Assembly: GCA_032250735.1 (NCBI GenBank)
Contig: JAVVEP010000002.1
Coordinates: forward strand, 110,003-174,002
Direction: 5' to 3'
Length of the DNA: 64,000 nucleotides
Origin: Gammaproteobacteria bacterium
GTDB taxonomy: Bacteria; Pseudomonadota; Gammaproteobacteria; SZUA-152
Shown: one piece after another, positions 1-64,000 of the stretch
How positions within the stretch are numbered: the stretch's first letter is position 1
Layout: every line of letters starts with the position of its first letter
The notes under the pieces: model-generated
What the model was told of the DNA's origin: nothing
The model's input: the letters and a program-made list of their open reading frames with translations, nothing else
Database searches by the model: none
Made by a program: the position numbers and the translations under genes

Positions 1-798
1 GCCTTCCAGAATGCCAGCGGCATAGTTTCCGTTCATTCCCATAAAATCGCCTTTGGCGAAATACAGCGCATCGGACAGGCCGTTTTTCCTTGCCTCTTGC
101 GCGGCCTGTTCACGCACATCCTGGCGGGCATTGGCGACGAGTACCGACTGGATGCGACTGGTCAGCACGGGAATGTCGTTGCCGCTGTCGCCGGCAAAAA
201 TGGTGCGTTCAATGGCGTAGGCCTTCTGTGCCATCAGAAATTCAATGGCATGCAGTTTGGTCGCCCGCCGGGGCAAAACATCCAGCAGGCCGCTGTGGGT
301 GATGTCATCAATGCTCCATATCAGGCTGGCGCGTATCGCCTGTTGTTGCAGGCGGGCCTGCATGGCGGATCGAAGCGCCTCGCTGTCGATGTTGGCGGGG
401 ACATAGTAACTGAGCTTGAAGACGTTCTGTTTTTCCGCCTCCTGCAGCTGCAACCCATCCATGTCGGTAAACAGTTTAGCGATATTGTCGTGCGTATTGC
501 CCTGCCAGTCCGTTGCGATCTCGTCCTGCCAGGCGGGCCATGGATGCCATTGCTGGTTGACGATGGCATAGATGCTGCTGCCCACATCGGCAATGACGTA
601 ATCGGGAGTCGGCAGCTGATATTCATTGATCGCTTGCTGCGTCAGGCGCTGATCACGTCCACTGACATAGACCAGGTTGACATCGTCACGCGCCACCAGT
701 CGGGCGAACAGGGCGCGTGCCTGCAGCGATTCGGGATGCGTGCCATTGGGGATAAGGGTCCTGTCCAGGTCGGTGCAGATGAGCAGTCGCTGTTTCAT
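1..798 (-). CDS. spp: Sucrose-6-phosphate phosphatase (partial, 3' end off window)
   Basis: A HAD-superfamily (type IIB) phosphatase that would remove the phosphate from sucrose-6-phosphate to give free sucrose. The frame is open for 266 codons from the ATG at 798 to the window edge, so the C-terminus is missing. The N-terminus reads MKQRLLICTDLDRTLIPNG, giving the nucleophile and acid/base Asp pair (DLD); the usual Gly of DxDGT is Arg. The late HAD motif GDSGND is present, as are the family's LPRRATKLHAIEFL-like stretch and GMNGNYAAGILEG near the edge. Its ATG overlaps the stop codon of the upstream synthase as ATGA, which suggests translational coupling. Identification is from family motifs and context, not a search. 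Confidence 0.88.
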   Translation of the reverse strand, partial: MKQRLLICTDLDRTLIPNGTHPESLQARALFARLVARDDVNLVYVSGRDQRLTQQAINEYQLPTPDYVIADVGSSIYAIVNQQWHPWPAWQDEIATDWQGNTHDNIAKLFTDMDGLQLQEAEKQNVFKLSYYVPANIDSEALRSAMQARLQQQAIRASLIWSIDDITHSGLLDVLPRRATKLHAIEFLMAQKAYAIERTIFAGDSGNDIPVLTSRIQSVLVANARQDVREQAAQEARKNGLSDALYFAKGDFMGMNGNYAAGILEG

Positions 799-2948
799 GT
801 GGACGCCGGTGCCTGGCAGGTTTCGTAAAAATCATAATGTTCGATGGCCTCCAGGATGCCGGCGGCAAAGGGTTTTTGCGCAAAATAGATCCGTTCGATG
901 CCGGCCAGTTCGGACAGCTCTTCATGGTGTCGGTTGGACACCACCACCGCCAGCGTATTGCCCCGCATCATATCTTCATCCGCACCGGAGCCGCCGGCGG
1001 CGAGGATGTGTTCCAGCGGAATCCCCCACTGATTCGCAAACCAGCGCAAGGCCAGTCCCTTGGATGCGCGCACCGGCACGATATCCAGAAACTGGTCAAA
1101 GGAATAAAAGACATTCGCCGTCAGGTCGTTCTGTAACAGCAGGTGGGTGATGTCTCCCAGCCTGGGGGCCTTGGCCGGATCCACAAAATAACTGACCTTG
1201 TAACGGCTCTGTTCCGTTTTCGGCTGCAGCGCGAGCCCCGGAATTTCGCTCAACAGCAGTTGTATGGACGTTGGTTTCCAGAGATGGTCGATATGGTCAT
1301 GCCAGGCCCAGTCACGGGTAAGATTGGGCGCATAGTGAATTTCTGTGCCCAGGCTGGTGATCAGGGCATCGGGCTGCGGAATGTTGTTCTGGCGGAGTAT
1401 CTGTAGCGCGGCATCGAGGCGCCGGCCGGTGGCAATGCCAAAGCTGGTGTATTTACGGCGGTCACGCATCTCCTGGATGAAGGCGTTGAGTGAGGCGGAA
1501 TCACCCAGCAGGTTTTGATCCAGGTCGCTGAAAATGGCGCGGTCGTGGTAGAGCAGGGGACGGCGGCTAAGGTTCATGTGTGGCACCGGCTCAGTGCCTT
1601 CGACCAGGGGTTTGACAAGTTGCAGATAGGTTTTTGCATGTGCCGGCCAGGAATAATACTGGCGTACGCCCTCAAGGCCGTTTTTCGCCAGCCGTTGCCA
1701 GGTCTGTTTGGCCTTGAGCAGCTTGCCGATGGTTTTCGCCATCGCCGGCTTATCCAGTGGGTTGATCAGATAACCGTTTTTGCAGTTGCCGATAATATCT
1801 CTCGGCCCGCCATCCTCAGTTGCCACAATGGGCAATTGACTTGCCGCAGCTTCGATCAGGGTGAGTCCAAAGGGTTCGGTAAGCGCGGGATTGACGAAAA
1901 CGCCCTGACTGAGCGCCGCGAGTCGATACAGTATAGACACCTCATCGGCCTGATGGTGTTTTGGATAGGCCACCTTGCCGTATAGGTCATAGCGGTCGAT
2001 GGTGAGCAGGATATCGTTCAGCACCTCCTGTGCGCCGATGTCCAGTTCTCGAATATCGTTGCGGTTACCGGCAATGATGACCAGGTTGGCCGCCTTTTGC
2101 AGTTGGGCCGATTCGCCATAGGCCTCGATCAGGCCGACAATGTTTTTTCTCCGGTCCGGGCGCGACAGCGCCAGAATCATCGGTTTTTCCGGTTCTTTCA
2201 GAAATGTGGCCAGCGCCCCGGCGATCGCGCTGTCGCGTTCGTCACCGCTGGGCGGGTGAAATTGCTGCAGATCCGTACCGGGTGCGACCACGCGCATCTG
2301 CTCCGGCCGATAGTAATCATACAAGCCGTACTGTTCCTCGATCTCCTGATGGGTGCTGGTGATAACGAGCTGCGCCGCGCCGAGGGTGGTTTCCTCCGCC
2401 TCGATTCGGCGGGACATGTTATACCGCTGTTCGATGTCATCCTGCCTGAGCCCGCTCGCCAGCAGTCGTCGGCGCTTGCTTCTTCCCAGCGAATGACCGG
2501 TGTGTACCAGCGGGATACCCAGTTGATGCACGAGACGAGTGGCGACATAGCCCGCATCGGCATAGTGGCTGTGGATGATGTCCGGGGTGAGTGCCTGTTG
2601 CTGCAGATAATTCAGGGCATTGTCCGCAAAGCTATCCAGATGATCCCACAATGCCTCCTTCGGCAGGTAGACCGCCTCGGCACAATCGATGCGGACAATG
2701 TCCACCTTGTTGGAGAGCGGTTCGACGGGCAGGGAATAATCGGGACTGACCTGCTCGTCAACAATGCGCCGGGTCAGGAGGTCGACCCGGTCGACTTCGG
2801 GACATTCGCCCAGGGCGGTTGCCAATTCAACCACATATTTTGTCTGGCCACCGGTATCGGCATCCCGGCCCAGTTCCAGGTCGTGTCCGCGGATAAGGCC
2901 GTGGGGACTGATCAATACAATATAGAGGCCTTGCTTTTTTTGTCTCAT
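795..2948 (-). CDS. spsA: Sucrose-phosphate synthase (GT-B glycosyltransferase fused to HAD-like domain)
   Basis: Predicted to join UDP-glucose and fructose-6-phosphate into sucrose-6-phosphate, probably for compatible-solute sucrose. The protein has 717 residues. Residues 1-450 are a GT-B (GT4) glycosyltransferase with SPHGLIRG near 14-21, DADTGGQTKYV at 29-39 and the donor-site motif EPFGLTLIEAA at 358-368. Residues 465-717 form a HAD-like domain with FSDLDQNLLGD (Asp475, Asp477). The residues after DLD are Gln-Asn instead of Gly-Thr, and the last motif is GGSGADED instead of GDSGND, so this domain may be regulatory; the true phosphatase is the next gene. The start ATG at 2948 follows an AAGGG ribosome binding site lying in the last of four tandem 14-bp repeats. 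Confidence 0.9.
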   Translation of the reverse strand: MRQKKQGLYIVLISPHGLIRGHDLELGRDADTGGQTKYVVELATALGECPEVDRVDLLTRRIVDEQVSPDYSLPVEPLSNKVDIVRIDCAEAVYLPKEALWDHLDSFADNALNYLQQQALTPDIIHSHYADAGYVATRLVHQLGIPLVHTGHSLGRSKRRRLLASGLRQDDIEQRYNMSRRIEAEETTLGAAQLVITSTHQEIEEQYGLYDYYRPEQMRVVAPGTDLQQFHPPSGDERDSAIAGALATFLKEPEKPMILALSRPDRRKNIVGLIEAYGESAQLQKAANLVIIAGNRNDIRELDIGAQEVLNDILLTIDRYDLYGKVAYPKHHQADEVSILYRLAALSQGVFVNPALTEPFGLTLIEAAASQLPIVATEDGGPRDIIGNCKNGYLINPLDKPAMAKTIGKLLKAKQTWQRLAKNGLEGVRQYYSWPAHAKTYLQLVKPLVEGTEPVPHMNLSRRPLLYHDRAIFSDLDQNLLGDSASLNAFIQEMRDRRKYTSFGIATGRRLDAALQILRQNNIPQPDALITSLGTEIHYAPNLTRDWAWHDHIDHLWKPTSIQLLLSEIPGLALQPKTEQSRYKVSYFVDPAKAPRLGDITHLLLQNDLTANVFYSFDQFLDIVPVRASKGLALRWFANQWGIPLEHILAAGGSGADEDMMRGNTLAVVVSNRHHEELSELAGIERIYFAQKPFAAGILEAIEHYDFYETCQAPAST

Positions 2949-3004
2949 GTCCCTTCTTTCATAAGCCTTGTTTCATAAACCGTGTTTCATAACTCGCGTT
3001 TCAT
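2945..3004 (-). repeat. Four tandem 14-bp units forming a chain of five-codon mini-ORFs before sps
   Basis: Read on the minus strand, four 14-base units (3004-2991, 2990-2977, 2976-2963, 2962-2949) each begin ATGAAA. Each ATG opens a five-codon frame (MKREL, MKHGL, MKQGL, MKEGT) whose TGA overlaps the next ATG as ATGA; the last TGA overlaps the sps start. Purine-rich AAGG-like sequence sits just before the later ATGs. A 12-codon frame from 3039 also ends in TGA overlapping the first ATG, perhaps by chance. The geometry is read directly from the sequence. A role in coupled re-initiation or in setting sps expression is inference. Confidence 0.8.
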
Positions 3005-3425
3005 GGTTTGCCCGGTCGTATTGGTGCGTTCATCGGCATCGGTTACAGCGTAGCTGGCAGCGATGGACGCGGCGGGGCAGGCGCGCTCGGTAATGGCGCG
3101 GTGATGAGAAATATGCTTGGTATTCAAATCGAACGGGATCACAGTTTATCTTTCTGAGCGCAATCAACTGCTTGATTATAAACGAATATTGCAAATGCCG
3201 AAACCCCGTGGCGGGCCAGGGCCTGTGCGCTATCATTCTGGTACGAACCAATCGCCCTTTATTGGCGTCCTGCGGATCATGTCCCGGCGCAGTCGCAGGG
3301 GGATCAGCGGCACAGGCGGTGAGACTTTACCGTTAGCACCCTGCTGGCAAATTTCCACTTTGAAGATGCGTCCATCCTCGTCTATTTAGTTAACTATAGA
3401 AGATTACCTGCAGAGGGAATGCACG
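3005..3425. other. Intergenic region between divergent sps and cfa
   Basis: About 420 bases separate the mini-ORF repeats of sps from the cfa start. I see no convincing gene; the short open frames have no family resemblance or good ribosome binding sites. It must hold the promoters of both divergent genes, but I could not assign a clear -35/-10 pair. Confidence 0.5.
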
Positions 3426-4694
3426 ATGAAGAAGGATTTTTCACAGGGTGTGTCGCTGCCTTTTCAGCGACCTGAAACGCTAAAGGCACAGGCACCATCA
3501 ACGCAGCTGGAAAAAAGGGTGATGCGCCTTATTCTCAGGCTGCTGGGCGATCCCGCCATTAACGTCACCTTGTGGGACGGCGAATCAGTGCAGCCTGGCC
3601 AGCAGCGGCCAGGTCGGGTGCTGCCGGGTATGGTGCTGAAAGAACGCGCGGCACTGTGGCGGATGCTGGTCAATCCCGCGCTGCATTTTGGTGATGACTA
3701 TGCGAGTGGACGCATTGAGGTGGAGGGCGGTCTTGTGGCCTTTCTGGAGCAGATCTACGCGGCGTTGGACCGGCGGCAAAAAAAATTCGGACATATTCTC
3801 ATGCTGGCGAACCGCTACCGGCTGCTGCGCGGCAATCCCATCGATCGCGCGAAACACAATATTCATCATCACTACGATATCGGCAATGAGTTTTATCGTC
3901 TGTGGCTGGATGAGGAAATGGCCTACACCTGCGCTTACTTCGCGCCCGGCGTCACCACGCTAGAGGCCGCGCAATTGGCGAAGATGGAACATGTGTGTCG
4001 AAAGCTGCGCCTCAGACCGGGCGAGACCGTCATCGAGGCCGGTTGTGGCTGGGGTTCGCTGGCGCGTTATATGGCCAGGCACTATGGCGTGAAGGTGCGC
4101 GCCTTTAATATCTCACACGAACAGATTGTCTATGCAAAGGAGCGTGCCCGGGCGGACGGGCTGGATGGCCAGGTGGAATACATCGAAGATGACTATCGAA
4201 ATATTCGCGGCAGCTGTGATGCCTTTGTCTCGGTCGGCATGCTCGAACATGTGGGAGTGAAAGATTATAGTGAGCTTGGGTCGATCATTGATCGTACCCT
4301 GGCGCCGAATGGTCGTGGCCTGATTCACAGCATCGGCCAGAATCAACCGATACCGATCAACGCCTGGGTGCAACAGCGTATCTTTCCCGGCGGCTATACG
4401 CCGACCCTGCGGCAGATGATGAACATCCTCGAGCCCTTCGATTTCTCGGTGCTGGATGTGGAAAACCTGCGCCCGCATTATGCGCAGACACTGGCGCACT
4501 GGCTGCAACGTTTTGATGCGCGCCAGGATGAGGTACGGGCGATGTATGGTGACAGTTTTATCCGGGCCTGGCGTCTTTATCTCAGCGGATCGTTGACCAA
4601 CTTTTCCGCTGGCTATCTGCAACTCTATCAGCTGCTGTTTACCCGGGCGCAGAACAACACGCTGCCGATGACCCGTGACGATCTGTATCACTGA
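3426..4694 (+). CDS. cfa: Cyclopropane-fatty-acyl-phospholipid synthase
   Basis: Uses S-adenosylmethionine to add a methylene bridge to unsaturated acyl chains of membrane phospholipids. The 422-residue length fits the family. Residues 148-162 carry HHYDIGNEFYRLWLD and 167-172 YTCAYF, both typical of the Cfa/mycolic acid cyclopropane synthase group. The SAM-binding motif VIEAGCGWG is at 202-210, followed by VSVGMLEHVG and GRGLIHSIG. The ATG follows a purine-rich AGAGGGAA at about 9 bases. A flavoprotein reductase follows after 35 bases in the same direction, so the two are probably co-transcribed and both act on lipids. Confidence 0.93.
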   Translation: MKKDFSQGVSLPFQRPETLKAQAPSTQLEKRVMRLILRLLGDPAINVTLWDGESVQPGQQRPGRVLPGMVLKERAALWRMLVNPALHFGDDYASGRIEVEGGLVAFLEQIYAALDRRQKKFGHILMLANRYRLLRGNPIDRAKHNIHHHYDIGNEFYRLWLDEEMAYTCAYFAPGVTTLEAAQLAKMEHVCRKLRLRPGETVIEAGCGWGSLARYMARHYGVKVRAFNISHEQIVYAKERARADGLDGQVEYIEDDYRNIRGSCDAFVSVGMLEHVGVKDYSELGSIIDRTLAPNGRGLIHSIGQNQPIPINAWVQQRIFPGGYTPTLRQMMNILEPFDFSVLDVENLRPHYAQTLAHWLQRFDARQDEVRAMYGDSFIRAWRLYLSGSLTNFSAGYLQLYQLLFTRAQNNTLPMTRDDLYH

Positions 4695-4729
4695 AATATT
4701 CATCTCGGGTTTCGCCGTGAAGGGGCAAG

Positions 4730-5863
4730 ATGAAAAACTATGATGCCATCATTGTCGGCGGTGGCCCTGCCGGATCGAGTTGTGCCTGGGCGCTGCGACG
4801 TGCCGGGTGGGATGTGCTGGTCATGGACAAGAGCCCGTTTCCTCGCGACAAGGTCTGCGCCGGCTGGATTACGCCCGAGGTGGTGCAGTTGCTGGAACTG
4901 GATCTGGAGGACTACCGACGGCGGCATACACTGCAAGCGTTTAGCTCCTTTCGCACAGGCCTGCTGGGCTCAGCCCTGATCAATACCGATTATGGGCACA
5001 CCGTGAGCTATGGCATTCTGCGCCGCGAGTTTGACGATTACCTGTTGCGCCGCAGCGCGGCCAATACCCGGCCTGGGGAGGCCATGACCAGTGTGGATTT
5101 TCGGCACGGCAACTGGCGGATCAATGAACAACTACAGACCCCACTCCTGATCGGCGCCGGCGGGCACTTCTGTCCTGTGGCGCGGCGACTCAATCCGAAG
5201 GCCGACGATGATCAGCAGATCGTCACCGCCCAAGAAATGGAGATCGCAATGGATTCTGCCCAGCAGGCCCAATGTCGGGTTCGGGCCGATACGCCCGAAC
5301 TCTATTTTCTGCCGATGCTGGACGGTTATGGCTGGTGTGTGCGCAAGGGTGACTCCCTCAATATCGGCCTTGGCCGAACCGAAAATCGGCACCTCGCCAA
5401 ACACGTCGCAGAGTTTTATGCCTTTCTCATCCAACAGAACAAAGTGCCCGCCGCGCTGCCGGGGCGTTTTCGTGGCCACGCCTATCGTTTGTCCTCCCAG
5501 CGTGGGCAACGGCGCCTGGTGGGTGACGGCGTGATGCTGATTGGCGATGCGGCGGGGCTGGCGTATCCGCAAAGCGGGGAGGGGATTTATACCGCGATCA
5601 AGTCAGGTCTGTTGGCGGCCGCCACCGCCGTAGAGGCCAATAACGACTATCGCCTCGCGAGGCTGAACAATTACACCTTCCGCCTGGATCAGTTTTTTGA
5701 TGATAAATCTGTGCTGCCCAGCCTTACCTTTCCCAAAGCGATACGCGGTATTGCGGCGCAACTGCTATTAAAAAATCACTATTTTGCGCGCCACATATTG
5801 CTCGACAAATGGTTTTTGCATCAGGCGGCCAATCGGTCGCTGAGAGCCAGGCAACAGGCCTGA
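4730..5863 (+). CDS. Geranylgeranyl-reductase-family FAD-dependent oxidoreductase
   Basis: A 377-residue flavoprotein with an N-terminal Rossmann FAD motif (IIVGGGPAG, residues 8-15), then DKSPFPRDKVCAGWI, which is characteristic of the geranylgeranyl reductase/halogenase-like branch, and a second FAD motif GDAAGLAYPQSGEGI from about residue 272. Family members reduce isoprenoid or other carbon-carbon double bonds, or hydroxylate aromatic substrates. The substrate here is unknown. Pairing with cfa suggests a lipid or quinone substrate, which is inference. The start has AGGGG about 5 bases upstream. Confidence 0.8.
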   Translation: MKNYDAIIVGGGPAGSSCAWALRRAGWDVLVMDKSPFPRDKVCAGWITPEVVQLLELDLEDYRRRHTLQAFSSFRTGLLGSALINTDYGHTVSYGILRREFDDYLLRRSAANTRPGEAMTSVDFRHGNWRINEQLQTPLLIGAGGHFCPVARRLNPKADDDQQIVTAQEMEIAMDSAQQAQCRVRADTPELYFLPMLDGYGWCVRKGDSLNIGLGRTENRHLAKHVAEFYAFLIQQNKVPAALPGRFRGHAYRLSSQRGQRRLVGDGVMLIGDAAGLAYPQSGEGIYTAIKSGLLAAATAVEANNDYRLARLNNYTFRLDQFFDDKSVLPSLTFPKAIRGIAAQLLLKNHYFARHILLDKWFLHQAANRSLRARQQA

Positions 5864-6003
5864 TATTTTTCAAAGCGCCAGAAGTAGTCAGTGAATGCGT
5901 TAGCGGCGACATCCACACGATCAGGTGAAGAGCCATTAAAATAACAACACCGTTTGCAGTGAGTGTTTTGAAAGAATAGCGATAGTTGTTGTGGAGTACT
6001 GTG

Positions 6004-6291
6004 ATGAGCTTATCGACCGAAGAACTGGTCACCGCGCGTGAAGTGGCCAGGGCCATTCTGGAAGAGCTGGAACTCGATGCCTATCTTTTTGAGATTGAAC
6101 CGCAAAATGCACATTACGCGCTATTGGTTGAATGCGCCTGTGCAACGGATGGCGGCTGGGCATTGGTGTCATTAACCCTGCCAAAAGACAAGGTGCTGGA
6201 AGGCTTTGATGACCCGCATGTCCGACAACAACTGTTTGCATACTGGAACAAGAAACTCTCGGCCTGTAAACGTAAAACCGCCCTGGAATAA
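6004..6291 (+). CDS. Small hypothetical protein
   Basis: A 95-residue acidic protein I do not recognise. It starts MSLSTEELVTAREVARAILE, is rich in Leu and Glu in the first third and ends in a basic tail (KKLSACKRKTALE). No signal peptide or membrane segment is visible. The ATG at 6004 is preferred over in-frame TTG 5986 and GTG 6001 because GGAG lies 7 bases upstream. It sits alone between the reductase and polX, in the same direction as both. Confidence 0.6.
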   Translation: MSLSTEELVTAREVARAILEELELDAYLFEIEPQNAHYALLVECACATDGGWALVSLTLPKDKVLEGFDDPHVRQQLFAYWNKKLSACKRKTALE

Positions 6292-6405
6292 TCGTCAAGC
6301 GTGTCGTCTGCACGCGGTCTCGATGCATCGTTATGCAACCGTAGCCGCCGACAGTGGAATCGAACGGAAACAGTGTCGGACTATCACATCAAAGGACTCT
6401 GCTGG

Positions 6406-8139
6406 ATGCCGGTGCACAACGAAGACATTGCGAAGATATTTGAGGAAATGGCGGATTTGCTGGAGATAGAGGATGCCAACCCGTTTCGGGTGCGTGCCTA
6501 TCGTAATGCCGCTCGTACGGTGCGCGGGCTGGGGCAGGAACTGCGTGAGATGCTGGACAGTGGAGAAGATCTGACCCGCTTGCCGGGCATCGGCAGGGAT
6601 CTGGCCGGCAAGATTGACGAGATTCTGAGTACCGGCCATGCCCGTGCCCTGGACACTCTACATCGTGAGGTGCCGGCGAGCCTCGAGGGTCTGCTCGCTA
6701 TCCCGGGGCTGGGACCCAAACGCGTCAAGGCGCTGTATCAGAACCTGCACATCAGTAACCCCCAGCAACTGGCAGACGCCGCGCGCCACGGACGTCTGCA
6801 AAAGCTACCTGGTTTTGGCGCCAAAATAGAGCAGCAGATTCTGGATGCCATCGCCGCGCATCGCAGCACCGAGAAACGCTTTCTTTATCATGTCGCGCAG
6901 CAGTATGCCGAACCTTTGCTGGCCTATCTAAAAGTTGTTCCCGGTGTTAAGCAAGTTGTGCTGGCAGGCAGTTATCGTCGTGCCAAGGAAACGGTGGGGG
7001 ATCTGGATATCCTGGTGACGGCCGAAAGCGACAGTCCGGTGATGAGCCGGTTTGCCGAATACGATGAGGTACAGGAGATCGCGGCAAAGGGCACCACTCG
7101 CGCCAGTGTCTTTTTGCGCTGCGGCCTGCAGGTCGATCTGCGGGTGGTTGACGAAAAAAGCTTCGGTGCCGCCTTGCATTACTTTACCGGCAGCAAGGCC
7201 CACAACATCCAGATCCGTCGCATGGGTCAGCAACGCGGTATCAAGCTCAACGAGTACGGTGTGTTTAACCTCAAACAGGGAGACCGTATCAATGGCGATA
7301 CCGAGGCCTCCGTATTCAAGGCGGTGGGATTGCCCTTTATTCCCCCTGAACTGCGTCAGGGCCAGGGTGAAATAGAGGCCGCGCAGGCAGGGCTTTTGCC
7401 CCGGCTGATTGGCGTGGATGATTTGCAGGGTGATCTGCACGTGCACAGCAAGGACTCTGATGGTAATGCCAGCATCGAAGAGATGGCGTTGGCGGCGAAG
7501 CAGCGCGGCCTGAAATATATCGCGATTACCGATCACTCCGCATCGTTAACGGTCGCCCATGGCCTGGATGAAAAGCGTCTTGCCAGGCAGATTGAAACCA
7601 TTGATAGCCTCAATAAACGTATTGACGGCATAACCATTCTGAAAGGCAGTGAGGTGGATATCCTGGAAGATGGCCGGCTGGATTTTTCAGACGAGATTCT
7701 TTCACGGCTGGATCTGGTCATCGGCGCGGTGCACAGTCACTTTCACCTGTCCCGCAATCAGCAGACCTCGCGGATTCTGCGCGCCATGGAATCAAAATAT
7801 TTCACCATCCTGGCGCACCCCAGTGCCAGACTGCTTGAGGAGCGTGAGGCAATGGATGTGGATATGCCAAGGATTATCAAGGCGGCGCAGCAGCGGGGCT
7901 GTTTTATTGAACTGAATAGCCAGCCCCGGCGTTTGGACCTGATCGATCGCTATTGTCGGTTAGCCAAACAGGAGGGTGTGTTGATCAGCATCAATAGCGA
8001 TGGTCATAACCCCGGCAATTTTGACCATTTAGCGGGCGGGATTAACCAGGCACGACGGGGTTGGTTGGAAAAAGGCGATGTCCTCAATACGCGTTCACTG
8101 CCCAGGTTACGGAAGTTGCTGAAAGCGACAATGGGTTGA
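6406..8139 (+). CDS. polX: Family X DNA polymerase with PHP domain
   Basis: A bacterial PolX of 577 residues, the usual family size, which fills short gaps in DNA and has a PHP-domain 3'-5' exonuclease/phosphatase activity. Helix-hairpin-helix motifs lie at about 58-66 (RLPGIGRD) and 98-106 (AIPGLGPKR). The nucleotidyltransferase motif GSYRR is at 188-192 with metal-binding GDLDILV at 198-204. The C-terminal PHP domain starts near 343 with DLHVHSKDSDG and continues with YIAITDHS and a late INSDGH. The frame is open up to 6301, but the ATG at 6406 (MPVHNEDIAKIF) matches family N-termini and has AAAGGA 9 bases upstream. Confidence 0.92.
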   Translation: MPVHNEDIAKIFEEMADLLEIEDANPFRVRAYRNAARTVRGLGQELREMLDSGEDLTRLPGIGRDLAGKIDEILSTGHARALDTLHREVPASLEGLLAIPGLGPKRVKALYQNLHISNPQQLADAARHGRLQKLPGFGAKIEQQILDAIAAHRSTEKRFLYHVAQQYAEPLLAYLKVVPGVKQVVLAGSYRRAKETVGDLDILVTAESDSPVMSRFAEYDEVQEIAAKGTTRASVFLRCGLQVDLRVVDEKSFGAALHYFTGSKAHNIQIRRMGQQRGIKLNEYGVFNLKQGDRINGDTEASVFKAVGLPFIPPELRQGQGEIEAAQAGLLPRLIGVDDLQGDLHVHSKDSDGNASIEEMALAAKQRGLKYIAITDHSASLTVAHGLDEKRLARQIETIDSLNKRIDGITILKGSEVDILEDGRLDFSDEILSRLDLVIGAVHSHFHLSRNQQTSRILRAMESKYFTILAHPSARLLEEREAMDVDMPRIIKAAQQRGCFIELNSQPRRLDLIDRYCRLAKQEGVLISINSDGHNPGNFDHLAGGINQARRGWLEKGDVLNTRSLPRLRKLLKATMG

Positions 8140-8260
8140 AAGCGGGCGATGAAAGCAGGACCCAAATAAGCTATTTACAATACTGTTTCAGTGCATGTAA
8201 GGCCGTATAACGAACGGATATTTTTCAACTAGAATTAATCGTAATAAGGACAGGGAAATA

Positions 8261-8590
8261 ATGGGTGATGTCATGGAGTATGGAGAGAAGATCATTCAGC
8301 AGGTCTGGGAGCATGGCAGGGCGGTGTCAGACCAGGATTCGAATGAATGGCGGCAGGATCAATGCGGTGCCTGGATTCGGCGTGGGCATTATGGTCACGA
8401 AAATTCCGAATTTGGCTGGCAGATCCACAGTATCTTACCGGGTGAGACGGGGGCAGAACATCTGCGCCCTTTCCATTACCAGAATACCTTCAATGTTTCC
8501 AACGGCCAGACACACTGCCATATAACGGCCGACCGGATTGCCGTCAATCCTACGGCACATATCGACCAGCTATCTAATAAGCCGGTCTAG
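8261..8590 (+). CDS. Small protein resembling a degenerate HNH domain
   Basis: A 109-residue protein with EYGEKIIQQVWEHG, then WRQDQCGAWIRRGHYGHENSEFGW. The pattern W-x2-D-x-C-G-A-x-I-x5-YG-x5-GW is one I associate with small HNH-like proteins in which EIDHI-P, a GG turn and a downstream N-L-P-L-H-W usually follow. Here the expected Asp-His is replaced by QIHSILPG and the second half is not well kept (HLRPFHYQN). So it may be a non-catalytic relative; that is a judgement from memory. An AAGGACAGGG site precedes the ATG; an alternative ATG is at 8273. About 280 bases with no visible gene follow. Confidence 0.6.
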   Translation: MGDVMEYGEKIIQQVWEHGRAVSDQDSNEWRQDQCGAWIRRGHYGHENSEFGWQIHSILPGETGAEHLRPFHYQNTFNVSNGQTHCHITADRIAVNPTAHIDQLSNKPV

Positions 8591-8874
8591 ACCGGGGCAT
8601 AAACTGCTGGCATCGACACCCGGAGCGATTTTCGACAGCTTCAGGTCGGTAGTCATGTGCCATACTGATAATATCCTGAATCCGTGGTTTAAACGTGGCT
8701 GCAGGGTGCAAGCTTTTGGTTTCATAAAGGTTTCACAGGGGGTTCAAAAAATCTTAGCTTCACCCATAGGTTAAGCGGGCATTTTTTGATCCGCTGTGGA
8801 ATCAAGAGCTTGTGCCAGGCGCCGCGGTTAAGCCACGGATTCAGGATTATGTTAACACCAGTGGAGAGGAAGCC

Positions 8875-9384
8875 ATGACGGGATCAAACAGGACAACAGA
8901 TTTTACCAGACAAGGTAGGCATGACCGACTTATTCGTGAACTGGATCATGATCCCTATCATTCCAAAAGAAAGATTAAGGAGCCGGCCGTTTGTCCGGAC
9001 TGTAGCGCCATATACACCAAGGGTCGATGGTCCTGGGGCGAGGCCGAGCCCGGTCCCCATGAACACCAACACCTGTGTCCGGCCTGTCAGCGCATTCATG
9101 ACAGAGTACCGGCGGCATATCTGACCTTGCGGGGGGATTTTCTCGATGCCCATCGGGATGAAATCATGAATCTTGTGCATAACTATGAGCAACGGGAAAA
9201 GGCGGAGCATCCGCTGAAACGAATCATGAATGTGGAACAGAAGGAGAATGAAACAGAGATCACCTTTACGGATGCCCATCTGGCACGCGGTATTGGTGAG
9301 GCGATTCATCACGCCTATGAAGGGGATATCGATTATCAGTACACCCCGGAAGACATTATGTTACGTGTGTCCTGGGAACGTTAA
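8875..9384 (+). CDS. BCAM0308-family zinc-ribbon protein
   Basis: A 169-residue protein of unknown function with two CxxC pairs (Cys40/Cys43 in CPDCSAIYTKGRW and Cys68/Cys71 in CPACQRI), a probable zinc ribbon, then PAAYLTLRGDF, HRDEIMNLV and HPLKRIMNV. The C-terminal half (LARGIGEAIHHAYEGDIDYQY) is the part I recognise from BCAM0308-type proteins. The ATG at 8875 is chosen because GAGAGGA sits just upstream; an in-frame start at 8812 has no such site. No signal peptide. A role with ribosomes or nucleic acid is only suggested by the zinc ribbon. Confidence 0.72.
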   Translation: MTGSNRTTDFTRQGRHDRLIRELDHDPYHSKRKIKEPAVCPDCSAIYTKGRWSWGEAEPGPHEHQHLCPACQRIHDRVPAAYLTLRGDFLDAHRDEIMNLVHNYEQREKAEHPLKRIMNVEQKENETEITFTDAHLARGIGEAIHHAYEGDIDYQYTPEDIMLRVSWER

Positions 9385-9496
9385 TCGTTGACGGTGAATA
9401 ACCCTCGGTGTGGTGGATTGGGGTGGTTGTGTGTCTTTCATTGGCCTATACGCCCGCCAAAAACTCACAGGAAGAGAGTCTTGTATTCTTTACAGA

Positions 9497-9580
9497 TTGA
9501 TAAATACAGATTGATAAATCAAGGTTGATAAATCAAGGTTGATAAATCAAGGTTGATAAATCCAGGTTGATAAATCCAGG
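9497..9580 (+). repeat. Six tandem 14-bp repeats with internal dyad
   Basis: Six consecutive 14-base units starting TTGATAAAT at 9497, 9511, 9525, 9539, 9553 and 9567. Units 2-4 are identical (TTGATAAATCAAGG); units 5-6 have TCC for TCA, and unit 1 ends ACAGA. Within a unit TTGAT and ATCAA form an inverted pair two bases apart, and ATCAA-GG-TTGAT recurs across the junctions. The array ends 30 bases before the ATG of the methyltransferase gene, so it lies in its leader or promoter. A protein-binding iteron array or variable-number repeat are both possible. Confidence 0.9.
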
Positions 9581-9610
9581 TTGTCTGCAAATGTAAGGGA
9601 GAGCGTACTG

Positions 9611-10219
9611 ATGTCTGATATGACGAATATTCGAGAAGAAAAACTTCCATGGAACAGTAAACTCGCCTTCCTGCGAGGCTTCCTTCAACACCCGGAACAG
9701 GTGGGTTCCGTAATACCCAGTTCCCGATTTCTGGAACAACGAATTGTTGATGTTGCATCAATCGCCAGTGCGAAGACCGTGGTTGAACTTGGTCCGGGTA
9801 CCGGTGGCACCACGCAGGCCATTCTCGATGCGTTACAGGATGATGCCAAATTCCTTGCCCTGGAACTGAATTCAGCATTTGTATCACTGTTAGACGCCAA
9901 TCCTGATCGGCGTCTCATTGTCCACCACGGTAGTGCAGAGAACATTGAACACATCCTGGCGCTGTACGATATTCCGCGCCCGGATGTGGTGGTCTCCGGC
10001 ATCCCTTTTTCCACGATGCCGAGCCGTCAGGCGCACCGTATCCTCCAGAGTATCTGGTCATGCCTGACACCGGGCGGACATTTTGTTGCCTATCAGTTTC
10101 GGGGCCGAGTGGCTGATCTGGGGCGTGAGCTGTTCGGAAGTCCGGAAGTGAAAGTGGAATTGCTGAATGTTCCCCCAGTCAGGCTGTACAAATGGCGAAA
10201 ACCGGGTCCGGATGCCTGA
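9611..10219 (+). CDS. PmtA-like phospholipid / class I SAM-dependent methyltransferase
   Basis: A 202-residue methyltransferase with SAM motif VVELGPGTGGTTQAIL (about residues 57-72), an acidic ALELN strand end and DVVVSGIPFSTMP, features of the phosphatidylethanolamine N-methyltransferase (PmtA) and rRNA-dimethylase-like group. The early WNSKLAFLRGFLQHPEQVGSVIPSS stretch is typical of PmtA-like proteins. It may methylate phosphatidylethanolamine, but substrate cannot be told from sequence. The ATG at 9611 follows AAGGGAGAG; an upstream in-frame TTG at 9581 abuts the 14-bp repeat array and is less likely. Confidence 0.78.
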   Translation: MSDMTNIREEKLPWNSKLAFLRGFLQHPEQVGSVIPSSRFLEQRIVDVASIASAKTVVELGPGTGGTTQAILDALQDDAKFLALELNSAFVSLLDANPDRRLIVHHGSAENIEHILALYDIPRPDVVVSGIPFSTMPSRQAHRILQSIWSCLTPGGHFVAYQFRGRVADLGRELFGSPEVKVELLNVPPVRLYKWRKPGPDA

Positions 10220-10440
10220 CTGCATTCTGCAGGTGGTGTGCAGGCAGGGTTCCGGTATGCCTACCTATCCGGCGTATTTTTAACGCTGTATTTTCACTTG
10301 AATCGCATGATCTAGTGGGCGATAGTCTGTGTTCGCAAGGCGGGGCAGCTCCGCAAAGTAGTAGCCATCACCGATGGGTTTCTGACGACACGTCACTACC
10401 TGACGTTCACTGTAATTTCACTTGTTAAACGATTTGTACT

Positions 10441-10932
10441 ATGAAAAAAATTAAGGTCTTGTTTGTTTGCATGGGCAATATATGCCGTTCACCCACAGCA
10501 GAGGGCGTTTTTGCCGCACAGGTCAAAGGTAAAAATCTGGAGCATCTCATTGAGGTAGATTCGGCAGGCACGCATGCCTATCACATTGGTCAGGGACCGG
10601 ATGAGCGTTCCAGAAGTGCGGCGTTAAAACGGGGCATCGACTTGTCTGAATTGCGGGCCCGACGTGCTGTCGCAGCGGACTTTGACTATTTTGATTATGT
10701 GTTGGCGATGGACCGGGATAACTATCAAAGGCTGGAGGCGATTTGTCCGCCGGCTTCCAGGTACAAGCTGCATCTGTTTATGAGTTTTGCCCCCAACCTT
10801 GAGCATGAAGAGGTACCGGACCCGTATTATGGCGGACCGATGGGCTTTGAGCGCGTGCTGGATATGATCGAGCACGCGGCCGAGGGGCTCTTGCAGGAGA
10901 TTCAATTGCGGCATCTGGATAGCCCGGGTTAG
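10441..10932 (+). CDS. Low-molecular-weight protein tyrosine phosphatase
   Basis: A 163-residue cytoplasmic phosphatase. The P-loop CMGNICRS (Cys10 nucleophile, Arg16) is at the N-terminus after KVLFV, and the general acid Asp127 lies in VPDPYY. Length and fold order match the LMW-PTP family. Family roles include removing phosphate from tyrosine kinases of exopolysaccharide export or from arginine; no kinase gene is adjacent here, so the partner is unknown. The 220 bases upstream hold no gene. A strong terminator follows the stop codon. Confidence 0.9.
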   Translation: MKKIKVLFVCMGNICRSPTAEGVFAAQVKGKNLEHLIEVDSAGTHAYHIGQGPDERSRSAALKRGIDLSELRARRAVAADFDYFDYVLAMDRDNYQRLEAICPPASRYKLHLFMSFAPNLEHEEVPDPYYGGPMGFERVLDMIEHAAEGLLQEIQLRHLDSPG

Positions 10933-10941
10933 TGAGCCAAT

Positions 10942-10982
10942 AAAAAAAGCCCCAGCCAGAGATCCCTGGCTGGGGCTTTTTT
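10942..10982. terminator. Bidirectional intrinsic terminator between the phosphatase gene and rne
   Basis: A perfect 12-bp stem (10948-10959 with 10966-10977) and a 6-base loop, flanked by seven A residues on the left and six T residues on the right. It can therefore end transcription from both convergent genes. Confidence 0.95.
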
Positions 10983-11002
10983 GTGCTCGTGGTTCTTGGT
11001 TG

Positions 11003-13879
11003 CTAACTCTCGTCCGATGGCTTATCAGTTTTTTCCATCGGACGTGGTGCTATCGGCGTATCGAGCAGCGGTAGTTGCGAAGTCTCCGATGACGCCGGCG
11101 GCGGGGTGCGATGTTCCCGCTCGACTGCCGATGGCGCACTGGCTGGAGTCTGTGGGCGACTTTGTACCGGTGCCGCAATGACCTCAGCGACAGGCTTTGC
11201 TGGCGGAGTGGGGGCCGCCGGTTTTTCCTGTGCCGGGGCCGTCTCGGCCACGCTGGGTGTCGGCCTCGTTTCCATCGGCTTTGTTTCCATCGGTTTCGAT
11301 TCCACGGCCGCCGGTGCCGGTTTGGCTGCCTCGGGGATGCTTGCTGCAACCGCCTTTGTGGGGGCAGGCTCCGTCGGTGGTTTTTTCGCTACCTTTTCTG
11401 GTGCTGGTGCTGGTGCTGTGGCTTTTGCAGCAGTTGCCTCGGCACCTGCTTCCACCGGGGTGTGTGCCGGTTGTGCGGGCGCGTTGTCAACTTGTGCCGT
11501 GGCCTGATCCGCCGGCGGCGCCTTTTTTACAACGGCTTTGGGCGTATGTGGTGCAACGGCGGCACGGTCCTTCTTCGGTTTCTCGTCCGTCGTGTTGTCG
11601 CTTACCGGTGCGCTGTTGCCGGATGGTCGGGTATCGTCCGAACTAGTGATTGCGGCACTGGTTGCAACACTGGTTACAGCACTGGTTTCGGTACGGGTTG
11701 AAGTATCGGTTTCGCCCTGTGACTCAGTGGTCGTGGCGCCGCCCTCTGCATTTTGACCACGGCCTTCATCACGACGACGACGTCGTCCGCCGCGACGACC
11801 ACGGCGCGAGCTGCTTTTCTGACCTTCGCCACGCTCTTTATCCTGACCTTCAGTGGCCTGTTCGCTCGCCCGAGGTTCTCTGGGCTCTTTAGGTTCTCTT
11901 GGTTCCCTCGGCTCTCTGGGCGTTCTGTCGACGGCCTCCTTGGTCTCGGGTCGGGTGCTGGCAGCCTTTGGCGCTTCGCGTTTTGCCTGACCACCTTCTT
12001 GCTTGCCGCGGCCTTCACCACGAGCTTCGCCGCGACCTTCACCACGGGTATCGCTACGGCCACCACGACGGCTGGTGGCCGTACGGCCGCCAGCCGTGGT
12101 GCTGGTCCGTGTACGGTTTTGCGCAGGACGTTCACTGGTCTCTTTTTTCGTGCCGGTTTTAGGCGCAGGCGCTTCGGCGGCTTTTTCGCCACCGATTAGG
12201 CTGCTCCAGATGCGTTTGATCAGTCCGCTTTGTACGGCGGTTGTTTTGCCTGGCGTTGCCTGTGGCACCGGTGCGACGGGAATCACACCTTTGACGGCCG
12301 GTACTTCGGTCGTCACTTTGGGTCTGTCGTCCAGCGACTCCGACACTTCTTCGCGTTCCACGGCCATGGTGTAGCTGATCTGTGCATCGGCATCAGGTGG
12401 CAGATCAGAGGCGCGCTCACGGACAATCTCGTAGTGCGGCGTGTCAAAGCTTGGATTTGGAATCAATACAACCTTGACGGCCTGGCGGTTCTCGATATCG
12501 CTAATCGCCTGGCGTTTTTCATTGAGCAGGAAGGTGGCCACATTCACGGGCACTTGCGCCACGATGCGTGCCGTCTGTTCCTTCATGGCATCTTCCTCGA
12601 TGATACGAAGAATGGACAGCGCCAGGGACTCTGTGCCGCGGATCGTGCCGTGACCTTCACAGCGAGGACAAATGATCTGTACCGACTCACCCAGCGAGGG
12701 GCGCAGCCGTTGGCGTGACATCTCCAGCAGACCAAAGCGTGAAATGCGGCCCACCTGTACACGGGCGCGATCCATTTTCAGCGCTTCGCGCAGCGTATTT
12801 TCGACATCGCGCTGGTTGCGTGCGGCCGACATATCGATGAAATCGATCACCACCAGGCCACCGAGATCGCGCAATCGCAGCTGTCGTGCAACCTCTTCCG
12901 CAGCCTCTTTATTGGTATTGAGCGCCGTGTCTTCGATATCAGTACCCTTGGTGGAGCGGGAGGAGTTGATGTCGATGGAAATCAGCGCTTCGGTGTGATC
13001 GATAACAATGGCGCCACCCGATGGCAGGCGGACCTCACGCTTGAAGGCGGTTTCGATCTGGGATTCAATCTGGTAACGCGTGAACAATGGCACACTATCA
13101 TCATAGTATTTGATCTTGCCCAGATTATGCGGCATCACCAGCTGCATAAATTCGAGGGCCTTATCATACGTGGCCTTGTCATCGATGAGGATTTCACTGA
13201 TGTCTTTACGCAGGTTGTCGCGAATGGCGCGAATGATGACGTCGCTTTCCTGATAAACCAGAAAGGGGGCCTTGCCATCCTGCGAGGCCTTATCGATGGC
13301 GTCCCACAGCTGCAGCAGGTAATCAAGATCCCACTGTAGTTCTTCAGGATTCTTGCCCATGCCGGCCGTGCGCACGATCAGGCCCATATCTTCGGGCACG
13401 GTCAGTGCGGCCAGGGCGTCGCGAATCTCATTGCGCTCATCACCGACGATACGGCGGGAAACACCACCGGCACGCGGGTTATTCGGCATCAAGACGAGGT
13501 AACGGCCGGCCAGACTGATGAAGGTCGTCAGCGCGGCACCTTTGTTGCCACGCTCCTCTTTCTCAATCTGGACGATGATCTCCTGGCCTTCTTTCAAAAG
13601 CTGTTTGATATTGGCGCGGCCACCACTGGCATCCGCCTTGGGGTCGAAATAGGATCGGGAGATCTCTTTTAAGGGAAGGAAGCCGTGGCGGTCAGAACCG
13701 TAATCGACAAAGGCGGCTTCGAGGCTGGGCTCCAGGCGGGTGATGCGTGCCTTATAGATGTTGGCCTTTTTTTGTTCGCGGCCGGCAGTTTCGATATCCA
13801 GATCATACAGTCGCTGTCCATCGACCATGGCGACTCGCAACTCTTCTGGCTGAGTTGCATTAAACAACATTCTCTTCAT
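11003..13879 (-). CDS. rne: Ribonuclease E
   Basis: Essential endoribonuclease for mRNA decay and rRNA/tRNA processing. The start at 13879 ([21 protein letters not shown]) matches the known RNase E N-terminus; the frame is open 16 codons further but without support. It gives 958 residues, somewhat shorter than the E. coli protein. The order is S1 domain, catalytic core with [12 protein letters not shown] and VVIDFIDM carrying the metal-binding aspartates, and the zinc-link CPRC. From about residue 560 the protein is a low-complexity scaffold with Arg-rich blocks ([12 protein letters not shown]), a [14 protein letters not shown] repeat and Pro/Ala/Lys-rich tail, expected to bind RNA and degradosome partners. 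rluC is divergent upstream, as in many gammaproteobacteria. Confidence 0.95.
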
Positions 13880-14246
13880 TTTATTTGTCCATGCGCTCGA
13901 CCATTGCTCCCCTGTGGCTGCGGGCACAAGGTAACATTAGTGATAACTATTCAGCCGTTCGCTGACGTGCCGGGTTGAAAGTAGTGGCGGCGTCGCGAGC
14001 TTGGTTGTACAGCTATCTGTCAGCTCATCATGAACACAATGGGAACATGGGAGCGCACTCTATTTGGTAAAAAACACCCGTCATGACACGGATGTCGAAA
14101 ATTTAGTTACGTTCTCTGTCACTCCGACGAAGGGTAAAAATGTCGGAAAATGGACGTAGAATCAATACTATCCCGCAAAAAGCTAGTCGAATATAACAGC
14201 CTTCGCCCATAGCATCAATCTCGGCGTGATTTGGTATCATAGCGCG
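13880..14246. other. Divergent intergenic region rne / rluC
   Basis: About 370 bases with no gene. In related bacteria rne has a long 5' leader whose structure lets RNase E control its own mRNA, so much of this space may be rne leader; I did not identify the conserved hairpin here. The rluC promoter is at the right end. Confidence 0.5.
14232..14240 (+). promoter_or_regulatory. Extended -10 promoter element immediately before rluC
   Basis: TGGTATCAT matches the extended -10 pattern TGnTATnnT. The distance to the rluC ATG is six bases, so transcription would start at or next to the A of the ATG. There is no recognisable -35 box and no Shine-Dalgarno sequence. Confidence 0.45.
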
Positions 14247-15266
14247 ATGACCCAAATTGACCCCAAAATCGCGCTTGTCGAGGGCGAAACCCCTGAATCC
14301 GGCCTGAAGGCCTGTTTTATTGACATCGATGAAGACCGTGCCGGTCAAAGAATAGACAATTTTCTGCTGGCCAGCCTCAAGGGCGTGCCGAAAAGCCGCA
14401 TCTATCGCATCCTGCGCAAGGGGGAGGTGCGGGTGAACAAGGGACGCATCAAGGCCAGTTACCGCCTGCAGGAGGGTGATACGGTGCGTATTCCGCCGAT
14501 TCGCCAGGCCGAGGCCGAGGCCCCGGTCGCCCCGGGGACGCGCGTGCTGGAACGTATCGAGGCCAGTATCCTGGCCGAAGAAAAGGGTTTTCTGGTGTTG
14601 AACAAGCCGTCCGGTATCGCCGTCCACGGGGGTAGTGGGCTGAATTACGGGATCATCGAGGCCCTGCGTGCGTTGCGGCCCGATGCGCCGTATCTTGAGC
14701 TGGTCCATCGCCTGGACCGTGAAACCTCGGGCTGCCTGCTGATTGCCACGCGGCGCAGCGTCTTGCGTGAGCTGCACCGTCTATTGCGCGAAAAATCGCA
14801 GGGGAAATCACAGGCGGTGGGCATGGATAAACGTTATCTGGCCCTGCTGAAAGGGCGCTGGCAGGGCGGCGAACGCAAGGTTAATAAACCGCTGTTGAAA
14901 AACACCCTGCGCTCGGGCGAGCGGGTGGTGACGGTGGATCCCGAGGGCAAGGAGGCCGTGAGTCTGTTTCGCCCGGTGACCCGTTATGCCGATGCTACGC
15001 TGGTGGAGGTCAGTTTGCTGACGGGGCGTACCCACCAGATCCGTGTGCATGCGGCCGCCATTGGCCATCCCATTGCGGGTGATGAAAAATACGGCGATGA
15101 GGCCTTTAATCGCCAGATGAAGGCCATAGGCTTGCGGCGCCTGTTTTTGCACGCGCATTCGCTCGGGTTTCGCCTCGAGGACCACGAACCGGCCTATCTT
15201 TTTTCTGTGCCATTAGATGCGGAGCTGGAGTCTGTACTGGAACATCTGGAGGTGCTGGGCACATGA
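14247..15266 (+). CDS. rluC: 23S rRNA pseudouridine synthase RluC
   Basis: Converts uridines to pseudouridine in 23S rRNA (positions 955, 2504 and 2580 in E. coli). The 339-residue protein has an N-terminal S4 RNA-binding domain (about 34-82, RIDNFLLASLKGVPKSRIYRILRKGEV region) and a catalytic domain with HRLDRETSG (catalytic Asp157). Its place divergent from rne is the classical rluC position, which supports RluC over RluD. The ATG at 14247 has no ribosome binding site and lies six bases after a -10-like element. A HAD phosphatase gene follows. Confidence 0.92.
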   Translation: MTQIDPKIALVEGETPESGLKACFIDIDEDRAGQRIDNFLLASLKGVPKSRIYRILRKGEVRVNKGRIKASYRLQEGDTVRIPPIRQAEAEAPVAPGTRVLERIEASILAEEKGFLVLNKPSGIAVHGGSGLNYGIIEALRALRPDAPYLELVHRLDRETSGCLLIATRRSVLRELHRLLREKSQGKSQAVGMDKRYLALLKGRWQGGERKVNKPLLKNTLRSGERVVTVDPEGKEAVSLFRPVTRYADATLVEVSLLTGRTHQIRVHAAAIGHPIAGDEKYGDEAFNRQMKAIGLRRLFLHAHSLGFRLEDHEPAYLFSVPLDAELESVLEHLEVLGT

Positions 15267-15276
15267 TGTTGACCAA

Positions 15277-15322
15277 ATGGCAGGTATGGCAGGTATTGAT
15301 GCAGTTATTAGGAACAGGAACA
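15277..15322 (+). repeat. Two short tandem duplications between rluC and the HAD gene
   Basis: A 9-base unit ATGGCAGGT is duplicated at 15277-15294 and a 6-base unit GGAACA at 15311-15322, both in the 79-base gap ahead of the HAD gene. Confidence 0.75.
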
Positions 15323-15345
15323 GAAAGAGGAATTGTGAACCCATA

Positions 15346-16032
15346 ATGCAGAAACGTTTTGAATTGTTGGTGTTTGACTGGGACGGCACCCTGATGGATT
15401 CCGAGGCCCACATCGTGACCAGTATGCAGCGCGCCATGGCGGATGCCCGGCTACCGGAAATGGCGCGTGAAAAGATTCGCGACATCATCGGCCTGGGGCT
15501 GCGGGAGGCGATTCACCGCCTGCTGCCCGATGAGCCGGAGCAGCTACACCTGGCCCTAGTCGATCGATATCGTTACCACTTTTTTGCGGATGACCCCTGC
15601 GAACCTTTTGCAGGCGCTGCCTGTGTATTGCAACAGCTGCATGAGCAGGGCTATCTGATGGCGGTCGCCACGGGCAAGGGGCGCCGAGGCCTGGACCGGG
15701 TCTTACAAAGTACCGGATTTGGTGAATATTTCATTACCACACGCTGTGCCGATGAGACCTGTTCTAAACCCAACCCGCAGATGTTGCAGGAGATCATGGA
15801 GGTCACCGGCGTGGACATCGACCAGACCTTAATGATTGGTGATACCGAATATGATCTGGAGATGGCCAATGCGGCTCGCACGGCCAGTCTGGGCGTCGAT
15901 TACGGCGTGCATTCCAGGGATCGACTGTTGGCCTGTGGCCCCTTGGCCTGTCTGTCGGCGATCACGGAATTACCGGCATGGTTGGCGGCGCAGTCTCTGC
16001 CGCTCAAAAATACCACCGAAAAATATGGCTGA
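15346..16032 (+). CDS. HAD-superfamily phosphatase (phosphoglycolate phosphatase-like)
   Basis: A 228-residue haloacid dehalogenase hydrolase with motif I VFDWDGTLMDSE (Asp11 nucleophile, Asp13), a helical cap, motif II VATGKG, motif III CSKPNPQ and motif IV MIGDTEYDLEMA. It belongs to the Gph-like branch often found directly after rluC in gammaproteobacteria. The substrate is not known; phosphoglycolate or another small sugar phosphate is likely. The ATG is separated from the AGAGGA site by an unusually long gap, and no better in-frame start is visible. Confidence 0.82.
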   Translation: MQKRFELLVFDWDGTLMDSEAHIVTSMQRAMADARLPEMAREKIRDIIGLGLREAIHRLLPDEPEQLHLALVDRYRYHFFADDPCEPFAGAACVLQQLHEQGYLMAVATGKGRRGLDRVLQSTGFGEYFITTRCADETCSKPNPQMLQEIMEVTGVDIDQTLMIGDTEYDLEMANAARTASLGVDYGVHSRDRLLACGPLACLSAITELPAWLAAQSLPLKNTTEKYG

Positions 16033-16110
16033 ATCAGGCGGAGTCCTTCACACTGGCGGATACACTCTGTGCTTAAATTATTAAGACGCATTTCGAACAC
16101 GCCTCAATAA

Positions 16111-16148
16111 AGCGACAACGTAAAACAAAAGCGATAACGTAAAACAGA
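16111..16148 (+). repeat. Tandem 19-bp duplication upstream of sppA
   Basis: Units 16111-16129 and 16130-16148 (AGCGAYAACGTAAAACARA-like) differ at two bases. A further GGATAAC pair follows at 16154-16169. They lie in the 180-base gap before sppA. Confidence 0.75.
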
Positions 16149-16213
16149 AAGCCGGATAACACGGGATAACCAACGCTAAACCAAGGCCTAACTACGGGCA
16201 AAAAGGGTACAAC

Positions 16214-17311
16214 ATGTCAGATAACGATAAATCAGCGGATACCGGCAGACAGGCTGCGGCTGAAAACGTGGCGCCGGGAAGCAGCGACAAGGATGTGTGG
16301 ACCTCCGGGAAAAAGGTGGAATCCAGCCCGTCGCAAAACGCAGAAAATCCGCACTCGCCAGCCGATGCCCGGAGTGGGAGCTGGGAGAAGGACACCTTGA
16401 ACCGGCTGGCCTTTGCCGCCATTAACGAGCAGCGCCGTGCACGACGCTGGAGCATCTTTTTCAAGTCCCTGTTTTTCATCTATCTGTTCGTGATCTTTTT
16501 TTACATCCCCAGCGACTGGAATAAGGGCACGCTCAAATCGGCAAAACATACCGCCCTGGTGGATCTGGAAGGCGTGATTGCGGCAAACACACAGGCCAGT
16601 GCCGATAATCTGGTCGGTGCCCTGCGCGCCGCGTTTAAGGACAAAAAAACCGCGGCGGTATTGTTACGTATCAACAGCCCTGGTGGTAGCCCGGTGCAAT
16701 CGGGCTACGTCTATGACGAAATCATCCGGCTACGGGAACAGTACCCCGACACCAAACTCTACGCCGTGGTAACGGATATATGCGCCTCGGGCGGTTACTA
16801 TATTGCGGCGGCGGCGGATGAGATTTATGCGGATAAGGCCAGTATCGTGGGCTCCATTGGTGTATTGATGGATGGCTTTGGTTTTGAAGAGGCGATCAAA
16901 AAGCTCGGGGTGGAACGTCGCCTGATGACCGCCGGTAAACACAAGGGCGTGCTGGACCCATTCTCACCGTTGAAAAAGGATGAGGTGGCACATGTGCAGA
17001 GCCTGTTGGATACGGTGCATCGTCAGTTCATTGAGTCGGTGAAGGCGGGGCGCGGCGAGCGTCTTTCTGATTCACCACAAATCTTTACCGGTCTGTTCTG
17101 GAACGGAGAAGAGAGCGTCAAACTCGGCCTGGTGGATGGTCTCGGTAGCGCCAGTTATGTGGCGCGTGAAATTATCGGCGAAGAAAACATCGTCGACTTC
17201 ACGGCAAGGCCGAACTATCTGGATCGGTTTGCTGATCGCATTGGCGTTACCATGGCGAATGTCATATCCAACAACATTGGCCTGCAGAATAATACCAGCC
17301 CAATGCGTTAG
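16214..17311 (+). CDS. sppA: Signal peptide peptidase SppA (36-kDa type)
   Basis: An inner-membrane serine protease of the ClpP/crotonase fold that degrades cleaved signal peptides. The 365-residue protein starts with about 80 hydrophilic cytoplasmic residues, has one transmembrane helix near 81-98 and a periplasmic protease domain. The catalytic Ser is Ser192 in CASGGYY and the general base is probably Lys244 in AGKHKGVLDPF, matching the short SppA Ser/Lys dyad spacing. INSPGGSPVQSG at 153-164 forms the oxyanion region. AAGGG precedes the ATG. Confidence 0.92.
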   Translation: MSDNDKSADTGRQAAAENVAPGSSDKDVWTSGKKVESSPSQNAENPHSPADARSGSWEKDTLNRLAFAAINEQRRARRWSIFFKSLFFIYLFVIFFYIPSDWNKGTLKSAKHTALVDLEGVIAANTQASADNLVGALRAAFKDKKTAAVLLRINSPGGSPVQSGYVYDEIIRLREQYPDTKLYAVVTDICASGGYYIAAAADEIYADKASIVGSIGVLMDGFGFEEAIKKLGVERRLMTAGKHKGVLDPFSPLKKDEVAHVQSLLDTVHRQFIESVKAGRGERLSDSPQIFTGLFWNGEESVKLGLVDGLGSASYVAREIIGEENIVDFTARPNYLDRFADRIGVTMANVISNNIGLQNNTSPMR

Positions 17312-17359
17312 CGCCAGCATTATTCCTTATACGAAATACGAAAAAAGTGTTGAGGGGCC

Positions 17360-18301
17360 ATGTCGAAAAAACATCCTATTATTGCAGTCACGGGGGCCTC
17401 TGGGGCGGGTACGACGGTTGTTAAGCGTGCATTTGAATATATCTTTCTGCGTGAAAAATTAACGGTGGCCTTTGTCGCCGGCGAATGTTTTCGTCGCTAT
17501 GACCGGGAAGAGATGCAGTCTGTGCTGGAACAGAAACAGGCCGCGGGTGAGGTGCTAAGTCCGTATGGGCCAGAGGTAAATCGGTTTGATTTACTGGAGT
17601 CCCTGTTTGAGTCATACGCAAGCACCGGCTCGGGGCAATATCGTCGCTATGTCAGTTGTGAGGCCAGTGCCGGCTCAGGTGTGCCGGAGGGATGTTTCTC
17701 TGAGATGGAGGAACTGCCAAAAGACACAGACCTGTTGTTCTATGAAGGGCTGCATGGTGGTGTGGTTGCCGATAAATGGAGTCGGCGTAGCATGAGCGCC
17801 TCACATAATCCGCAGGTCATCAATGAACGCCGTAATGTGGAATATAACAAAGGGGTTGATGTTGCCCAGTATGTGGATTTGTTGCTGGGTGTCGTGCCGG
17901 TGGTGAATCTTGAATGGATGCAGAAAATAATCCATGACAAACACACCAGAGGCTATTCAAGCGAGGCAACCTCGAGACACATTATCGAAAGGATGCAGGA
18001 CTACATCCACTTTATCGTGCCCCAGTTTTCGGTGACGGATATCAATTTTCAGCGTGTGCCGATTGTTGATACGTCGAATCCATTTATCGCCACGGAAATT
18101 CCGGAAGCACACGAATGTCTGGTGGTGATCCGTTTTCGGGATCCGCGCCGTTACGATTTTCCTGAATTGCTCAAACGGATTGATGGCGCCTATATGTCGC
18201 GCCCGAACAGCATGGTGATTTCAGGTAGCCAGATGAAACAGGCCCTGGATGTGATTTGTACGCCACTGATACAGGAATTGGTCTTCAATCAGTCGCGCTA
18301 A
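17360..18301 (+). CDS. Divergent phosphoribulokinase-family protein
   Basis: Phosphoribulokinase makes ribulose-1,5-bisphosphate from ribulose-5-phosphate and ATP. This 313-residue protein clearly belongs to the proteobacterial class (P-loop GASGAGTT at 12-19, [46 protein letters not shown]). Numbering aligns exactly with the Rhodobacter enzyme, where Asp42 is the catalytic base and His45 contacts substrate; here residue 42 is Glu and 45 is Arg (GECFRRYDR), while Arg49 is kept. About 20 extra residues rich in Arg/Ser/Asn lie after [12 protein letters not shown]. No RuBisCO gene is in the window. It may be a paralogue with altered substrate. GAGGGG precedes the ATG. Confidence 0.85.
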
Positions 18302-18900
18302 CCTGCGATATCCGCACGGGAGGAGAGCACGTCCACATCTTCGGCGGCCAAGCAGCGGATCAACTCAATGAGTGGCAGCCCAACCAATGCATTGGGATCG
18401 TCACCCTGCAGCCGCTCAAATAAACTGATACCCAGACCCTCGGACTTGAAGCTGCCGGCGCAGTCATAGGGTTTTTCCTGGTGCAGATAATACTGAATCT
18501 GCGACTCGCTTAATGCGCGGAACACGACGGAAAAGGGCACCAGTCTAACCTGCGCCTGTTGGGTGCGGGTATTGAGTAGACATAAACCGGTCAGGAAGCT
18601 TACCTTGCGCCCGCTGGCATGGCGCAATTGCTGCGTGGCGGCCTCGTGGTTGCCCGGTTTTCCAAGGATCTTGCCATCCAGCACGGCGACCTGATCCGAA
18701 CCGATAATGAGGGCGTCGGGGTACTGTGGAGCCACCGCCCGCGCCTTGGCCTCGGCCAGGCGTGTCACCAGTGCCTCGGGGGTTTCCCCGGCCAGGGCGG
18801 TTTCATCGGTCTGCGGCGCCGCCGTTTCAAAGTCCAGGCCGAGGCGCTCGAGCAGGGTTTTACGGTAGGGTGAGGTGGACGCGAGTACGAGAGTCATCAT
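18298..18900 (-). CDS. yceF: Maf-like nucleotide pyrophosphatase YceF
   Basis: Hydrolyses non-canonical nucleotides; the YceF subgroup prefers 7-methyl-GTP. The subgroup is indicated by [15 protein letters not shown] at the N-terminus (the dTTP/UTP subgroup has SPRR), [15 protein letters not shown], and [11 protein letters not shown] with VGLPL at the end. The length of 200 residues is normal. Its stop codon overlaps the stop of the convergent phosphoribulokinase gene by four bases, leaving no room for a terminator. In E. coli yceF neighbours rluC and rne, so the cluster is partly kept. The first or second ATG may be used. Confidence 0.9.
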
Positions 18901-19150
18901 GATGTTTTGTATATTTGTTATGGGCTAGGAGGCTGTTTACAGGCGATACGCGCGGCATCAACGGTCAGTCGTGACGCTGAATCCGACATCTATTCTACCG
19001 GATAGTCTACCGAGATAGTCTATCGGGATTATGCGCCGTTGACCCGCGTGGATTACGGTGAGACTGGCAGGGGTCGGGAAGGGGACTGTCGGAAAGTGCG
19101 CTGCCGAAAGGGTTGTCTCAGGGCTTGTGAAAAGGGCCTGTGAAAACACC

Positions 19151-19717
19151 TTAATCGATCAATGCAATGCTCTGGGAGTCGGCCGGTTTTGCCATCGAGA
19201 CAGGTGGTAAGGTGGGCGGGGACGCCAGCATGGCCGCTTCGTTGGCGGGTGTGTCGTCAGGTATGAGTCCGGTGAACCAGCCGCGTGATTCGCCCTTGTC
19301 GAGGAATTGCCGCGCCGAACCATCACCATTGGCCGCCGCCTGTTGCAACCACATCAGGCCCCTGGCCCGATCCAGGCCCGTGCCGCTGAGCAGGCGCAGA
19401 CCCAGTAAATACTGGCCGGTGACATTATTGTTGCGGGCCGCCTTCTGATACCAGACCTCGGCCAGGCTGACACTTTTGGGTGTGCCCCAGCCATTCTCGT
19501 ACGAAAGCCCAACAAATACCTGGGCATCGGCGTGTCCCTGGGTTGCGAGGGTCGACCAGAGTGAAAATGACGCGATGTAATCCCCCCGGTTGAAGGCCTG
19601 CTGGCCCTCCTGCAGGGCGTCCAGTTCCTCCGCTACGGCCTGTAATGGCAGCCATAGGGCCAGTGTCAGCAGGAGCAGGGCGATAGGGTGGCAGGGTTTG
19701 AACGGCGTGTCTTGCAT
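19151..19717 (-). CDS. Exported Sel1-repeat protein
   Basis: A 188-residue protein with an N-terminal signal peptide (hydrophobic IALLLLTLALWLPLQAVA, cleavage likely after AVA) and Sel1-like/TPR-like helical repeats (FNRGDYIASFSLWSTLATQGHADAQ, YENGWGTPKS, AEVWYQKAARNNN, GLMWLQQAAANGD). Sel1 repeats mediate protein contacts; the partner is unknown. The C-terminus is Pro/Ala-rich. GAGAGG lies about 11 bases before the ATG. The 250 bases between this gene and yceF hold short direct repeats (GATAGTCTA-like, near 19001-19025) but no gene. Confidence 0.75.
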   Translation of the reverse strand: MQDTPFKPCHPIALLLLTLALWLPLQAVAEELDALQEGQQAFNRGDYIASFSLWSTLATQGHADAQVFVGLSYENGWGTPKSVSLAEVWYQKAARNNNVTGQYLLGLRLLSGTGLDRARGLMWLQQAAANGDGSARQFLDKGESRGWFTGLIPDDTPANEAAMLASPPTLPPVSMAKPADSQSIALID

Positions 19718-19875
19718 GGTCAGAAAATCCTCTCTCTCCGGTTACTATCGTCCGCTGTGGATGCCGCTGAAGGCTATTTTTTATACAATTTTGTGGTGAT
19801 CGGGACACCATCAATGATATAAAAACGCCCCCTCTAAAGAATCACACAATGAATCAATAAGTAAGGATTTATAGC

Positions 19876-20090
19876 TTGAGTCATATCGAGACATTACGCG
19901 ATATCATGGCCGCCCTGCGCCACTCGGAACGGCCCTGCGCCAGGCCAATCGAAAATCCGAATGCCGCTTTGCGCAGATGGAGGCCATAGCGCAACAAATA
20001 GCGCAACAACAGGGTATCAGTATTGCCGGGCAGGATCTCAATGCCTGGGAGGCCTTGTGGTGTCGTGTCAAAGCCGAGGAACCGGCCTGA
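19876..20090 (+). pseudogene. Small frameshifted gene of unknown function
   Basis: AAGGA at 19863-19867 precedes a TTG start at 19876 that reads MSHIETLRDIMAALR in one frame. A different frame then continues TALRQANRKSECRFAQMEA, with IAQQIAQQQGISIAGQDL and WEALWCRVKAEEPA, to a TGA at 20088-20090. The two frames meet where GCCCTGCGCCA occurs twice, 20 bases apart. Removing 20 bases between the copies joins them as MAALRQANRKSEC with no break. So an intact gene of about 64 codons seems to have acquired a 20-base insertion, or the protein is made by frameshifting. I do not recognise the family. Confidence 0.5.
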
Positions 20091-20156
20091 GAGCCGGTGA
20101 AACACCGAAGCATTCAGTTCCGTATTTAATCATTTCGTAAAGTAGACGTCGGTTTT

Positions 20157-23100
20157 ATGCATAAAATTCTGCAACAGCTACCCGCGGCCATCAATGCCTG
20201 CATGAGCTGCGATCAGCACTCGTTTCATCAGTCGTTGCGGCGTGTGCTGCAGGCCGCGAAGTTACAGGCCGATAAACCGTCGGCGTCGAATACGGCAGAG
20301 GCTGTCGAGAAGCAGCTGGCACTGTTGACCAGCAGCATTGAGGCCTCCCAGTCCCGCAGCCAGCAGCGCAGGAACAGTATCCCACCGCTCAATTTTCCCG
20401 ACACATTGCCGGTCTCCCAGCGGCGCGAGGAAATTGCCGAGGCCATCGAACATCATCAGGTAGTGATTGTGGCCGGAGAGACCGGCTCCGGAAAAACCAC
20501 GCAGCTGCCGAAGATCTGCCTGCAGCTGGGCCGTGGCACCAAGGGGTTTATCGGTCATACACAGCCACGGCGGATTGCCGCGCGCAGTGTGGCGGCGCGC
20601 ATTGCCGAGGAGCTCAATACCCCGCTCGGTGAGGCGGTCGGTTTTAAGGTGCGGTTTTCCGATCATACGCAGGCCTCGTCACTCATCAAGCTGATGACGG
20701 ATGGCATGTTGCTGGCGGAACTGCAAACGGATCGCTATCTCGCCCAGTACGACACCCTGATTGTTGATGAAGCCCATGAGCGCAGCCTGAACATCGATTT
20801 CCTGCTGGGTTATCTGAAACAGCTGCTGCCAAAGCGCCCCGACTTAAAGGTGATCATCACATCGGCCACCATTGATACCGAACGGTTTTCAAAACACTTT
20901 GATAATGCGCCGGTGATCACGGTTTCCGGTCGCAGTTACCCGGTGGAGATTCGTTATCAGCCCGCCGAGGATGACGAGGCCGATTTAAACCAGCGGATAA
21001 CCGCCGCCATTGATGAGCTGGTGCAGCACGACAATAGCCAGCAACTCAGGGGTGATGTTCTGGTGTTTCTCAGCGGCGAAAGAGAGATCCGGGAACTCGC
21101 CGAGGCACTGAGAAAACATCATCCTGCGCACACGGATATCCTGCCCCTGTACTCCCGGCAGAGCGCCAATGAACAGAATCGGGTGTTTAAACAGACCGGC
21201 CGACGACGCATTATCCTGGCGACCAATGTCGCCGAGACCTCATTAACCGTGCCCGGCATTCGCTATGTCGTTGACCCGGGAACCGCGCGCATCAGTCGCT
21301 ACAGCTATCGAAGCAAGGTACAGCGCTTGCCGGTGGAGCCCATTGCACAGTCCAGTGCGAATCAGCGGGCCGGGCGCTGCGGCCGCCTGAGCGATGGCAT
21401 TTGCATCCGCCTCTATTCCGAGACGGATTTCAAGACACGCCCGGAATTTACACAGCCCGAGATTCAACGCACCAATCTGGCCGCCGTCATATTGCAGATG
21501 CGTCAGTTGCGGCTGGGTGATCCGGATCAATATCCCTTTATCGATCCACCGGACTCCCGATTCATTAATGACGGATTCAGGCTGTTGCTGGAACTCGGCG
21601 CCATTGATGAAAAACGCAAACTGACGCAGATCGGAAATCAGCTGGCCCGCTTGCCCATTGACCCGCGACTGGGGCGCATGGTGCTGGCGGCGGAAGAGCT
21701 GAATTGTCTCAACGAGGTATTACTGGTGGTTAGCGCCTTGAGTGTGCAGGATCCGCGAGAGCGCCCCGTTGACAAGCAGCAAAAGGCCGATGAACAACAC
21801 AAACAGTTTCTCGATGAGAGCTCGGATTTTGTTGCGCTATTGAATCTGTGGGAAAACTACGCGGATCGCAACAAACATCTGACGCAAAATAAGTTGAGGC
21901 AATACTGTAAACAGCACTTTCTGTCTTATACACGTCTGCGTGACTGGTCGGAAACCTATCTGCAATTGCGTAGCCTGGTAAAGGGCATGGGGCTGAAGAT
22001 CAATACCACGCCAGCGGCCTATCCGGCGATACATCAGTCGCTGCTGTCGGGACTGCTGGGTAATATCGGTGTGAAGCGTGAACCGGATGACAGCCAGCCC
22101 TCGGAAAAACGCAAAAACATTGCCCGTTATCTCGGGGCCAGAAATACGGAATTCCTGCTATTTCCGGGCTCAGGTCTGGCAAAAAAGTCGCCGACCTGGG
22201 TGATGTCCGCGGAGCTGGTTGAGACCAGCCGACTGTTTGCACGGCACAATGCCCGTATCGAACCGGAATGGATAGAGTCCACTGCCCAGCATCTGGTGAA
22301 ACGCAACTACAGTGAGCCGCACTGGAGTGAAAAGCAGGGTTCGGTGAAGGCCTATGAAACCGTTAGCCTTTATGGGCTGATATTACAGGCACGGCGTAGC
22401 GTGCATTACGGGCCGATAAATCCACCGGTGTCGAGGGAGCTGTTTATTCGCGAGGCCCTGGTGCAGGGAAACTATCGTACCCAGGCCGCCTTTTTTGCAC
22501 ATAATCAGGCGCTGTTTAATGAGGCGCGCCAGTTGGAATCAAAAACACGGCGCCCCGATGTGTTGGTCGATGATGAAACCCTGTTTCGATTTTTTGACCG
22601 ACACATTCCCGCTACGGTATTTAGCCATGCGTCTTTTGAGAAGTGGCGGAAAAAGATCGAGCGCAAAAGCCCGGATATTCTCAGGCTATCCCGCGAGGAT
22701 GTGTTCTCCGCTGGGGGTGCCTCGCCCAATGCGGATTATCCCGGGGAAATCCGGGTCAACAATGCGCCGTTTAAACTGCGCTACTGCTTTAGTCCCGGTG
22801 AAGAGGACGATGGGGTGACCGTCGTGATCCCGCTCGGCGCGCTGAACCAGCTGGATGAAAACGCCTTTGCCTGGCTGGTGCCGGGATTTATCGCCGAGAA
22901 AGTAACGGCCCTGTTGAAAGGTCTGCCGAAAAGTGTTCGCAAGCAGCTCGTGCCCATACCCGAGTTTAGTGAACGTGTCGTCCACAAGCTGCAGGATGAT
23001 TTCAAGCGTGTTGACTGTGCCGAGCGTGACGACCTTATTGGCAGGCTGTCTCAGCTGATCAAGGCCGAAAAGCAGATCCCGCTGAAAGCCAGTGACTGGC

Positions 23101-24122
23101 GTCCTGAGCTGTTGCCGGAGCATTTACGCATGCGTTTTTCGGTGCTCGATCACAACGGGAAAGAATTGGGAGCAGGGCGCTCGCTAAAGGACTTGCAGCG
23201 GCGTTTCTCTGCACGGGCCGCCGGTGAAATCAAACAGCTGGCGGTTGATGTGAAATGGCCCGAGTCGGGAGTGACTGACTGGCAATTTGGTGATCTCCCG
23301 GAGTCCGTCGAAGTTGATCGCGGTGGACATCGCTACTTGCTGTTTCCTGCAGTAGTGGATAAGCAGGATTCGGTCGGGGTTGAGCTGATGGATTCCCTGC
23401 AACGGGCGCAGGATGCGCAGCGTGCAGGTTTGCGCCGCTTGGTGACACTGTGTCATGCGAAGGAGGTGAAATATGTCATGCGCAACCTGCCAGCCATTGA
23501 TTCGATGTGTCTGATCTATTCTACACTGGGTTCATGTGAGGATCTGAAACAGGGGCTGCTCAACCTGATTCTGACGCGCAGTTTTTTTTCCGAAATGCCG
23601 GAACATTCGGTACGCACCGAGCAACAGTTTCTCGATTGCCTGAAACGTGGCAAGCCATTGATGTCGGAGACAAAGCAGCTTTGCCAGATGGTGGCGGATA
23701 TTCTGGCCGCCTATCAGACGGTTATTCAACGCTTCAAACAACAGGCCGGCACATTTCCCGTCCATTCCAGAGATGATGTGCGCGAGCAGTTGGCTGGCCT
23801 GATGCCCACCGATTTTTTACACACGGTGCCTGTTGAATGGCTGCAGCATCTGCCCCGTTATCTACAGGCCCTGGATGCGCGCCTGCAGAAACTGTCTGCC
23901 GCGCCGGCAGGCGATGCGGAGAAGCTGGCACAGATCCGGCCGCTGGCCGAGGCCTATCTGCGGCTTTGCGGTCAAGCCAATGCGGTTTCCTTTCAGGCCG
24001 AATTATCCCGATTGAAATGGATGCTTGAGGAGTTTCGGGTATCACTGTTTGCGCAGCCCCTGAAGACCTCGATGCCGATCTCCGCCAGGCGCATCGAAAA
24101 ACAAATTGCGATCTGCAGTTGA
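20157..24122 (+). CDS. hrpA: ATP-dependent RNA helicase HrpA
   Basis: A DEAH-box helicase of 1321 residues, the usual HrpA size, involved in mRNA processing and rescue of stalled ribosomes. Walker A GETGSGKTTQ begins at residue 107, the DEAH box is 204-207, SAT follows in TSATIDTERF, and the helicase C domain has TNVAETSLTVPGIRYVVD and QRAGRCGR. The long C-terminal region with the HA2/OB-fold and DUF3418-type domain is complete. No clear ribosome binding site precedes the ATG at 20157. The frameshifted small gene lies directly upstream. Confidence 0.95.
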   Translation: MHKILQQLPAAINACMSCDQHSFHQSLRRVLQAAKLQADKPSASNTAEAVEKQLALLTSSIEASQSRSQQRRNSIPPLNFPDTLPVSQRREEIAEAIEHHQVVIVAGETGSGKTTQLPKICLQLGRGTKGFIGHTQPRRIAARSVAARIAEELNTPLGEAVGFKVRFSDHTQASSLIKLMTDGMLLAELQTDRYLAQYDTLIVDEAHERSLNIDFLLGYLKQLLPKRPDLKVIITSATIDTERFSKHFDNAPVITVSGRSYPVEIRYQPAEDDEADLNQRITAAIDELVQHDNSQQLRGDVLVFLSGEREIRELAEALRKHHPAHTDILPLYSRQSANEQNRVFKQTGRRRIILATNVAETSLTVPGIRYVVDPGTARISRYSYRSKVQRLPVEPIAQSSANQRAGRCGRLSDGICIRLYSETDFKTRPEFTQPEIQRTNLAAVILQMRQLRLGDPDQYPFIDPPDSRFINDGFRLLLELGAIDEKRKLTQIGNQLARLPIDPRLGRMVLAAEELNCLNEVLLVVSALSVQDPRERPVDKQQKADEQHKQFLDESSDFVALLNLWENYADRNKHLTQNKLRQYCKQHFLSYTRLRDWSETYLQLRSLVKGMGLKINTTPAAYPAIHQSLLSGLLGNIGVKREPDDSQPSEKRKNIARYLGARNTEFLLFPGSGLAKKSPTWVMSAELVETSRLFARHNARIEPEWIESTAQHLVKRNYSEPHWSEKQGSVKAYETVSLYGLILQARRSVHYGPINPPVSRELFIREALVQGNYRTQAAFFAHNQALFNEARQLESKTRRPDVLVDDETLFRFFDRHIPATVFSHASFEKWRKKIERKSPDILRLSREDVFSAGGASPNADYPGEIRVNNAPFKLRYCFSPGEEDDGVTVVIPLGALNQLDENAFAWLVPGFIAEKVTALLKGLPKSVRKQLVPIPEFSERVVHKLQDDFKRVDCAERDDLIGRLSQLIKAEKQIPLKASDWRPELLPEHLRMRFSVLDHNGKELGAGRSLKDLQRRFSARAAGEIKQLAVDVKWPESGVTDWQFGDLPESVEVDRGGHRYLLFPAVVDKQDSVGVELMDSLQRAQDAQRAGLRRLVTLCHAKEVKYVMRNLPAIDSMCLIYSTLGSCEDLKQGLLNLILTRSFFSEMPEHSVRTEQQFLDCLKRGKPLMSETKQLCQMVADILAAYQTVIQRFKQQAGTFPVHSRDDVREQLAGLMPTDFLHTVPVEWLQHLPRYLQALDARLQKLSAAPAGDAEKLAQIRPLAEAYLRLCGQANAVSFQAELSRLKWMLEEFRVSLFAQPLKTSMPISARRIEKQIAICS

Positions 24123-24125
24123 GAT

Positions 24126-24155
24126 GCCTCAAGTTGAGGCGCATCAACTTGAGGC
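24126..24155 (+). terminator. Inverted repeat after hrpA
   Basis: A perfect 10-bp inverted repeat (GCCTCAAGTT, 24126-24135; AACTTGAGGC, 24146-24155) starts just after the hrpA stop. The T-run (ATTTTAT) begins five bases later, so termination may be weak. Confidence 0.5.
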
Positions 24156-24159
24156 GCGT

Positions 24160-24620
24160 CATTTTATCTTGATGTTGGATAAACTTAGGGAAAATAAATA
24201 TTACGATCGGTGCAGGTCGTGGGTATTTGCGGATGAATAATGTTGCGTGTGGAGTCGCGGTTGCACTGTAAAAAATTAAATTCTGTTATGAATTGGGGTC
24301 TTAGAAATTAGTTCGGGTTTTGGTCTTGTCTATTCGAGAATCCTGACTAGTCTTAATAGTGAGTGTCGTCCTGGATTCGTCTTCTGACCCAACTCGCTAA
24401 ATCTGGGGCCTTTTGAATGATGTTGTTGCGCATCTCTGCCGCGTGCAGAAATCCTGATACATCACCTGGGCTTCCACTTGAACGCATGGTTCAAGACGCG
24501 GGACGACGCTATACCTAATTTGCCTGAACATGCCGCTGCTGATTCGTCGAACACTCTGTTCATCGATTCAGTGGCGGTATTTTTTTGGATGGCCGACTAT
24601 CGCTGTCGGACTATCGACAG
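24160..24620. other. AT-richer gap between convergent hrpA and slt
   Basis: About 460 bases without a recognisable gene. The first part (near 24180-24330) is richer in A and T than its surroundings. Short open frames exist but none shows a family motif or a good start. A short dyad near 24602-24621 overlaps the slt stop. Confidence 0.5.
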
Positions 24621-26693
24621 CTACAGTGTCTTTTGCGGCGCGATGGCCGGCATGCTCTGCGAGAGCCGGGTTTGTTCAATCCCGAGTCGATCGGCATAGA
24701 TGATGGTGAAGGCCAGCACGCTGGTGACGTAGTCTCGTGTTTCCTTGAAGGGGATGGTTTCTATCCAGCGTTGGGCATCCAGTGCTGACTCTGTGGGCAG
24801 CCATCCTGTGATGCGTCGTGCGCCGGCATTGTAGGCCGCAGTGGCCAACACCGTCTGCCCGTCGAAGCGTTTCAACATTTTCTGCAAATAGTGTGTGCCA
24901 AAGGCGAGATTGGTATCCGCATGGGTTAGCTGTGGTTTGCCGCGATATTTTTTCGGCAGGAAGCGGGAGATGTCGCGCGCGGTGGCAGGCATGAGTTGCA
25001 TCAGGCCCAGTGCGCCTTTTGAGGAGCGTGCGTCCTGCATGAAGGCGCTTTCCCGACGGATCACGCCATAGGTCCACGCGGGGTTGATGTCGGCCTGCTC
25101 AGAGTGACTCAGCACCTTTTCCTGGTGCAGCAGGGGGAAGCGGAGGGCGATGTCATCACGCTGGTCTGTGCTGGCCATGGTGAGGATTGACTGGTCAAAC
25201 CAGCCCCAGTGCTGCGCCAGTTTGGCGGCGTTCACGCGTTCATGGTTTGACAATGTCTGGGTGGCCTCGCGCCATTCCCGGCGCGCATAGGTCATACGCT
25301 TTAGCTGTAAAAATTCACGGGCGCGTAATATGCCGGGGCGTTGGCTGAGTTCAAATAACACGCCAGCACGGGTTTCCTGCACCTGGCCGTCAAGGGCATA
25401 GGGCAGACCGAGCCGGTCGGCGGCGAGAAAACCATAATAACTGCGTTGTTGGGCCAGGGCGCGGAAATGCACCATGGCTGTTTCGGTATCGTTGAGTTCT
25501 TCGTTGGTGCGTGCACGCCAGTATTGCCAACGATCATCGCGCTGCTGTTCCGGGGTGAGTGCGTTGAGGGCCGTGAGTGCCAGCGACCACTGTGATTGGC
25601 GCAGGGCGGAGCGGACACGCCATTCGCGCGCAAGTTCGGTGAGATGCTGGTCGGGGACGAGTGAAAACCAGTCCTCGGCGCCCGGTAGCTGTTTGCGCGC
25701 CTGGGCGATGGCCAGCGATTGCAGCATGGCATATTGACTGGCGGCATCGACGGGTACTTGGGTGGCGATGCCAAACCAGAGATCGGCGGCGGCCTGTGGA
25801 GATTGGCCCGCCACGCGTCGGATGATGTTGGTGAAGATGTTGGGCACCATGACGTGCTGGCTGGCGATGATCTGTTGCCGATATTTATCGAGCAGCTGGG
25901 GTTTGTGGTGAAGTTTGACCCACAGCCGGGCCAGCTTTTGATCCTGACCCGGAAGCGCGTTAATCAGGTAGCGTGCCAGGGTGCGATGGCCGGCCTGGAG
26001 GGCGAGTTCCAGTCGCTGCCAGATCCGTTCTGTGGTTTGCTTTCCGGCGGCCTGCCAGTGGTCGAAGACACGGTCACAATTACCCGGCTGGGAACGTCCC
26101 GTCAGCCAGAGCGCCTCAATCTCGGGATAGGCCTGCTCGGCCTGACCGGTCTGGATGAGCGCGTACAGATAATGGCATTGCAGTCGGATATTGTTTTGTG
26201 GGGTGTAAAAAGCCAGAAATTGTTGCCAGTCGCCCTGTCGGGCTTTGAGTCGCAACCATTTTTTTCGCAGAAAATCACTGACCGGTAACGATTCATACTC
26301 GCGGAGGAAGTGAGCCATCTCATCGGCCGAGAGGTGCTGCAGGCGTTCTTTCATGTCCAGATACCGCAGATAGGGGTACAGCGGGTAATCGGTGAGCGTT
26401 GGCAGCAGCTTGTGGAATTTATCCGTCTGATTCAGGCTTAAGGCCTTTTCAGCCTCAAGAAAACGTGTGCGTTGCTCGGAGAGGGTGTTGCTGTTGAAAT
26501 CAACGATCCGTTTAATGAGGATGGGGTCGGAAGGGGCCGTGAGCTTCCGGTTCGAATCCCCGGTCGTTATCATGCCGAACGCCGCAGCGGGCAGCAGCGC
26601 AGCGAGAATGAGACCACACACTGCGATAGACAATGCGAAGGCTTGGTTCAAGGCGAGGCGTCGATAGGGCCGGGATTGGTGGGTGATGGTCAT
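24621..26693 (-). CDS. slt: Soluble lytic murein transglycosylase
   Basis: Cleaves the MurNAc-GlcNAc bond of peptidoglycan to give anhydro-muropeptides in the periplasm. The start at 26693 (MTITHQSRPYRRLALNQ) gives a signal peptide with a hydrophobic core FALSIAVCGLILAALLPAA; an in-frame ATG at 26762 adds 23 residues that would bury the signal. A long alpha-superhelical region follows, then the C-terminal SLT domain with VIRRESAFMQDARSSKGALG (catalytic Glu in RRES), LMQLMPATA and TAAYNAGARRI. Length is about 690 residues, near the E. coli protein before processing plus an extension. Confidence 0.9.
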   Translation of the reverse strand: MTITHQSRPYRRLALNQAFALSIAVCGLILAALLPAAAFGMITTGDSNRKLTAPSDPILIKRIVDFNSNTLSEQRTRFLEAEKALSLNQTDKFHKLLPTLTDYPLYPYLRYLDMKERLQHLSADEMAHFLREYESLPVSDFLRKKWLRLKARQGDWQQFLAFYTPQNNIRLQCHYLYALIQTGQAEQAYPEIEALWLTGRSQPGNCDRVFDHWQAAGKQTTERIWQRLELALQAGHRTLARYLINALPGQDQKLARLWVKLHHKPQLLDKYRQQIIASQHVMVPNIFTNIIRRVAGQSPQAAADLWFGIATQVPVDAASQYAMLQSLAIAQARKQLPGAEDWFSLVPDQHLTELAREWRVRSALRQSQWSLALTALNALTPEQQRDDRWQYWRARTNEELNDTETAMVHFRALAQQRSYYGFLAADRLGLPYALDGQVQETRAGVLFELSQRPGILRAREFLQLKRMTYARREWREATQTLSNHERVNAAKLAQHWGWFDQSILTMASTDQRDDIALRFPLLHQEKVLSHSEQADINPAWTYGVIRRESAFMQDARSSKGALGLMQLMPATARDISRFLPKKYRGKPQLTHADTNLAFGTHYLQKMLKRFDGQTVLATAAYNAGARRITGWLPTESALDAQRWIETIPFKETRDYVTSVLAFTIIYADRLGIEQTRLSQSMPAIAPQKTL

Positions 26694-26906
26694 CCGATTT
26701 CCGTTTAATGCTGGATCAATGCTAGGTTTAGCGGCCGCTTGCGCGCGCGAATTGAATTGCATTCTGGGTGCTGATCAACAAATTTGAATGATTTGCTCAA
26801 AACTTTGTACTTTCATCCGGCTAATGGATTGATTATTCTCAGTTTCTCTACGAATGTGTCGCGCTACTGATACGTTCATCATGCTGACATACGGGGAAAA
26901 ATATTA

Positions 26907-27134
26907 ATGTACACCAATGGAAAACCTTACGTTGCCAGCCTAAAAGCCGGCGAGGCAGTCTATATCTGCCAATGTGGGCACACCAAGACAGCACCGTATT
27001 GCGATGGCAGTCATAGCCAGTATCCGGGTAAGGAACCTTTGGCGTACAAGGCGGCGACGGATGAATCGGTCTACATCTGTGGTTGTGGGAAGACTGCAAA
27101 CAAACCCTGGTGCGACGGAAGCCATACGGGCTAG
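26907..27134 (+). CDS. Dual CDGSH iron-sulfur protein
   Basis: A 75-residue protein with two CDGSH motifs, each able to bind a 2Fe-2S cluster with three Cys and one His: Cys21/Cys23/Cys32/His36 and Cys58/Cys60/Cys69/His73. The conserved Thr, Pro and Asp-Gly-Ser of the motif are present in both. No membrane anchor, unlike mitoNEET. The protein is likely a small redox or cluster-transfer factor. The next gene starts two bases after its stop, so the two are almost certainly co-transcribed. Confidence 0.9.
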   Translation: MYTNGKPYVASLKAGEAVYICQCGHTKTAPYCDGSHSQYPGKEPLAYKAATDESVYICGCGKTANKPWCDGSHTG

Positions 27135-27136
27135 CC

Positions 27137-28033
27137 ATGAACGATTTCCTTGCAAATCCGGGGGTGCAGGCGGCGGTCGCGCCCTTTATCGTGGCCCTGG
27201 TCATCGGGCTGTTGTTGCGGCGGCTGGGTGTGATTGCCGCGGGTCTGGCGATCATTGCAGGTTTGATCACCACCGTGATGCTGACCACGGGACTGGCCTT
27301 TCAACCGATGACTTCGACCCGAAAGATTATTCTGGGCAGCCTGTGCCTGCCCTTTGTGGCATTGCTGCTGGACTGGGTGCGCGGACGGCTACCGGGCTCC
27401 AGCGGACAGGCCACCCTCGTTACCACCCTCACGATAATGGTGCCGGCCTTGTTGCTGGTGGCCGCTGTCGACTGGGTGGTCTGGCCGGTCTTCGCGCGAC
27501 AGGAGATCGCTGAAGCCTGGCCGATGTTGGCGCGGGTTAGCCTGTATGTTGGCGTGGTGGGCGCGGCGTTTTTGGCAATGGCCGGTAGAAAAGGGGTGCA
27601 GGGATCGACCGCGCAGGCGGCAAGCATCCTGGCTCTGGGGGTGGGAACGGCCGTGACGACCATGATCGCCGCCTCCGCGCTATACGCCCAATTGGCCTTT
27701 TCGGTGACGGCGGCGGTGGGCGCCCTGCTGGTGATCGGCCTATTCACAAAGGCCTTGTGGGAGCCTAAGTCGGGCCTTGGTCACTTGGGTGCATTCGGTC
27801 TTTTTGCCGCCGCGACACCCCTGCTATTGATTGGCGCGGCAGCGACGGTTTATGCGCAGCTCTCAGCCTGGGTGCTGTTATGCCTGGCGATCATACCCCT
27901 GGTTGCCTGGTGGCCACCGGTCAATGTCGAGCGGCCCTGGTTGAGACTGGTCGTCACCGGCCTGATAAGTCTGCTGCCGGTGATACCCGCCGTATGGTTG
28001 GCCTGGCGTGCCGCCGGGCCAGTGAGCTTCTGA
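27137..28033 (+). CDS. Polytopic membrane protein paired with the CDGSH protein
   Basis: A 298-residue, very hydrophobic protein with about ten predicted transmembrane segments (for example AVAPFIVALVIGLLL, LAIIAGLITTVMLTTGLAF, LLLVAAVDWVVWPVF, VTTMIAASALYAQLAF, LISLLPVIPAVWLAW). I do not recognise a family. The ATG at 27137 lies two bases after the CDGSH stop; an in-frame upstream start at 27083 would overlap that gene and adds a non-hydrophobic tail. The pairing suggests a membrane redox or transport function that uses the iron-sulfur protein, which is inference. Confidence 0.75.
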   Translation: MNDFLANPGVQAAVAPFIVALVIGLLLRRLGVIAAGLAIIAGLITTVMLTTGLAFQPMTSTRKIILGSLCLPFVALLLDWVRGRLPGSSGQATLVTTLTIMVPALLLVAAVDWVVWPVFARQEIAEAWPMLARVSLYVGVVGAAFLAMAGRKGVQGSTAQAASILALGVGTAVTTMIAASALYAQLAFSVTAAVGALLVIGLFTKALWEPKSGLGHLGAFGLFAAATPLLLIGAAATVYAQLSAWVLLCLAIIPLVAWWPPVNVERPWLRLVVTGLISLLPVIPAVWLAWRAAGPVSF

Positions 28034-28121
28034 AGCCCGAATTTTATTTATGCATTGTCTTTATGATGTATAACCATTACTTATTGTTTATAAGCAATGT
28101 AAAGAGTCCATGTAAAAACTA

Positions 28122-28143
28122 ATGTAATAACCATGTAATAACC
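28122..28143 (+). repeat. Tandem 11-bp duplication before yceI
   Basis: ATGTAATAACC occurs twice head to tail, 13 bases before the yceI ATG. Two more ATGTAAA copies lie just upstream (28097 and 28110 area). Confidence 0.85.
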
Positions 28144-28155
28144 AAGGAGAGCTAA

Positions 28156-28713
28156 ATGAAAAAGCTATTGTTACTGAGTGTTGCGTTGCTGTTGCCGGTC
28201 ACTGGAATGGCGGCGTCCTACACCATTGATCCAACCCACACCTATCCCAATTTCACCGTCAACCATCTCGGGTTTTCCACCCTGCATGGCCGCTTTGGTA
28301 ATACCACGGGCACTCTCAGCATGGATCAGGCCAAGGGCACCGGTGAGGTAAGTATCATGATCGAGGCCGCCTCGATCGATACCGGTTTTAAAAAGCGTGA
28401 CGATCATCTGCGTTCCCCGGACTTTTTTAATGTTGTCGAATTCCCGGAAATCACCTTCAAGTCCACGAAGGTGACCTTTAAAGGAAAAGGCGCAACCCTG
28501 ATGGGGGATCTCACCATCAAAGGCGTGACGAAACCCGTCACCCTGGATGTGGACAGCATTAATTGCGGTGTGCATCCCTTCAACAAGAAAGAGGTCTGCG
28601 GCTTTAATGCGACGGCCCAGCTCAAACGCTCGGACTTCGGGATTGAATACGGCCTACCGGCGGTGGGCGACGAAGTAATGCTGTCGATTGAAATGGAAGC
28701 GGTCAAAAATTAG
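28156..28713 (+). CDS. yceI: YceI-family periplasmic lipid-binding protein
   Basis: A 185-residue secreted protein with a signal peptide (MKKLLLLSVALLLPVTGMAA, cleavage near residue 20) and a lipocalin-like beta-barrel that binds polyisoprenoids in known family members. Landmarks are YTIDPTHTYPNFTVNHLGFS, GRF, KRDDHLRSPDFFNVVEFPEITF and the late FNATAQLKRSDFGI. A clear AAGGAG site precedes the ATG. The AT-rich 120 bases upstream contain TATAAC and TATAAG hexamers suitable for a promoter. It ends in a terminator-like hairpin. Confidence 0.93.
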   Translation: MKKLLLLSVALLLPVTGMAASYTIDPTHTYPNFTVNHLGFSTLHGRFGNTTGTLSMDQAKGTGEVSIMIEAASIDTGFKKRDDHLRSPDFFNVVEFPEITFKSTKVTFKGKGATLMGDLTIKGVTKPVTLDVDSINCGVHPFNKKEVCGFNATAQLKRSDFGIEYGLPAVGDEVMLSIEMEAVKN

Positions 28714-28720
28714 TCAGTTT

Positions 28721-28752
28721 AACGCCCCGCGGCAGTGATCGCGGGGCGTTTC
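28721..28752 (+). terminator. Hairpin after yceI
   Basis: A perfect 10-bp stem (AACGCCCCGC, 28721-28730; GCGGGGCGTT, 28741-28750) with a 10-base loop, followed by only two further T residues before C. Probably a terminator. Confidence 0.7.
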
Positions 28753-28862
28753 GCTGTTCCTGATGCCGGCTCCGGATGCCGATAGTGGCGCAGCTTGTTG
28801 GATTCAGCATAGTAGGCAGAGCGGCCATCTTTTCGGCTATATAGGATCACCATTGAGGCACT

Positions 28863-28889
28863 TAAAGTTAGGATAGAAACGGTCGATAG
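28863..28889 (+). promoter_or_regulatory. Sigma-28 (FliA)-type promoter before the STAS gene
   Basis: TAAAGTTA (28863-28870), an 11-base spacer and GTCGATAG (28882-28889) match the FliA consensus TAAAGTTT-N11-GCCGATAA at 13 of 16 positions with exact spacing. It points at the STAS gene, about 85 bases downstream, and fits a flagellar control role for that operon. Confidence 0.65.
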
Positions 28890-28975
28890 GGCATTAGGTT
28901 TCGCGCGAATACGTGTTAGCCTATACCGAGATAGCGGGGTGGTGTTGCCCTGCGACGAATCAATGGAGAGCTCGA

Positions 28976-29284
28976 ATGCCGGTTACATCTGATGTTTTAG
29001 CCGACGCTAAAACAGTCAATATCAAGATTAGTGGGCGGTTTGATTTTGCAGTGCAAAATGAGTTTCGTGAGTGTTATTACCATAAAGGCCCAGGAGATAA
29101 GAAGGCCTTTGTCATCGATATGGGTAATGCCAACTATATGGATAGCTCAGCGCTTGGAATGTTGCTGATGATGAGGGAATACCTTGGCGGTAACGAGGCT
29201 GATATCACCATTATCAAATGCTCGCCGGATATTAAAAACATCTTAACGGTCGCCAATTTCCAAAGCCTGTTTAAGATGGCGTGA
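28976..29284 (+). CDS. STAS-domain anti-sigma factor antagonist (HsbA-like)
   Basis: A 102-residue STAS protein. The phosphorylation motif is YMDSSALGMLLMMRE, with Ser in DSSALG the likely target, preceded by KKAFVIDMGN. In Pseudomonas, HsbA of this type is phosphorylated or dephosphorylated by HsbR and binds FlgM or a diguanylate cyclase to switch between motility and biofilm. The next gene here has the HsbR architecture, so the same pair is likely. GGAGAG precedes ATG 28976. A sigma-28-like promoter lies upstream. Confidence 0.85.
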   Translation: MPVTSDVLADAKTVNIKISGRFDFAVQNEFRECYYHKGPGDKKAFVIDMGNANYMDSSALGMLLMMREYLGGNEADITIIKCSPDIKNILTVANFQSLFKMA

Positions 29285-29395
29285 GCCAAATGACTCAGGC
29301 AAGTATTGTGTGCTTGACGTGACACGACAGGGCACAACACCAGTGTTTGAAAAGTCTGCCGTAAGCTGCGAGCTACATGACATTCCAGTGGCTTT

Positions 29396-31150
29396 ATGAA
29401 TTCATCTCATGCTGTAACCGGCAAGCAAAAAACCATCACCAAAGACAGCAATGCGCTTAAAGTGCTTGTTGCGGATGATGACGTACCAAATCGCCTGATT
29501 CTCCAGGCCATTCTTGAAAAACAGGGTTACCAGGTATTGCTCGCCGACGATGGTCAGCAGGCCGTCGACATTTTTCGTTCTGAACAGCCTGATCTGGTTC
29601 TGATGGATATCAAGATGCCCAAACTGGATGGTTATGAGGCGACTCAGGAGATCAAGTCGATCAGCGGTGACACTTTTGTGCCGGTCATTTTTTTAACCGC
29701 GACCACTGACAGTGAAGGCCTGGCGAAGTGTGTGGCATCCGGCGGCGATGATTTCCTGACCAAACCGTATAACCGTGTGTTATTGCAGGCACGTATTGAT
29801 GCGCTGTTACGCATACGCGAACTCTATAACACAACCCAACAGCAACGTAATGAGCTGGCTAGACATCAAAAACGTCTTGATCGCGAGCGGCAGTTAGCCA
29901 AACGGCTGTTTAACAATATCCTCGAAACCGGCGCCCTGGATTTACCCTACATAAAATCCATGTTGTCACCGATGTCATTGTTTTCGGGCGATATCCTGAT
30001 GGTGGCAGAAAAGCCATCGGGCGGCCTGCATGTTTTGCTGGGGGATTTTACGGGACACGGTCTGGCTGCCGCTATAGGCGCGCTGCCGGTCTCCAGTGTG
30101 TTTTATGGCATGACGGCAAAAGGATATTCCATTGCCGAGATCGTGACCGAAATCAACATCAAACTAACTACAATTTTACCGACGGACATGTTTCTTGCGG
30201 CATGTGTGGTTGATATCAATCCAGGCAGCCATACCATGTCGGTCTGGAACGGTGGCATACCGGCGGTATTTATTTACGGCGAAGAAGAACAGGAGATTGT
30301 GCGCACGGTACCGTCGCAGCACCTGCCACTAGGCGTCATAGGTAATGAAAGTTTTAATCGCCAGGTAGATGTGATCGAAATGCGCCAGCATGATCGAATT
30401 TTTATTCATTCGGACGGTATTACGGAGACCGCCAATCCTGCGGGCGAGATGTTTGGCAGCCAGCGACTGGAAAAGATCTTTGTAGACAGTAACCGGTCTG
30501 AGGATTTATTTGACGATGTCCGTGCAGCTTTGGCCAGTTTTACTGCCGGTGCGGACCAGCATGATGATATGACGCTGATTGAAATTCAATATGATCAGCC
30601 TCAGCTTGAAGCGACTATTCACCAGGATAATGGTGAACGCGAAGCAGATCCTGCACAGCCATCGGCAACGTGGAGTCTTTCAATGCAGTTGGGCGCGCGA
30701 CTGATGAGCAGTTTTGATCCCTTACCCTTATTGATTAAATCGGTCTGTGATATGCAGGGCTTGCGAGGTCAGCGCCAGCAGCTTTATACGGTATTCTCGG
30801 AATTGTTTTCCAATGCCTTGGATCACGGGATTTTAGGCCTGGATTCCAAACTCAAACAAACCGCCGACGGTTTTGCAAAATATTACATGGAGCGCGCGGA
30901 AAAATTAGCGACTCTTTCCGAGGGCAATATTATTGTCGATATCAGTCACCAACCTGATGAAGATGGCGGCGTCCTGACGATCCGTTTCGAGGATAGCGGT
31001 CGTGGTTTCGATTATGAAAAAGGCACACCTTCGCTGGAAAGCAATCTAGGGCACTCCGGCCGGGGTATTCAGCTGCTGCATTCTATTTGCGATGACATTA
31101 CCTATGAAAATAAAGGTAATGTGGTTACAGCCACTTATCGGTGGTCTTGA
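29396..31150 (+). CDS. Response regulator with PP2C phosphatase and HATPase kinase domains (HsbR-like)
   Basis: A 584-residue protein with three domains. Residues 21-140 are a receiver with acidic pocket DDD (27-29), phospho-acceptor Asp71 in LMDIKMP, Thr101 and Lys123. Residues about 190-400 are a SpoIIE/PP2C phosphatase (GDFTGHGLAAAIGALP, HSDGITE, DDMTLIEI). Residues about 430-580 are an anti-sigma-factor-type HATPase (FSELFSNALDHGIL, IRFEDSGRGFD, GHSGRGIQLLHSICD). This is the HsbR layout: one protein both phosphorylates and dephosphorylates the STAS partner according to receiver state. No histidine kinase is next to it. The ribosome binding site is weak. Confidence 0.9.
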   Translation: MNSSHAVTGKQKTITKDSNALKVLVADDDVPNRLILQAILEKQGYQVLLADDGQQAVDIFRSEQPDLVLMDIKMPKLDGYEATQEIKSISGDTFVPVIFLTATTDSEGLAKCVASGGDDFLTKPYNRVLLQARIDALLRIRELYNTTQQQRNELARHQKRLDRERQLAKRLFNNILETGALDLPYIKSMLSPMSLFSGDILMVAEKPSGGLHVLLGDFTGHGLAAAIGALPVSSVFYGMTAKGYSIAEIVTEINIKLTTILPTDMFLAACVVDINPGSHTMSVWNGGIPAVFIYGEEEQEIVRTVPSQHLPLGVIGNESFNRQVDVIEMRQHDRIFIHSDGITETANPAGEMFGSQRLEKIFVDSNRSEDLFDDVRAALASFTAGADQHDDMTLIEIQYDQPQLEATIHQDNGEREADPAQPSATWSLSMQLGARLMSSFDPLPLLIKSVCDMQGLRGQRQQLYTVFSELFSNALDHGILGLDSKLKQTADGFAKYYMERAEKLATLSEGNIIVDISHQPDEDGGVLTIRFEDSGRGFDYEKGTPSLESNLGHSGRGIQLLHSICDDITYENKGNVVTATYRWS

Positions 31151-31220
31151 AATACCGGCTTGTTCATCGATTTTCTATCGCGGTAAAATACCTGTTCTCG
31201 CCAAAGCCAAGGATTAGATT

Positions 31221-31544
31221 GTGGATCTTAAAGTCGTTGTTGAAACCAATACCTACTCAATCACCATTCCCGATGCCATCACCCGGGATGGTGCATCGTT
31301 CTTCGCAAAAATGGATGAAGATATGAGTAAGGGCTGGCAGATGGATCGACAGTGGGTGGAGGCGCCGACTGTTCAGCAGCGCTGTCAGATCGCGGCAAGC
31401 CGCATTGCCGATGCCATTGAGGTCGAAAATGACACGCTGGCCTCACTGATGGCCGGCTATATCGTGACCCGTATGCCGTCAGTGAAAGAGGTGCATGTCG
31501 ACACGGAAGGCGAGATGACCGAAACGCGATTCATCGAAGGCTAA
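31221..31544 (+). CDS. Small hypothetical protein downstream of the HsbR-like gene
   Basis: A 107-residue acidic protein with a GTG start preceded by AAGGA at about 9 bases. It begins MDLKVVVETNTYSITIPDAI and ends TETRFIEG; there is no signal peptide or known motif that I can see. The 70-base spacing and same direction suggest it is the third gene of the STAS/HsbR-like operon, so it may be an accessory to that switch. That is inference from position only. Confidence 0.65.
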   Translation: MDLKVVVETNTYSITIPDAITRDGASFFAKMDEDMSKGWQMDRQWVEAPTVQQRCQIAASRIADAIEVENDTLASLMAGYIVTRMPSVKEVHVDTEGEMTETRFIEG

Positions 31545-31656
31545 GCCCAAAGACAACGCCTTTCTTCCCGCCCTATTCGGGCCCGATATGCGGGTGTTAT
31601 TCTATCTTGAGGCCGTCGTTAACCGATCAAAACCCGTCATGGCAGATATTCTGACG

Positions 31657-31875
31657 TCAATTAATTGTCGTTTTCGGGGCGACCCTGTTACGCCGATCGC
31701 CCTGAATGTGCTCGGGGTAGCAGATCCGACGTTCTACAATCTGGCGCCGATCTTCAATAACCAGTGAGCCGTGGCTGTCTACATAGGGGAAATCCAGCTG
31801 GCATTCCCAGCTACGGCGATCCTCTCCGGTGCGACGATCGGACGTTTGGCGTCTTTCCTGTAGTTTGAGCGACAT
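31657..31875 (-). CDS. Small arginine-pair-rich hypothetical protein
   Basis: A 72-residue basic protein with Arg-Arg pairs at residues 8, 14, 20, 43, 49 and 61, so the first three and a later two are spaced exactly six apart (ERRQTSDRRTGEDRR, EDRRQIVERR). Between them lies a short WECQLDFPYVDSHG segment. An AGGAG site 6 bases before the ATG supports expression. I know of short RR-x4-RR proteins in gammaproteobacteria but no assigned function. The preceding 110 bases contain no gene. Confidence 0.6.
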   Translation of the reverse strand: MSLKLQERRQTSDRRTGEDRRSWECQLDFPYVDSHGSLVIEDRRQIVERRICYPEHIQGDRRNRVAPKTTIN

Positions 31876-32024
31876 GTTTTTCTCCTTATCCTTAGTTTGT
31901 AGTGTTTCGCACGTCTAACGACAGAAAGCACAAACAGTGCCAGACAGACATTCATGAACGGTCCGGGTTAACTCCTGATGGGGTTTGGTGGTGCGTGATG
32001 CTTTCGGTGAAACGCCAGACCGGG

Positions 32025-33071
32025 CTATTTCTGCAGCAGCTGCTTTATTTCGCTAAACCGACGCAGAGTGGGTGAGCCTTTACGGAAGGAGGACGGCAGC
32101 ACTCTACGGGCCTGTTCGGCCTTCTGGAAGCTGGGGAAGCTGCCATAAATCAGGTAATGCCACTCTTTGCCGCCGCTGTCCGTGGCCGTGAATTTCACCA
32201 TCGATTGCTCCAGCTGGGCAGAAGCGGCGAGCTTTAATATTCCGTCCATGTCGCTGTTTTTGGCGAGCTGAATCGTGTAGTGGCTGTTTTGCTGTTCCTT
32301 AATCCATGCCAGGCCCTTGGCGACCGGGTTTGCATGATAGGGCGCATGGGCGACGGCGGGTGGTTTTGATTCTTCGGCCATTGGCATGGATTGGTTCTCC
32401 AGCAGGGCGAGTGTCTCTGTCGCCTTTTTTACGCCCTGGCGCGCGGCAATACGCCACCAGTACCTGGCCTCATCCAGATCTTGCTTGAGTCCCAGACCTT
32501 CCGCATACAGTCGCCCGAGATTGTATTGCGCGAAGGAATAGCCGGCGTCTGCGGATTCCCGGTACCAGCGGGCCGCTGCCTTATAGTTTACCGCGGTACC
32601 CAGACCATCTTCGTACATCGCCGCCAGATTATTTTGCGCAATGGCATGGCCCTGTTTTGCCGCCTTTAAATACCACGTAAATGCGATGCCGACATTCTTG
32701 GGGACACCGTTTCCGGTGTGATACATCCAGGCCAGTGCCGCCTGCGCCTTGGCATAACCCTCATCTGCCAGCGGCTGCCAGGCTGCAAAGGCAACCTCAA
32801 ACTGGCCGAATAGAAATGCCATACGCGCATTGTCATAGGCCTGTTCGGTGTGATTGTCTGGCAGGTCGTCTTCATCAATGTCCTCATCACCGCAGGAGTT
32901 ATTATCGGCGTAGGGAATGTACTCTTCGTCGAGTAATTTTTGCATGACCTTGTCGACCGGCTCCGGCGTGTCATCGGCATAACTATCATTACCCGTCAGG
33001 TAAACGGCCAATAACAGCCCTAACAGCAGATAGGCGGTGAAAAACAGAGGGCGTCGAGAAAAAAAAGGCAT
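32025..33071 (-). CDS. Sel1-repeat protein with C-terminal SPOR domain
   Basis: An anchored or exported protein of about 348 residues. The N-terminal hydrophobic stretch LFFTAYLLLGLLLAVYL is a signal anchor or signal peptide. A very acidic linker (GDEDIDEDDLPDN) follows, then several Sel1 repeats (AKAQAALAWMYHTGNGVPKN, AIAQNNLAAMYEDGLGTAVN, SFAQYNLGRLYAEGLGLKQD). The last 75 residues (YTIQLAKNSDMDGILKLAA, WHYLIYGSFPSFQKAEQARR) are a SPOR domain, which binds denuded peptidoglycan at the division site. Role at the septum is likely. The start at 33071 is preferred; an in-frame GTG at 33116 is possible and neither has a good ribosome binding site. Confidence 0.82.
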   Translation of the reverse strand: MPFFSRRPLFFTAYLLLGLLLAVYLTGNDSYADDTPEPVDKVMQKLLDEEYIPYADNNSCGDEDIDEDDLPDNHTEQAYDNARMAFLFGQFEVAFAAWQPLADEGYAKAQAALAWMYHTGNGVPKNVGIAFTWYLKAAKQGHAIAQNNLAAMYEDGLGTAVNYKAAARWYRESADAGYSFAQYNLGRLYAEGLGLKQDLDEARYWWRIAARQGVKKATETLALLENQSMPMAEESKPPAVAHAPYHANPVAKGLAWIKEQQNSHYTIQLAKNSDMDGILKLAASAQLEQSMVKFTATDSGGKEWHYLIYGSFPSFQKAEQARRVLPSSFRKGSPTLRRFSEIKQLLQK

Positions 33072-33116
33072 TGCCAGGGAGATAGGTTGGAGTTTATGTG
33101 GCGCTGAAAATAACAC

Positions 33117-33533
33117 GTTGTATTGATCGGCGGTTAGGCTGCTTATCTTTAATCACGCAGGCCATCTGCTCTGCATTTTGCTCGGGGTCATGGGCCGCTC
33201 CTGGGTTGGCGTAGAGACTTAAGCATACTATACGCCCGGTACAAATGTGGCTCAGGCACCCTGGCTGCTGAATCATCAAATCCATCCTATTGGGCATTAA
33301 TGCATCTAATGATGCACCAGGCGGAGATTGCTGAATGGGCTGGGCCTGACTTCGGTGGCTGACTGTGAGGTGTGGCTGAACGCTCTGCCGATCACGCGAC
33401 GAAAATGGCGGCCGCTGCTTTGGCAGTCACTGCGGGAAAATTCCGGTACGGGGTACGGAAAGGGGGGTACGAAAATACGGGGTACTGGCGAAATAGGGGG
33501 GTAGTGGTACTAAATAGGGGGGAACAGTAAATA
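33117..33533. other. Intergenic region with a dyad, a possible gene remnant and G-rich repeats
   Basis: About 415 bases. TGCATC-TAAT-GATGCA at 33301-33316 is a perfect 6-bp dyad. On the plus strand, 33314-33430 reads in two frames HQAEIAEWAGPDFGG and then CEVWLNALP with PLLWQSLREN, a pattern resembling the N-terminus of PilZ-type proteins (WL-x-ALP), so it could be a decayed gene; this is weak. From 33440 to 33531 the sequence is a run of imperfect GGGGTAC and AAATAGGGGGG repeats. Confidence 0.35.
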
Positions 33534-33609
33534 TGGCTCCCCAGCCCGGACTCGAACCAGGGACAGGCTGATTAACAGTCAGCTGCTCTACCAACTGAGC
33601 TACTGGGGA
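33534..33609 (-). tRNA. tRNA-Asn (GTT)
   Basis: Read on the minus strand, it is a complete 76-base cloverleaf including encoded CCA. The acceptor arms TCCCCAG and CTGGGGA pair, the anticodon loop is CTGTTAA with anticodon GTT, and the T loop is GGTTCGAGTCC. Confidence 0.97.
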
Positions 33610-33631
33610 ACGGTACTCTTTAAGCGGGCGT

Positions 33632-33660
33632 ATGTTAACCGCGTGCCTGGGATGGGTCAA
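33632..33660 (-). promoter_or_regulatory. Promoter of tRNA-Asn
   Basis: On the minus strand TTGACC (33660-33655), 17 bases, TAACAT (33637-33632), then a GC-rich discriminator typical of stringently controlled stable RNA promoters. The expected start is about 15 bases before the tRNA. Confidence 0.75.
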
Positions 33661-33674
33661 GGGACAAGGCGTGA

Positions 33675-34907
33675 TTAGCGCTCGGCTTGGTTGATTGCCT
33701 GCTCGATTCTGTCCAGTGCCTTGACCAGATTTTCCATACTGGTGGCGAAAGACAGGCGCATATAACCCGGTGCGCCAAAGGCGGAGCCGGGTATCAAGGC
33801 CACGTTGGAATTGGTGATGAGATGCTCGGCGAAGGCGATGTCATCGGCCAGGCCCAGGGCCTCAATCGCCCCCTGGCAATTGGGAAAGCTGTAAAACGCG
33901 CCCTGTGATGACAGGCATTGCACGCCCTTGATGGTGTTCAGTCGTTCGACGACGTAGTCGTGCCGTTGCTTGAACGCGGTGATCATGGGTTGGATGCAGG
34001 ATTGGTCACCATCCAGCGCCTCCAGTGCCGCGGCCTGAGAAATCGATGCCGGGTTGGAGGTGCTTTGCGACTGGATCTTTTTCATGGCGCGGATCAACCA
34101 CTCTGGGCCACCCGCGTAGCCGATGCGCCAACCGGTCATGGAATAGGCCTTGGAGACACCGTTGAGTACCACGGATCTTTCATATAAGGCGGGACACAGG
34201 GTAACGATGTTGGCAAAGGGCTCGTGATGCCAGGTAATGTGTTCGTAGATATCGTCGCTGACCACGATCACCCGCTCATGCTTCTCCAGCACGGCGCCGA
34301 GTGCCCGCAGTTCCGCGTGGCTGTAGGTGACACCGGTGGGGTTGGAGGGGCTGTTGATGACCACCATCCGGGTCTGCGGGGTGATCGCGGCCTCCAGCTG
34401 CTCGGGGGTGATCTTGAAGCCGGCGGTAATGTCGGCTGCCACGATCACCGGCACGCCCTCCGCCAGAATGACCATGTCCGTGTAGGACACCCAGTACGGG
34501 GCGGGAATGATCACCTCATCACCCGGGTTCAGTAAGGCCTGCGTCAGATTGAAGAAGCTGTGCTTGCCTCCGCAGGAGACCAGAATCTGGCCGGCCTGGT
34601 ATTCAAGCTGGTTGTCGCGGGCAAATTTGCGGGCCACGGCGGCCTTGAGTTCGGGGGTGCCATCGACGGCGGTGTATTTGGTCTGTCCGGCCATAATGGC
34701 GGCAATGGCGGCCTGCTTGATGTGCTCGGGCGTGTCAAAGTCCGGTTCGCCGGCGCCAAGGCCAATAATGTCCACGCCGGCTGCCTTGAGTGCCTTGGCG
34801 CGGGCGGTAATGGCGAGTGTTGGAGAGGGCTTGATTTTCTGAACGCGGTGAGACAATTGCTCCAATGACGATTTGCGCAAACGGGGGTCCTCAAGTGTCG
34901 GGCACAT
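33675..34907 (-). CDS. aspC: Class I aspartate/aromatic aminotransferase (PLP-dependent)
   Basis: Transfers amino groups between aspartate and 2-oxoglutarate, using pyridoxal phosphate. The protein has up to 410 residues. Landmarks are [13 protein letters not shown] and [13 protein letters not shown] near the N-terminus, NSPSNPTG in the middle, [10 protein letters not shown], the PLP lysine in [16 protein letters not shown], and a late GYMRLSFA. This is the Ib subgroup of aspartate transaminases. Homologues usually begin a few residues before [12 protein letters not shown], so the true start may be a TTG near 34865; ATG 34907 is kept as the only ATG. It is divergent from uvrB. Confidence 0.88.
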
Positions 34908-34959
34908 ATTATGGGTTATTGCGGTAATATACTCGATTGGACTTCAGACAAGAAAGAGT

Positions 34960-36984
34960 ATGAGCAAAAGATTTGAACTGCATTCGGACTTTGAGCCCGC
35001 CGGCGACCAGCCTGCGGCAATCAAGGCCCTGATCGAAGGCATCAAAAATGGTGAGGCCGCACAGACGCTGCTGGGGGTGACCGGTTCCGGTAAGACCTTC
35101 ACCGTCGCCAAGGTGATACAGGCAATTCAACGCCCGGCGCTGATCATGGCGCCCAACAAGACCCTGGCGGCCCAGCTGTATGGCGAGATGAAAGAATTCT
35201 TTCCGCACAACGCGGTGGAGTATTTCGTGTCCTATTACGACTACTACCAGCCGGAAGCCTACGTGCCCTCGTCAGACACCTTCATTGAGAAGGACGCCTC
35301 GGTCAATGAGCATATCGAGCAGATGCGCCTGTCGGCCACCAAGGCCCTGCTCGAACGCAAGGACGTCATTATCGTCGCCACGGTGTCGGCTATTTACGGT
35401 TTGGGCGACCCCGAGTCGTACATGAAGATGCTGCTGCACCTGTCGCGTGGTGAGACGATTGATCAGCGCAAGATACTGCGGCGCCTGGCCGAGCTGCAGT
35501 ACAAGCGCAATGACGTGGAGCTGCACCGCGGCACCTACCGGGTGCGGGGCGACGTGATCGATATCTTTCCTGCCGATTCCGACCGGGAGGCGGTACGGGT
35601 TGAATTGTTTGATGACGAGATCGACGGCCTGTCCCATTTCGACCCGCTCACCGGTGAAGTGCTGCAACGCCTGCCGCGGGTGACGATCCATCCCAAAACC
35701 CATTACGCCACACCGCGCTCCACCGTGCTCGAGGCCGTGGAGCAGATCAAACTGGAATTGCCCGAACGGCTGGCCTTTTTCTACAAGGAAGACAAGCTGG
35801 TCGAGGCGCAACGCCTGGAACAGCGGATCAAATACGACATCGAAATGATGCTGGAGCTGGGATATTGCTCGGGTATCGAAAACTACTCGCGTTATCTGTC
35901 GGGCCGTAAGGCCGGAGAGCCGCCACCCACGCTGATCGATTATTTGCCGGCCGATGCCCTGATGATCCTGGATGAATCCCACGTCACCATTCCGCAGATC
36001 GGCGGCATGTACAAGGGTGATCGTTCCCGTAAGGAGAACCTGGTGCAATACGGCTTTCGTCTGCCCTCGGCCCTGGACAACCGGCCGCTGCGGTTCGATG
36101 AGTTTGAACGCATGATGCGCCAGGCGATTTTTGTCTCCGCCACGCCGTCCCATTACGAGGCCGAGCACTCCGGCGCGATTGTTGAGCAGGTGGTACGGCC
36201 CACCGGATTGCTCGATCCGGTGATCGAGGTGCGCCCGGCCAGCCGCCAGGTGGATGATCTGCTGTCCGAGATCCACAAACGCGTGGCGATCAATGAACGG
36301 GTACTGGTAACCACGCTGACCAAGCGCATGTCCGAGGATCTCACGGACTATCTGGCGGAACACGGTGTAAAGGTGCGCTACATGCATTCGGATATCGAGA
36401 CCGTCGAGCGCATGGAGATTATCCGCGACCTGCGCCTCGGCGTGTTTGACGTGCTGGTGGGTATCAACCTGCTGCGTGAGGGTCTGGATATGCCCGAGGT
36501 CTCGCTGGTGGCCATCCTGGATGCCGACAAGGAGGGCTTCCTGCGTTCCGAGCGCTCGCTGATTCAGACCATCGGCCGTGCCGCCCGCAATGCCAGCGGA
36601 CGCGCGATTCTCTATGGCGACCGGATTACCCGCTCCATGCAGGCCGCCATTGATGTCACCGAGGCCCGCCGTGAGAAGCAGAAGGTCTATAACGCGGCCC
36701 ATGGCATCACCCCGACCACGATCAAGAAAAATATCGCCGATGTGATGGAGTCGGGATATGGGCACGGCAAGACCAAACCCGGTGAATACGCCAGGGTGGC
36801 GGAGGAGGCCATGCGGTACGCCGCGATGTCCCCCGCTCAGCTGGCGAAGACACTCACTGAGCTGGAAAAAAAAATGTACCAGCATGCGCAGAATCTGGAA
36901 TTTGAAGAGGCGGCGAGCATGCGCGATGAGATTGCCAGGGTGCAGGCCAGCGCGCTGGGCATGGAGGAAGCCAAGGCCGTTTAG
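34960..36984 (+). CDS. uvrB: Excinuclease ABC subunit B
   Basis: The damage-verification helicase of nucleotide excision repair, which receives DNA from UvrA and recruits UvrC. The ATG at 34960 gives 674 residues, the standard size. Walker A GVTGSGKT is at 39-46, the beta-hairpin region reads [21 protein letters not shown], the Walker B-like DESH is in MILDESHVT, and the C-terminal UVR domain is [22 protein letters not shown]. An upstream in-frame start at 34873 is not supported. I saw no LexA box in the 50-base divergent region with aspC. Confidence 0.97.
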
Positions 36985-37027
36985 CCTTTATGGCATTACT
37001 TTCTGGCAATAATTATAGAAATGCCAC

Positions 37028-37056
37028 TTGTCACCCGATCCTGCTTTGGGTAAAGT
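37028..37056 (+). promoter_or_regulatory. Promoter of tRNA-Val
   Basis: TTGTCA (37028-37033), a 17-base spacer and TAAAGT (37051-37056), followed by a GC-rich discriminator (GTGCGG). Transcription would start 5-6 bases before the tRNA. Confidence 0.75.
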
Positions 37057-37067
37057 GTGCGGCCTTC

Positions 37068-37144
37068 AGGCGCGTAGCTCAGTTGGTTAGAGCACCACCT
37101 TGACATGGTGGGGGTCGTTGGTTCAAATCCAATCGCGCCTACCA
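37068..37144 (+). tRNA. tRNA-Val (GAC)
   Basis: A 77-base tRNA with encoded CCA. Acceptor arms AGGCGCG and CGCGCCT pair, anticodon loop TTGACAT carries GAC, and the T arm is GTTGGTTCAAATCCAAT. Confidence 0.97.
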
Positions 37145-37202
37145 CTTTTTAAGAATGAGTGTAGACACTTCTTCTTGCCGTAAATGGTCCTGAAGCCTTC
37201 AG

Positions 37203-37240
37203 ACCCCGCCTCGATGCAACCGCACCGGGGCGGGGTTTTC
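37203..37240 (+). terminator. Terminator after tRNA-Val
   Basis: ACCCCGCC (37203-37210) pairs with GGCGGGGT (37229-37236) and is followed by TTT. The loop is 18 bases with some further pairing. Confidence 0.8.
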
Positions 37241-37374
37241 TACTTTAGGCCATCGCAAATTTAGACCAAATCAAAAATTCATCGCAAAACGCCCAGGGTT
37301 GCCGGTAGACAATATTAGTAAAAACTAATATATTGGCCCGCCTCGCTGAAATGGTAATCGAATGGAGTATGCCC

Positions 37375-37725
37375 ATGTTTGGTCAGATCAAAGAGATTGA
37401 TGCCCCCGAGCTCGCTGGCTGGATGGAAGAGGGATCCCAGGCCCTGCGCATCATTGATGTGCGGGAAATACGCGAGATCCTGCAAGGCACTATATCCGGC
37501 GCAGAGCCCTTGCCATTGGCAGCCCTGCCACTGCAGCTGGATAAGTTTGGCCCCGACGAAAAACTGGTGATCATTTGCCGTAGCGGGGCGCGTTCCGCCC
37601 AGGCCTGCATGTTCCTGCAGCAGCGGGGTTATGAGAATGTCTACAATTTGCGCGCCGGCATGATCGGCTGGGCGCACCATTCTCTGCCGATTGTTCGGCC
37701 CGAATCGACGTATAGCGTCGCCTGA
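37375..37725 (+). CDS. Single-domain rhodanese-like protein
   Basis: A 116-residue rhodanese domain with active-site loop CRSGAR (VIICRSGARSAQACMFL) and the N-terminal LRIIDVREIREI motif. Such proteins carry sulfane sulfur as a Cys persulfide; the acceptor is unknown. ATG 37375 is chosen because GGAG lies 7 bases upstream, whereas the ATG at 37369 is too close to it. It is a single gene between a terminator and the thrS promoter. Confidence 0.88.
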   Translation: MFGQIKEIDAPELAGWMEEGSQALRIIDVREIREILQGTISGAEPLPLAALPLQLDKFGPDEKLVIICRSGARSAQACMFLQQRGYENVYNLRAGMIGWAHHSLPIVRPESTYSVA

Positions 37726-37740
37726 GCGGGGCGGGCATTT

Positions 37741-37769
37741 TTGACAGCCGTGGGCAGGGCGGTTAAAGT
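37741..37769 (+). promoter_or_regulatory. Candidate promoter of the thrS-infC operon
   Basis: A perfect -35 box TTGACA (37741-37746), 17-base spacer and -10 box TAAAGT (37764-37769), then a GC-rich discriminator (GCGCTCGC). The resulting leader would be about 230 bases long before thrS. Confidence 0.7.
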
Positions 37770-37911
37770 GCGCTCGCTGTTTTGAGGGGGACCCGGCCGG
37801 ATTGGGCTACACTGTCAATCGATACGGTTTTTGCGATACGCTGTTGGGTAGTTACTCTGTGCGGTATTAAGAATCACCGTTAAGCTCTACCCGAGTAGCG
37901 GAATATCCCGC

Positions 37912-37938
37912 AAAGGCACCGACAACGACGGTGCTTTT
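37912..37938 (+). promoter_or_regulatory. Leader hairpin with T-run before thrS
   Basis: GCACCG (37916-37921) and CGGTGC (37929-37934) form a stem with a 7-base loop followed by TTTT. It resembles a small intrinsic terminator, placed about 70 bases before thrS, and could act as an attenuator or part of a threonyl-tRNA-synthetase operator as in E. coli. Confidence 0.55.
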
Positions 37939-38006
37939 ACTATTTGTGAATCCATAATAACAACATCACGTGGTCTCTCGTATGGATCACCACTGGAGAA
38001 AAGAAT

Positions 38007-39932
38007 ATGCCTGCTGTAACACTTCCTGACGGTTCCCAACGCCACTTCGATCATCCGGTTTCAGTTATGGACGTCGCCACCGATATCGGCCCCGGTCTGG
38101 CCAAGGCGACCCTGGCCGGGCGGGTCAATGGCGCCCTGGTTGATGCCTCGTTCATGATCGATGATGACTGCGAGCTGGCCATCATTACCGAACGTGACGA
38201 AGAAGGCCTGGAGATCATCCGCCATACCAGCGCGCATCTATTGGCGCAGGCCGTGCAGCAGCTTTTTCCAGAGGCCCAGGTCACCATCGGCCCGGTGATC
38301 GAAAATGGCTTTTATTACGATTTTGCCTATGCGCCGGGCTTTAGCCCCGATGATCTGGTGACGATCGAAAAGCGCATGCAGGAGATCGTCAAGCAGGATT
38401 TGCCGATCGTGCGCAGCGTGATGTCGCGGGAAGAGGCGATTCCCTTTTTCCTTGAAAAAGGCGAAAAATACAAGGCCGAGCTCATTGAGGCCATCCCCCT
38501 CGGCGAAGAGCTCTCCCTCTACCAGCAGGGTGACTTTATCGATCTGTGCCGGGGGCCCCATGTTCCCTCTACCGGCAAACTGAAATCCTTCAAGCTGATG
38601 AAGGTGGCGGGCGCCTATTGGCGGGGTGATTCCGCCAACGAGATGCTGCAGCGCATTTATGGCACCGCCTGGAGCAACAAGAAGGATCTCAACGACTATC
38701 TGCACCGCCTGGAAGAGGCGGAAAAGCGTGACCATCGCCGTCTGGCCCGTCAGCTGGACCTGTTCCATAGTCAGGAAGAGGCGCCAGGCATGGTGTTTTG
38801 GCACCCGAACGGTTGGACGCTATATCAGCAGGTCGAGCAGTACATCCGTGGCGTATTGACGGAAAATGGCTATGGCGAGGTGAAAACGCCGCAGGTTGTG
38901 GATCGGGTGCTGTGGGAAAAATCGGGCCATTGGGAAAAATTCCGTGACGATATGTTTGTCACCGAGTCCGAAAAACGCACCTATGCCATCAAACCCATGA
39001 ATTGTCCCTGTCACGTCCAGATATTTAATCAGGGCCTGAAAAGCTACCGTGACCTGCCGCTGCGCATGGCGGAATTTGGTTCCTGCCACCGCAATGAGCC
39101 CTCCGGCACCCTGCACGGCCTGATGCGGGTGCGCGCCTTTACCCAGGACGATGCGCATATTTTCTGTACCGAAGGCCAGATTCAGGGCGAGGTGTCTGAG
39201 TTTATCGATCTGTTGTACCGCGTGTACCAGGATTTTGGCTTTAACGAGGTCATCATCAAGCTGTCGACCCGTCCCGAGAAGCGGGTGGGTGCGGATGCCG
39301 ACTGGGACAAGGCCGAGCACGCGCTTGAAAAGGCATTGAATAACAAAGGCTTGGCGTGGGATTTGCAGCCGGGTGAGGGCGCCTTTTATGGCCCCAAAAT
39401 CGAATTTTCGCTGAAAGACTGCATTGGTCGGGTCTGGCAATGCGGCACGATCCAGGTGGATTTCTCCATGCCGGGGCGCCTGGATGCCCACTATATTGCC
39501 GAAGACGGCTCCAAACAGATACCCGTGATGCTGCATCGCGCCATCCTCGGTTCGCTGGAGCGTTTCATCGGAATTCTCATCGAGGAATTCGCCGGGGCCT
39601 TTCCGGCCTGGCTGGCACCGAGCCAGGTCATGGTCATGCCGATCACCGACCGGCATAACGATTATGTGCAAAATGTCGAAAATGCCTTACGAGCCGAGGG
39701 CTTCCGGGCAAAATCGGACTTGAGAAATGAGAAGATCGGCTTTAAAATCCGCGAGCACACATTACAACGGATTCCTTACCTGCTCGTCGTGGGTGATAAG
39801 GAAGTCGAAAACAACACTGTGGCCGTACGTACGCGCAGTGGCAATGACCTTGGAAGCATGACGCTTTCGCAGTTTACCCAGGGCCTTGCCGCGGAAGTTG
39901 CGAGTCGCGGTCGCACTACTTTGGAGGATTGA
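38007..39932 (+). CDS. thrS: Threonine--tRNA ligase
   Basis: Charges tRNA-Thr with threonine. The 641-residue protein has the complete class II layout: N-terminal TGS domain ([16 protein letters not shown]), editing/SAD domain with [11 protein letters not shown] and the [14 protein letters not shown] segment, catalytic core with zinc ligand Cys in [28 protein letters not shown] (motif 2) and [18 protein letters not shown] (motif 3), and the anticodon-binding domain at the end. GGAGAA precedes the ATG. infC follows after 3 bases, the normal gammaproteobacterial order. Confidence 0.98.
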
Positions 39933-39935
39933 AGC

Positions 39936-40460
39936 ATCGCTCAAGAAAAAAAGGTTCGCCTGAACGAAGACATCACTAACCCGGAAGTACGATTAATCGG
40001 GCCGGAGGGTGAGCAGGTTGGGGTTGTACCGATTGATGCTGCACAACAGGCGGCACTGGATGCCGACATGGATCTGGTAGAGATATCGCCGAATGCGGAA
40101 CCGCCTGTCTGTCGCGTAATGGACTACGGAAAGTTTATTTTTGAAGAAAATAAAAAGAAACACGCAGCAAAGAAGAAGCAGAAACAGACGCAAGTCAAGG
40201 AAGTGAAGTTTCGTCCAGGAACGGACATTGGGGACTATAAGGTAAAACTACGCAACCTTATCAAGTTCCTCCACAACGGAGACAGAGTAAAAATTACTTT
40301 ACGTTTCCGTGGGCGCGAAATGGCTCATCAGGAACTCGGTGCACAGTTATTGGATCGAGTGGCACATGATGTTGAGTCAGAAGGTCATGGCGTTGTTGAA
40401 CAGCGTTCCAGAATGGAAGGTCGTTTGATGGTCATGGTTATCGCACCGAAAAAAAGCTAG
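39936..40460 (+). CDS. infC: Translation initiation factor IF-3 with an AUC start codon
   Basis: IF-3 binds the 30S subunit, keeps subunits apart and rejects non-standard start codons. The protein starts at ATC 39936: GGAGG lies 8 bases upstream inside thrS, and the reading [12 protein letters not shown] matches IF-3 N-termini. This gives 174 residues. The first in-frame ATG (40068) would cut off the N-terminal domain, so it cannot be the start. Landmarks are [21 protein letters not shown] and [13 protein letters not shown]. Rare start codons (usually AUU) are known in infC and let IF-3 repress its own translation. Confidence 0.95.
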
Positions 40461-40565
40461 GTAATCCTTTTTTTATAAAAGAGTGATTGCGCTAGCACGA
40501 AGGCGCTGCTGTCGGTTAAGTGTGGCAACTAGACCGCCAGTCGAAAATGCGCTGTTATTTTTAAT

Positions 40566-40598
40566 TAACAATATTAATAGTAGTTTTAATATTTGTTA
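40566..40598 (+). promoter_or_regulatory. AT-rich hairpin in the infC-rpmI leader
   Basis: TAACAATATTAA (40566-40577) pairs with TTAATATTTGTTA (40586-40598), one bulged base, just before the rpmI ribosome binding site (GGAG, 40609-40612). In E. coli this region carries the L20 operator that controls rpmI-rplT, so a similar role is plausible. Confidence 0.5.
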
Positions 40599-40620
40599 GC
40601 ACAAATGCGGAGTTGTAGTT

Positions 40621-40818
40621 ATGCCAAAGATGAAAACCAATCGTGGTGCTGCCAAGCGTTTTAAGCGTACAGCATCCGGGGGCTTAAAACGCGCCCAGTC
40701 ACACCGTCGTCATATTCTCACCAAGAAGAGCACGAAACGGAAACGTCATTTGCGTTCTGGCGAAATGGTTCATGCATCCGATGTACGCATGTTGAACCGT
40801 TTGTTGCCGTACGTATAA
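40621..40818 (+). CDS. rpmI: 50S ribosomal protein L35
   Basis: A 65-residue basic ribosomal protein with the standard L35 sequence pattern ([41 protein letters not shown]). GGAG is 8 bases upstream. The 160 bases between infC and this gene hold an AT-rich hairpin. rplT follows after 39 bases. Confidence 0.98.
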
Positions 40819-40857
40819 GCCGTTCGTGTAATTGTAAGTAATTAGGAGAGAAGAAAG

Positions 40858-41217
40858 ATGGCACGAGTAAAACGCGGCGTACAAGCACGCGCCAAACACA
40901 AAAAAGTTATTGCCAAGGCCAAGGGTTATAGTGGCCGCCGCAAAAATGTCTATCGTGTTGCCGTACAAGCGGTAACCAAAGCCGGTCAATATGCCTATCG
41001 TGACCGGCGTCAGCGCAAGCGTCAGTTCCGCGCATTGTGGATTGCCCGTATCAATGCGGCAGCTCGCGAGTGTGGATTGTCGTACAGCCGATTTATTAAT
41101 GGTCTGAAAAACGCCGAGATTGAAGTTGATCGCAAGATGCTGGCTGATATCGCGGTGTATGATATGAAGGCCTTTGCTGAATTGGCGGAAAAAGCCAAAG
41201 CAAATCTCGAGGCTTAA
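40858..41217 (+). CDS. rplT: 50S ribosomal protein L20
   Basis: A 119-residue protein with the typical L20 N-terminal basic extension ([24 protein letters not shown]) and globular C-terminus ([31 protein letters not shown]). L20 assembles early on 23S rRNA and represses its own operon in E. coli. AGGAGAG precedes the ATG. Two hairpins, the second a full terminator, separate it from pheS. Confidence 0.98.
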
Positions 41218-41228
41218 TAACGGTTTTA

Positions 41229-41255
41229 CTGTCTGCCCCATGCAGGGGCAGACAG
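41229..41255 (+). promoter_or_regulatory. Stable hairpin downstream of rplT
   Basis: A perfect 11-bp stem CTGTCTGCCCC / GGGGCAGACAG with a 5-base loop, lying just after the rplT stop. AATAAC and GTTATT outside it can extend the pairing. No T-run follows, so it is more likely a 3'-end stabiliser or antiterminator part than a terminator. Confidence 0.65.
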
Positions 41256-41287
41256 GTTATTGAGCACTGAGCATAAGCTGAGCAAAT

Positions 41288-41320
41288 AAAAGGGAAAGGC
41301 CAACACCTTTCCCTTTTTTT
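41288..41320 (+). terminator. Intrinsic terminator or attenuator between rplT and pheS
   Basis: AAAAGGGAAAGG (41288-41299) pairs with CCTTTCCCTTTT (41306-41317), 6-base loop, and runs into a seven-T tract. In E. coli pheST has an attenuator at this place with a Phe-rich leader peptide; I found no Phe-rich leader here. Confidence 0.9.
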
Positions 41321-41397
41321 GTCTTTACGGAAATATTTACGAACAAATTTTAAATCTGCCTTCTTGTGGTTCGGCAAACGCTGTCGCAGAAAGGTAA

Positions 41398-42441
<1,044 letters not shown>

Positions 42442-42493
42442 GCCTAAGCCGTAAAAAACAAGTAAACATTGAGAAAAGAATGGTGAACAAAAA

Positions 42494-44875
42494 ATGAAGT
42501 TTAGTGAACACTGGTTACGTGAATGGGTAAACCCTGATATCTCCACCGACGCCCTGGCCGAGGTGCTGACGATGGCGGGTCTGGAAGTCGAATCCATTGA
42601 GCCCGTTGCGAGCGAGTTTACACATGTCGTCGTTGGACAGGTGATAAGTATCGGGCCACATCCTGATGCCGAAAAACTACAGGTCTGTCAGGTAAATGCA
42701 GGAGGTGGTGAGCTGCTGCAGATTGTGTGTGGCGCAGCAAATGTCGCGGTGGATATGAAAGTGCCCGTCGCCATGGTGGGTGCGGTTTTGCCCGGCGGCA
42801 TGAAAATCAAAAAGGCGAAGCTGCGGGGTGTGCCATCGCATGGGATGCTGTGTTCCGCCAAAGAGCTGGGCATGGCAGAGCAGGCGGATGGCCTGATGCC
42901 ATTGTCGGCGGATGCACCTATCGGCAAGAATCTTCGGGAGTATTTTTGGCTGGATGATCAATCCATTGAGCTGGGGCTAACGCCCAATCGAGGCGACTGT
43001 CTTGGCATTGCCGGTGTTGCGCGCGAGGTGGGTGCGCTGTGCAAGACCGAGGTGATACAAAATGATGGCAGCGTGGTGGCGCCAGGTTCGGACCGACAAG
43101 TGTCCGTCACGGTCGATGCCGCGGAGGATTGTCCTCGGTATGTGTGCCAGGTGATTGAGAATGTGGACGCCCAGGCAGAGACCCCCATGTGGATACAGGA
43201 GGCGCTGCGCCGCAGTGGTTTGCGGAGTCTGGGTCCGGTGGTTGATATCACCAATTTTGTCCTGCTGGAACTCGGGCAGCCTATGCATGCCTTCGATCTT
43301 GAAGGCTTGAGTGGCGGCATCTGTGTGCGCCATGCTCGGCAGGGTGAGTCATTGACCCTATTGGATGGACAGACGCTGTCGCTGGATGCCGGCACGCTGG
43401 TGATCGCCGATGCGGCGGCACCGCTGGCGCTGGCCGGTATTATGGGCGGATCCGCATCGGCCGTATCAGACTCGACGCGCAGTATTGTCCTCGAGAGCGC
43501 CTTTTTTAGTCCGCTCAGCATCGCTGGCCGTGCGCGTCGCTATGGTCTGCACACGGATTCTTCACACCGTTTTGAACGCGGTGTTGACCCGCAATTGCAG
43601 CGACGTGCGCTTAATCGTGCCACCGATCTGCTCATCAAGGCAGTTGGCGGCGTGGCCGGCCCCGTTGTGGAGGTTGCCAGCGAGGCCAGCCTGCCGCAAC
43701 GACAGGCAATCCTGCTACGTAGCGCCCGCATCCAACGGGTTCTGGGGCATGCCGTTCCACCGGCCGAGGTGGAGGATATCCTGCAACGCCTGGGGATGGA
43801 CGTCACCGCGGAGGATGAGAATTGGCGGGTTGTGGCGCCCAGTTTTCGCTTTGATATCGACATCGAAGAGGACTTGATCGAGGAGATCGCACGCGTCTAC
43901 GGCTACAGCAACTTGCCGGCCACCTTGCCACGTGCCGGGGCACAGATTCTGCCGTGTTCGGAGAGGCGGGTCGCGCTATCCCTGTTGCGACAAATCCTGG
44001 TTGCGCGCGGCTATCAGGAGGCCATCACCTACAGTTTCATCGATCCTGTCATGCAAAAAATGTTCGATCCCGAGGCGGTGGCCATTCCCCTCACCAACCC
44101 CATTTCGGCGGACATGTCGGTGATGCGTACCAGTCACTGGCCGAGCCTGGTGCAGGCGGCGGTGCATAACCTGAATCGCCAACAGGAAACGGTCAGATTT
44201 TTCGAGTCAGGACTCAAGTTTATAAAACAAGATAATGAATATAAACAGGAAAAATATTTATCTGGCCTGATAACCGGTCGCCATATTCCTGAACAGTGGG
44301 GCGAAAAATCACGCCCTGTCGATTTTTTTGACCTGAAAGGCGATGTTGAAGCACTGCTCGCAACCCTGGCCGACACGGCGCAATACACCTTCACGGCACA
44401 GCCGCTGCCGGCCTTGCACCCCGGTCAGTCCGCTGTGATCTATGATGAACAGGGTGAAAAGATAGGTTGTCTGGGGGCCTTGCACCCCCAGATCGAGGAT
44501 CAGCTGGGTCTGTCGCAACGCGTGTTCGTGTTCGAACTTGCAATAAAATGCTTCGAAAATGCAGAAGTTCCACAGTTTGCGCCGTTATCCAAATATCCAT
44601 CCATCCGCCGCGACCTTGCGGTGGTCATGGATGAAAAAATAACCCTGAATCAACTTAAAGAAGTGGTCAAAAATGCCGCTACAGGCTTACTGGATAACTT
44701 ACAGTTATTTGACGTATATCAGGGCAAAGGCATTGATTCCGGTAGAAAAAGTGTCGCGTTTGGCTTGACCTTCCAGGAGCGCTCACGCACACTTGAGGAG
44801 GTTGATGTGGAGGAGGCCATGGCCCCCATCCTGAAGGCATTGACCGAACAACTAGGCGCAACGCTACGAGAATAG
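42494..44875 (+). CDS. pheT: Phenylalanine--tRNA ligase beta subunit
   Basis: A 793-residue subunit of normal length that binds tRNA-Phe and edits Tyr-tRNA-Phe. The order is an N-terminal OB-type tRNA-binding domain (VVGQVISIGPHPDAEKLQVCQVNAG), B3/B4 editing domains (LGLTPNRGDCLGIAGVAREVGAL, FDLEGLSGGICVRHA), B5, the inactive catalytic-like core (DIDIEEDLIEEIARVYGY) and a C-terminal ferredoxin-fold anticodon-binding domain (PSIRRDLAVVMDEKITLNQL). ihfA follows after 12 bases. Confidence 0.97.
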   Translation: MKFSEHWLREWVNPDISTDALAEVLTMAGLEVESIEPVASEFTHVVVGQVISIGPHPDAEKLQVCQVNAGGGELLQIVCGAANVAVDMKVPVAMVGAVLPGGMKIKKAKLRGVPSHGMLCSAKELGMAEQADGLMPLSADAPIGKNLREYFWLDDQSIELGLTPNRGDCLGIAGVAREVGALCKTEVIQNDGSVVAPGSDRQVSVTVDAAEDCPRYVCQVIENVDAQAETPMWIQEALRRSGLRSLGPVVDITNFVLLELGQPMHAFDLEGLSGGICVRHARQGESLTLLDGQTLSLDAGTLVIADAAAPLALAGIMGGSASAVSDSTRSIVLESAFFSPLSIAGRARRYGLHTDSSHRFERGVDPQLQRRALNRATDLLIKAVGGVAGPVVEVASEASLPQRQAILLRSARIQRVLGHAVPPAEVEDILQRLGMDVTAEDENWRVVAPSFRFDIDIEEDLIEEIARVYGYSNLPATLPRAGAQILPCSERRVALSLLRQILVARGYQEAITYSFIDPVMQKMFDPEAVAIPLTNPISADMSVMRTSHWPSLVQAAVHNLNRQQETVRFFESGLKFIKQDNEYKQEKYLSGLITGRHIPEQWGEKSRPVDFFDLKGDVEALLATLADTAQYTFTAQPLPALHPGQSAVIYDEQGEKIGCLGALHPQIEDQLGLSQRVFVFELAIKCFENAEVPQFAPLSKYPSIRRDLAVVMDEKITLNQLKEVVKNAATGLLDNLQLFDVYQGKGIDSGRKSVAFGLTFQERSRTLEEVDVEEAMAPILKALTEQLGATLRE

Positions 44876-44887
44876 TGAGAAAAAAGT

Positions 44888-45190
44888 ATGGCGTTAACCA
44901 AAGCTGAAATGGCAGACAAGCTGTATGAAGAGCTTGGACTTAATAAGCGTGAAGCAAAGGAAATCGTTGAGCTTTTCTTTGCCGAAATTTGTGATGCACT
45001 TGAGGCAGGAACGCAGGTGAAACTATCAGGTTTCGGAAACTTCGACCTACGGACTAAAAATGAACGCCCGGGTCGAAATCCTAAAACCGGTGAAGAAATC
45101 CCAATTTCAGCGCGCCGCGTGGTGACATTCCGCCCAGGCCAGAAACTAAAAGCACGAGTCGAGGCCTATGCTGGAAGCAGCCAACAATAA
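44888..45190 (+). CDS. ihfA: Integration host factor alpha subunit
   Basis: A 100-residue HU/IHF-family DNA-bending protein that pairs with IhfB. It starts [31 protein letters not shown] and has the DNA-minor-groove arm region [26 protein letters not shown], with RNPKTGE including the intercalating Pro. The location directly after pheT is the standard one. Its last 23 bases overlap the next gene. Confidence 0.97.
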
Positions 45191-45524
45191 CGAACTCCCG
45201 GCCATACCCGGCAAGCGTTACTTCACCATTGGCGAAGTCAGCGATCTATGTGGCGTAAAACCGCATGTGCTGCGCTATTGGGAGCAGGAATTCCCGCAGC
45301 TGAAGCCGGTAAAGCGGCGCGGTAACCGACGCTACTATCAACGTCATGATGTCATCATGATTCGACAGATCCGCAGCCTGCTGTATGAACATGGCTTCAC
45401 GATCGGTGGTGCGCGCCAAAAGCTCGCGGGTGGTGAGGCAAAAGAGGATGTGACCCATAGCCGCCAGATCATTCGTCAGATGATCAGTGAACTGGAAGAA
45501 GTTCTCGATATTCTCAAACGCTAA
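45168..45524 (+). CDS. MerR-family transcriptional regulator
   Basis: A 118-residue regulator with an N-terminal MerR helix-turn-helix ([45 protein letters not shown]) and a short C-terminal helix ([15 protein letters not shown]) for dimerisation. There is no Cys cluster for metals. This gene after ihfA is conserved in gammaproteobacteria but its targets are not known to me. Its ATG lies inside ihfA, so translation is probably coupled. Confidence 0.93.
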
Positions 45525-45660
45525 TCACTGCAAAAGCGAACCCCGTAAGCTCTTCCTATCACCCGGTTCCTGGAGTAGAATACGCCGCTCTGTTGTGGCC
45601 TGACCACACATTCCAAAAGCATTAAATCTTAAGTTAGTCCGATTAAGGTTAGTCAGATTT

Positions 45661-45738
<78 letters not shown>

Positions 45739-45963
45739 TTTCCCCATCTTATCGACATAGCGTCGGCCGTATCACTTCCTGTACCTCGCTGTACCTCGTC
45801 ATCAAACATGAGAAATTCCCATGCATGGGTGACTGCTGCATATTCTTTTTCTAGTGTGTTAGACGCGCCGTAAAGGCTCTCTGGTGCTATCGGTGGCATT
45901 GCCTCGCTCAGCACCTGCGGGAAAAACGGCATGAATAAACCGCCTGCGGTAAAACATCGGGAT

Positions 45964-46001
45964 AAAAAAAAGCCCTAATGGCCGGTGGGCTCATTAGGGC
46001 T
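45964..46001 (-). terminator. Terminator of ssrA
   Basis: On the minus strand AGCCCTAATG (46001-45992) pairs with CATTAGGGCT (45980-45971), 11-base loop, and is followed by a T-run of eight. Confidence 0.92.
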
Positions 46002-46011
46002 ATATACAAGA

Positions 46012-46375
46012 TGGTGGAGCTGGCGGGAGTCGAACCCGCGTCCGCAAGACCTCCGCCTTTGGATCTACATGCTTAGCCAAGTCTTTGAGTTTAATTGCAC
46101 GCTACCCGACTGGCAGGGAAGACGTACAACGAGCCCAGTTAGGTTTTAGCGAATTGGCCCTGAACATACCTCATCGCGATCTTGTGAGAGTCGACCCCGG
46201 TGATCTGAGTGCACAAGCACACGTCAGGCCGAGGGCACTAAGACTGGTGTTTAAGCAGCTAGTGCGTAGTTGTCGTCGTTGGCAACTATAAGTTTTGCAG
46301 TTGGATTTACGAGGAGATCTGCACCTCGGCATGCACCTCAGGTTTTGTGACCCACGTCGAAACCAGGTCAGCCCC
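46012..46375 (-). ncRNA. ssrA: tmRNA (SsrA)
   Basis: The transfer-messenger RNA for ribosome rescue, 364 bases with encoded CCA. The 5' end GGGGCTGACCTGGTTTCGACG and the 3' end with GGGTTCGACTCCCGCC then AGCTCCACCA form the tRNA-Ala-like domain. The tag frame lies at 46283-46251 and reads ANDDNYALAA then TAA; with the alanine carried by tmRNA the full tag is AANDDNYALAA, one residue (Asp for Glu) different from E. coli. smpB, its protein partner, is 79 bases upstream in the same direction. Confidence 0.98.
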
Positions 46376-46454
46376 ATTGATGTTGAAACCATAGACAGTG
46401 TAGTTGATTCGAAAGTTCACGACCAGGCATATTATTGTCGCCCATTTGCGGGCC

Positions 46455-46928
46455 TTAGCCTGTTTTCAGGCCCCGCGCCTTGTCCCGCTGCCAGTCCCGA
46501 TCCTTTTCGGCGGCCCGTTTGTCGTGTTGCTGTTTGCCTTTGGCGAGACCGACTTCCACTTTGACGTGACCGTGTTTCCAGTACAGGGCCATTGGAATCA
46601 TCGTATAGCCCTTGCGTTCCACCGCGCCGATGAGTTTGTTGATCTCGGAGCGGTGCATCAGCAGTTTTCGTACCCGGGTGGCCTCGGGGTGGATATGGGT
46701 GGAGGCGGTGAGCAAGGGGGTAATCAGCAGGTTGCTGATGAAGGCCTCGCCATTTTTTAGGAACACATGGGCGTCGACGATTTGCACACGCCCGGCACGC
46801 AGGCTTTTGACCTCCCAGCCCTGTAATGCGATGCCTGCCTCGTAGCGATCCTCAATGAAAAAGTCGTGGCGGGCTTTCTTGTTGAGGGCAATGGTGTTGC
46901 CGCTGGCGGTTTTCTTGTTTTTGGACAT
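46455..46928 (-). CDS. smpB: SsrA-binding protein SmpB
   Basis: Binds the tRNA-like domain of tmRNA and brings it to stalled ribosomes. The 157-residue protein has the oligonucleotide-binding fold ([57 protein letters not shown]) and a basic C-terminal tail ([24 protein letters not shown]). ATG 46928 is chosen over 46937, since the latter overlaps a perfect TATAAT. There is no Shine-Dalgarno site; see the promoter entry. Confidence 0.95.
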
Positions 46929-46935
46929 GCAGTGC

Positions 46936-46965
46936 ATTATACGGAGGCGATGGCTGTATCAGCAA
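46936..46965 (-). promoter_or_regulatory. Promoter abutting smpB
   Basis: On the minus strand TTGCTG (46965-46960), 18 bases, then a perfect TATAAT (46941-46936). Seven bases separate it from the smpB ATG, so the transcript would begin at or beside the start codon. Confidence 0.65.
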
Positions 46966-47075
46966 TGTAAAACCGGCGATATCGGCACAATCAGTGCGCG
47001 CAAGCGGTTGAGACACTTAGTGATTTCATTGACAATGGTGGTTAACTCAAATGGCGGATAACTGGGGAGTAACTG

Positions 47076-48440
47076 ATGTCCACACAACGAGAATCCATCC
47101 ATGGCCAGTGGTCTAACCGCTGGATATTCATCCTGGCGGCAACGGGGTCTGCGGTTGGCCTGGGTAATATCTGGAAATTCCCGTACATTGCCGGCGAAAA
47201 CGGCGGTGGCGCCTTTGTGCTGGTCTATCTGCTGTGTATTGCGGCGATTGGTATTCCGATCATGATGAGCGAGGTATTGCTTGGCCGGCGCGGCCGGCGC
47301 AGCCCGATCAATACGATGCGTGAACTCGCCAGGGAGGAGGGCCGTTCGCCGGCCTGGTCATTGCTGGGCTGGAGCGGCGTGCTTGCCGGATTTCTGATTC
47401 TTTCTTATTACAGCGTGATTGCCGGCTGGGCGCTGGCCTATGTGCTGAATTCGGCATCCGGCATTTTTACGGGCGCCCCGGCCGAAGAGATTACCGCGGT
47501 CTTTTCCGAACTGGTCTCAAACCCGGGCGAACTGATTTTCTGGCACAGCCTGTTTATGCTAATGACCATGCTGGTGGTCGCGCGGGGGGTGAAAAAGGGG
47601 CTGGAGGTCGCGATCCGGTTTTTGATGCCCGCGTTGTTTGTGCTGTTGCTGATCATGGTAGGTTATGCCATCAGCAGCGGCGAATTTACCCGTGGTCTGG
47701 ACTTCCTGTTTACCCCTAATTTCGGCAAGCTCACGGCAGAGGGGGTGTTGATCGCCATGGGGCATGCCTTTTTCACGCTTAGCCTGGGGATGGGCGCGAT
47801 CATGATTTATGGATCGTATATGCCGCACAATGCCTCCATTGCCAAAACCTCGATCATTGTGGCGCTGGCGGATACCGTGGTCGCCTTGTTGGCCGGCATG
47901 GCGATCTTTCCTATCGTCTTTGCCAATGGCCTGGAACCCGGCGCAGGCCCCGGATTGATCTTTCAAACCCTGCCCATCGCCTTTGGGCACATGCCCGGCG
48001 GGGGCTTTTTTGGAACGGTGTTTTTTGTGTTGCTGGTATTTGCGGCCTGGTCTTCGGCCATTTCCCTGATCGAACCGGCGGTCGCCTGGCTGGTGGAAAA
48101 CAGGGGCTGGACGCGAGTGAAGGCCAGCGTCGTGTCCGGTCTGGCCACCTGGCTGGTGGGGCTGGGTACGGTGCTATCCTTTAATCGGTGGGCCGAGTTG
48201 ACCCTGTGGGGCAAGACCTTCTTTGATCTGCTCGATTTCCTGACCTCTAACATTATGTTGCCGTTGGGCGGCCTGTTTATTGCGGTTTTCACCGCCTGGG
48301 TGATGAAATCGAAATCCACTGCCGACGAGCTGGCGCTCGCAGCGAAGAGCCTAGGTTATATTCTGTGGCGAATCCTGGTGCGTTTTGTCACCCCTATCGC
48401 AGTGACTATTGTCTTTCTTAACGCTATCGGAGTTGTCTAG
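47076..48440 (+). CDS. Sodium-dependent transporter of the NSS/SNF family
   Basis: A 454-residue inner-membrane symporter with about 11-12 transmembrane helices that takes up an amino acid or similar solute with Na+. The signature TM1 is WIFILAATGSAVGLGNIWKFPYIAGENGGGAF with the unwound sodium-site segment AVGLGN. TM6 to TM8 include AFFTLSLGMGAIMIYGSYM. The substrate is unknown. GGGGAG precedes the ATG. ratA starts three bases after the stop, an unusual partner for a transporter. Confidence 0.92.
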   Translation: MSTQRESIHGQWSNRWIFILAATGSAVGLGNIWKFPYIAGENGGGAFVLVYLLCIAAIGIPIMMSEVLLGRRGRRSPINTMRELAREEGRSPAWSLLGWSGVLAGFLILSYYSVIAGWALAYVLNSASGIFTGAPAEEITAVFSELVSNPGELIFWHSLFMLMTMLVVARGVKKGLEVAIRFLMPALFVLLLIMVGYAISSGEFTRGLDFLFTPNFGKLTAEGVLIAMGHAFFTLSLGMGAIMIYGSYMPHNASIAKTSIIVALADTVVALLAGMAIFPIVFANGLEPGAGPGLIFQTLPIAFGHMPGGGFFGTVFFVLLVFAAWSSAISLIEPAVAWLVENRGWTRVKASVVSGLATWLVGLGTVLSFNRWAELTLWGKTFFDLLDFLTSNIMLPLGGLFIAVFTAWVMKSKSTADELALAAKSLGYILWRILVRFVTPIAVTIVFLNAIGVV

Positions 48441-48442
48441 CA

Positions 48443-48877
48443 GTGGCCGTGATCTCAAAGAGTGCCCTGGTTCAGCATAGTGCGGCAGAAATGTTTGCGC
48501 TGGTGGATGATGTGTCCGCGTATGCGGATTTTTTGCCCTGGTGCGGCGGTTCCGAGGAACTCTCGCGCAGCGATGATGAGGTCAATGCGACCGTGGTGAT
48601 TGCCCACAGTGGCCTGAACAAGGCCTTCACGACCAAAAATCGGCTGCAACGGGGCAAGATGATCGAGGTGAGCCTGGTCAATGGCCCGTTCAAGCATCTG
48701 CACGGGTTCTGGCGCTTTGAGTCCCTGGCGGACAATGCCTGCAAGGTGTCGCTGGATCTGGAATATGAATTCTCCAACCGCCTGATCGGCATGGTGGTGG
48801 GGCCGGTTTTCAATCAGATCGCCAATACTCTGGTGGATTCATTTTGCCAGCGGGCAGAGGTGATCTATGGCCGCTGA
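48443..48877 (+). CDS. ratA: RatA / Coq10-like START-domain protein
   Basis: A 144-residue START/polyketide-cyclase-fold protein (MAVISKSALVQHSAAEMFALVDDVSAYADFLPWC; late LVDSFCQRAEVIYG). E. coli RatA was described as inhibiting 70S assembly, while the eukaryotic relative Coq10 binds ubiquinone. It starts with GTG two bases after the transporter stop and overlaps rnfH by 11 bases, so these are co-translated. The ratA-rnfH pair near smpB is typical of gammaproteobacteria. Confidence 0.92.
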   Translation: MAVISKSALVQHSAAEMFALVDDVSAYADFLPWCGGSEELSRSDDEVNATVVIAHSGLNKAFTTKNRLQRGKMIEVSLVNGPFKHLHGFWRFESLADNACKVSLDLEYEFSNRLIGMVVGPVFNQIANTLVDSFCQRAEVIYGR

Positions 48878-49211
48878 GGCCGATGTAGTGATGGATGGGG
48901 GCGACGAGCGGATACACGTCGAGGTGGCCTATGCCGAGCCGGAGACCCAGGTGATCATTCCCCTGAGCGTGCCGCGGGGGACGACCATTGAACAGGCGAT
49001 TCGGCAGTCGGGGGTGTTGGAGACCTTTCCCGGCATCGATCTCGCGGTCCACAAGGTCGGGATATTCGGTAAGCTGGCGAAACTGGACACGGGCCTGCGG
49101 GAGAAGGATCGTGTCGAGATCTATCGTCCGCTGATCGCTGACCCCAAAGAGGTGCGTAAACGGCGCGCTGCCGAGGGCAAGAAGATGCGCAAGGGCGGCG
49201 GCGATCAGTAG
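48867..49211 (+). CDS. rnfH: RnfH-family ubiquitin-like protein
   Basis: A 114-residue protein of the RnfH/UPF0125 family with a beta-grasp fold. Family features are VEVAYAEPETQVIIPLSVPRGTTIEQAI, VGIFGKLAKLDTGLREKDRVEIYRPLIADPKEVRKRRA, then a basic tail. Its function is poorly known; it is associated with ratA and in some species with the Rnf complex. The ATG overlaps the end of ratA. It is convergent with bamE, 12 bases apart. Confidence 0.93.
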   Translation: MAAEADVVMDGGDERIHVEVAYAEPETQVIIPLSVPRGTTIEQAIRQSGVLETFPGIDLAVHKVGIFGKLAKLDTGLREKDRVEIYRPLIADPKEVRKRRAAEGKKMRKGGGDQ

Positions 49212-49223
49212 GGCCGCTCGCGG

Positions 49224-49622
49224 TTAACGCCGCAGCGCCATGCCAGGTTTTTTGACCTCGGCCTCTTTCGGCAGCGGGGAATGCACGTCGATCCTGCTCA
49301 GCTGATCGCCCTCAAAATACAGGGACAGATGGGCGGACTGTGTTTCATCCGTATTGCCCGCCCTGAAATAATAAAGGTAATCCCAGCGGTCACGGTGAAA
49401 AGGATCCACCACCAGCGGTGTGCCCAACACACGTTCGACCTGTTGTTTTCTCATACCAATTTTAAGTATTTCAAACATCTCCTGAGTGATAACATTGCCC
49501 TGCTGCACGTCTATTTTGTGCACGGAGCAGGCGGATATCAGCAGCACGGCGCACAGCGCCAGGGCGAAGCGGACGGGTGTGCGTGCCGGACAATGGCAGG
49601 TGTTGAGCAAGTGGGTCATCAT
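49224..49622 (-). CDS. bamE: Outer membrane assembly lipoprotein BamE
   Basis: A lipoprotein of the BAM complex that inserts beta-barrels into the outer membrane. The 132-residue precursor has a long N-terminus and a lipobox LISAC with Cys32 as the lipidated residue. The SmpA/OmlA domain follows: VHKIDVQQGNVITQEMFEILKIGMRKQQVERVLGTP, then DRWDYLYYF. The first two codons are both ATG and no strong ribosome binding site is visible. It is divergent from fur, a widely conserved arrangement. Confidence 0.94.
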   Translation of the reverse strand: MMTHLLNTCHCPARTPVRFALALCAVLLISACSVHKIDVQQGNVITQEMFEILKIGMRKQQVERVLGTPLVVDPFHRDRWDYLYYFRAGNTDETQSAHLSLYFEGDQLSRIDVHSPLPKEAEVKKPGMALRR

Positions 49623-49817
49623 GTGTTTGTGGGCCGTCTGTCTGAAAAGTTATGGTTATGAGTGCGCCGTTAGCCATCGCTTGTCAAGAAAGGCAATCGA
49701 CCGGCAATACGCTGCATCTTAACCGAATTTCCACAGGGGTAGTAGTAACGCCAGGGTAGTGCGACGCGTGTCGGTACCCTGTGTTACTCAGTAGATAGTT
49801 CAGCAGGTAGTAAATAG

Positions 49818-50270
49818 ATGACATTCACCAGCAATGAATTGCGGGCCGCAGGGCTCAAATCGACACTGCCTCGTCGCAAGATTCTGGAGGTGATGGAATC
49901 CCAGCAGTCGCGACACATGAGTGCGGAGGATATCTACCGCCATTTACTGAGTGTGGGTGAGGATGTGGGGCTGGCGACGGTGTATCGCGTGTTGACGCAG
50001 TTTGAGGCCGCCGGGCTGGTCTCAAAACACAACTTTGAGGGCGGGCATTCGGTTTATGAACTCAATCAGGGCGAGCACCATGACCACATTCTGTGCGTGA
50101 AGTGCGGCAAGGTGGATGAATTTGTGGACGATGTCATCGAGGAGCGCCAGCGTGCCATTGCGGCCAGGGCCGGTTTTTCCATGACCGGCCACTGTCTGTA
50201 TATCTACGGCCTCTGCGCGGAGTGTCATGGAACATCAGAGAAAAGGGAAAAGGGTAAAGAGGAAGGGTAA
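49818..50270 (+). CDS. fur: Ferric uptake regulator
   Basis: A 150-residue iron-responsive repressor. The winged helix is in LKSTLPRRKILEVMESQQSRHMSAEDIYRHL with recognition helix GLATVYRVLTQFEAAGLV. The metal-binding half has HHDHILCVKCGKVDEF and a later CAEC pair (YGLCAECHG). The C-terminus is a run of Glu/Lys. It is divergent from bamE with about 195 bases between, containing imperfect CAGNAGNTAG-like repeats close to the start but no obvious Fur box that I could define. Confidence 0.97.
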   Translation: MTFTSNELRAAGLKSTLPRRKILEVMESQQSRHMSAEDIYRHLLSVGEDVGLATVYRVLTQFEAAGLVSKHNFEGGHSVYELNQGEHHDHILCVKCGKVDEFVDDVIEERQRAIAARAGFSMTGHCLYIYGLCAECHGTSEKREKGKEEG

Positions 50271-50328
50271 CAAATCCTTGCTTCTAGCCTCTTGTCAGGG
50301 AAGGTCAGGGAAAGGCAGAGAAAAGGGG

Positions 50329-50383
50329 AAAGATAAAACATTGCCGGCATAACATTCCTTTTGCCCTTGTCGGTTTTATCTTT
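50329..50383. terminator. Inverted repeat between convergent fur and recN
   Basis: AAAGATAAAAC (50329-50339) and GTTTTATCTTT (50373-50383) are perfectly complementary over 11 bases, with a 33-base loop. The right arm overlaps the recN stop codon. The flanks (GGGG and GCCC) add pairing. On the minus strand the stem is followed by CCCCTTTTC, so it may end recN transcripts. Confidence 0.5.
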
Positions 50384-52097
50384 GCCCTGATTCCTGCTGG
50401 CCTCGTTCGATCATCTCCCGCGCGTGGGAGAGGGTCTGTTCGGTGATCTCCAGCCCGCCCAGCATGCGGGCGATCTCGGCCACCCGGTTCTGCTTGGTGA
50501 TGGCCGACACATCGGTGACCGTGTGCGTTTTGCCTTTCTGTTTGCTGGCCTGTTTGCTGACCTGTTTGCTGACCTGCAAATGGTGATGGGCCAGCGAGGC
50601 GACCTGCGGTTGATGGGTCACACACAGCACCTGGCGATCGGCGCTGAGGTTGCGCAACAGGCGGCCCACCACTTCCGCAATGCCACCGCCGATCCCCACA
50701 TCCACCTCGTCGAAGATCAGGGTCGGGATACGCCCGGTGCCGGCCGCAATCACCTGCACTGCGAGACTGATGCGGGCCAGCTCACCACCGGAAGCCACCT
50801 TGGCCATGGGCTGCACGGGTTGCCCGGGATTGGCGCTCACCCGGAATTCGACACGTTCCAGGCCATTGATGCCGGGTGTCTCGGTGGCCTCCAGGGCGAT
50901 TTCAAATTGGCCGTGGGGCATGCCAAGTTGATGCAGGTTCGCGGTCACCTTGCCGGCCAGCTGTTTGGCGGCCTTTTGGCGGCTGGCGCTGAGCTTCCTG
51001 GCGACCGCGTGATACTGCGCCTGCGCGGCGCTCACGGCCTCGCTCACCGTACCCAGTTGCACATCGGCCTGTTCCAGCGCCTGCAGCTCGTCTTCCAGAC
51101 TGACCTGCAGGGCGGGCAGGGCCTTGGGGCTGCAGTGATGTTTGCGCGCGAGGTCGTGGATGAGGCCGATGCGTTCGTCCACCACCTGCAGGCGTTCGGG
51201 GTCCATCGACAGGCCGTCGAGGTAGTTGCGTAATTCGTTGCTGGCCTCGCTGGCCTGGATGGCGGCGCCTTGCAGTGCCTCGCAGGCATTGGCCAGATCG
51301 GCATCCAGCCGGCCTAGGCGGGCCAATTCGCTGCTGGCGTGGTCGAGCCCGCTGCTGATGGAATACTGGCTGTCGCCGTCGAGGCTGGCCTGAATCTGTT
51401 CCACACCCTCGCGCAGCTGGTTGAGGTTGGCGAGGCGGCTGTGTTCGGCCTCTAGCTCGGCCAGGGACTCGTCGCTCAGCGCCAGCAGCTGTAACTCCTC
51501 CACCTGATAGCGCAGCAGTTCCAGCCGGTCTTCGCGCTGGGTTTTGCTGGCATGCAGTTGTGCCAGTGTCTGTGTGAGCCGTTGCCAGTGGCGAAAATGT
51601 TCGGCGGTATCGCTTAGCAGTGTCTGATGGGCTTTGTTGGCGTTGCTGGCCAGATCATCCAGTACCTGTCGTTGCACGTCGCGTTTCAGCAGTGATTGAT
51701 GGGCATGCTGGCCGTGGATATCCACCAGCTGCTCGCCAAGCTCGCGCAGTGACTGCATGGGCACGGGCCGGCCGTTGATATAGCCCTTGGAGCGACCCTC
51801 GGTACTGACCGTGCGCCGGATCAGGCATTGGCCATCATCGTCCAGCTCGTGTTCGCTCAGCCAGTGCTGCACGTTCGTCAACGGGGCGATATCGAATTCG
51901 GCGCTGACCTCCGCCCGGTCGGCGCCGGCGCGAATGATGCCGGACTCGGCGCGGTCACCCAGCGCCAGTCCCAGGGCGTCCAGCAGAATGGATTTTCCGG
52001 CGCCGGTTTCGCCGGTGAGAACGGTCATCCCGGTGCCAAATTCGAGGGCCAGCTCATCGACGATGGCGAAGTGACGAATATGAATGTGGTGCAACAT
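50376..52097 (-). CDS. recN: DNA repair protein RecN
   Basis: An SMC-like ATPase for double-strand break repair. The 573-residue protein has Walker A GETGAGKSILLDAL near residue 29, a long coiled-coil middle, and the C-terminal ATPase half with ASGGELARISLAVQVI (signature) and IFDEVDVGIGG (Walker B). It is some 20 residues longer than the E. coli protein. Part of the excess is a Lys-Gln-Val/Ala-Ser repeat (VSKQVSKQASKQKG) encoded by a 12-bp tandem repeat after the HHLQ strand, a loop in relatives. nadK is 67 bases upstream in the same direction. I did not find a convincing LexA box. Confidence 0.95.
   Translation of the reverse strand: MLHHIHIRHFAIVDELALEFGTGMTVLTGETGAGKSILLDALGLALGDRAESGIIRAGADRAEVSAEFDIAPLTNVQHWLSEHELDDDGQCLIRRTVSTEGRSKGYINGRPVPMQSLRELGEQLVDIHGQHAHQSLLKRDVQRQVLDDLASNANKAHQTLLSDTAEHFRHWQRLTQTLAQLHASKTQREDRLELLRYQVEELQLLALSDESLAELEAEHSRLANLNQLREGVEQIQASLDGDSQYSISSGLDHASSELARLGRLDADLANACEALQGAAIQASEASNELRNYLDGLSMDPERLQVVDERIGLIHDLARKHHCSPKALPALQVSLEDELQALEQADVQLGTVSEAVSAAQAQYHAVARKLSASRQKAAKQLAGKVTANLHQLGMPHGQFEIALEATETPGINGLERVEFRVSANPGQPVQPMAKVASGGELARISLAVQVIAAGTGRIPTLIFDEVDVGIGGGIAEVVGRLLRNLSADRQVLCVTHQPQVASLAHHHLQVSKQVSKQASKQKGKTHTVTDVSAITKQNRVAEIARMLGGLEITEQTLSHAREMIERGQQESGQR
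50538..50573 (-). repeat. In-frame 12-bp tandem repeat inside recN
   Basis: Three 12-base units (plus-strand CTGTTTGCTGRC: 50538-50549, 50550-50561, 50562-50573) plus a partial unit. They encode repeated V/A-S-K-Q. Being a multiple of three, copy changes would keep the frame. Confidence 0.9.
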
Positions 52098-52164
52098 AAT
52101 GGATTAACTGTGTTCGCTAACTGGCTGTTATTAAATCGATAGGTGTTGTTGTGCAGTGCCCGTG

Positions 52165-53049
52165 CTAGAGCCGTTTTCCCCAGTGCAGTTTGGCCCGCAG
52201 GATACCGTAATAGTTGTAATCCGCAGGATGGATCAGCCGGATCTGGTTTGCCTTGCGTTCGATCACCACCCGGTCACCATTTTCCAGCCCCAGATCGATC
52301 TGGCCATCACAGGTGCACTGGGCACGGGCCTGATTGTTTTCGCTGACGATAATCTCGATGGTATTGCTGGCGTCCACCACGATGGGGCGATAACTCATGG
52401 TGTGCGGACAGATCGGCACCAGCACCAGGGCGCTGAGCGAGGGGTGCAGGATGGGGCCGCCCCCCGATAGGGCGTAAGCCGTGGAACCGGTTGGCGTGGA
52501 GACGATCATGCCGTCCGAGCGCGCGGTGTTGACGTGTTTGCCACCGATGTGGACATCGTATTCGATCATTCGCGCCACGCTACAGGTGTGTACCACCACG
52601 TCATTAAAGGCGGCACTTTCATTGAGCGGCTGACCGCCACGCATCACCCGGGCCTGCAGCATGTCGCGCTTTTCTTCCTGATAGTTGCCGGCGAAGATCT
52701 GATCCAGGGTGTCGATGAGCGCGGCGGGGGTGATGTCGGTCAGAAAGCCCAGGCGTCCCAGGTTGATGCCGAGCAGGGGTACACCATGATCCACCAGGCT
52801 GCGCGCGGCATTGAGCAGGGTGCCATCGCCACCGACCACAATCACCAGATCGCAGTTTTCACCGAGGCTCTGGCGGCTGGCAAACTGACGGTGCGCGGTC
52901 AGGTCGGTGGCCGCCTCCAGCGATACCTCGTCCAGCAATGTCGAAATCTCGCAGCGATCCAGGTAGCCCAGCAGTTCGCGCAATACGCCACCGGCATGGG
53001 GATCGCCATGCTTACCGATGATGCCAATGGTTTTGAAGTGGTATGACAT
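52165..53049 (-). CDS. nadK: NAD kinase
   Basis: Phosphorylates NAD to NADP with ATP or polyphosphate. The 294-residue protein has the catalytic GGDGTLLNAAR motif, LGINLGRLGFLTD, the conserved NDVVVH segment, and SDGMIVSTPTGSTAYALSGGGPI, all hallmarks of the family. It is divergent from hrcA, the classical neighbour. No strong ribosome binding site precedes the ATG at 53049. Confidence 0.97.
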   Translation of the reverse strand: MSYHFKTIGIIGKHGDPHAGGVLRELLGYLDRCEISTLLDEVSLEAATDLTAHRQFASRQSLGENCDLVIVVGGDGTLLNAARSLVDHGVPLLGINLGRLGFLTDITPAALIDTLDQIFAGNYQEEKRDMLQARVMRGGQPLNESAAFNDVVVHTCSVARMIEYDVHIGGKHVNTARSDGMIVSTPTGSTAYALSGGGPILHPSLSALVLVPICPHTMSYRPIVVDASNTIEIIVSENNQARAQCTCDGQIDLGLENGDRVVIERKANQIRLIHPADYNYYGILRAKLHWGKRL

Positions 53050-53299
53050 AGTTTTATTTTTCTTGGGCTGTTGGGAGGGTGCTGTGATTGATTGCGGCTA
53101 CGTTAGCATGTTGTCTGTAGGCGGCCAACCACTATGGTGGGCGGTCCATTCCCCCTTATTGCCCTCGGTCACATCCTCCATTATCCCCTGTCACCCTTGT
53201 TTCTCGTAAGCACTGGCCGCACCTTAGTAGGAGAGTATGAATCTGCATATTTCCCCAGTAAGATGAATGCCTGCCCTGATGCTATCGCCAAGGAGCGGG

Positions 53300-54436
53300 G
53301 TGTCATTCGTAACCCGACGATATGCTGAATTTGTGAGCAAGCCTGTGAACACCAAACCTGATATCACCAAATCGACGGTCAACAGCCGCCTGAGCGAACC
53401 GCAAATCAGCGAGCGCGCCAAGTTGCTGTTGAAGGCCCTGATTGAGCGCTACATCCGCGAGGGGCAGCCGGTGGGTTCCAAGGTGCTGGCGAAAGATGCC
53501 CGTCTGGATCTGAGCCCGGCGACGATTCGCAATGTGGTGGCGGATCTGGAGCGTCTGGGTCTGGTGTCGGCGCCCCATACCTCGGCGGGCCGGGTGCCCA
53601 CCGAGCTTGGCTATCGCCTGTTCATCGACAACCTGGTCAGCATCAAGCCCATAGACGCCAACGACATGCGGCTGTTGTCCGAGGCGCTCGACCCACGCAG
53701 CGACACGCCGCAACTGCTGGAGACGGCCTCGTCGATGTTGTCCGGCCTGACCCAGATGGTGGGCGTGGTGATGTTGCCATATCAACAACAGGCCTCGCTG
53801 CGACAGATTGAATTCCTGCCGCTGTCGGAAAATCGCGTGCTGGCGATTCTGGTGATCAACGAAAAGGACGTGCAGAACCGCGTGATCCACACCGACCGGC
53901 AATACCGCCTGCCGGAGCTGGAGCGCATCGCCAATTACCTGAATGCCCAGTTCATGGGCAAGGATATGCGCACGGTCCGCCAGGACCTGCTCGCGGAAAT
54001 GGAAAGGACGCAGACCCATATGGATCAGATGATGCGTTCCGCCATTGCCATGGCGCATCAGGTGTTTGATACCGGCGGCGAGGGCAGGAAGCAGGACTAT
54101 GTCATGGCCGGCAAGACCAATCTCATGAGTTATGAGGAGATGGCGGATGTATCCCGCCTGCGACACTTGTTTGATGCCTTCAATGAAAAGCGGGCGATCC
54201 TGGATCTGCTCGACAAATCCCTGCAGGCGCAGGGTGTGCAGATATTTATCGGCCACGAATCCGGCTACCAGGCGCTGGACAACTGCAGTGTCGTCACCAC
54301 GCCGTATTCCGTGGATAACAAGGTATCGGGCGTGCTGGGTATTATCGGTCCCACCCGTATGGCCTACGACCGCATCATCCCGATGGTGGATGTCACCGCA
54401 AAATTATTGGGTGCGGTCTTGAATCAGCGGAATTAG
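53300..54436 (+). CDS. hrcA: Heat-inducible transcription repressor HrcA
   Basis: Represses chaperone operons by binding the CIRCE element, with activity maintained by GroEL. The winged helix is in AKLLLKALIERYIREGQPVGSKVLAKDARLDLSPATIRNVVADLERLGLVSAPHTSAGRVPTELGYR. The C-terminal GAF-like domain ends PYSVDNKVSGVLGIIGPTRMAYDRIIPMVDVTAKLL. The start is uncertain: GTG 53300 has AGGAG 4 bases upstream (378 residues); GTG 53345 (363 residues) is closer to family length; the frame is open from 53267. I could not find a CIRCE repeat in this operon's upstream regions. Confidence 0.93.
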   Translation: MSFVTRRYAEFVSKPVNTKPDITKSTVNSRLSEPQISERAKLLLKALIERYIREGQPVGSKVLAKDARLDLSPATIRNVVADLERLGLVSAPHTSAGRVPTELGYRLFIDNLVSIKPIDANDMRLLSEALDPRSDTPQLLETASSMLSGLTQMVGVVMLPYQQQASLRQIEFLPLSENRVLAILVINEKDVQNRVIHTDRQYRLPELERIANYLNAQFMGKDMRTVRQDLLAEMERTQTHMDQMMRSAIAMAHQVFDTGGEGRKQDYVMAGKTNLMSYEEMADVSRLRHLFDAFNEKRAILDLLDKSLQAQGVQIFIGHESGYQALDNCSVVTTPYSVDNKVSGVLGIIGPTRMAYDRIIPMVDVTAKLLGAVLNQRN

Positions 54437-54540
54437 TCCGCATATCCCCTGTTGTTATTGATTGGACGGTGTTCGCGGGGCAGCATGCCTGACGGACGCC
54501 GTTGCGTGTTGAATACCTGAAGACCGGGAGAACGAAAAGC

Positions 54541-55194
54541 ATGGCACATGAGGAAGGCGCAACACCAGAGTCCGCAGCCGCTCAGGAGGAAGTCCTGGAA
54601 GGCGTGTTGGAGGATTCGACGCAACAGGAATCGACCACAGCGGAGGAGGGTGAAGAGCAGGATCTCACCCTGCTGCTGGAAGATGCCCGCGCCAAGGCGG
54701 ACGAACACTGGAATCAGCTGTTGTTGGCGAAGGCGGAAACGGAAAATGTCCGGCGTCGCGCCCGACAGGACACCGAAAATGCCCACAAATTTGGCCTGGA
54801 AAAGTTCGCACTCGAGCTACTGCCGGTCAAGGACAGCCTGGAGATGGGCCTGGCGGCCGTTGAAGCGGACCCGGAGGCCAGTGACGATGCGAGGCTGGCC
54901 CAGCTCAGGCAGGGTACCGAGCTGACCCTCAAGATGCTGACCGCCGCCATGGAAAAATTCGGCATCGAGGCGCTGAACCCCATCGGTGACAGCTTTGACC
55001 CGGCCCTGCACCAGGCGATGACCCTGCAGGAGAGCGCCGATCACAAACCCAATACCGTGATCGCCGTCATGCAGAAAGGCTACCTGCTGAATGAGCGCCT
55101 GATCCGCCCCGCCATGGTGGTGGTGTCCAGGGCCGTCACCGAAACGGCGGCCGGCACAGACGAAACCCCCAAACATATTGATGAACAGGCTTGA
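54541..55194 (+). CDS. grpE: Nucleotide exchange factor GrpE
   Basis: Releases ADP from DnaK. The 217-residue protein has an acidic, low-complexity N-terminus (AQEEVLEGVLEDSTQQE), a long helix (DEHWNQLLLAKAETENVRRRARQDTENAHKFGLEKFALELLPVKDSLE) and the C-terminal beta domain (GDSFDPALHQAMTLQES, VMQKGYLLNERLIRPAMVVVS). ATG 54541 follows GGGAGAA; an in-frame start at 54502 is not supported. Confidence 0.96.
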   Translation: MAHEEGATPESAAAQEEVLEGVLEDSTQQESTTAEEGEEQDLTLLLEDARAKADEHWNQLLLAKAETENVRRRARQDTENAHKFGLEKFALELLPVKDSLEMGLAAVEADPEASDDARLAQLRQGTELTLKMLTAAMEKFGIEALNPIGDSFDPALHQAMTLQESADHKPNTVIAVMQKGYLLNERLIRPAMVVVSRAVTETAAGTDETPKHIDEQA

Positions 55195-55222
55195 AATAGG
55201 GCTATTCGTCCTTATCTTGTTA

Positions 55223-55252
55223 ACCAACATAGACCAACATAGACCAACACAG
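55223..55252 (+). repeat. Three tandem 10-bp repeats before dnaK
   Basis: ACCAACATAG twice (55223-55242), then ACCAACACAG (55243-55252), in the 179-base gap between grpE and dnaK. Confidence 0.85.
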
Positions 55253-55373
55253 AGAGTGACGAGATAGCGACGGTAGATTTACGGTTACTCGACCTTCGCG
55301 AAACCATTTAATCAACCGCTGGATTACAAAAAATTTACCTCATTTACTGAAGCAAGAGTGGAGAAATAGCGTC

Positions 55374-57311
55374 ATGGGAAAAATTATCGGGATTGACTTG
55401 GGAACGACAAATTCATGCGTTGCGGTGATGGAAAACGGTGAGGCCCGCGTGATCGAAAACGCCGAGGGTGATCGCACCACGCCATCTGTCGTCGCCTATA
55501 CCGATGACAATGACGTCATCGTGGGTGCCTCCGCCAAACGTCAGGCCGTGACCAATCCGAAAAATACCATCTATGCGGTAAAACGCCTGATCGGCCGCCG
55601 CTTTAAGGATGCTGAGGTGCAAAAAGACATCTCCCTCGTACCCTACAAGATCGTCGCCGCCGATAATGGCGATGCCTGGGTGGAAGCCAATGGCCGCAAG
55701 ATGGCGGCGCCCGAAGTCTCCGCGCGCATCCTGCAAAAGATGAAAAAGACCGCCGAGGACTATCTCGGTGAAGAAGTGACCGAGGCGGTGATCACCGTGC
55801 CGGCCTATTTCAACGATTCACAGCGTCAGGCCACCAAAGACGCCGGCAAGATCGCCGGTCTCGAGGTCAGACGCATCATCAATGAGCCGACCGCGGCCGC
55901 CCTGGCCTTTGGTATGGACAAGAAAGAGGGTGATCGCAAGATCGCCGTGTACGACCTGGGTGGCGGCACGTTTGACATCTCGGTGATCGAGATTGCAGAG
56001 ATCGATGGCGAGCACCAGGTGGAGGTGCTGTCCACCAATGGTGATACCTTCCTCGGCGGTGAAGATTTTGATCAGCGCCTGATCGATTACCTGGTGGATA
56101 CCTTCAAGAAAGACTCGGGCGTGGATCTGCGCAACGATCCCCTGGCCATCCAGCGCCTGAAAGAGGGTGCGGAAAAGGCCAAGATCGAGCTGTCTTCGAC
56201 GCAGCAGACGGACATCAACCTGCCCTACATTACCGCCGACGCCAGCGGTCCCAAGCATCTGAACATCAAGATGACCCGCGCCAAGCTGGAATCGCTGGTG
56301 GAAGATCTGATCGAGCGCACCATCGGCCCCTGCCGCGCCGCGCTGAGCGATGCCGGCCTGGGCGCGCAGGACATTGACGACGTCATCCTCGTCGGTGGCC
56401 AGACCCGTATGCCCAAGGTGCAGGCCGCCGTTGAGGCCTTCTTCGGCAAGGCGCCGCGTCGGGACGTGAACCCTGATGAGGCGGTGGCCGTGGGCGCCGC
56501 CATCCAGGGTGGTGTGCTGGGCGGCGACGTGAAAGACGTGCTGCTGCTGGACGTGACCCCGCTGAGCCTCGGTATAGAGACCATGGGCGGCGTGATGACC
56601 AAGCTGATCGAAAAGAACACCACGATTCCTACCAAGGCCCAGCAGGTGTTCTCGACCGCGGAAGACAACCAGACCGCGGTGACCGTGCACGTGTTGCAGG
56701 GCGAACGCGAGGTGGCCTCCGCCAACAAATCGCTGGGTCGGTTTGATCTGTCTGATATCCCGCCCGCCTCACGCGGCGTGCCGCAGATTGAGGTGGGTTT
56801 CGATATCGACGCCAACGGTATCCTCAATGTGTCGGCCAAGGACAAGGCGACCGGTAAGGAACAGTCCATCGTCATCAAGGCCTCCAGCGGTCTGTCGGAT
56901 GAGGAGATCACCCAGATGGTGAAAGACGCCGAGGCCCATGCGGCGGACGATGCCAAGTTCCACGAGCTGGTTGCGGCCCGAAACCAGGCCGACAATATGA
57001 TCCATGCGACTCGCAAGTCCCTGCAGGAGATGGGCGACGACAAGCTTGAAGCCGGCGAAAAAGAAAGCATTGAATCCGCCATCGCCGACCTTGATATCGC
57101 CATGAAGGGTGACGACAAGGATGACATCGAGGCCAAGACCAAGGCGCTGGTGGAGGCCTCGGGCAAGATGGCCGAACGCGCCTATGCGCAAAAGTCGGAA
57201 GCGGATTCCTCGGCAGAGGAGAAGAGTGCTGGGGGCGGCAAGGCCAATACCAGCAATGACGATGTCGTCGATGCGGAATTCGAAGAGGTCAAAGACGACA
57301 GCAGCAAGTAG
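55374..57311 (+). CDS. dnaK: Molecular chaperone DnaK (Hsp70)
   Basis: An ATP-driven chaperone that binds exposed hydrophobic peptides. The 645-residue protein is full length: ATPase domain starting [18 protein letters not shown], with [14 protein letters not shown] and [13 protein letters not shown], the linker [19 protein letters not shown], the substrate domain, and an acidic tail ending [15 protein letters not shown] lies upstream of the ATG. A hairpin and 160 bases separate it from dnaJ. Confidence 0.98.
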
Positions 57312-57355
57312 GTGTGACCCCGGGTGACACAGACACCGGGATGATCAGGCGGACG

Positions 57356-57399
57356 CAGAAAGACGCGGCAACAGGATATTTCCGGTTGTCGCGTTTCTG
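57356..57399 (+). promoter_or_regulatory. Long hairpin between dnaK and dnaJ
   Basis: CAGAAA-GA-CGCG-G-CAAC on the left pairs with GTTG-T-CGCG-TTTCTG on the right around a 12-base loop. There is no T-run, so it probably tunes dnaK/dnaJ ratio through stability or processing and is not a full terminator. Confidence 0.6.
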
Positions 57400-57471
57400 C
57401 CGTCTGCTGAGGCGATCTGCAGGGAGTTAATGTGGATTGTGCAATTAACGTATAAGTGACTGAATATAAAT

Positions 57472-58605
57472 ATGTCTAAGCGCGATTATTACGAAATTCT
57501 GGCGGTGAACAAGAACGCCAGCGATGCCGAACTGAAAAAGGCCTTCAAACGGCTGGCAATGAAGCACCACCCGGATCGCAACCCTGACGACAAGGGCGCG
57601 GAAGAGAAATTCAAGGAGGCCAAAGAGGCCTACGAGGTACTGAGTGACCCGCAAAAGCGTGCCGCCTATGACCAGTTTGGTCATGCCGGCGTGGAACAGG
57701 GAGGCGGTGGCAGGCATGCAGGCGGGAGCGCAAGTTTCAGCGACATCTTCGGCGATGTGTTTGGCGATATCTTCAGTGGCGGCGGTGGCCCCGGCGGCCA
57801 GCAGCGGGCGCGACGCGGCGCGGATCTGCGCTACAACCTGGACCTGAGCCTGGAAGAGGCGGTGCGCGGCACCACGGTGAAGATCCGGGTTCCCACCTCG
57901 GTCACCTGTGCGACCTGTGGCGGCAGTGGTGCGAAAAAGGGCTCAAAGCCCGAGCAGTGCACCACCTGTGGCGGTGTGGGGCAGGTGCGCATGCAGCAGG
58001 GCTTCTTCTCGTTGCAACAGGCCTGTCCGCACTGTGAGGGCACAGGCCAGGTTATCAAGGACCCCTGCACCACCTGCCATGGTCATGGCCGGACCCAGGA
58101 GCGCAAGACCCTGTCGGTGAAGGTGCCTGCCGGGGTGGACAATGGCGACCGGATTCGCCTCAGCGGCGAGGGCGAGGCGGGTGATCGCGGCGCGCCGAGT
58201 GGTGATCTGTATGTGCAGATCGGCGTCAAGGAGCATCCGCTGTTTGTGCGCGAGGAGAACAATCTCTATTGCGAGGTGCCGATCAGCTTTGTCACCGCCA
58301 CCCTCGGCGGCACGCTGGAGGTGCCCACCCTGGACGGCAAGGTGAAGCTCACCATCCCGCCCGAGACCCAGACCGGCAAACTGTTCAAGCTGCGCGGCAA
58401 GGGCGTGAAGTCGGTGCGCGGCGGCCCGGTCGGTGACCTGCTGTGCCGGGTTTCGGTGGAGACGCCCGTCAATCTGAACAGCAAGCAAAAGGAATTGCTG
58501 AAGCAGTTTGAGGCGGCGATGTCCGATAACGGTAAGAAGCACAGCCCGAAGGAAAGCTCCTGGATCGATGGCGTCAAAAATTTCATTGATGGCATCAAGT
58601 TATAG
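57472..58605 (+). CDS. dnaJ: Co-chaperone DnaJ
   Basis: Delivers substrates to DnaK and triggers its ATPase. The 377-residue protein has a J domain with the HPD motif ([14 protein letters not shown]), a Gly-rich linker ([30 protein letters not shown]), a zinc domain with four CxxCxGxG repeats ([32 protein letters not shown]) and the C-terminal substrate-binding beta domains. Confidence 0.98.
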
Positions 58606-58698
58606 AAACTTTTTAAGGTAGATTGGTCGGCATGTTCTCTGCCACCCCGGCCGAGATTCGGGTGGCCGATGATGCTGGTGACACATTAAGGAGATCAG

Positions 58699-59256
58699 AT
58701 GAAGATTCGATTACTGCAATGCCTGTCGTGCCGCCCGCGCCTATTAACCACGCCAGATCCGGCCATGACGGCGGTGGGAGCAGGGCCACGACGACAGGGC
58801 CGGCTACAGGCGATATGGCTCAGCGCGATTCTGGTGCTGCTGAGCGCCACCGTTGTTGCCGCCGAAGAGGAGCAGCTGCGTTTCCCCGGCGATCCGCCCG
58901 AACACAAGGTCGTGTACCAGTTTAATCAGGCCGATGAGGCCTACCAGCAGGCGGTGCTGTTTTCGGTGGGTGCGATGCTCAGGAAATGGGGCGATAATAT
59001 TTCCATCGTGGTGGTGGGTATCGGCCCCGGGATCCACATTCTCGGCAAGACACCGGGGCGGCCGGTGAGCGAGGAGATCCGGCAGCGGGTCGCCAGCCTG
59101 AGCCAGTATGGTGTCGAATTTCATGCCTGCGGCAATACCATGAAGTCACTGCATTGGGAGGAAAAGGATATCCTGCCGTTTGCCAAGATCGTGGAGGTCG
59201 GCGCCTCGGATTTGATGGAATTACAGGAACAGGGTTACGCCTATCTGAGCTGGTAG
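58699..59256 (+). CDS. DsrE-like sulfur-relay family protein with signal/anchor segment
   Basis: A 185-residue protein. After a basic N-terminus it has one hydrophobic stretch (residues 38-54, AIWLSAILVLLSATVVA), then a DsrE/DsrF-like domain: HKVVYQFNQADEAYQQAVLFSVGAMLRKWGD, ISIVVVGIGPGIHIL, and VEFHACGNTMKS with the single conserved Cys. Membrane-directed DsrE-like proteins are often found in sulfur-metabolising bacteria, but the function is unknown. AAGGAGATCAG before ATG 58699 is strong; an inner ATG at 58765 would give a more ordinary signal peptide. An imperfect hairpin (GCCACCC/GGGTGGC) sits upstream. Confidence 0.78.
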   Translation: MKIRLLQCLSCRPRLLTTPDPAMTAVGAGPRRQGRLQAIWLSAILVLLSATVVAAEEEQLRFPGDPPEHKVVYQFNQADEAYQQAVLFSVGAMLRKWGDNISIVVVGIGPGIHILGKTPGRPVSEEIRQRVASLSQYGVEFHACGNTMKSLHWEEKDILPFAKIVEVGASDLMELQEQGYAYLSW

Positions 59257-59317
59257 GGCGGCTGATGTCAGGGCTGATCACCGGCCCGATAGTCCTTCAT
59301 CCCGCGCAATAGGCTAA

Positions 59318-60160
<843 letters not shown>

Positions 60161-60298
60161 TGGCGGTTGCCTAGGCCCTTACCGCCTCGGCTCTCATCCC
60201 TCGCTCCTAGACAGACGGGAACCCATTACAGTAAAATCACCGCACTGTATCGAACGCGCGAAGCAGACGAACGCGATGTGATGCGGGGCTAAATTTTG

Positions 60299-60332
60299 AG
60301 CGGGAGGCCGAGACATCGTCCCTCCCGCTTTG
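60299..60332 (+). promoter_or_regulatory. Hairpin in the dapB-carA gap
   Basis: AGCGGGAGG (60299-60307) pairs with CCTCCCGCT (60321-60329), followed by TTG and not a long T-run. It is in the 286-base gap before carA and may be a weak dapB terminator or a carA leader structure. The rest of the gap shows no gene. Confidence 0.5.
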
Positions 60333-60446
60333 TGCATCTGCAGGTTTTGCAGGCCCGTCTTTTGCGGCTCTGCGGTAGGTACTTAGCTCATCCAATACGA
60401 CATGCAACGAGACTCTTAAACGGGACTCCTGAACGAGGAAAACGGC

Positions 60447-61592
60447 TTGCGAAAACCGGCATTACTGGCTTTAGCGGATGGCACACTCTTTTGGGGTGAA
60501 TCGATTGGGGTAGATGGCCAGACAGTGGGTGAGGTGGTGTTCAACACCTCCATTACTGGCTATCAGGAGATCCTTACCGATCCCTCCTATTGTCAGCAGA
60601 TCGTCACCCTGACCTACCCGCACATCGGCAACGTCGGTACCAATCACGAAGACGCAGAATCCGCTGCGATCCACGTCAGTGGTCTGGTGGTGCGCAATGT
60701 GCCCTTGCTGGCCAGCAGCTGGCGCAGTGAATCCAGCCTCGAGGACTATCTGCAGGCGGGCCGGGTTGTCGCCATTGCCGACATCGATACCCGCGCACTG
60801 ACCCGTGTGTTGCGTGAAAAGGGCGCGCAGGCCGGGTGTATCGTCGCCGGTGACGCTATCGACCCGCAGGCCGCGATTGCTGCCGCCCAGGCCTTCCCCG
60901 GTCTAAAGGGCGTCGATCTGGCCCAGGTGGTCACCACCAAGAAGGCCTACGCCTGGACACAGGGCAGCTGGACACTGGAGGGCGGCCTGCCCGCGCCCAG
61001 CAGCGATCTGCCCTATCACGTGGTCGCCTATGACTACGGCGTAAAAAGCAACATCCTGCGCATGCTGGTGGACCGCGGTTGTCGCTTGACGGTGGTGCCG
61101 GCCCAGACGACGGCGGCCGAGGTGCTGGCCCTGAACCCCGATGGCCTGTTCCTCTCCAATGGCCCGGGTGACCCGGAACCCTGTGATTACGCCCTGGCGG
61201 CGATACCACCCCTGGTCGACAGCGGCCTGCCCACCTTTGGTATCTGTCTGGGACATCAGCTGTTAGCGCTGGCCAGTGGCGCGAAGACCCTGAAGATGAA
61301 GTTTGGCCATCATGGCGCCAATCACCCGGTGCAGAACCTGCAGGGGGGCGAGGTGATGATCACCAGTCAGAATCACGGCTTCGCGGTAGACGAGGCATCC
61401 CTGCCCGCGAACCTGAGGGCCACGCATCGCTCCCTGTTCGACGGCTCATTGCAGGGTGTGGAGCGCACCGACCAACCGGCGTTCAGTTTTCAGGGCCACC
61501 CCGAGGCAAGCCCGGGCCCGCACGATGTGGCACCCTTGTTTGATCGCTTTATTGAAGCGATCAAACAGTATCGAGGGGCGAGTAACGAGTAG
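60447..61592 (+). CDS. carA: Carbamoyl-phosphate synthase small subunit
   Basis: The glutaminase subunit that supplies ammonia to CarB for carbamoyl phosphate, used in pyrimidine and arginine synthesis. It starts with TTG at 60447 after GAGGAA, as the E. coli carA gene also uses UUG. The 381-residue protein has the N-terminal CPSase domain ([31 protein letters not shown]) and a class I glutaminase with Cys in [12 protein letters not shown] and the His/Glu of GHPEASPGP. Confidence 0.97.
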
Positions 61593-61649
61593 CGAGGGTT
61601 CGCGGTTTTTCCCACCCCTCGCAACCAGACACTAGAGACTGTTATTTAC

Positions 61650-64000
61650 ATGCCAAAACGTACCGACATAAAAAGCATCCTCATCCTTGGCGCCGGCCCG
61701 ATTGTCATCGGCCAGGCCTGCGAATTCGATTACTCCGGCGCCCAGGCCTGCAAGGCCCTGAAGGAAGAGGGTTTCCGCGTCATCCTGGTGAACTCCAATC
61801 CGGCCACCATCATGACCGACCCCGACATGGCCGATGCGACCTACATCGAACCCATCACCTGGAAGACCGTCGCCAACATCATCGAGCGCGAGCGTCCCGA
61901 CGCCTTGTTGCCGACCATGGGCGGACAGACGGCACTCAATTGCGCGCTGGATCTGGATCGCGAAGGCGTGCTGGAGAAATTCAAGGTCGAGATGATCGGC
62001 GCAAACCGCGACGCCATCGACAAGGCCGAAGACCGTGACCGTTTCAAAAAGGCGATGGAAAAGATCGGCCTGGATATGCCGCGTGCCGCGGTCGCCCATA
62101 GCCTGGAAGAGGCCTGGCAGGTGCAGGCGCAGGTGGGTTATCCCACGGTGATTCGTCCGTCGTTCACCATGGGCGGCAGCGGTGGCGGTATTGCCTACAA
62201 CAAGGAAGAGTTTGTCGAGATCTGTGAGCGTGGCCTGGATCTTTCGCCCACCAAGGAGTTGCTGGTGGAAGAATCCATTCTCGGCTGGAAGGAATACGAG
62301 ATGGAGGTGGTGCGTGACTGCAAGGACAATTGCATCATCATCTGTTCCATCGAAAATCTCGACCCCATGGGTATTCACACCGGTGATTCCATTACCGTCG
62401 CCCCGGCGCAGACACTCACCGACAAAGAGTATCAGATCATGCGCAACGCCTCGCTGGCGGTGCTGCGTGAGATTGGTGTGGATACTGGCGGCTCCAATGT
62501 GCAGTTCGCCATTGACCCCGAAAATGGCCGCATGATCATCATTGAGATGAACCCGCGGGTGTCGCGTTCCTCGGCCCTGGCCTCCAAGGCCACCGGGTTC
62601 CCCATTGCCAAGATTGCCGCCAAGCTCGCCGTCGGCTACACGCTGGATGAGTTGCAGAACGACATCACCGGTGGTGCGACACCGGCCTCTTTTGAGCCGA
62701 GCATCGACTACGTGGTCACCAAGGTGCCACGCTTCACGTTTGAAAAGTTTCCCAAGGCCGACTCCCGGCTCACCACCCAGATGAAATCGGTGGGTGAGGT
62801 GATGGCCATCGGTCGCACCTTTCAGGAGTCCCTGCAAAAGGCCTTGCGCGGTCTGGAGACGGGTGTCTCCGGCCTGGATCCGATTCTGGATTTTGCTGCC
62901 GAAGGTGCGATGGATAAACTGCGCCACGAACTGCGTACGCCGGGGGCGGATCGTCTGTGGTACGTGGGTGACGCCTTTCGCGCCGGTCTGCCGGTCGCTG
63001 AGGTGTTCGAACTGACCAAGATTGACCCATGGTTCCTGGTGCAGATTGAAGAGATCATCCAACTGGAAAAAGAGGTTGCGGAGCAGGGCCTGGCGTCGCT
63101 CGATAAGGCGCGCATGTTTGCGCTCAAGCGCAAGGGTTTTGCCGATCAACGACTGGCGGATTTGCTGGCCATGAATGTCAATAAGCTGCGTGCGCACCGT
63201 CATGCGCTGGGCGTCCGGCCTGTCTACAAACGGGTTGATACCTGTGCGGCGGAATTCTCCACCAATACCGCCTATATGTATTCCACCTATGAGCAGGAAT
63301 GTGAATCGAAGCCGACCAGCAGAGAAAAGATTATGGTGCTGGGAGGCGGGCCCAATCGCATCGGCCAGGGTATCGAATTCGATTACTGTTGTGTGCATGC
63401 CGCCTTTGCCCTGCGTGAAGACGGCTATGAAACCATCATGGTGAACTGTAATCCCGAAACCGTTTCGACAGATTACGACACCTCGGATCGTCTCTATTTT
63501 GAATCGCTGACGCTGGAAGATGTGCTGGAGCTGGTCGAACTGGAAAAGCCCATGGGCGTGATCGTGCAGTACGGTGGTCAAACACCGTTGAAACTAGCGC
63601 GCGAGCTGGAAGCCGCCGGTGCGCCGATTATTGGCACCTCGCCGGATGCGATTGATCTGGCGGAAGACCGCGAACGGTTCCAGAAGCTGATACAAAAACT
63701 TGGCCTCAAACAGCCGCCGAATCACACCGCGCGCAATCCGGAACAGGCGGTAGAGCTGGCGGCAGATATCGGTTACCCACTCGTGGTTAGACCATCGTAT
63801 GTGCTGGGTGGTCGTGCCATGGAGATTGTGTATAACGAAAGCGAGCTGAAGCGCTACATGCGCGAAGCGGTGAAAGTCTCCAATGATTCGCCGGTGCTGC
63901 TGGATCGGTTTCTTGATGACGCAATTGAGGTCGATGTGGATGCGGTGTGCGACGGCACACAGGTATTGGTGGGTGGCATCATGCAGCACATCGAACAGGC
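61650..64000 (+). CDS. carB: Carbamoyl-phosphate synthase large subunit (partial, 3' end off window)
   Basis: The ATP-grasp subunit that makes carbamoyl phosphate. The frame is open from ATG 61650 to the window edge, about 783 of some 1070 residues. It reads [30 protein letters not shown], has the first ATP-grasp half ([50 protein letters not shown]), the oligomerisation region and the start of the second half ([27 protein letters not shown]). It follows carA after 57 bases. No strong ribosome binding site is visible. Confidence 0.97.

Follow-up and report, generated by a model that had tools for sequence, protein, structure and literature searches.

Which sigma factor transcribes the STAS gene and the adjacent three-domain regulator gene of this locus, and which sigma factors would their products control in turn? 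The STAS protein HsbA is a known hinge between FliA and RpoS, and elsewhere the switch to which it belongs decides between swimming and settling. The window (the whole stretch of 64,000 nucleotides analysed here) lies in a 3.43-Mb genome of 61 contigs (G000), and it appears to hold a new wiring of this known switch, the HsbA/HsbR-type pair being apparently under the sigma factor of swimming. Literature searches covering titles and the beginnings of abstracts returned neither a FliA-dependent hsbA promoter nor a second FliA linked to pili. If the switch is indeed read by sigma-28 in some bacteria and by RpoS in others, one switch would give positive feedback or a stress output depending on the lineage, and comparing the lineages would test directly how the wiring of lifestyle decisions changes.

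The STAS and HsbR-type proteins

The first gene of the pair (28976-29284, forward strand) encodes a STAS anti-anti-sigma protein of 102 amino acids, HsbA/CrsA-like (Pfam STAS, 3.9e-11), with the motif MDSSALG from residue 55; a longer GTG open reading frame begins at 28913, and the start was placed at the ATG at 28976 because the relatives begin at ATG. The second (29396-31150, forward strand) encodes an HsbR/CrsR-type regulator of 584 amino acids, in which Pfam delimits a receiver domain (REC, residues 23-134), a SpoIIE/PP2C phosphatase domain (208-399) and a HATPase kinase/anti-sigma domain (466-580). Both proteins score above the Pfam cut-offs, and they show the HsbR/CrsR-type architecture: a single protein joins REC, PP2C and HATPase, and its STAS partner is encoded by a gene of its own. 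The motifs of the receiver (VADDD, MDIKMP, FLTATTD, TKP), the phosphatase (LGDFTGHG, DQHDDMTL) and the kinase (ELFSNALDHG, DSGRGFD, GHSGRGIQLL) are intact; they hold the acidic pair and the Asp of receivers, the acidic residues of PP2C phosphatases and the N and G boxes of HATPases, and the STAS motif holds the phosphorylated Ser. A separate homolog with receiver and PP2C domains (390 amino acids) is encoded elsewhere in G000.

The pair lies beside yceI. The locus itself lacks an Hpt gene. Elsewhere in G000 Hpt gave three hits, all inside open frames (921, 1465 and 746 amino acids), and no stand-alone HptB was found in this genome, which speaks against an HsbA/HsbR-like mechanism in full; the input of the switch thus differs from that of Pseudomonas. 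The HsbA/HsbR-like pair proposed by the sequence-only reading therefore stands at the level of the family, in its domains and catalytic motifs, and is limited by the missing HptB and by a second STAS protein beside fliK (see below), whose pairwise identity to Pseudomonadaceae HsbA is higher.

A predicted sigma-28 promoter before the STAS gene

A close match to the FliA consensus with correct spacing had been noticed before the STAS gene and was confirmed by scanning with TAAAGTTT-N11-GCCGATAA: the predicted sigma-28 (FliA)-type promoter TAAAGTTA-N11-GTCGATAG (28863-28889, forward strand; 11-nt spacer GGATAGAAACG) agrees with the consensus at 13 of 16 positions (3 mismatches), with 86 nt between its end and the ATG at 28976. 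It is the single match with up to 3 mismatches in the 64-kb window, with 0.27 expected and at least one found in 24 of 100 shuffles; one site per 64 kb is not beyond chance, so the match in the window alone proves nothing. The whole G000 genome contains 50 such matches, compared with 19 for the reversed pattern. No sigma-70-type site upstream of the pair was listed in the scan, and the leader gave no RNA element at gathering scores. Between yceI and the sigma-28-type site, 3' of the former and 5' of the latter, a GC-rich inverted repeat of 9 bp with an 8-nt loop was read directly from the sequence (CGCCCCGCG ... CGCGGGGCG, 28723-28748); it is a possible terminator, which would separate the switch from yceI, and the pattern scan left it unlisted because its T tail is weak.

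Conservation of the site in relatives

The family sample comprised 24 genomes; in 22 of them (all but G009 and G011) an HsbR-type gene reached an E-value of 1e-60 or better, and the sequences upstream of the STAS ortholog were compared across these 22 loci. The motif was present in the same orientation in all 12 genomes of the genus: ten sites have 3-4 mismatches, the site of G015 is weak (TCAAGTCA-N11-GTCGATAG, 5 mismatches), and that of G014 has a 10-nt spacer (TTAAGTTG-N10-GTCGATAG; 6 mismatches if an 11-nt spacer is forced). G008, from another genus, carries TCAAGTTC-N11-GCCGATAG, bringing the total to 13 of the 22 loci, with divergent flanks. At the other nine the motif is absent, the best candidates having 6-8 mismatches (7/7 loci of genus g2 and the only locus of each of g6 and g4), so that three of the five genera with the locus lack it. 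When each 300-nt upstream stretch was dinucleotide-shuffled 1000 times, the observed match was reached by 1-26 shuffles in 11 of the 13 genomes, by 70 in G015 and by 489 in G014; seven genus genomes have near-alignable upstream stretches, which reduces the independent lineages to about six.

Scanning named genomes yielded 80 HsbR loci. The 11 closest (L250-L260) carry the motif, with a 10-nt spacer in L257 and 5 mismatches in L253, and some of them are the same contigs as family genomes (for example Ectothiorhodospiraceae bacterium isolate NORP100); the other 69 have no site with up to 3 mismatches and two with 4 (L282, L291). Conservation, the condition on which the promoter had been made to depend, is therefore found throughout the genus and in G008, and breaks down at nine of the family loci. 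Since the site at 28863-28889 is conserved upstream of STAS orthologs it was taken as real; this conservation, together with the like motif before flgM and flgK, supports a likely sigma-28 promoter before the STAS-HsbR pair.

FliA-type sigma factors and sigma-28-type sites in G000

The genome was searched for flgM and fliA, both named in the sequence-only reading. FlgM is encoded on the contig of the window (TIGR03824), and its gene has a sigma-28-type site of its own 33 nt upstream (TAAAGAAT-N11-GCCGATAG). There is not one FliA-type sigma factor in G000, there are two. The flagellar fliA, in surroundings that we take to be flhB, flhA, flhF, fleN and che genes, exceeds the FliA cut-off in 23 of the 24 family genomes; the second lies beside recR (G000:C22:11823-12479; L085:7728-8504), followed by a small gene and a Sel1-repeat-like gene, and exceeds the curated FliA cut-off in 21 of the 24. 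RpoS is also encoded (482.7 bits).

Further sites with up to 3 mismatches precede flgK (47 nt upstream), a HAMP/PAS sensor gene (36 nt), a gene pair for a receiver and a CheC/CheX protein (85 nt), pilM (34 nt; G000:C1:42916-42942; L002, L205) and a receiver-domain gene, presumably PilG-like; the rest of the 50 are either intragenic or precede genes with no obvious connection. Across the family, a sigma-28-type site was seen upstream of pilM in 24/24 genomes (60-97 nt; L206-L228), 21 of them with up to 3 mismatches, and looser sites precede pilM in several genomes of the class. With such sites before pilM and the second FliA, sigma-28 would come to control twitching as well as swimming.

A second STAS gene beside fliK

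A solitary HsbA-like STAS gene (100 amino acids; G000:C19:43053-43262; L234, L330) was seen directly after fliK, preceded in G000 by TAAAGTTT-N11-CTCGATAG. It occurs in 16 of the 24 family genomes, preceded by fliK or a cheB-like gene, the position that hsbA occupies in relatives; no HsbR gene was seen behind it, and of the 16 loci only G000 and G013 have a site with up to 3 mismatches before it. Its product shares 40% identity with the window's STAS protein. To the HsbA-like proteins of Pseudomonas, Halopseudomonas, Thalassolituus and Marinobacter it is 47-49% identical, compared with 38-47% for the window protein, and in other rows of the 17 compared the order is reversed (41 versus 49% for L284, 42 versus 54% for L260). 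Its being nearer to HsbA is judged by pairwise identity alone because the STAS tree (101 columns) is poorly resolved.

HsbR-type loci across the class

In the class sample of 369 genomes, 77 have an HsbR-type regulator at E 1e-80 or better. At most of these loci the STAS gene lies directly upstream of HsbR, and the genes before it vary (chemoreceptor-like, cheB or fliJ). In many class genomes a chemoreceptor-like protein of about 400 amino acids, ending in G-[ED]-[IV]-[ED]-L-F, was seen before STAS-HsbR (L102, L156 and L161 among others); it is perhaps the sensor of the switch. An Hpt-like gene follows HsbR in the relatives from Pseudomonas, Halopseudomonas, Thalassolituus, Bermanella and Marinobacter, in the orders fliJ-STAS-HsbR-Hpt (Halopseudomonas, Pseudomonas) and cheB-STAS-HsbR-Hpt (Thalassolituus), the Hpt, FliJ and CheB names having been confirmed on one locus each; these arrangements agree with the hsbA-hsbR-hptB operon near flagellar genes described in the available part of PMC5085249. 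An HsbR tree was built from 170 loci, of which 168 had no stop over at least 480 amino acids, 150 were distinct and 114 remained after thinning (CrsR not among the rows); in it the family is a clade by itself (99*), whose grouping with the Pseudomonas-type clade is weak (support 81).

The HsbR-type switch has a general link to motility: FliA is encoded in 68 of the 77 HsbR genomes compared with 140 of the 292 without HsbR (Fisher p 2.8e-11, related genomes not being independent). The nine HsbR genomes without FliA at E 1e-60 include the single-contig G057, indicating that FlgM is not the sole target of such switches; RpoS is the likelier common target.

The 107-residue protein

A gene for a conserved protein of 107 amino acids (31221-31544, forward strand, GTG start) follows HsbR in the window, and had been proposed as a third part of the switch. 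Neither Pfam nor NCBIfam gave a match, and 33 members of its family gave no consistent Pfam family. The predicted structure is confident (pLDDT 93.1), and a PDB structure search with it returned no match at E 0.001 or better, the best VIA Z being an uninformative 4.2 to YqeY over 57 residues; a sequence search of the PDB gave no convincing relative. G000 also encodes a distant paralog (G000:C5:61083-61283; L083).

The expected co-occurrence with HsbR turned out to be weak: of the 86 class genomes with the 107-residue family at E 1e-20 or better, 27 are among the 77 HsbR genomes and 59 among the 292 others (p 0.0095), and the two genes adjoin in only two of the 27 with both (G000 and G005, both from the family of the window). 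No HsbR neighbour was found at the 27 class loci of the gene whose neighbours were examined, and elsewhere its neighbours are presumably YchJ, YgiQ and Fe/2OG-dioxygenase-like proteins. In the family an intact copy is present in 10 of the 24 genomes, directly downstream of HsbR in seven, which favours a functional third part, and elsewhere in three, which does not; moreover, the gene is missing from 15 of the 22 family HsbR loci and occurs at 3 of the 80 named ones, and the copy in G008, away from HsbR, contains two stops. As a third part of the switch the protein is thus unsupported, and we hold that role to be very improbable. It was rejected as a member of a widespread independent family rarely found beside HsbR, and its gene, judged from its distribution in the family, the class and the named loci, is probably a bystander that moved in. 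If an overlooked third part exists, the second STAS protein beside fliK is the better candidate.

Proposed output of the switch

Our preferred reading, which we consider moderately probable, is that in this genus the STAS-HsbR pair has a promoter of its own, read by a FliA-family sigma factor, and that the output is the availability of sigma factors. Under sigma-28 control the switch would reach high levels only as the flagellum nears completion. The HATPase domain of the HsbR-type protein would phosphorylate the STAS protein and the PP2C domain would dephosphorylate it, both actions being controlled by the receiver domain. If the switch works like HsbR-HsbA and CrsR-CrsA, RpoS would also be held by the HATPase domain, and FlgM may be held by one of the STAS proteins in its unphosphorylated form (that of the window or the second, next to fliK), thereby releasing FliA. 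For P. aeruginosa, the available part of PMC6482189 describes FlgM as bound by unphosphorylated HsbA, with release of FliA, and RpoS as held by the third domain of HsbR. RpoS is a likely output of the window switch, and a feedback loop on FliA through FlgM is plausible. Against control by sigma-28 stand the site missing in g2, g6 and g4, though 23 of the 24 family genomes have FliA, and the P. aeruginosa genes hsbR and hsbA, whose expression is reported to be raised by RpoS (same part of PMC6482189).

The switch might instead act mainly on RpoS, as a CrsR-type system, to which we give somewhat less than an even chance: sigma-28 would raise HsbR and RpoS would be sequestered in the motile cell, with FlgM untouched and no FliA loop, only a hierarchy of two sigma factors. 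RpoS is indeed present in G000, nine of the 77 HsbR genomes lack FliA, two-hybrid data in the available part of PMC6482189 have RpoS bound by CrsR and by the third domain of HsbR, and the second STAS protein, nearer to Pseudomonadaceae HsbA, could serve FlgM instead; however, the strong co-occurrence of HsbR with FliA and the Pseudomonas homolog, which acts on both FlgM and RpoS (same source), speak against this reading. Another reading has the promoter read by the second, recR-linked FliA and not by the flagellar one, which would place the switch in a regulon of its own, perhaps together with type IV pili. The frequency of this sigma factor in the family (21/24) and the pilM sites favour it, but G014 and G022 have the STAS site and no second FliA (both assemblies are incomplete), and loose pilM sites occur also in class genomes without it; we consider it unlikely. 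It is still less probable that the motif arose by chance or is used by another factor, the pair being read from an ordinary promoter: chance alone would give about one in four such windows a match this good, and three of the five genera lack the motif, but orientation, spacing and -10 core are conserved in the 12 genus genomes (one with the 10-nt spacer) and the scan listed no sigma-70-type site upstream.

A wider scheme can be drawn, speculative and in our view rather doubtful: FliA and the recR-linked FliA2 would share a regulon of late flagellar genes, the pilM-led type IV pilus operon and two HsbA-like STAS proteins (one with HsbR, one alone by fliK), and the sigma-28-driven switch would arbitrate between FliA, FliA2 and RpoS, and hence between swimming, twitching and stress.

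Comparison with known systems

The closest comparison is with HptB-HsbR-HsbA-FlgM/RpoS of Pseudomonas aeruginosa, which shares with the window the adjacent STAS and REC-PP2C-HATPase genes and with its genome FlgM and RpoS; the HsbR relatives of Pseudomonas and Halopseudomonas are 40-42% identical to the window protein over all three domains. The window locus differs in having no HptB, adjacent or alone, in lying by yceI and not in a flagellar cluster, and in the predicted sigma-28-type promoter, where in P. aeruginosa RpoS is reported to raise hsbR/hsbA (available part of PMC6482189). CrsR-CrsA of Shewanella oneidensis, which controls RpoS according to the same source, is likened by description, as a three-domain regulator with a STAS partner; a chemosensory context of the kind met in other class genomes is absent at the window locus. 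RssB-RssC of Pseudomonas also combines receiver and PP2C domains, and the separate 390-residue protein of G000 is a homolog of this type; model NF045505 matches the window protein only over residues 20-344, with 69 bits compared with a cut-off of 700. The predicted promoter resembles late FliA promoters in its -35 TAAAG, 11-nt spacer and -10 CGATA core, which the sites preceding flgM and flgK in G000 also show; it differs from late FliA promoters in that its target would be a regulator and not the filament or chemotaxis genes.
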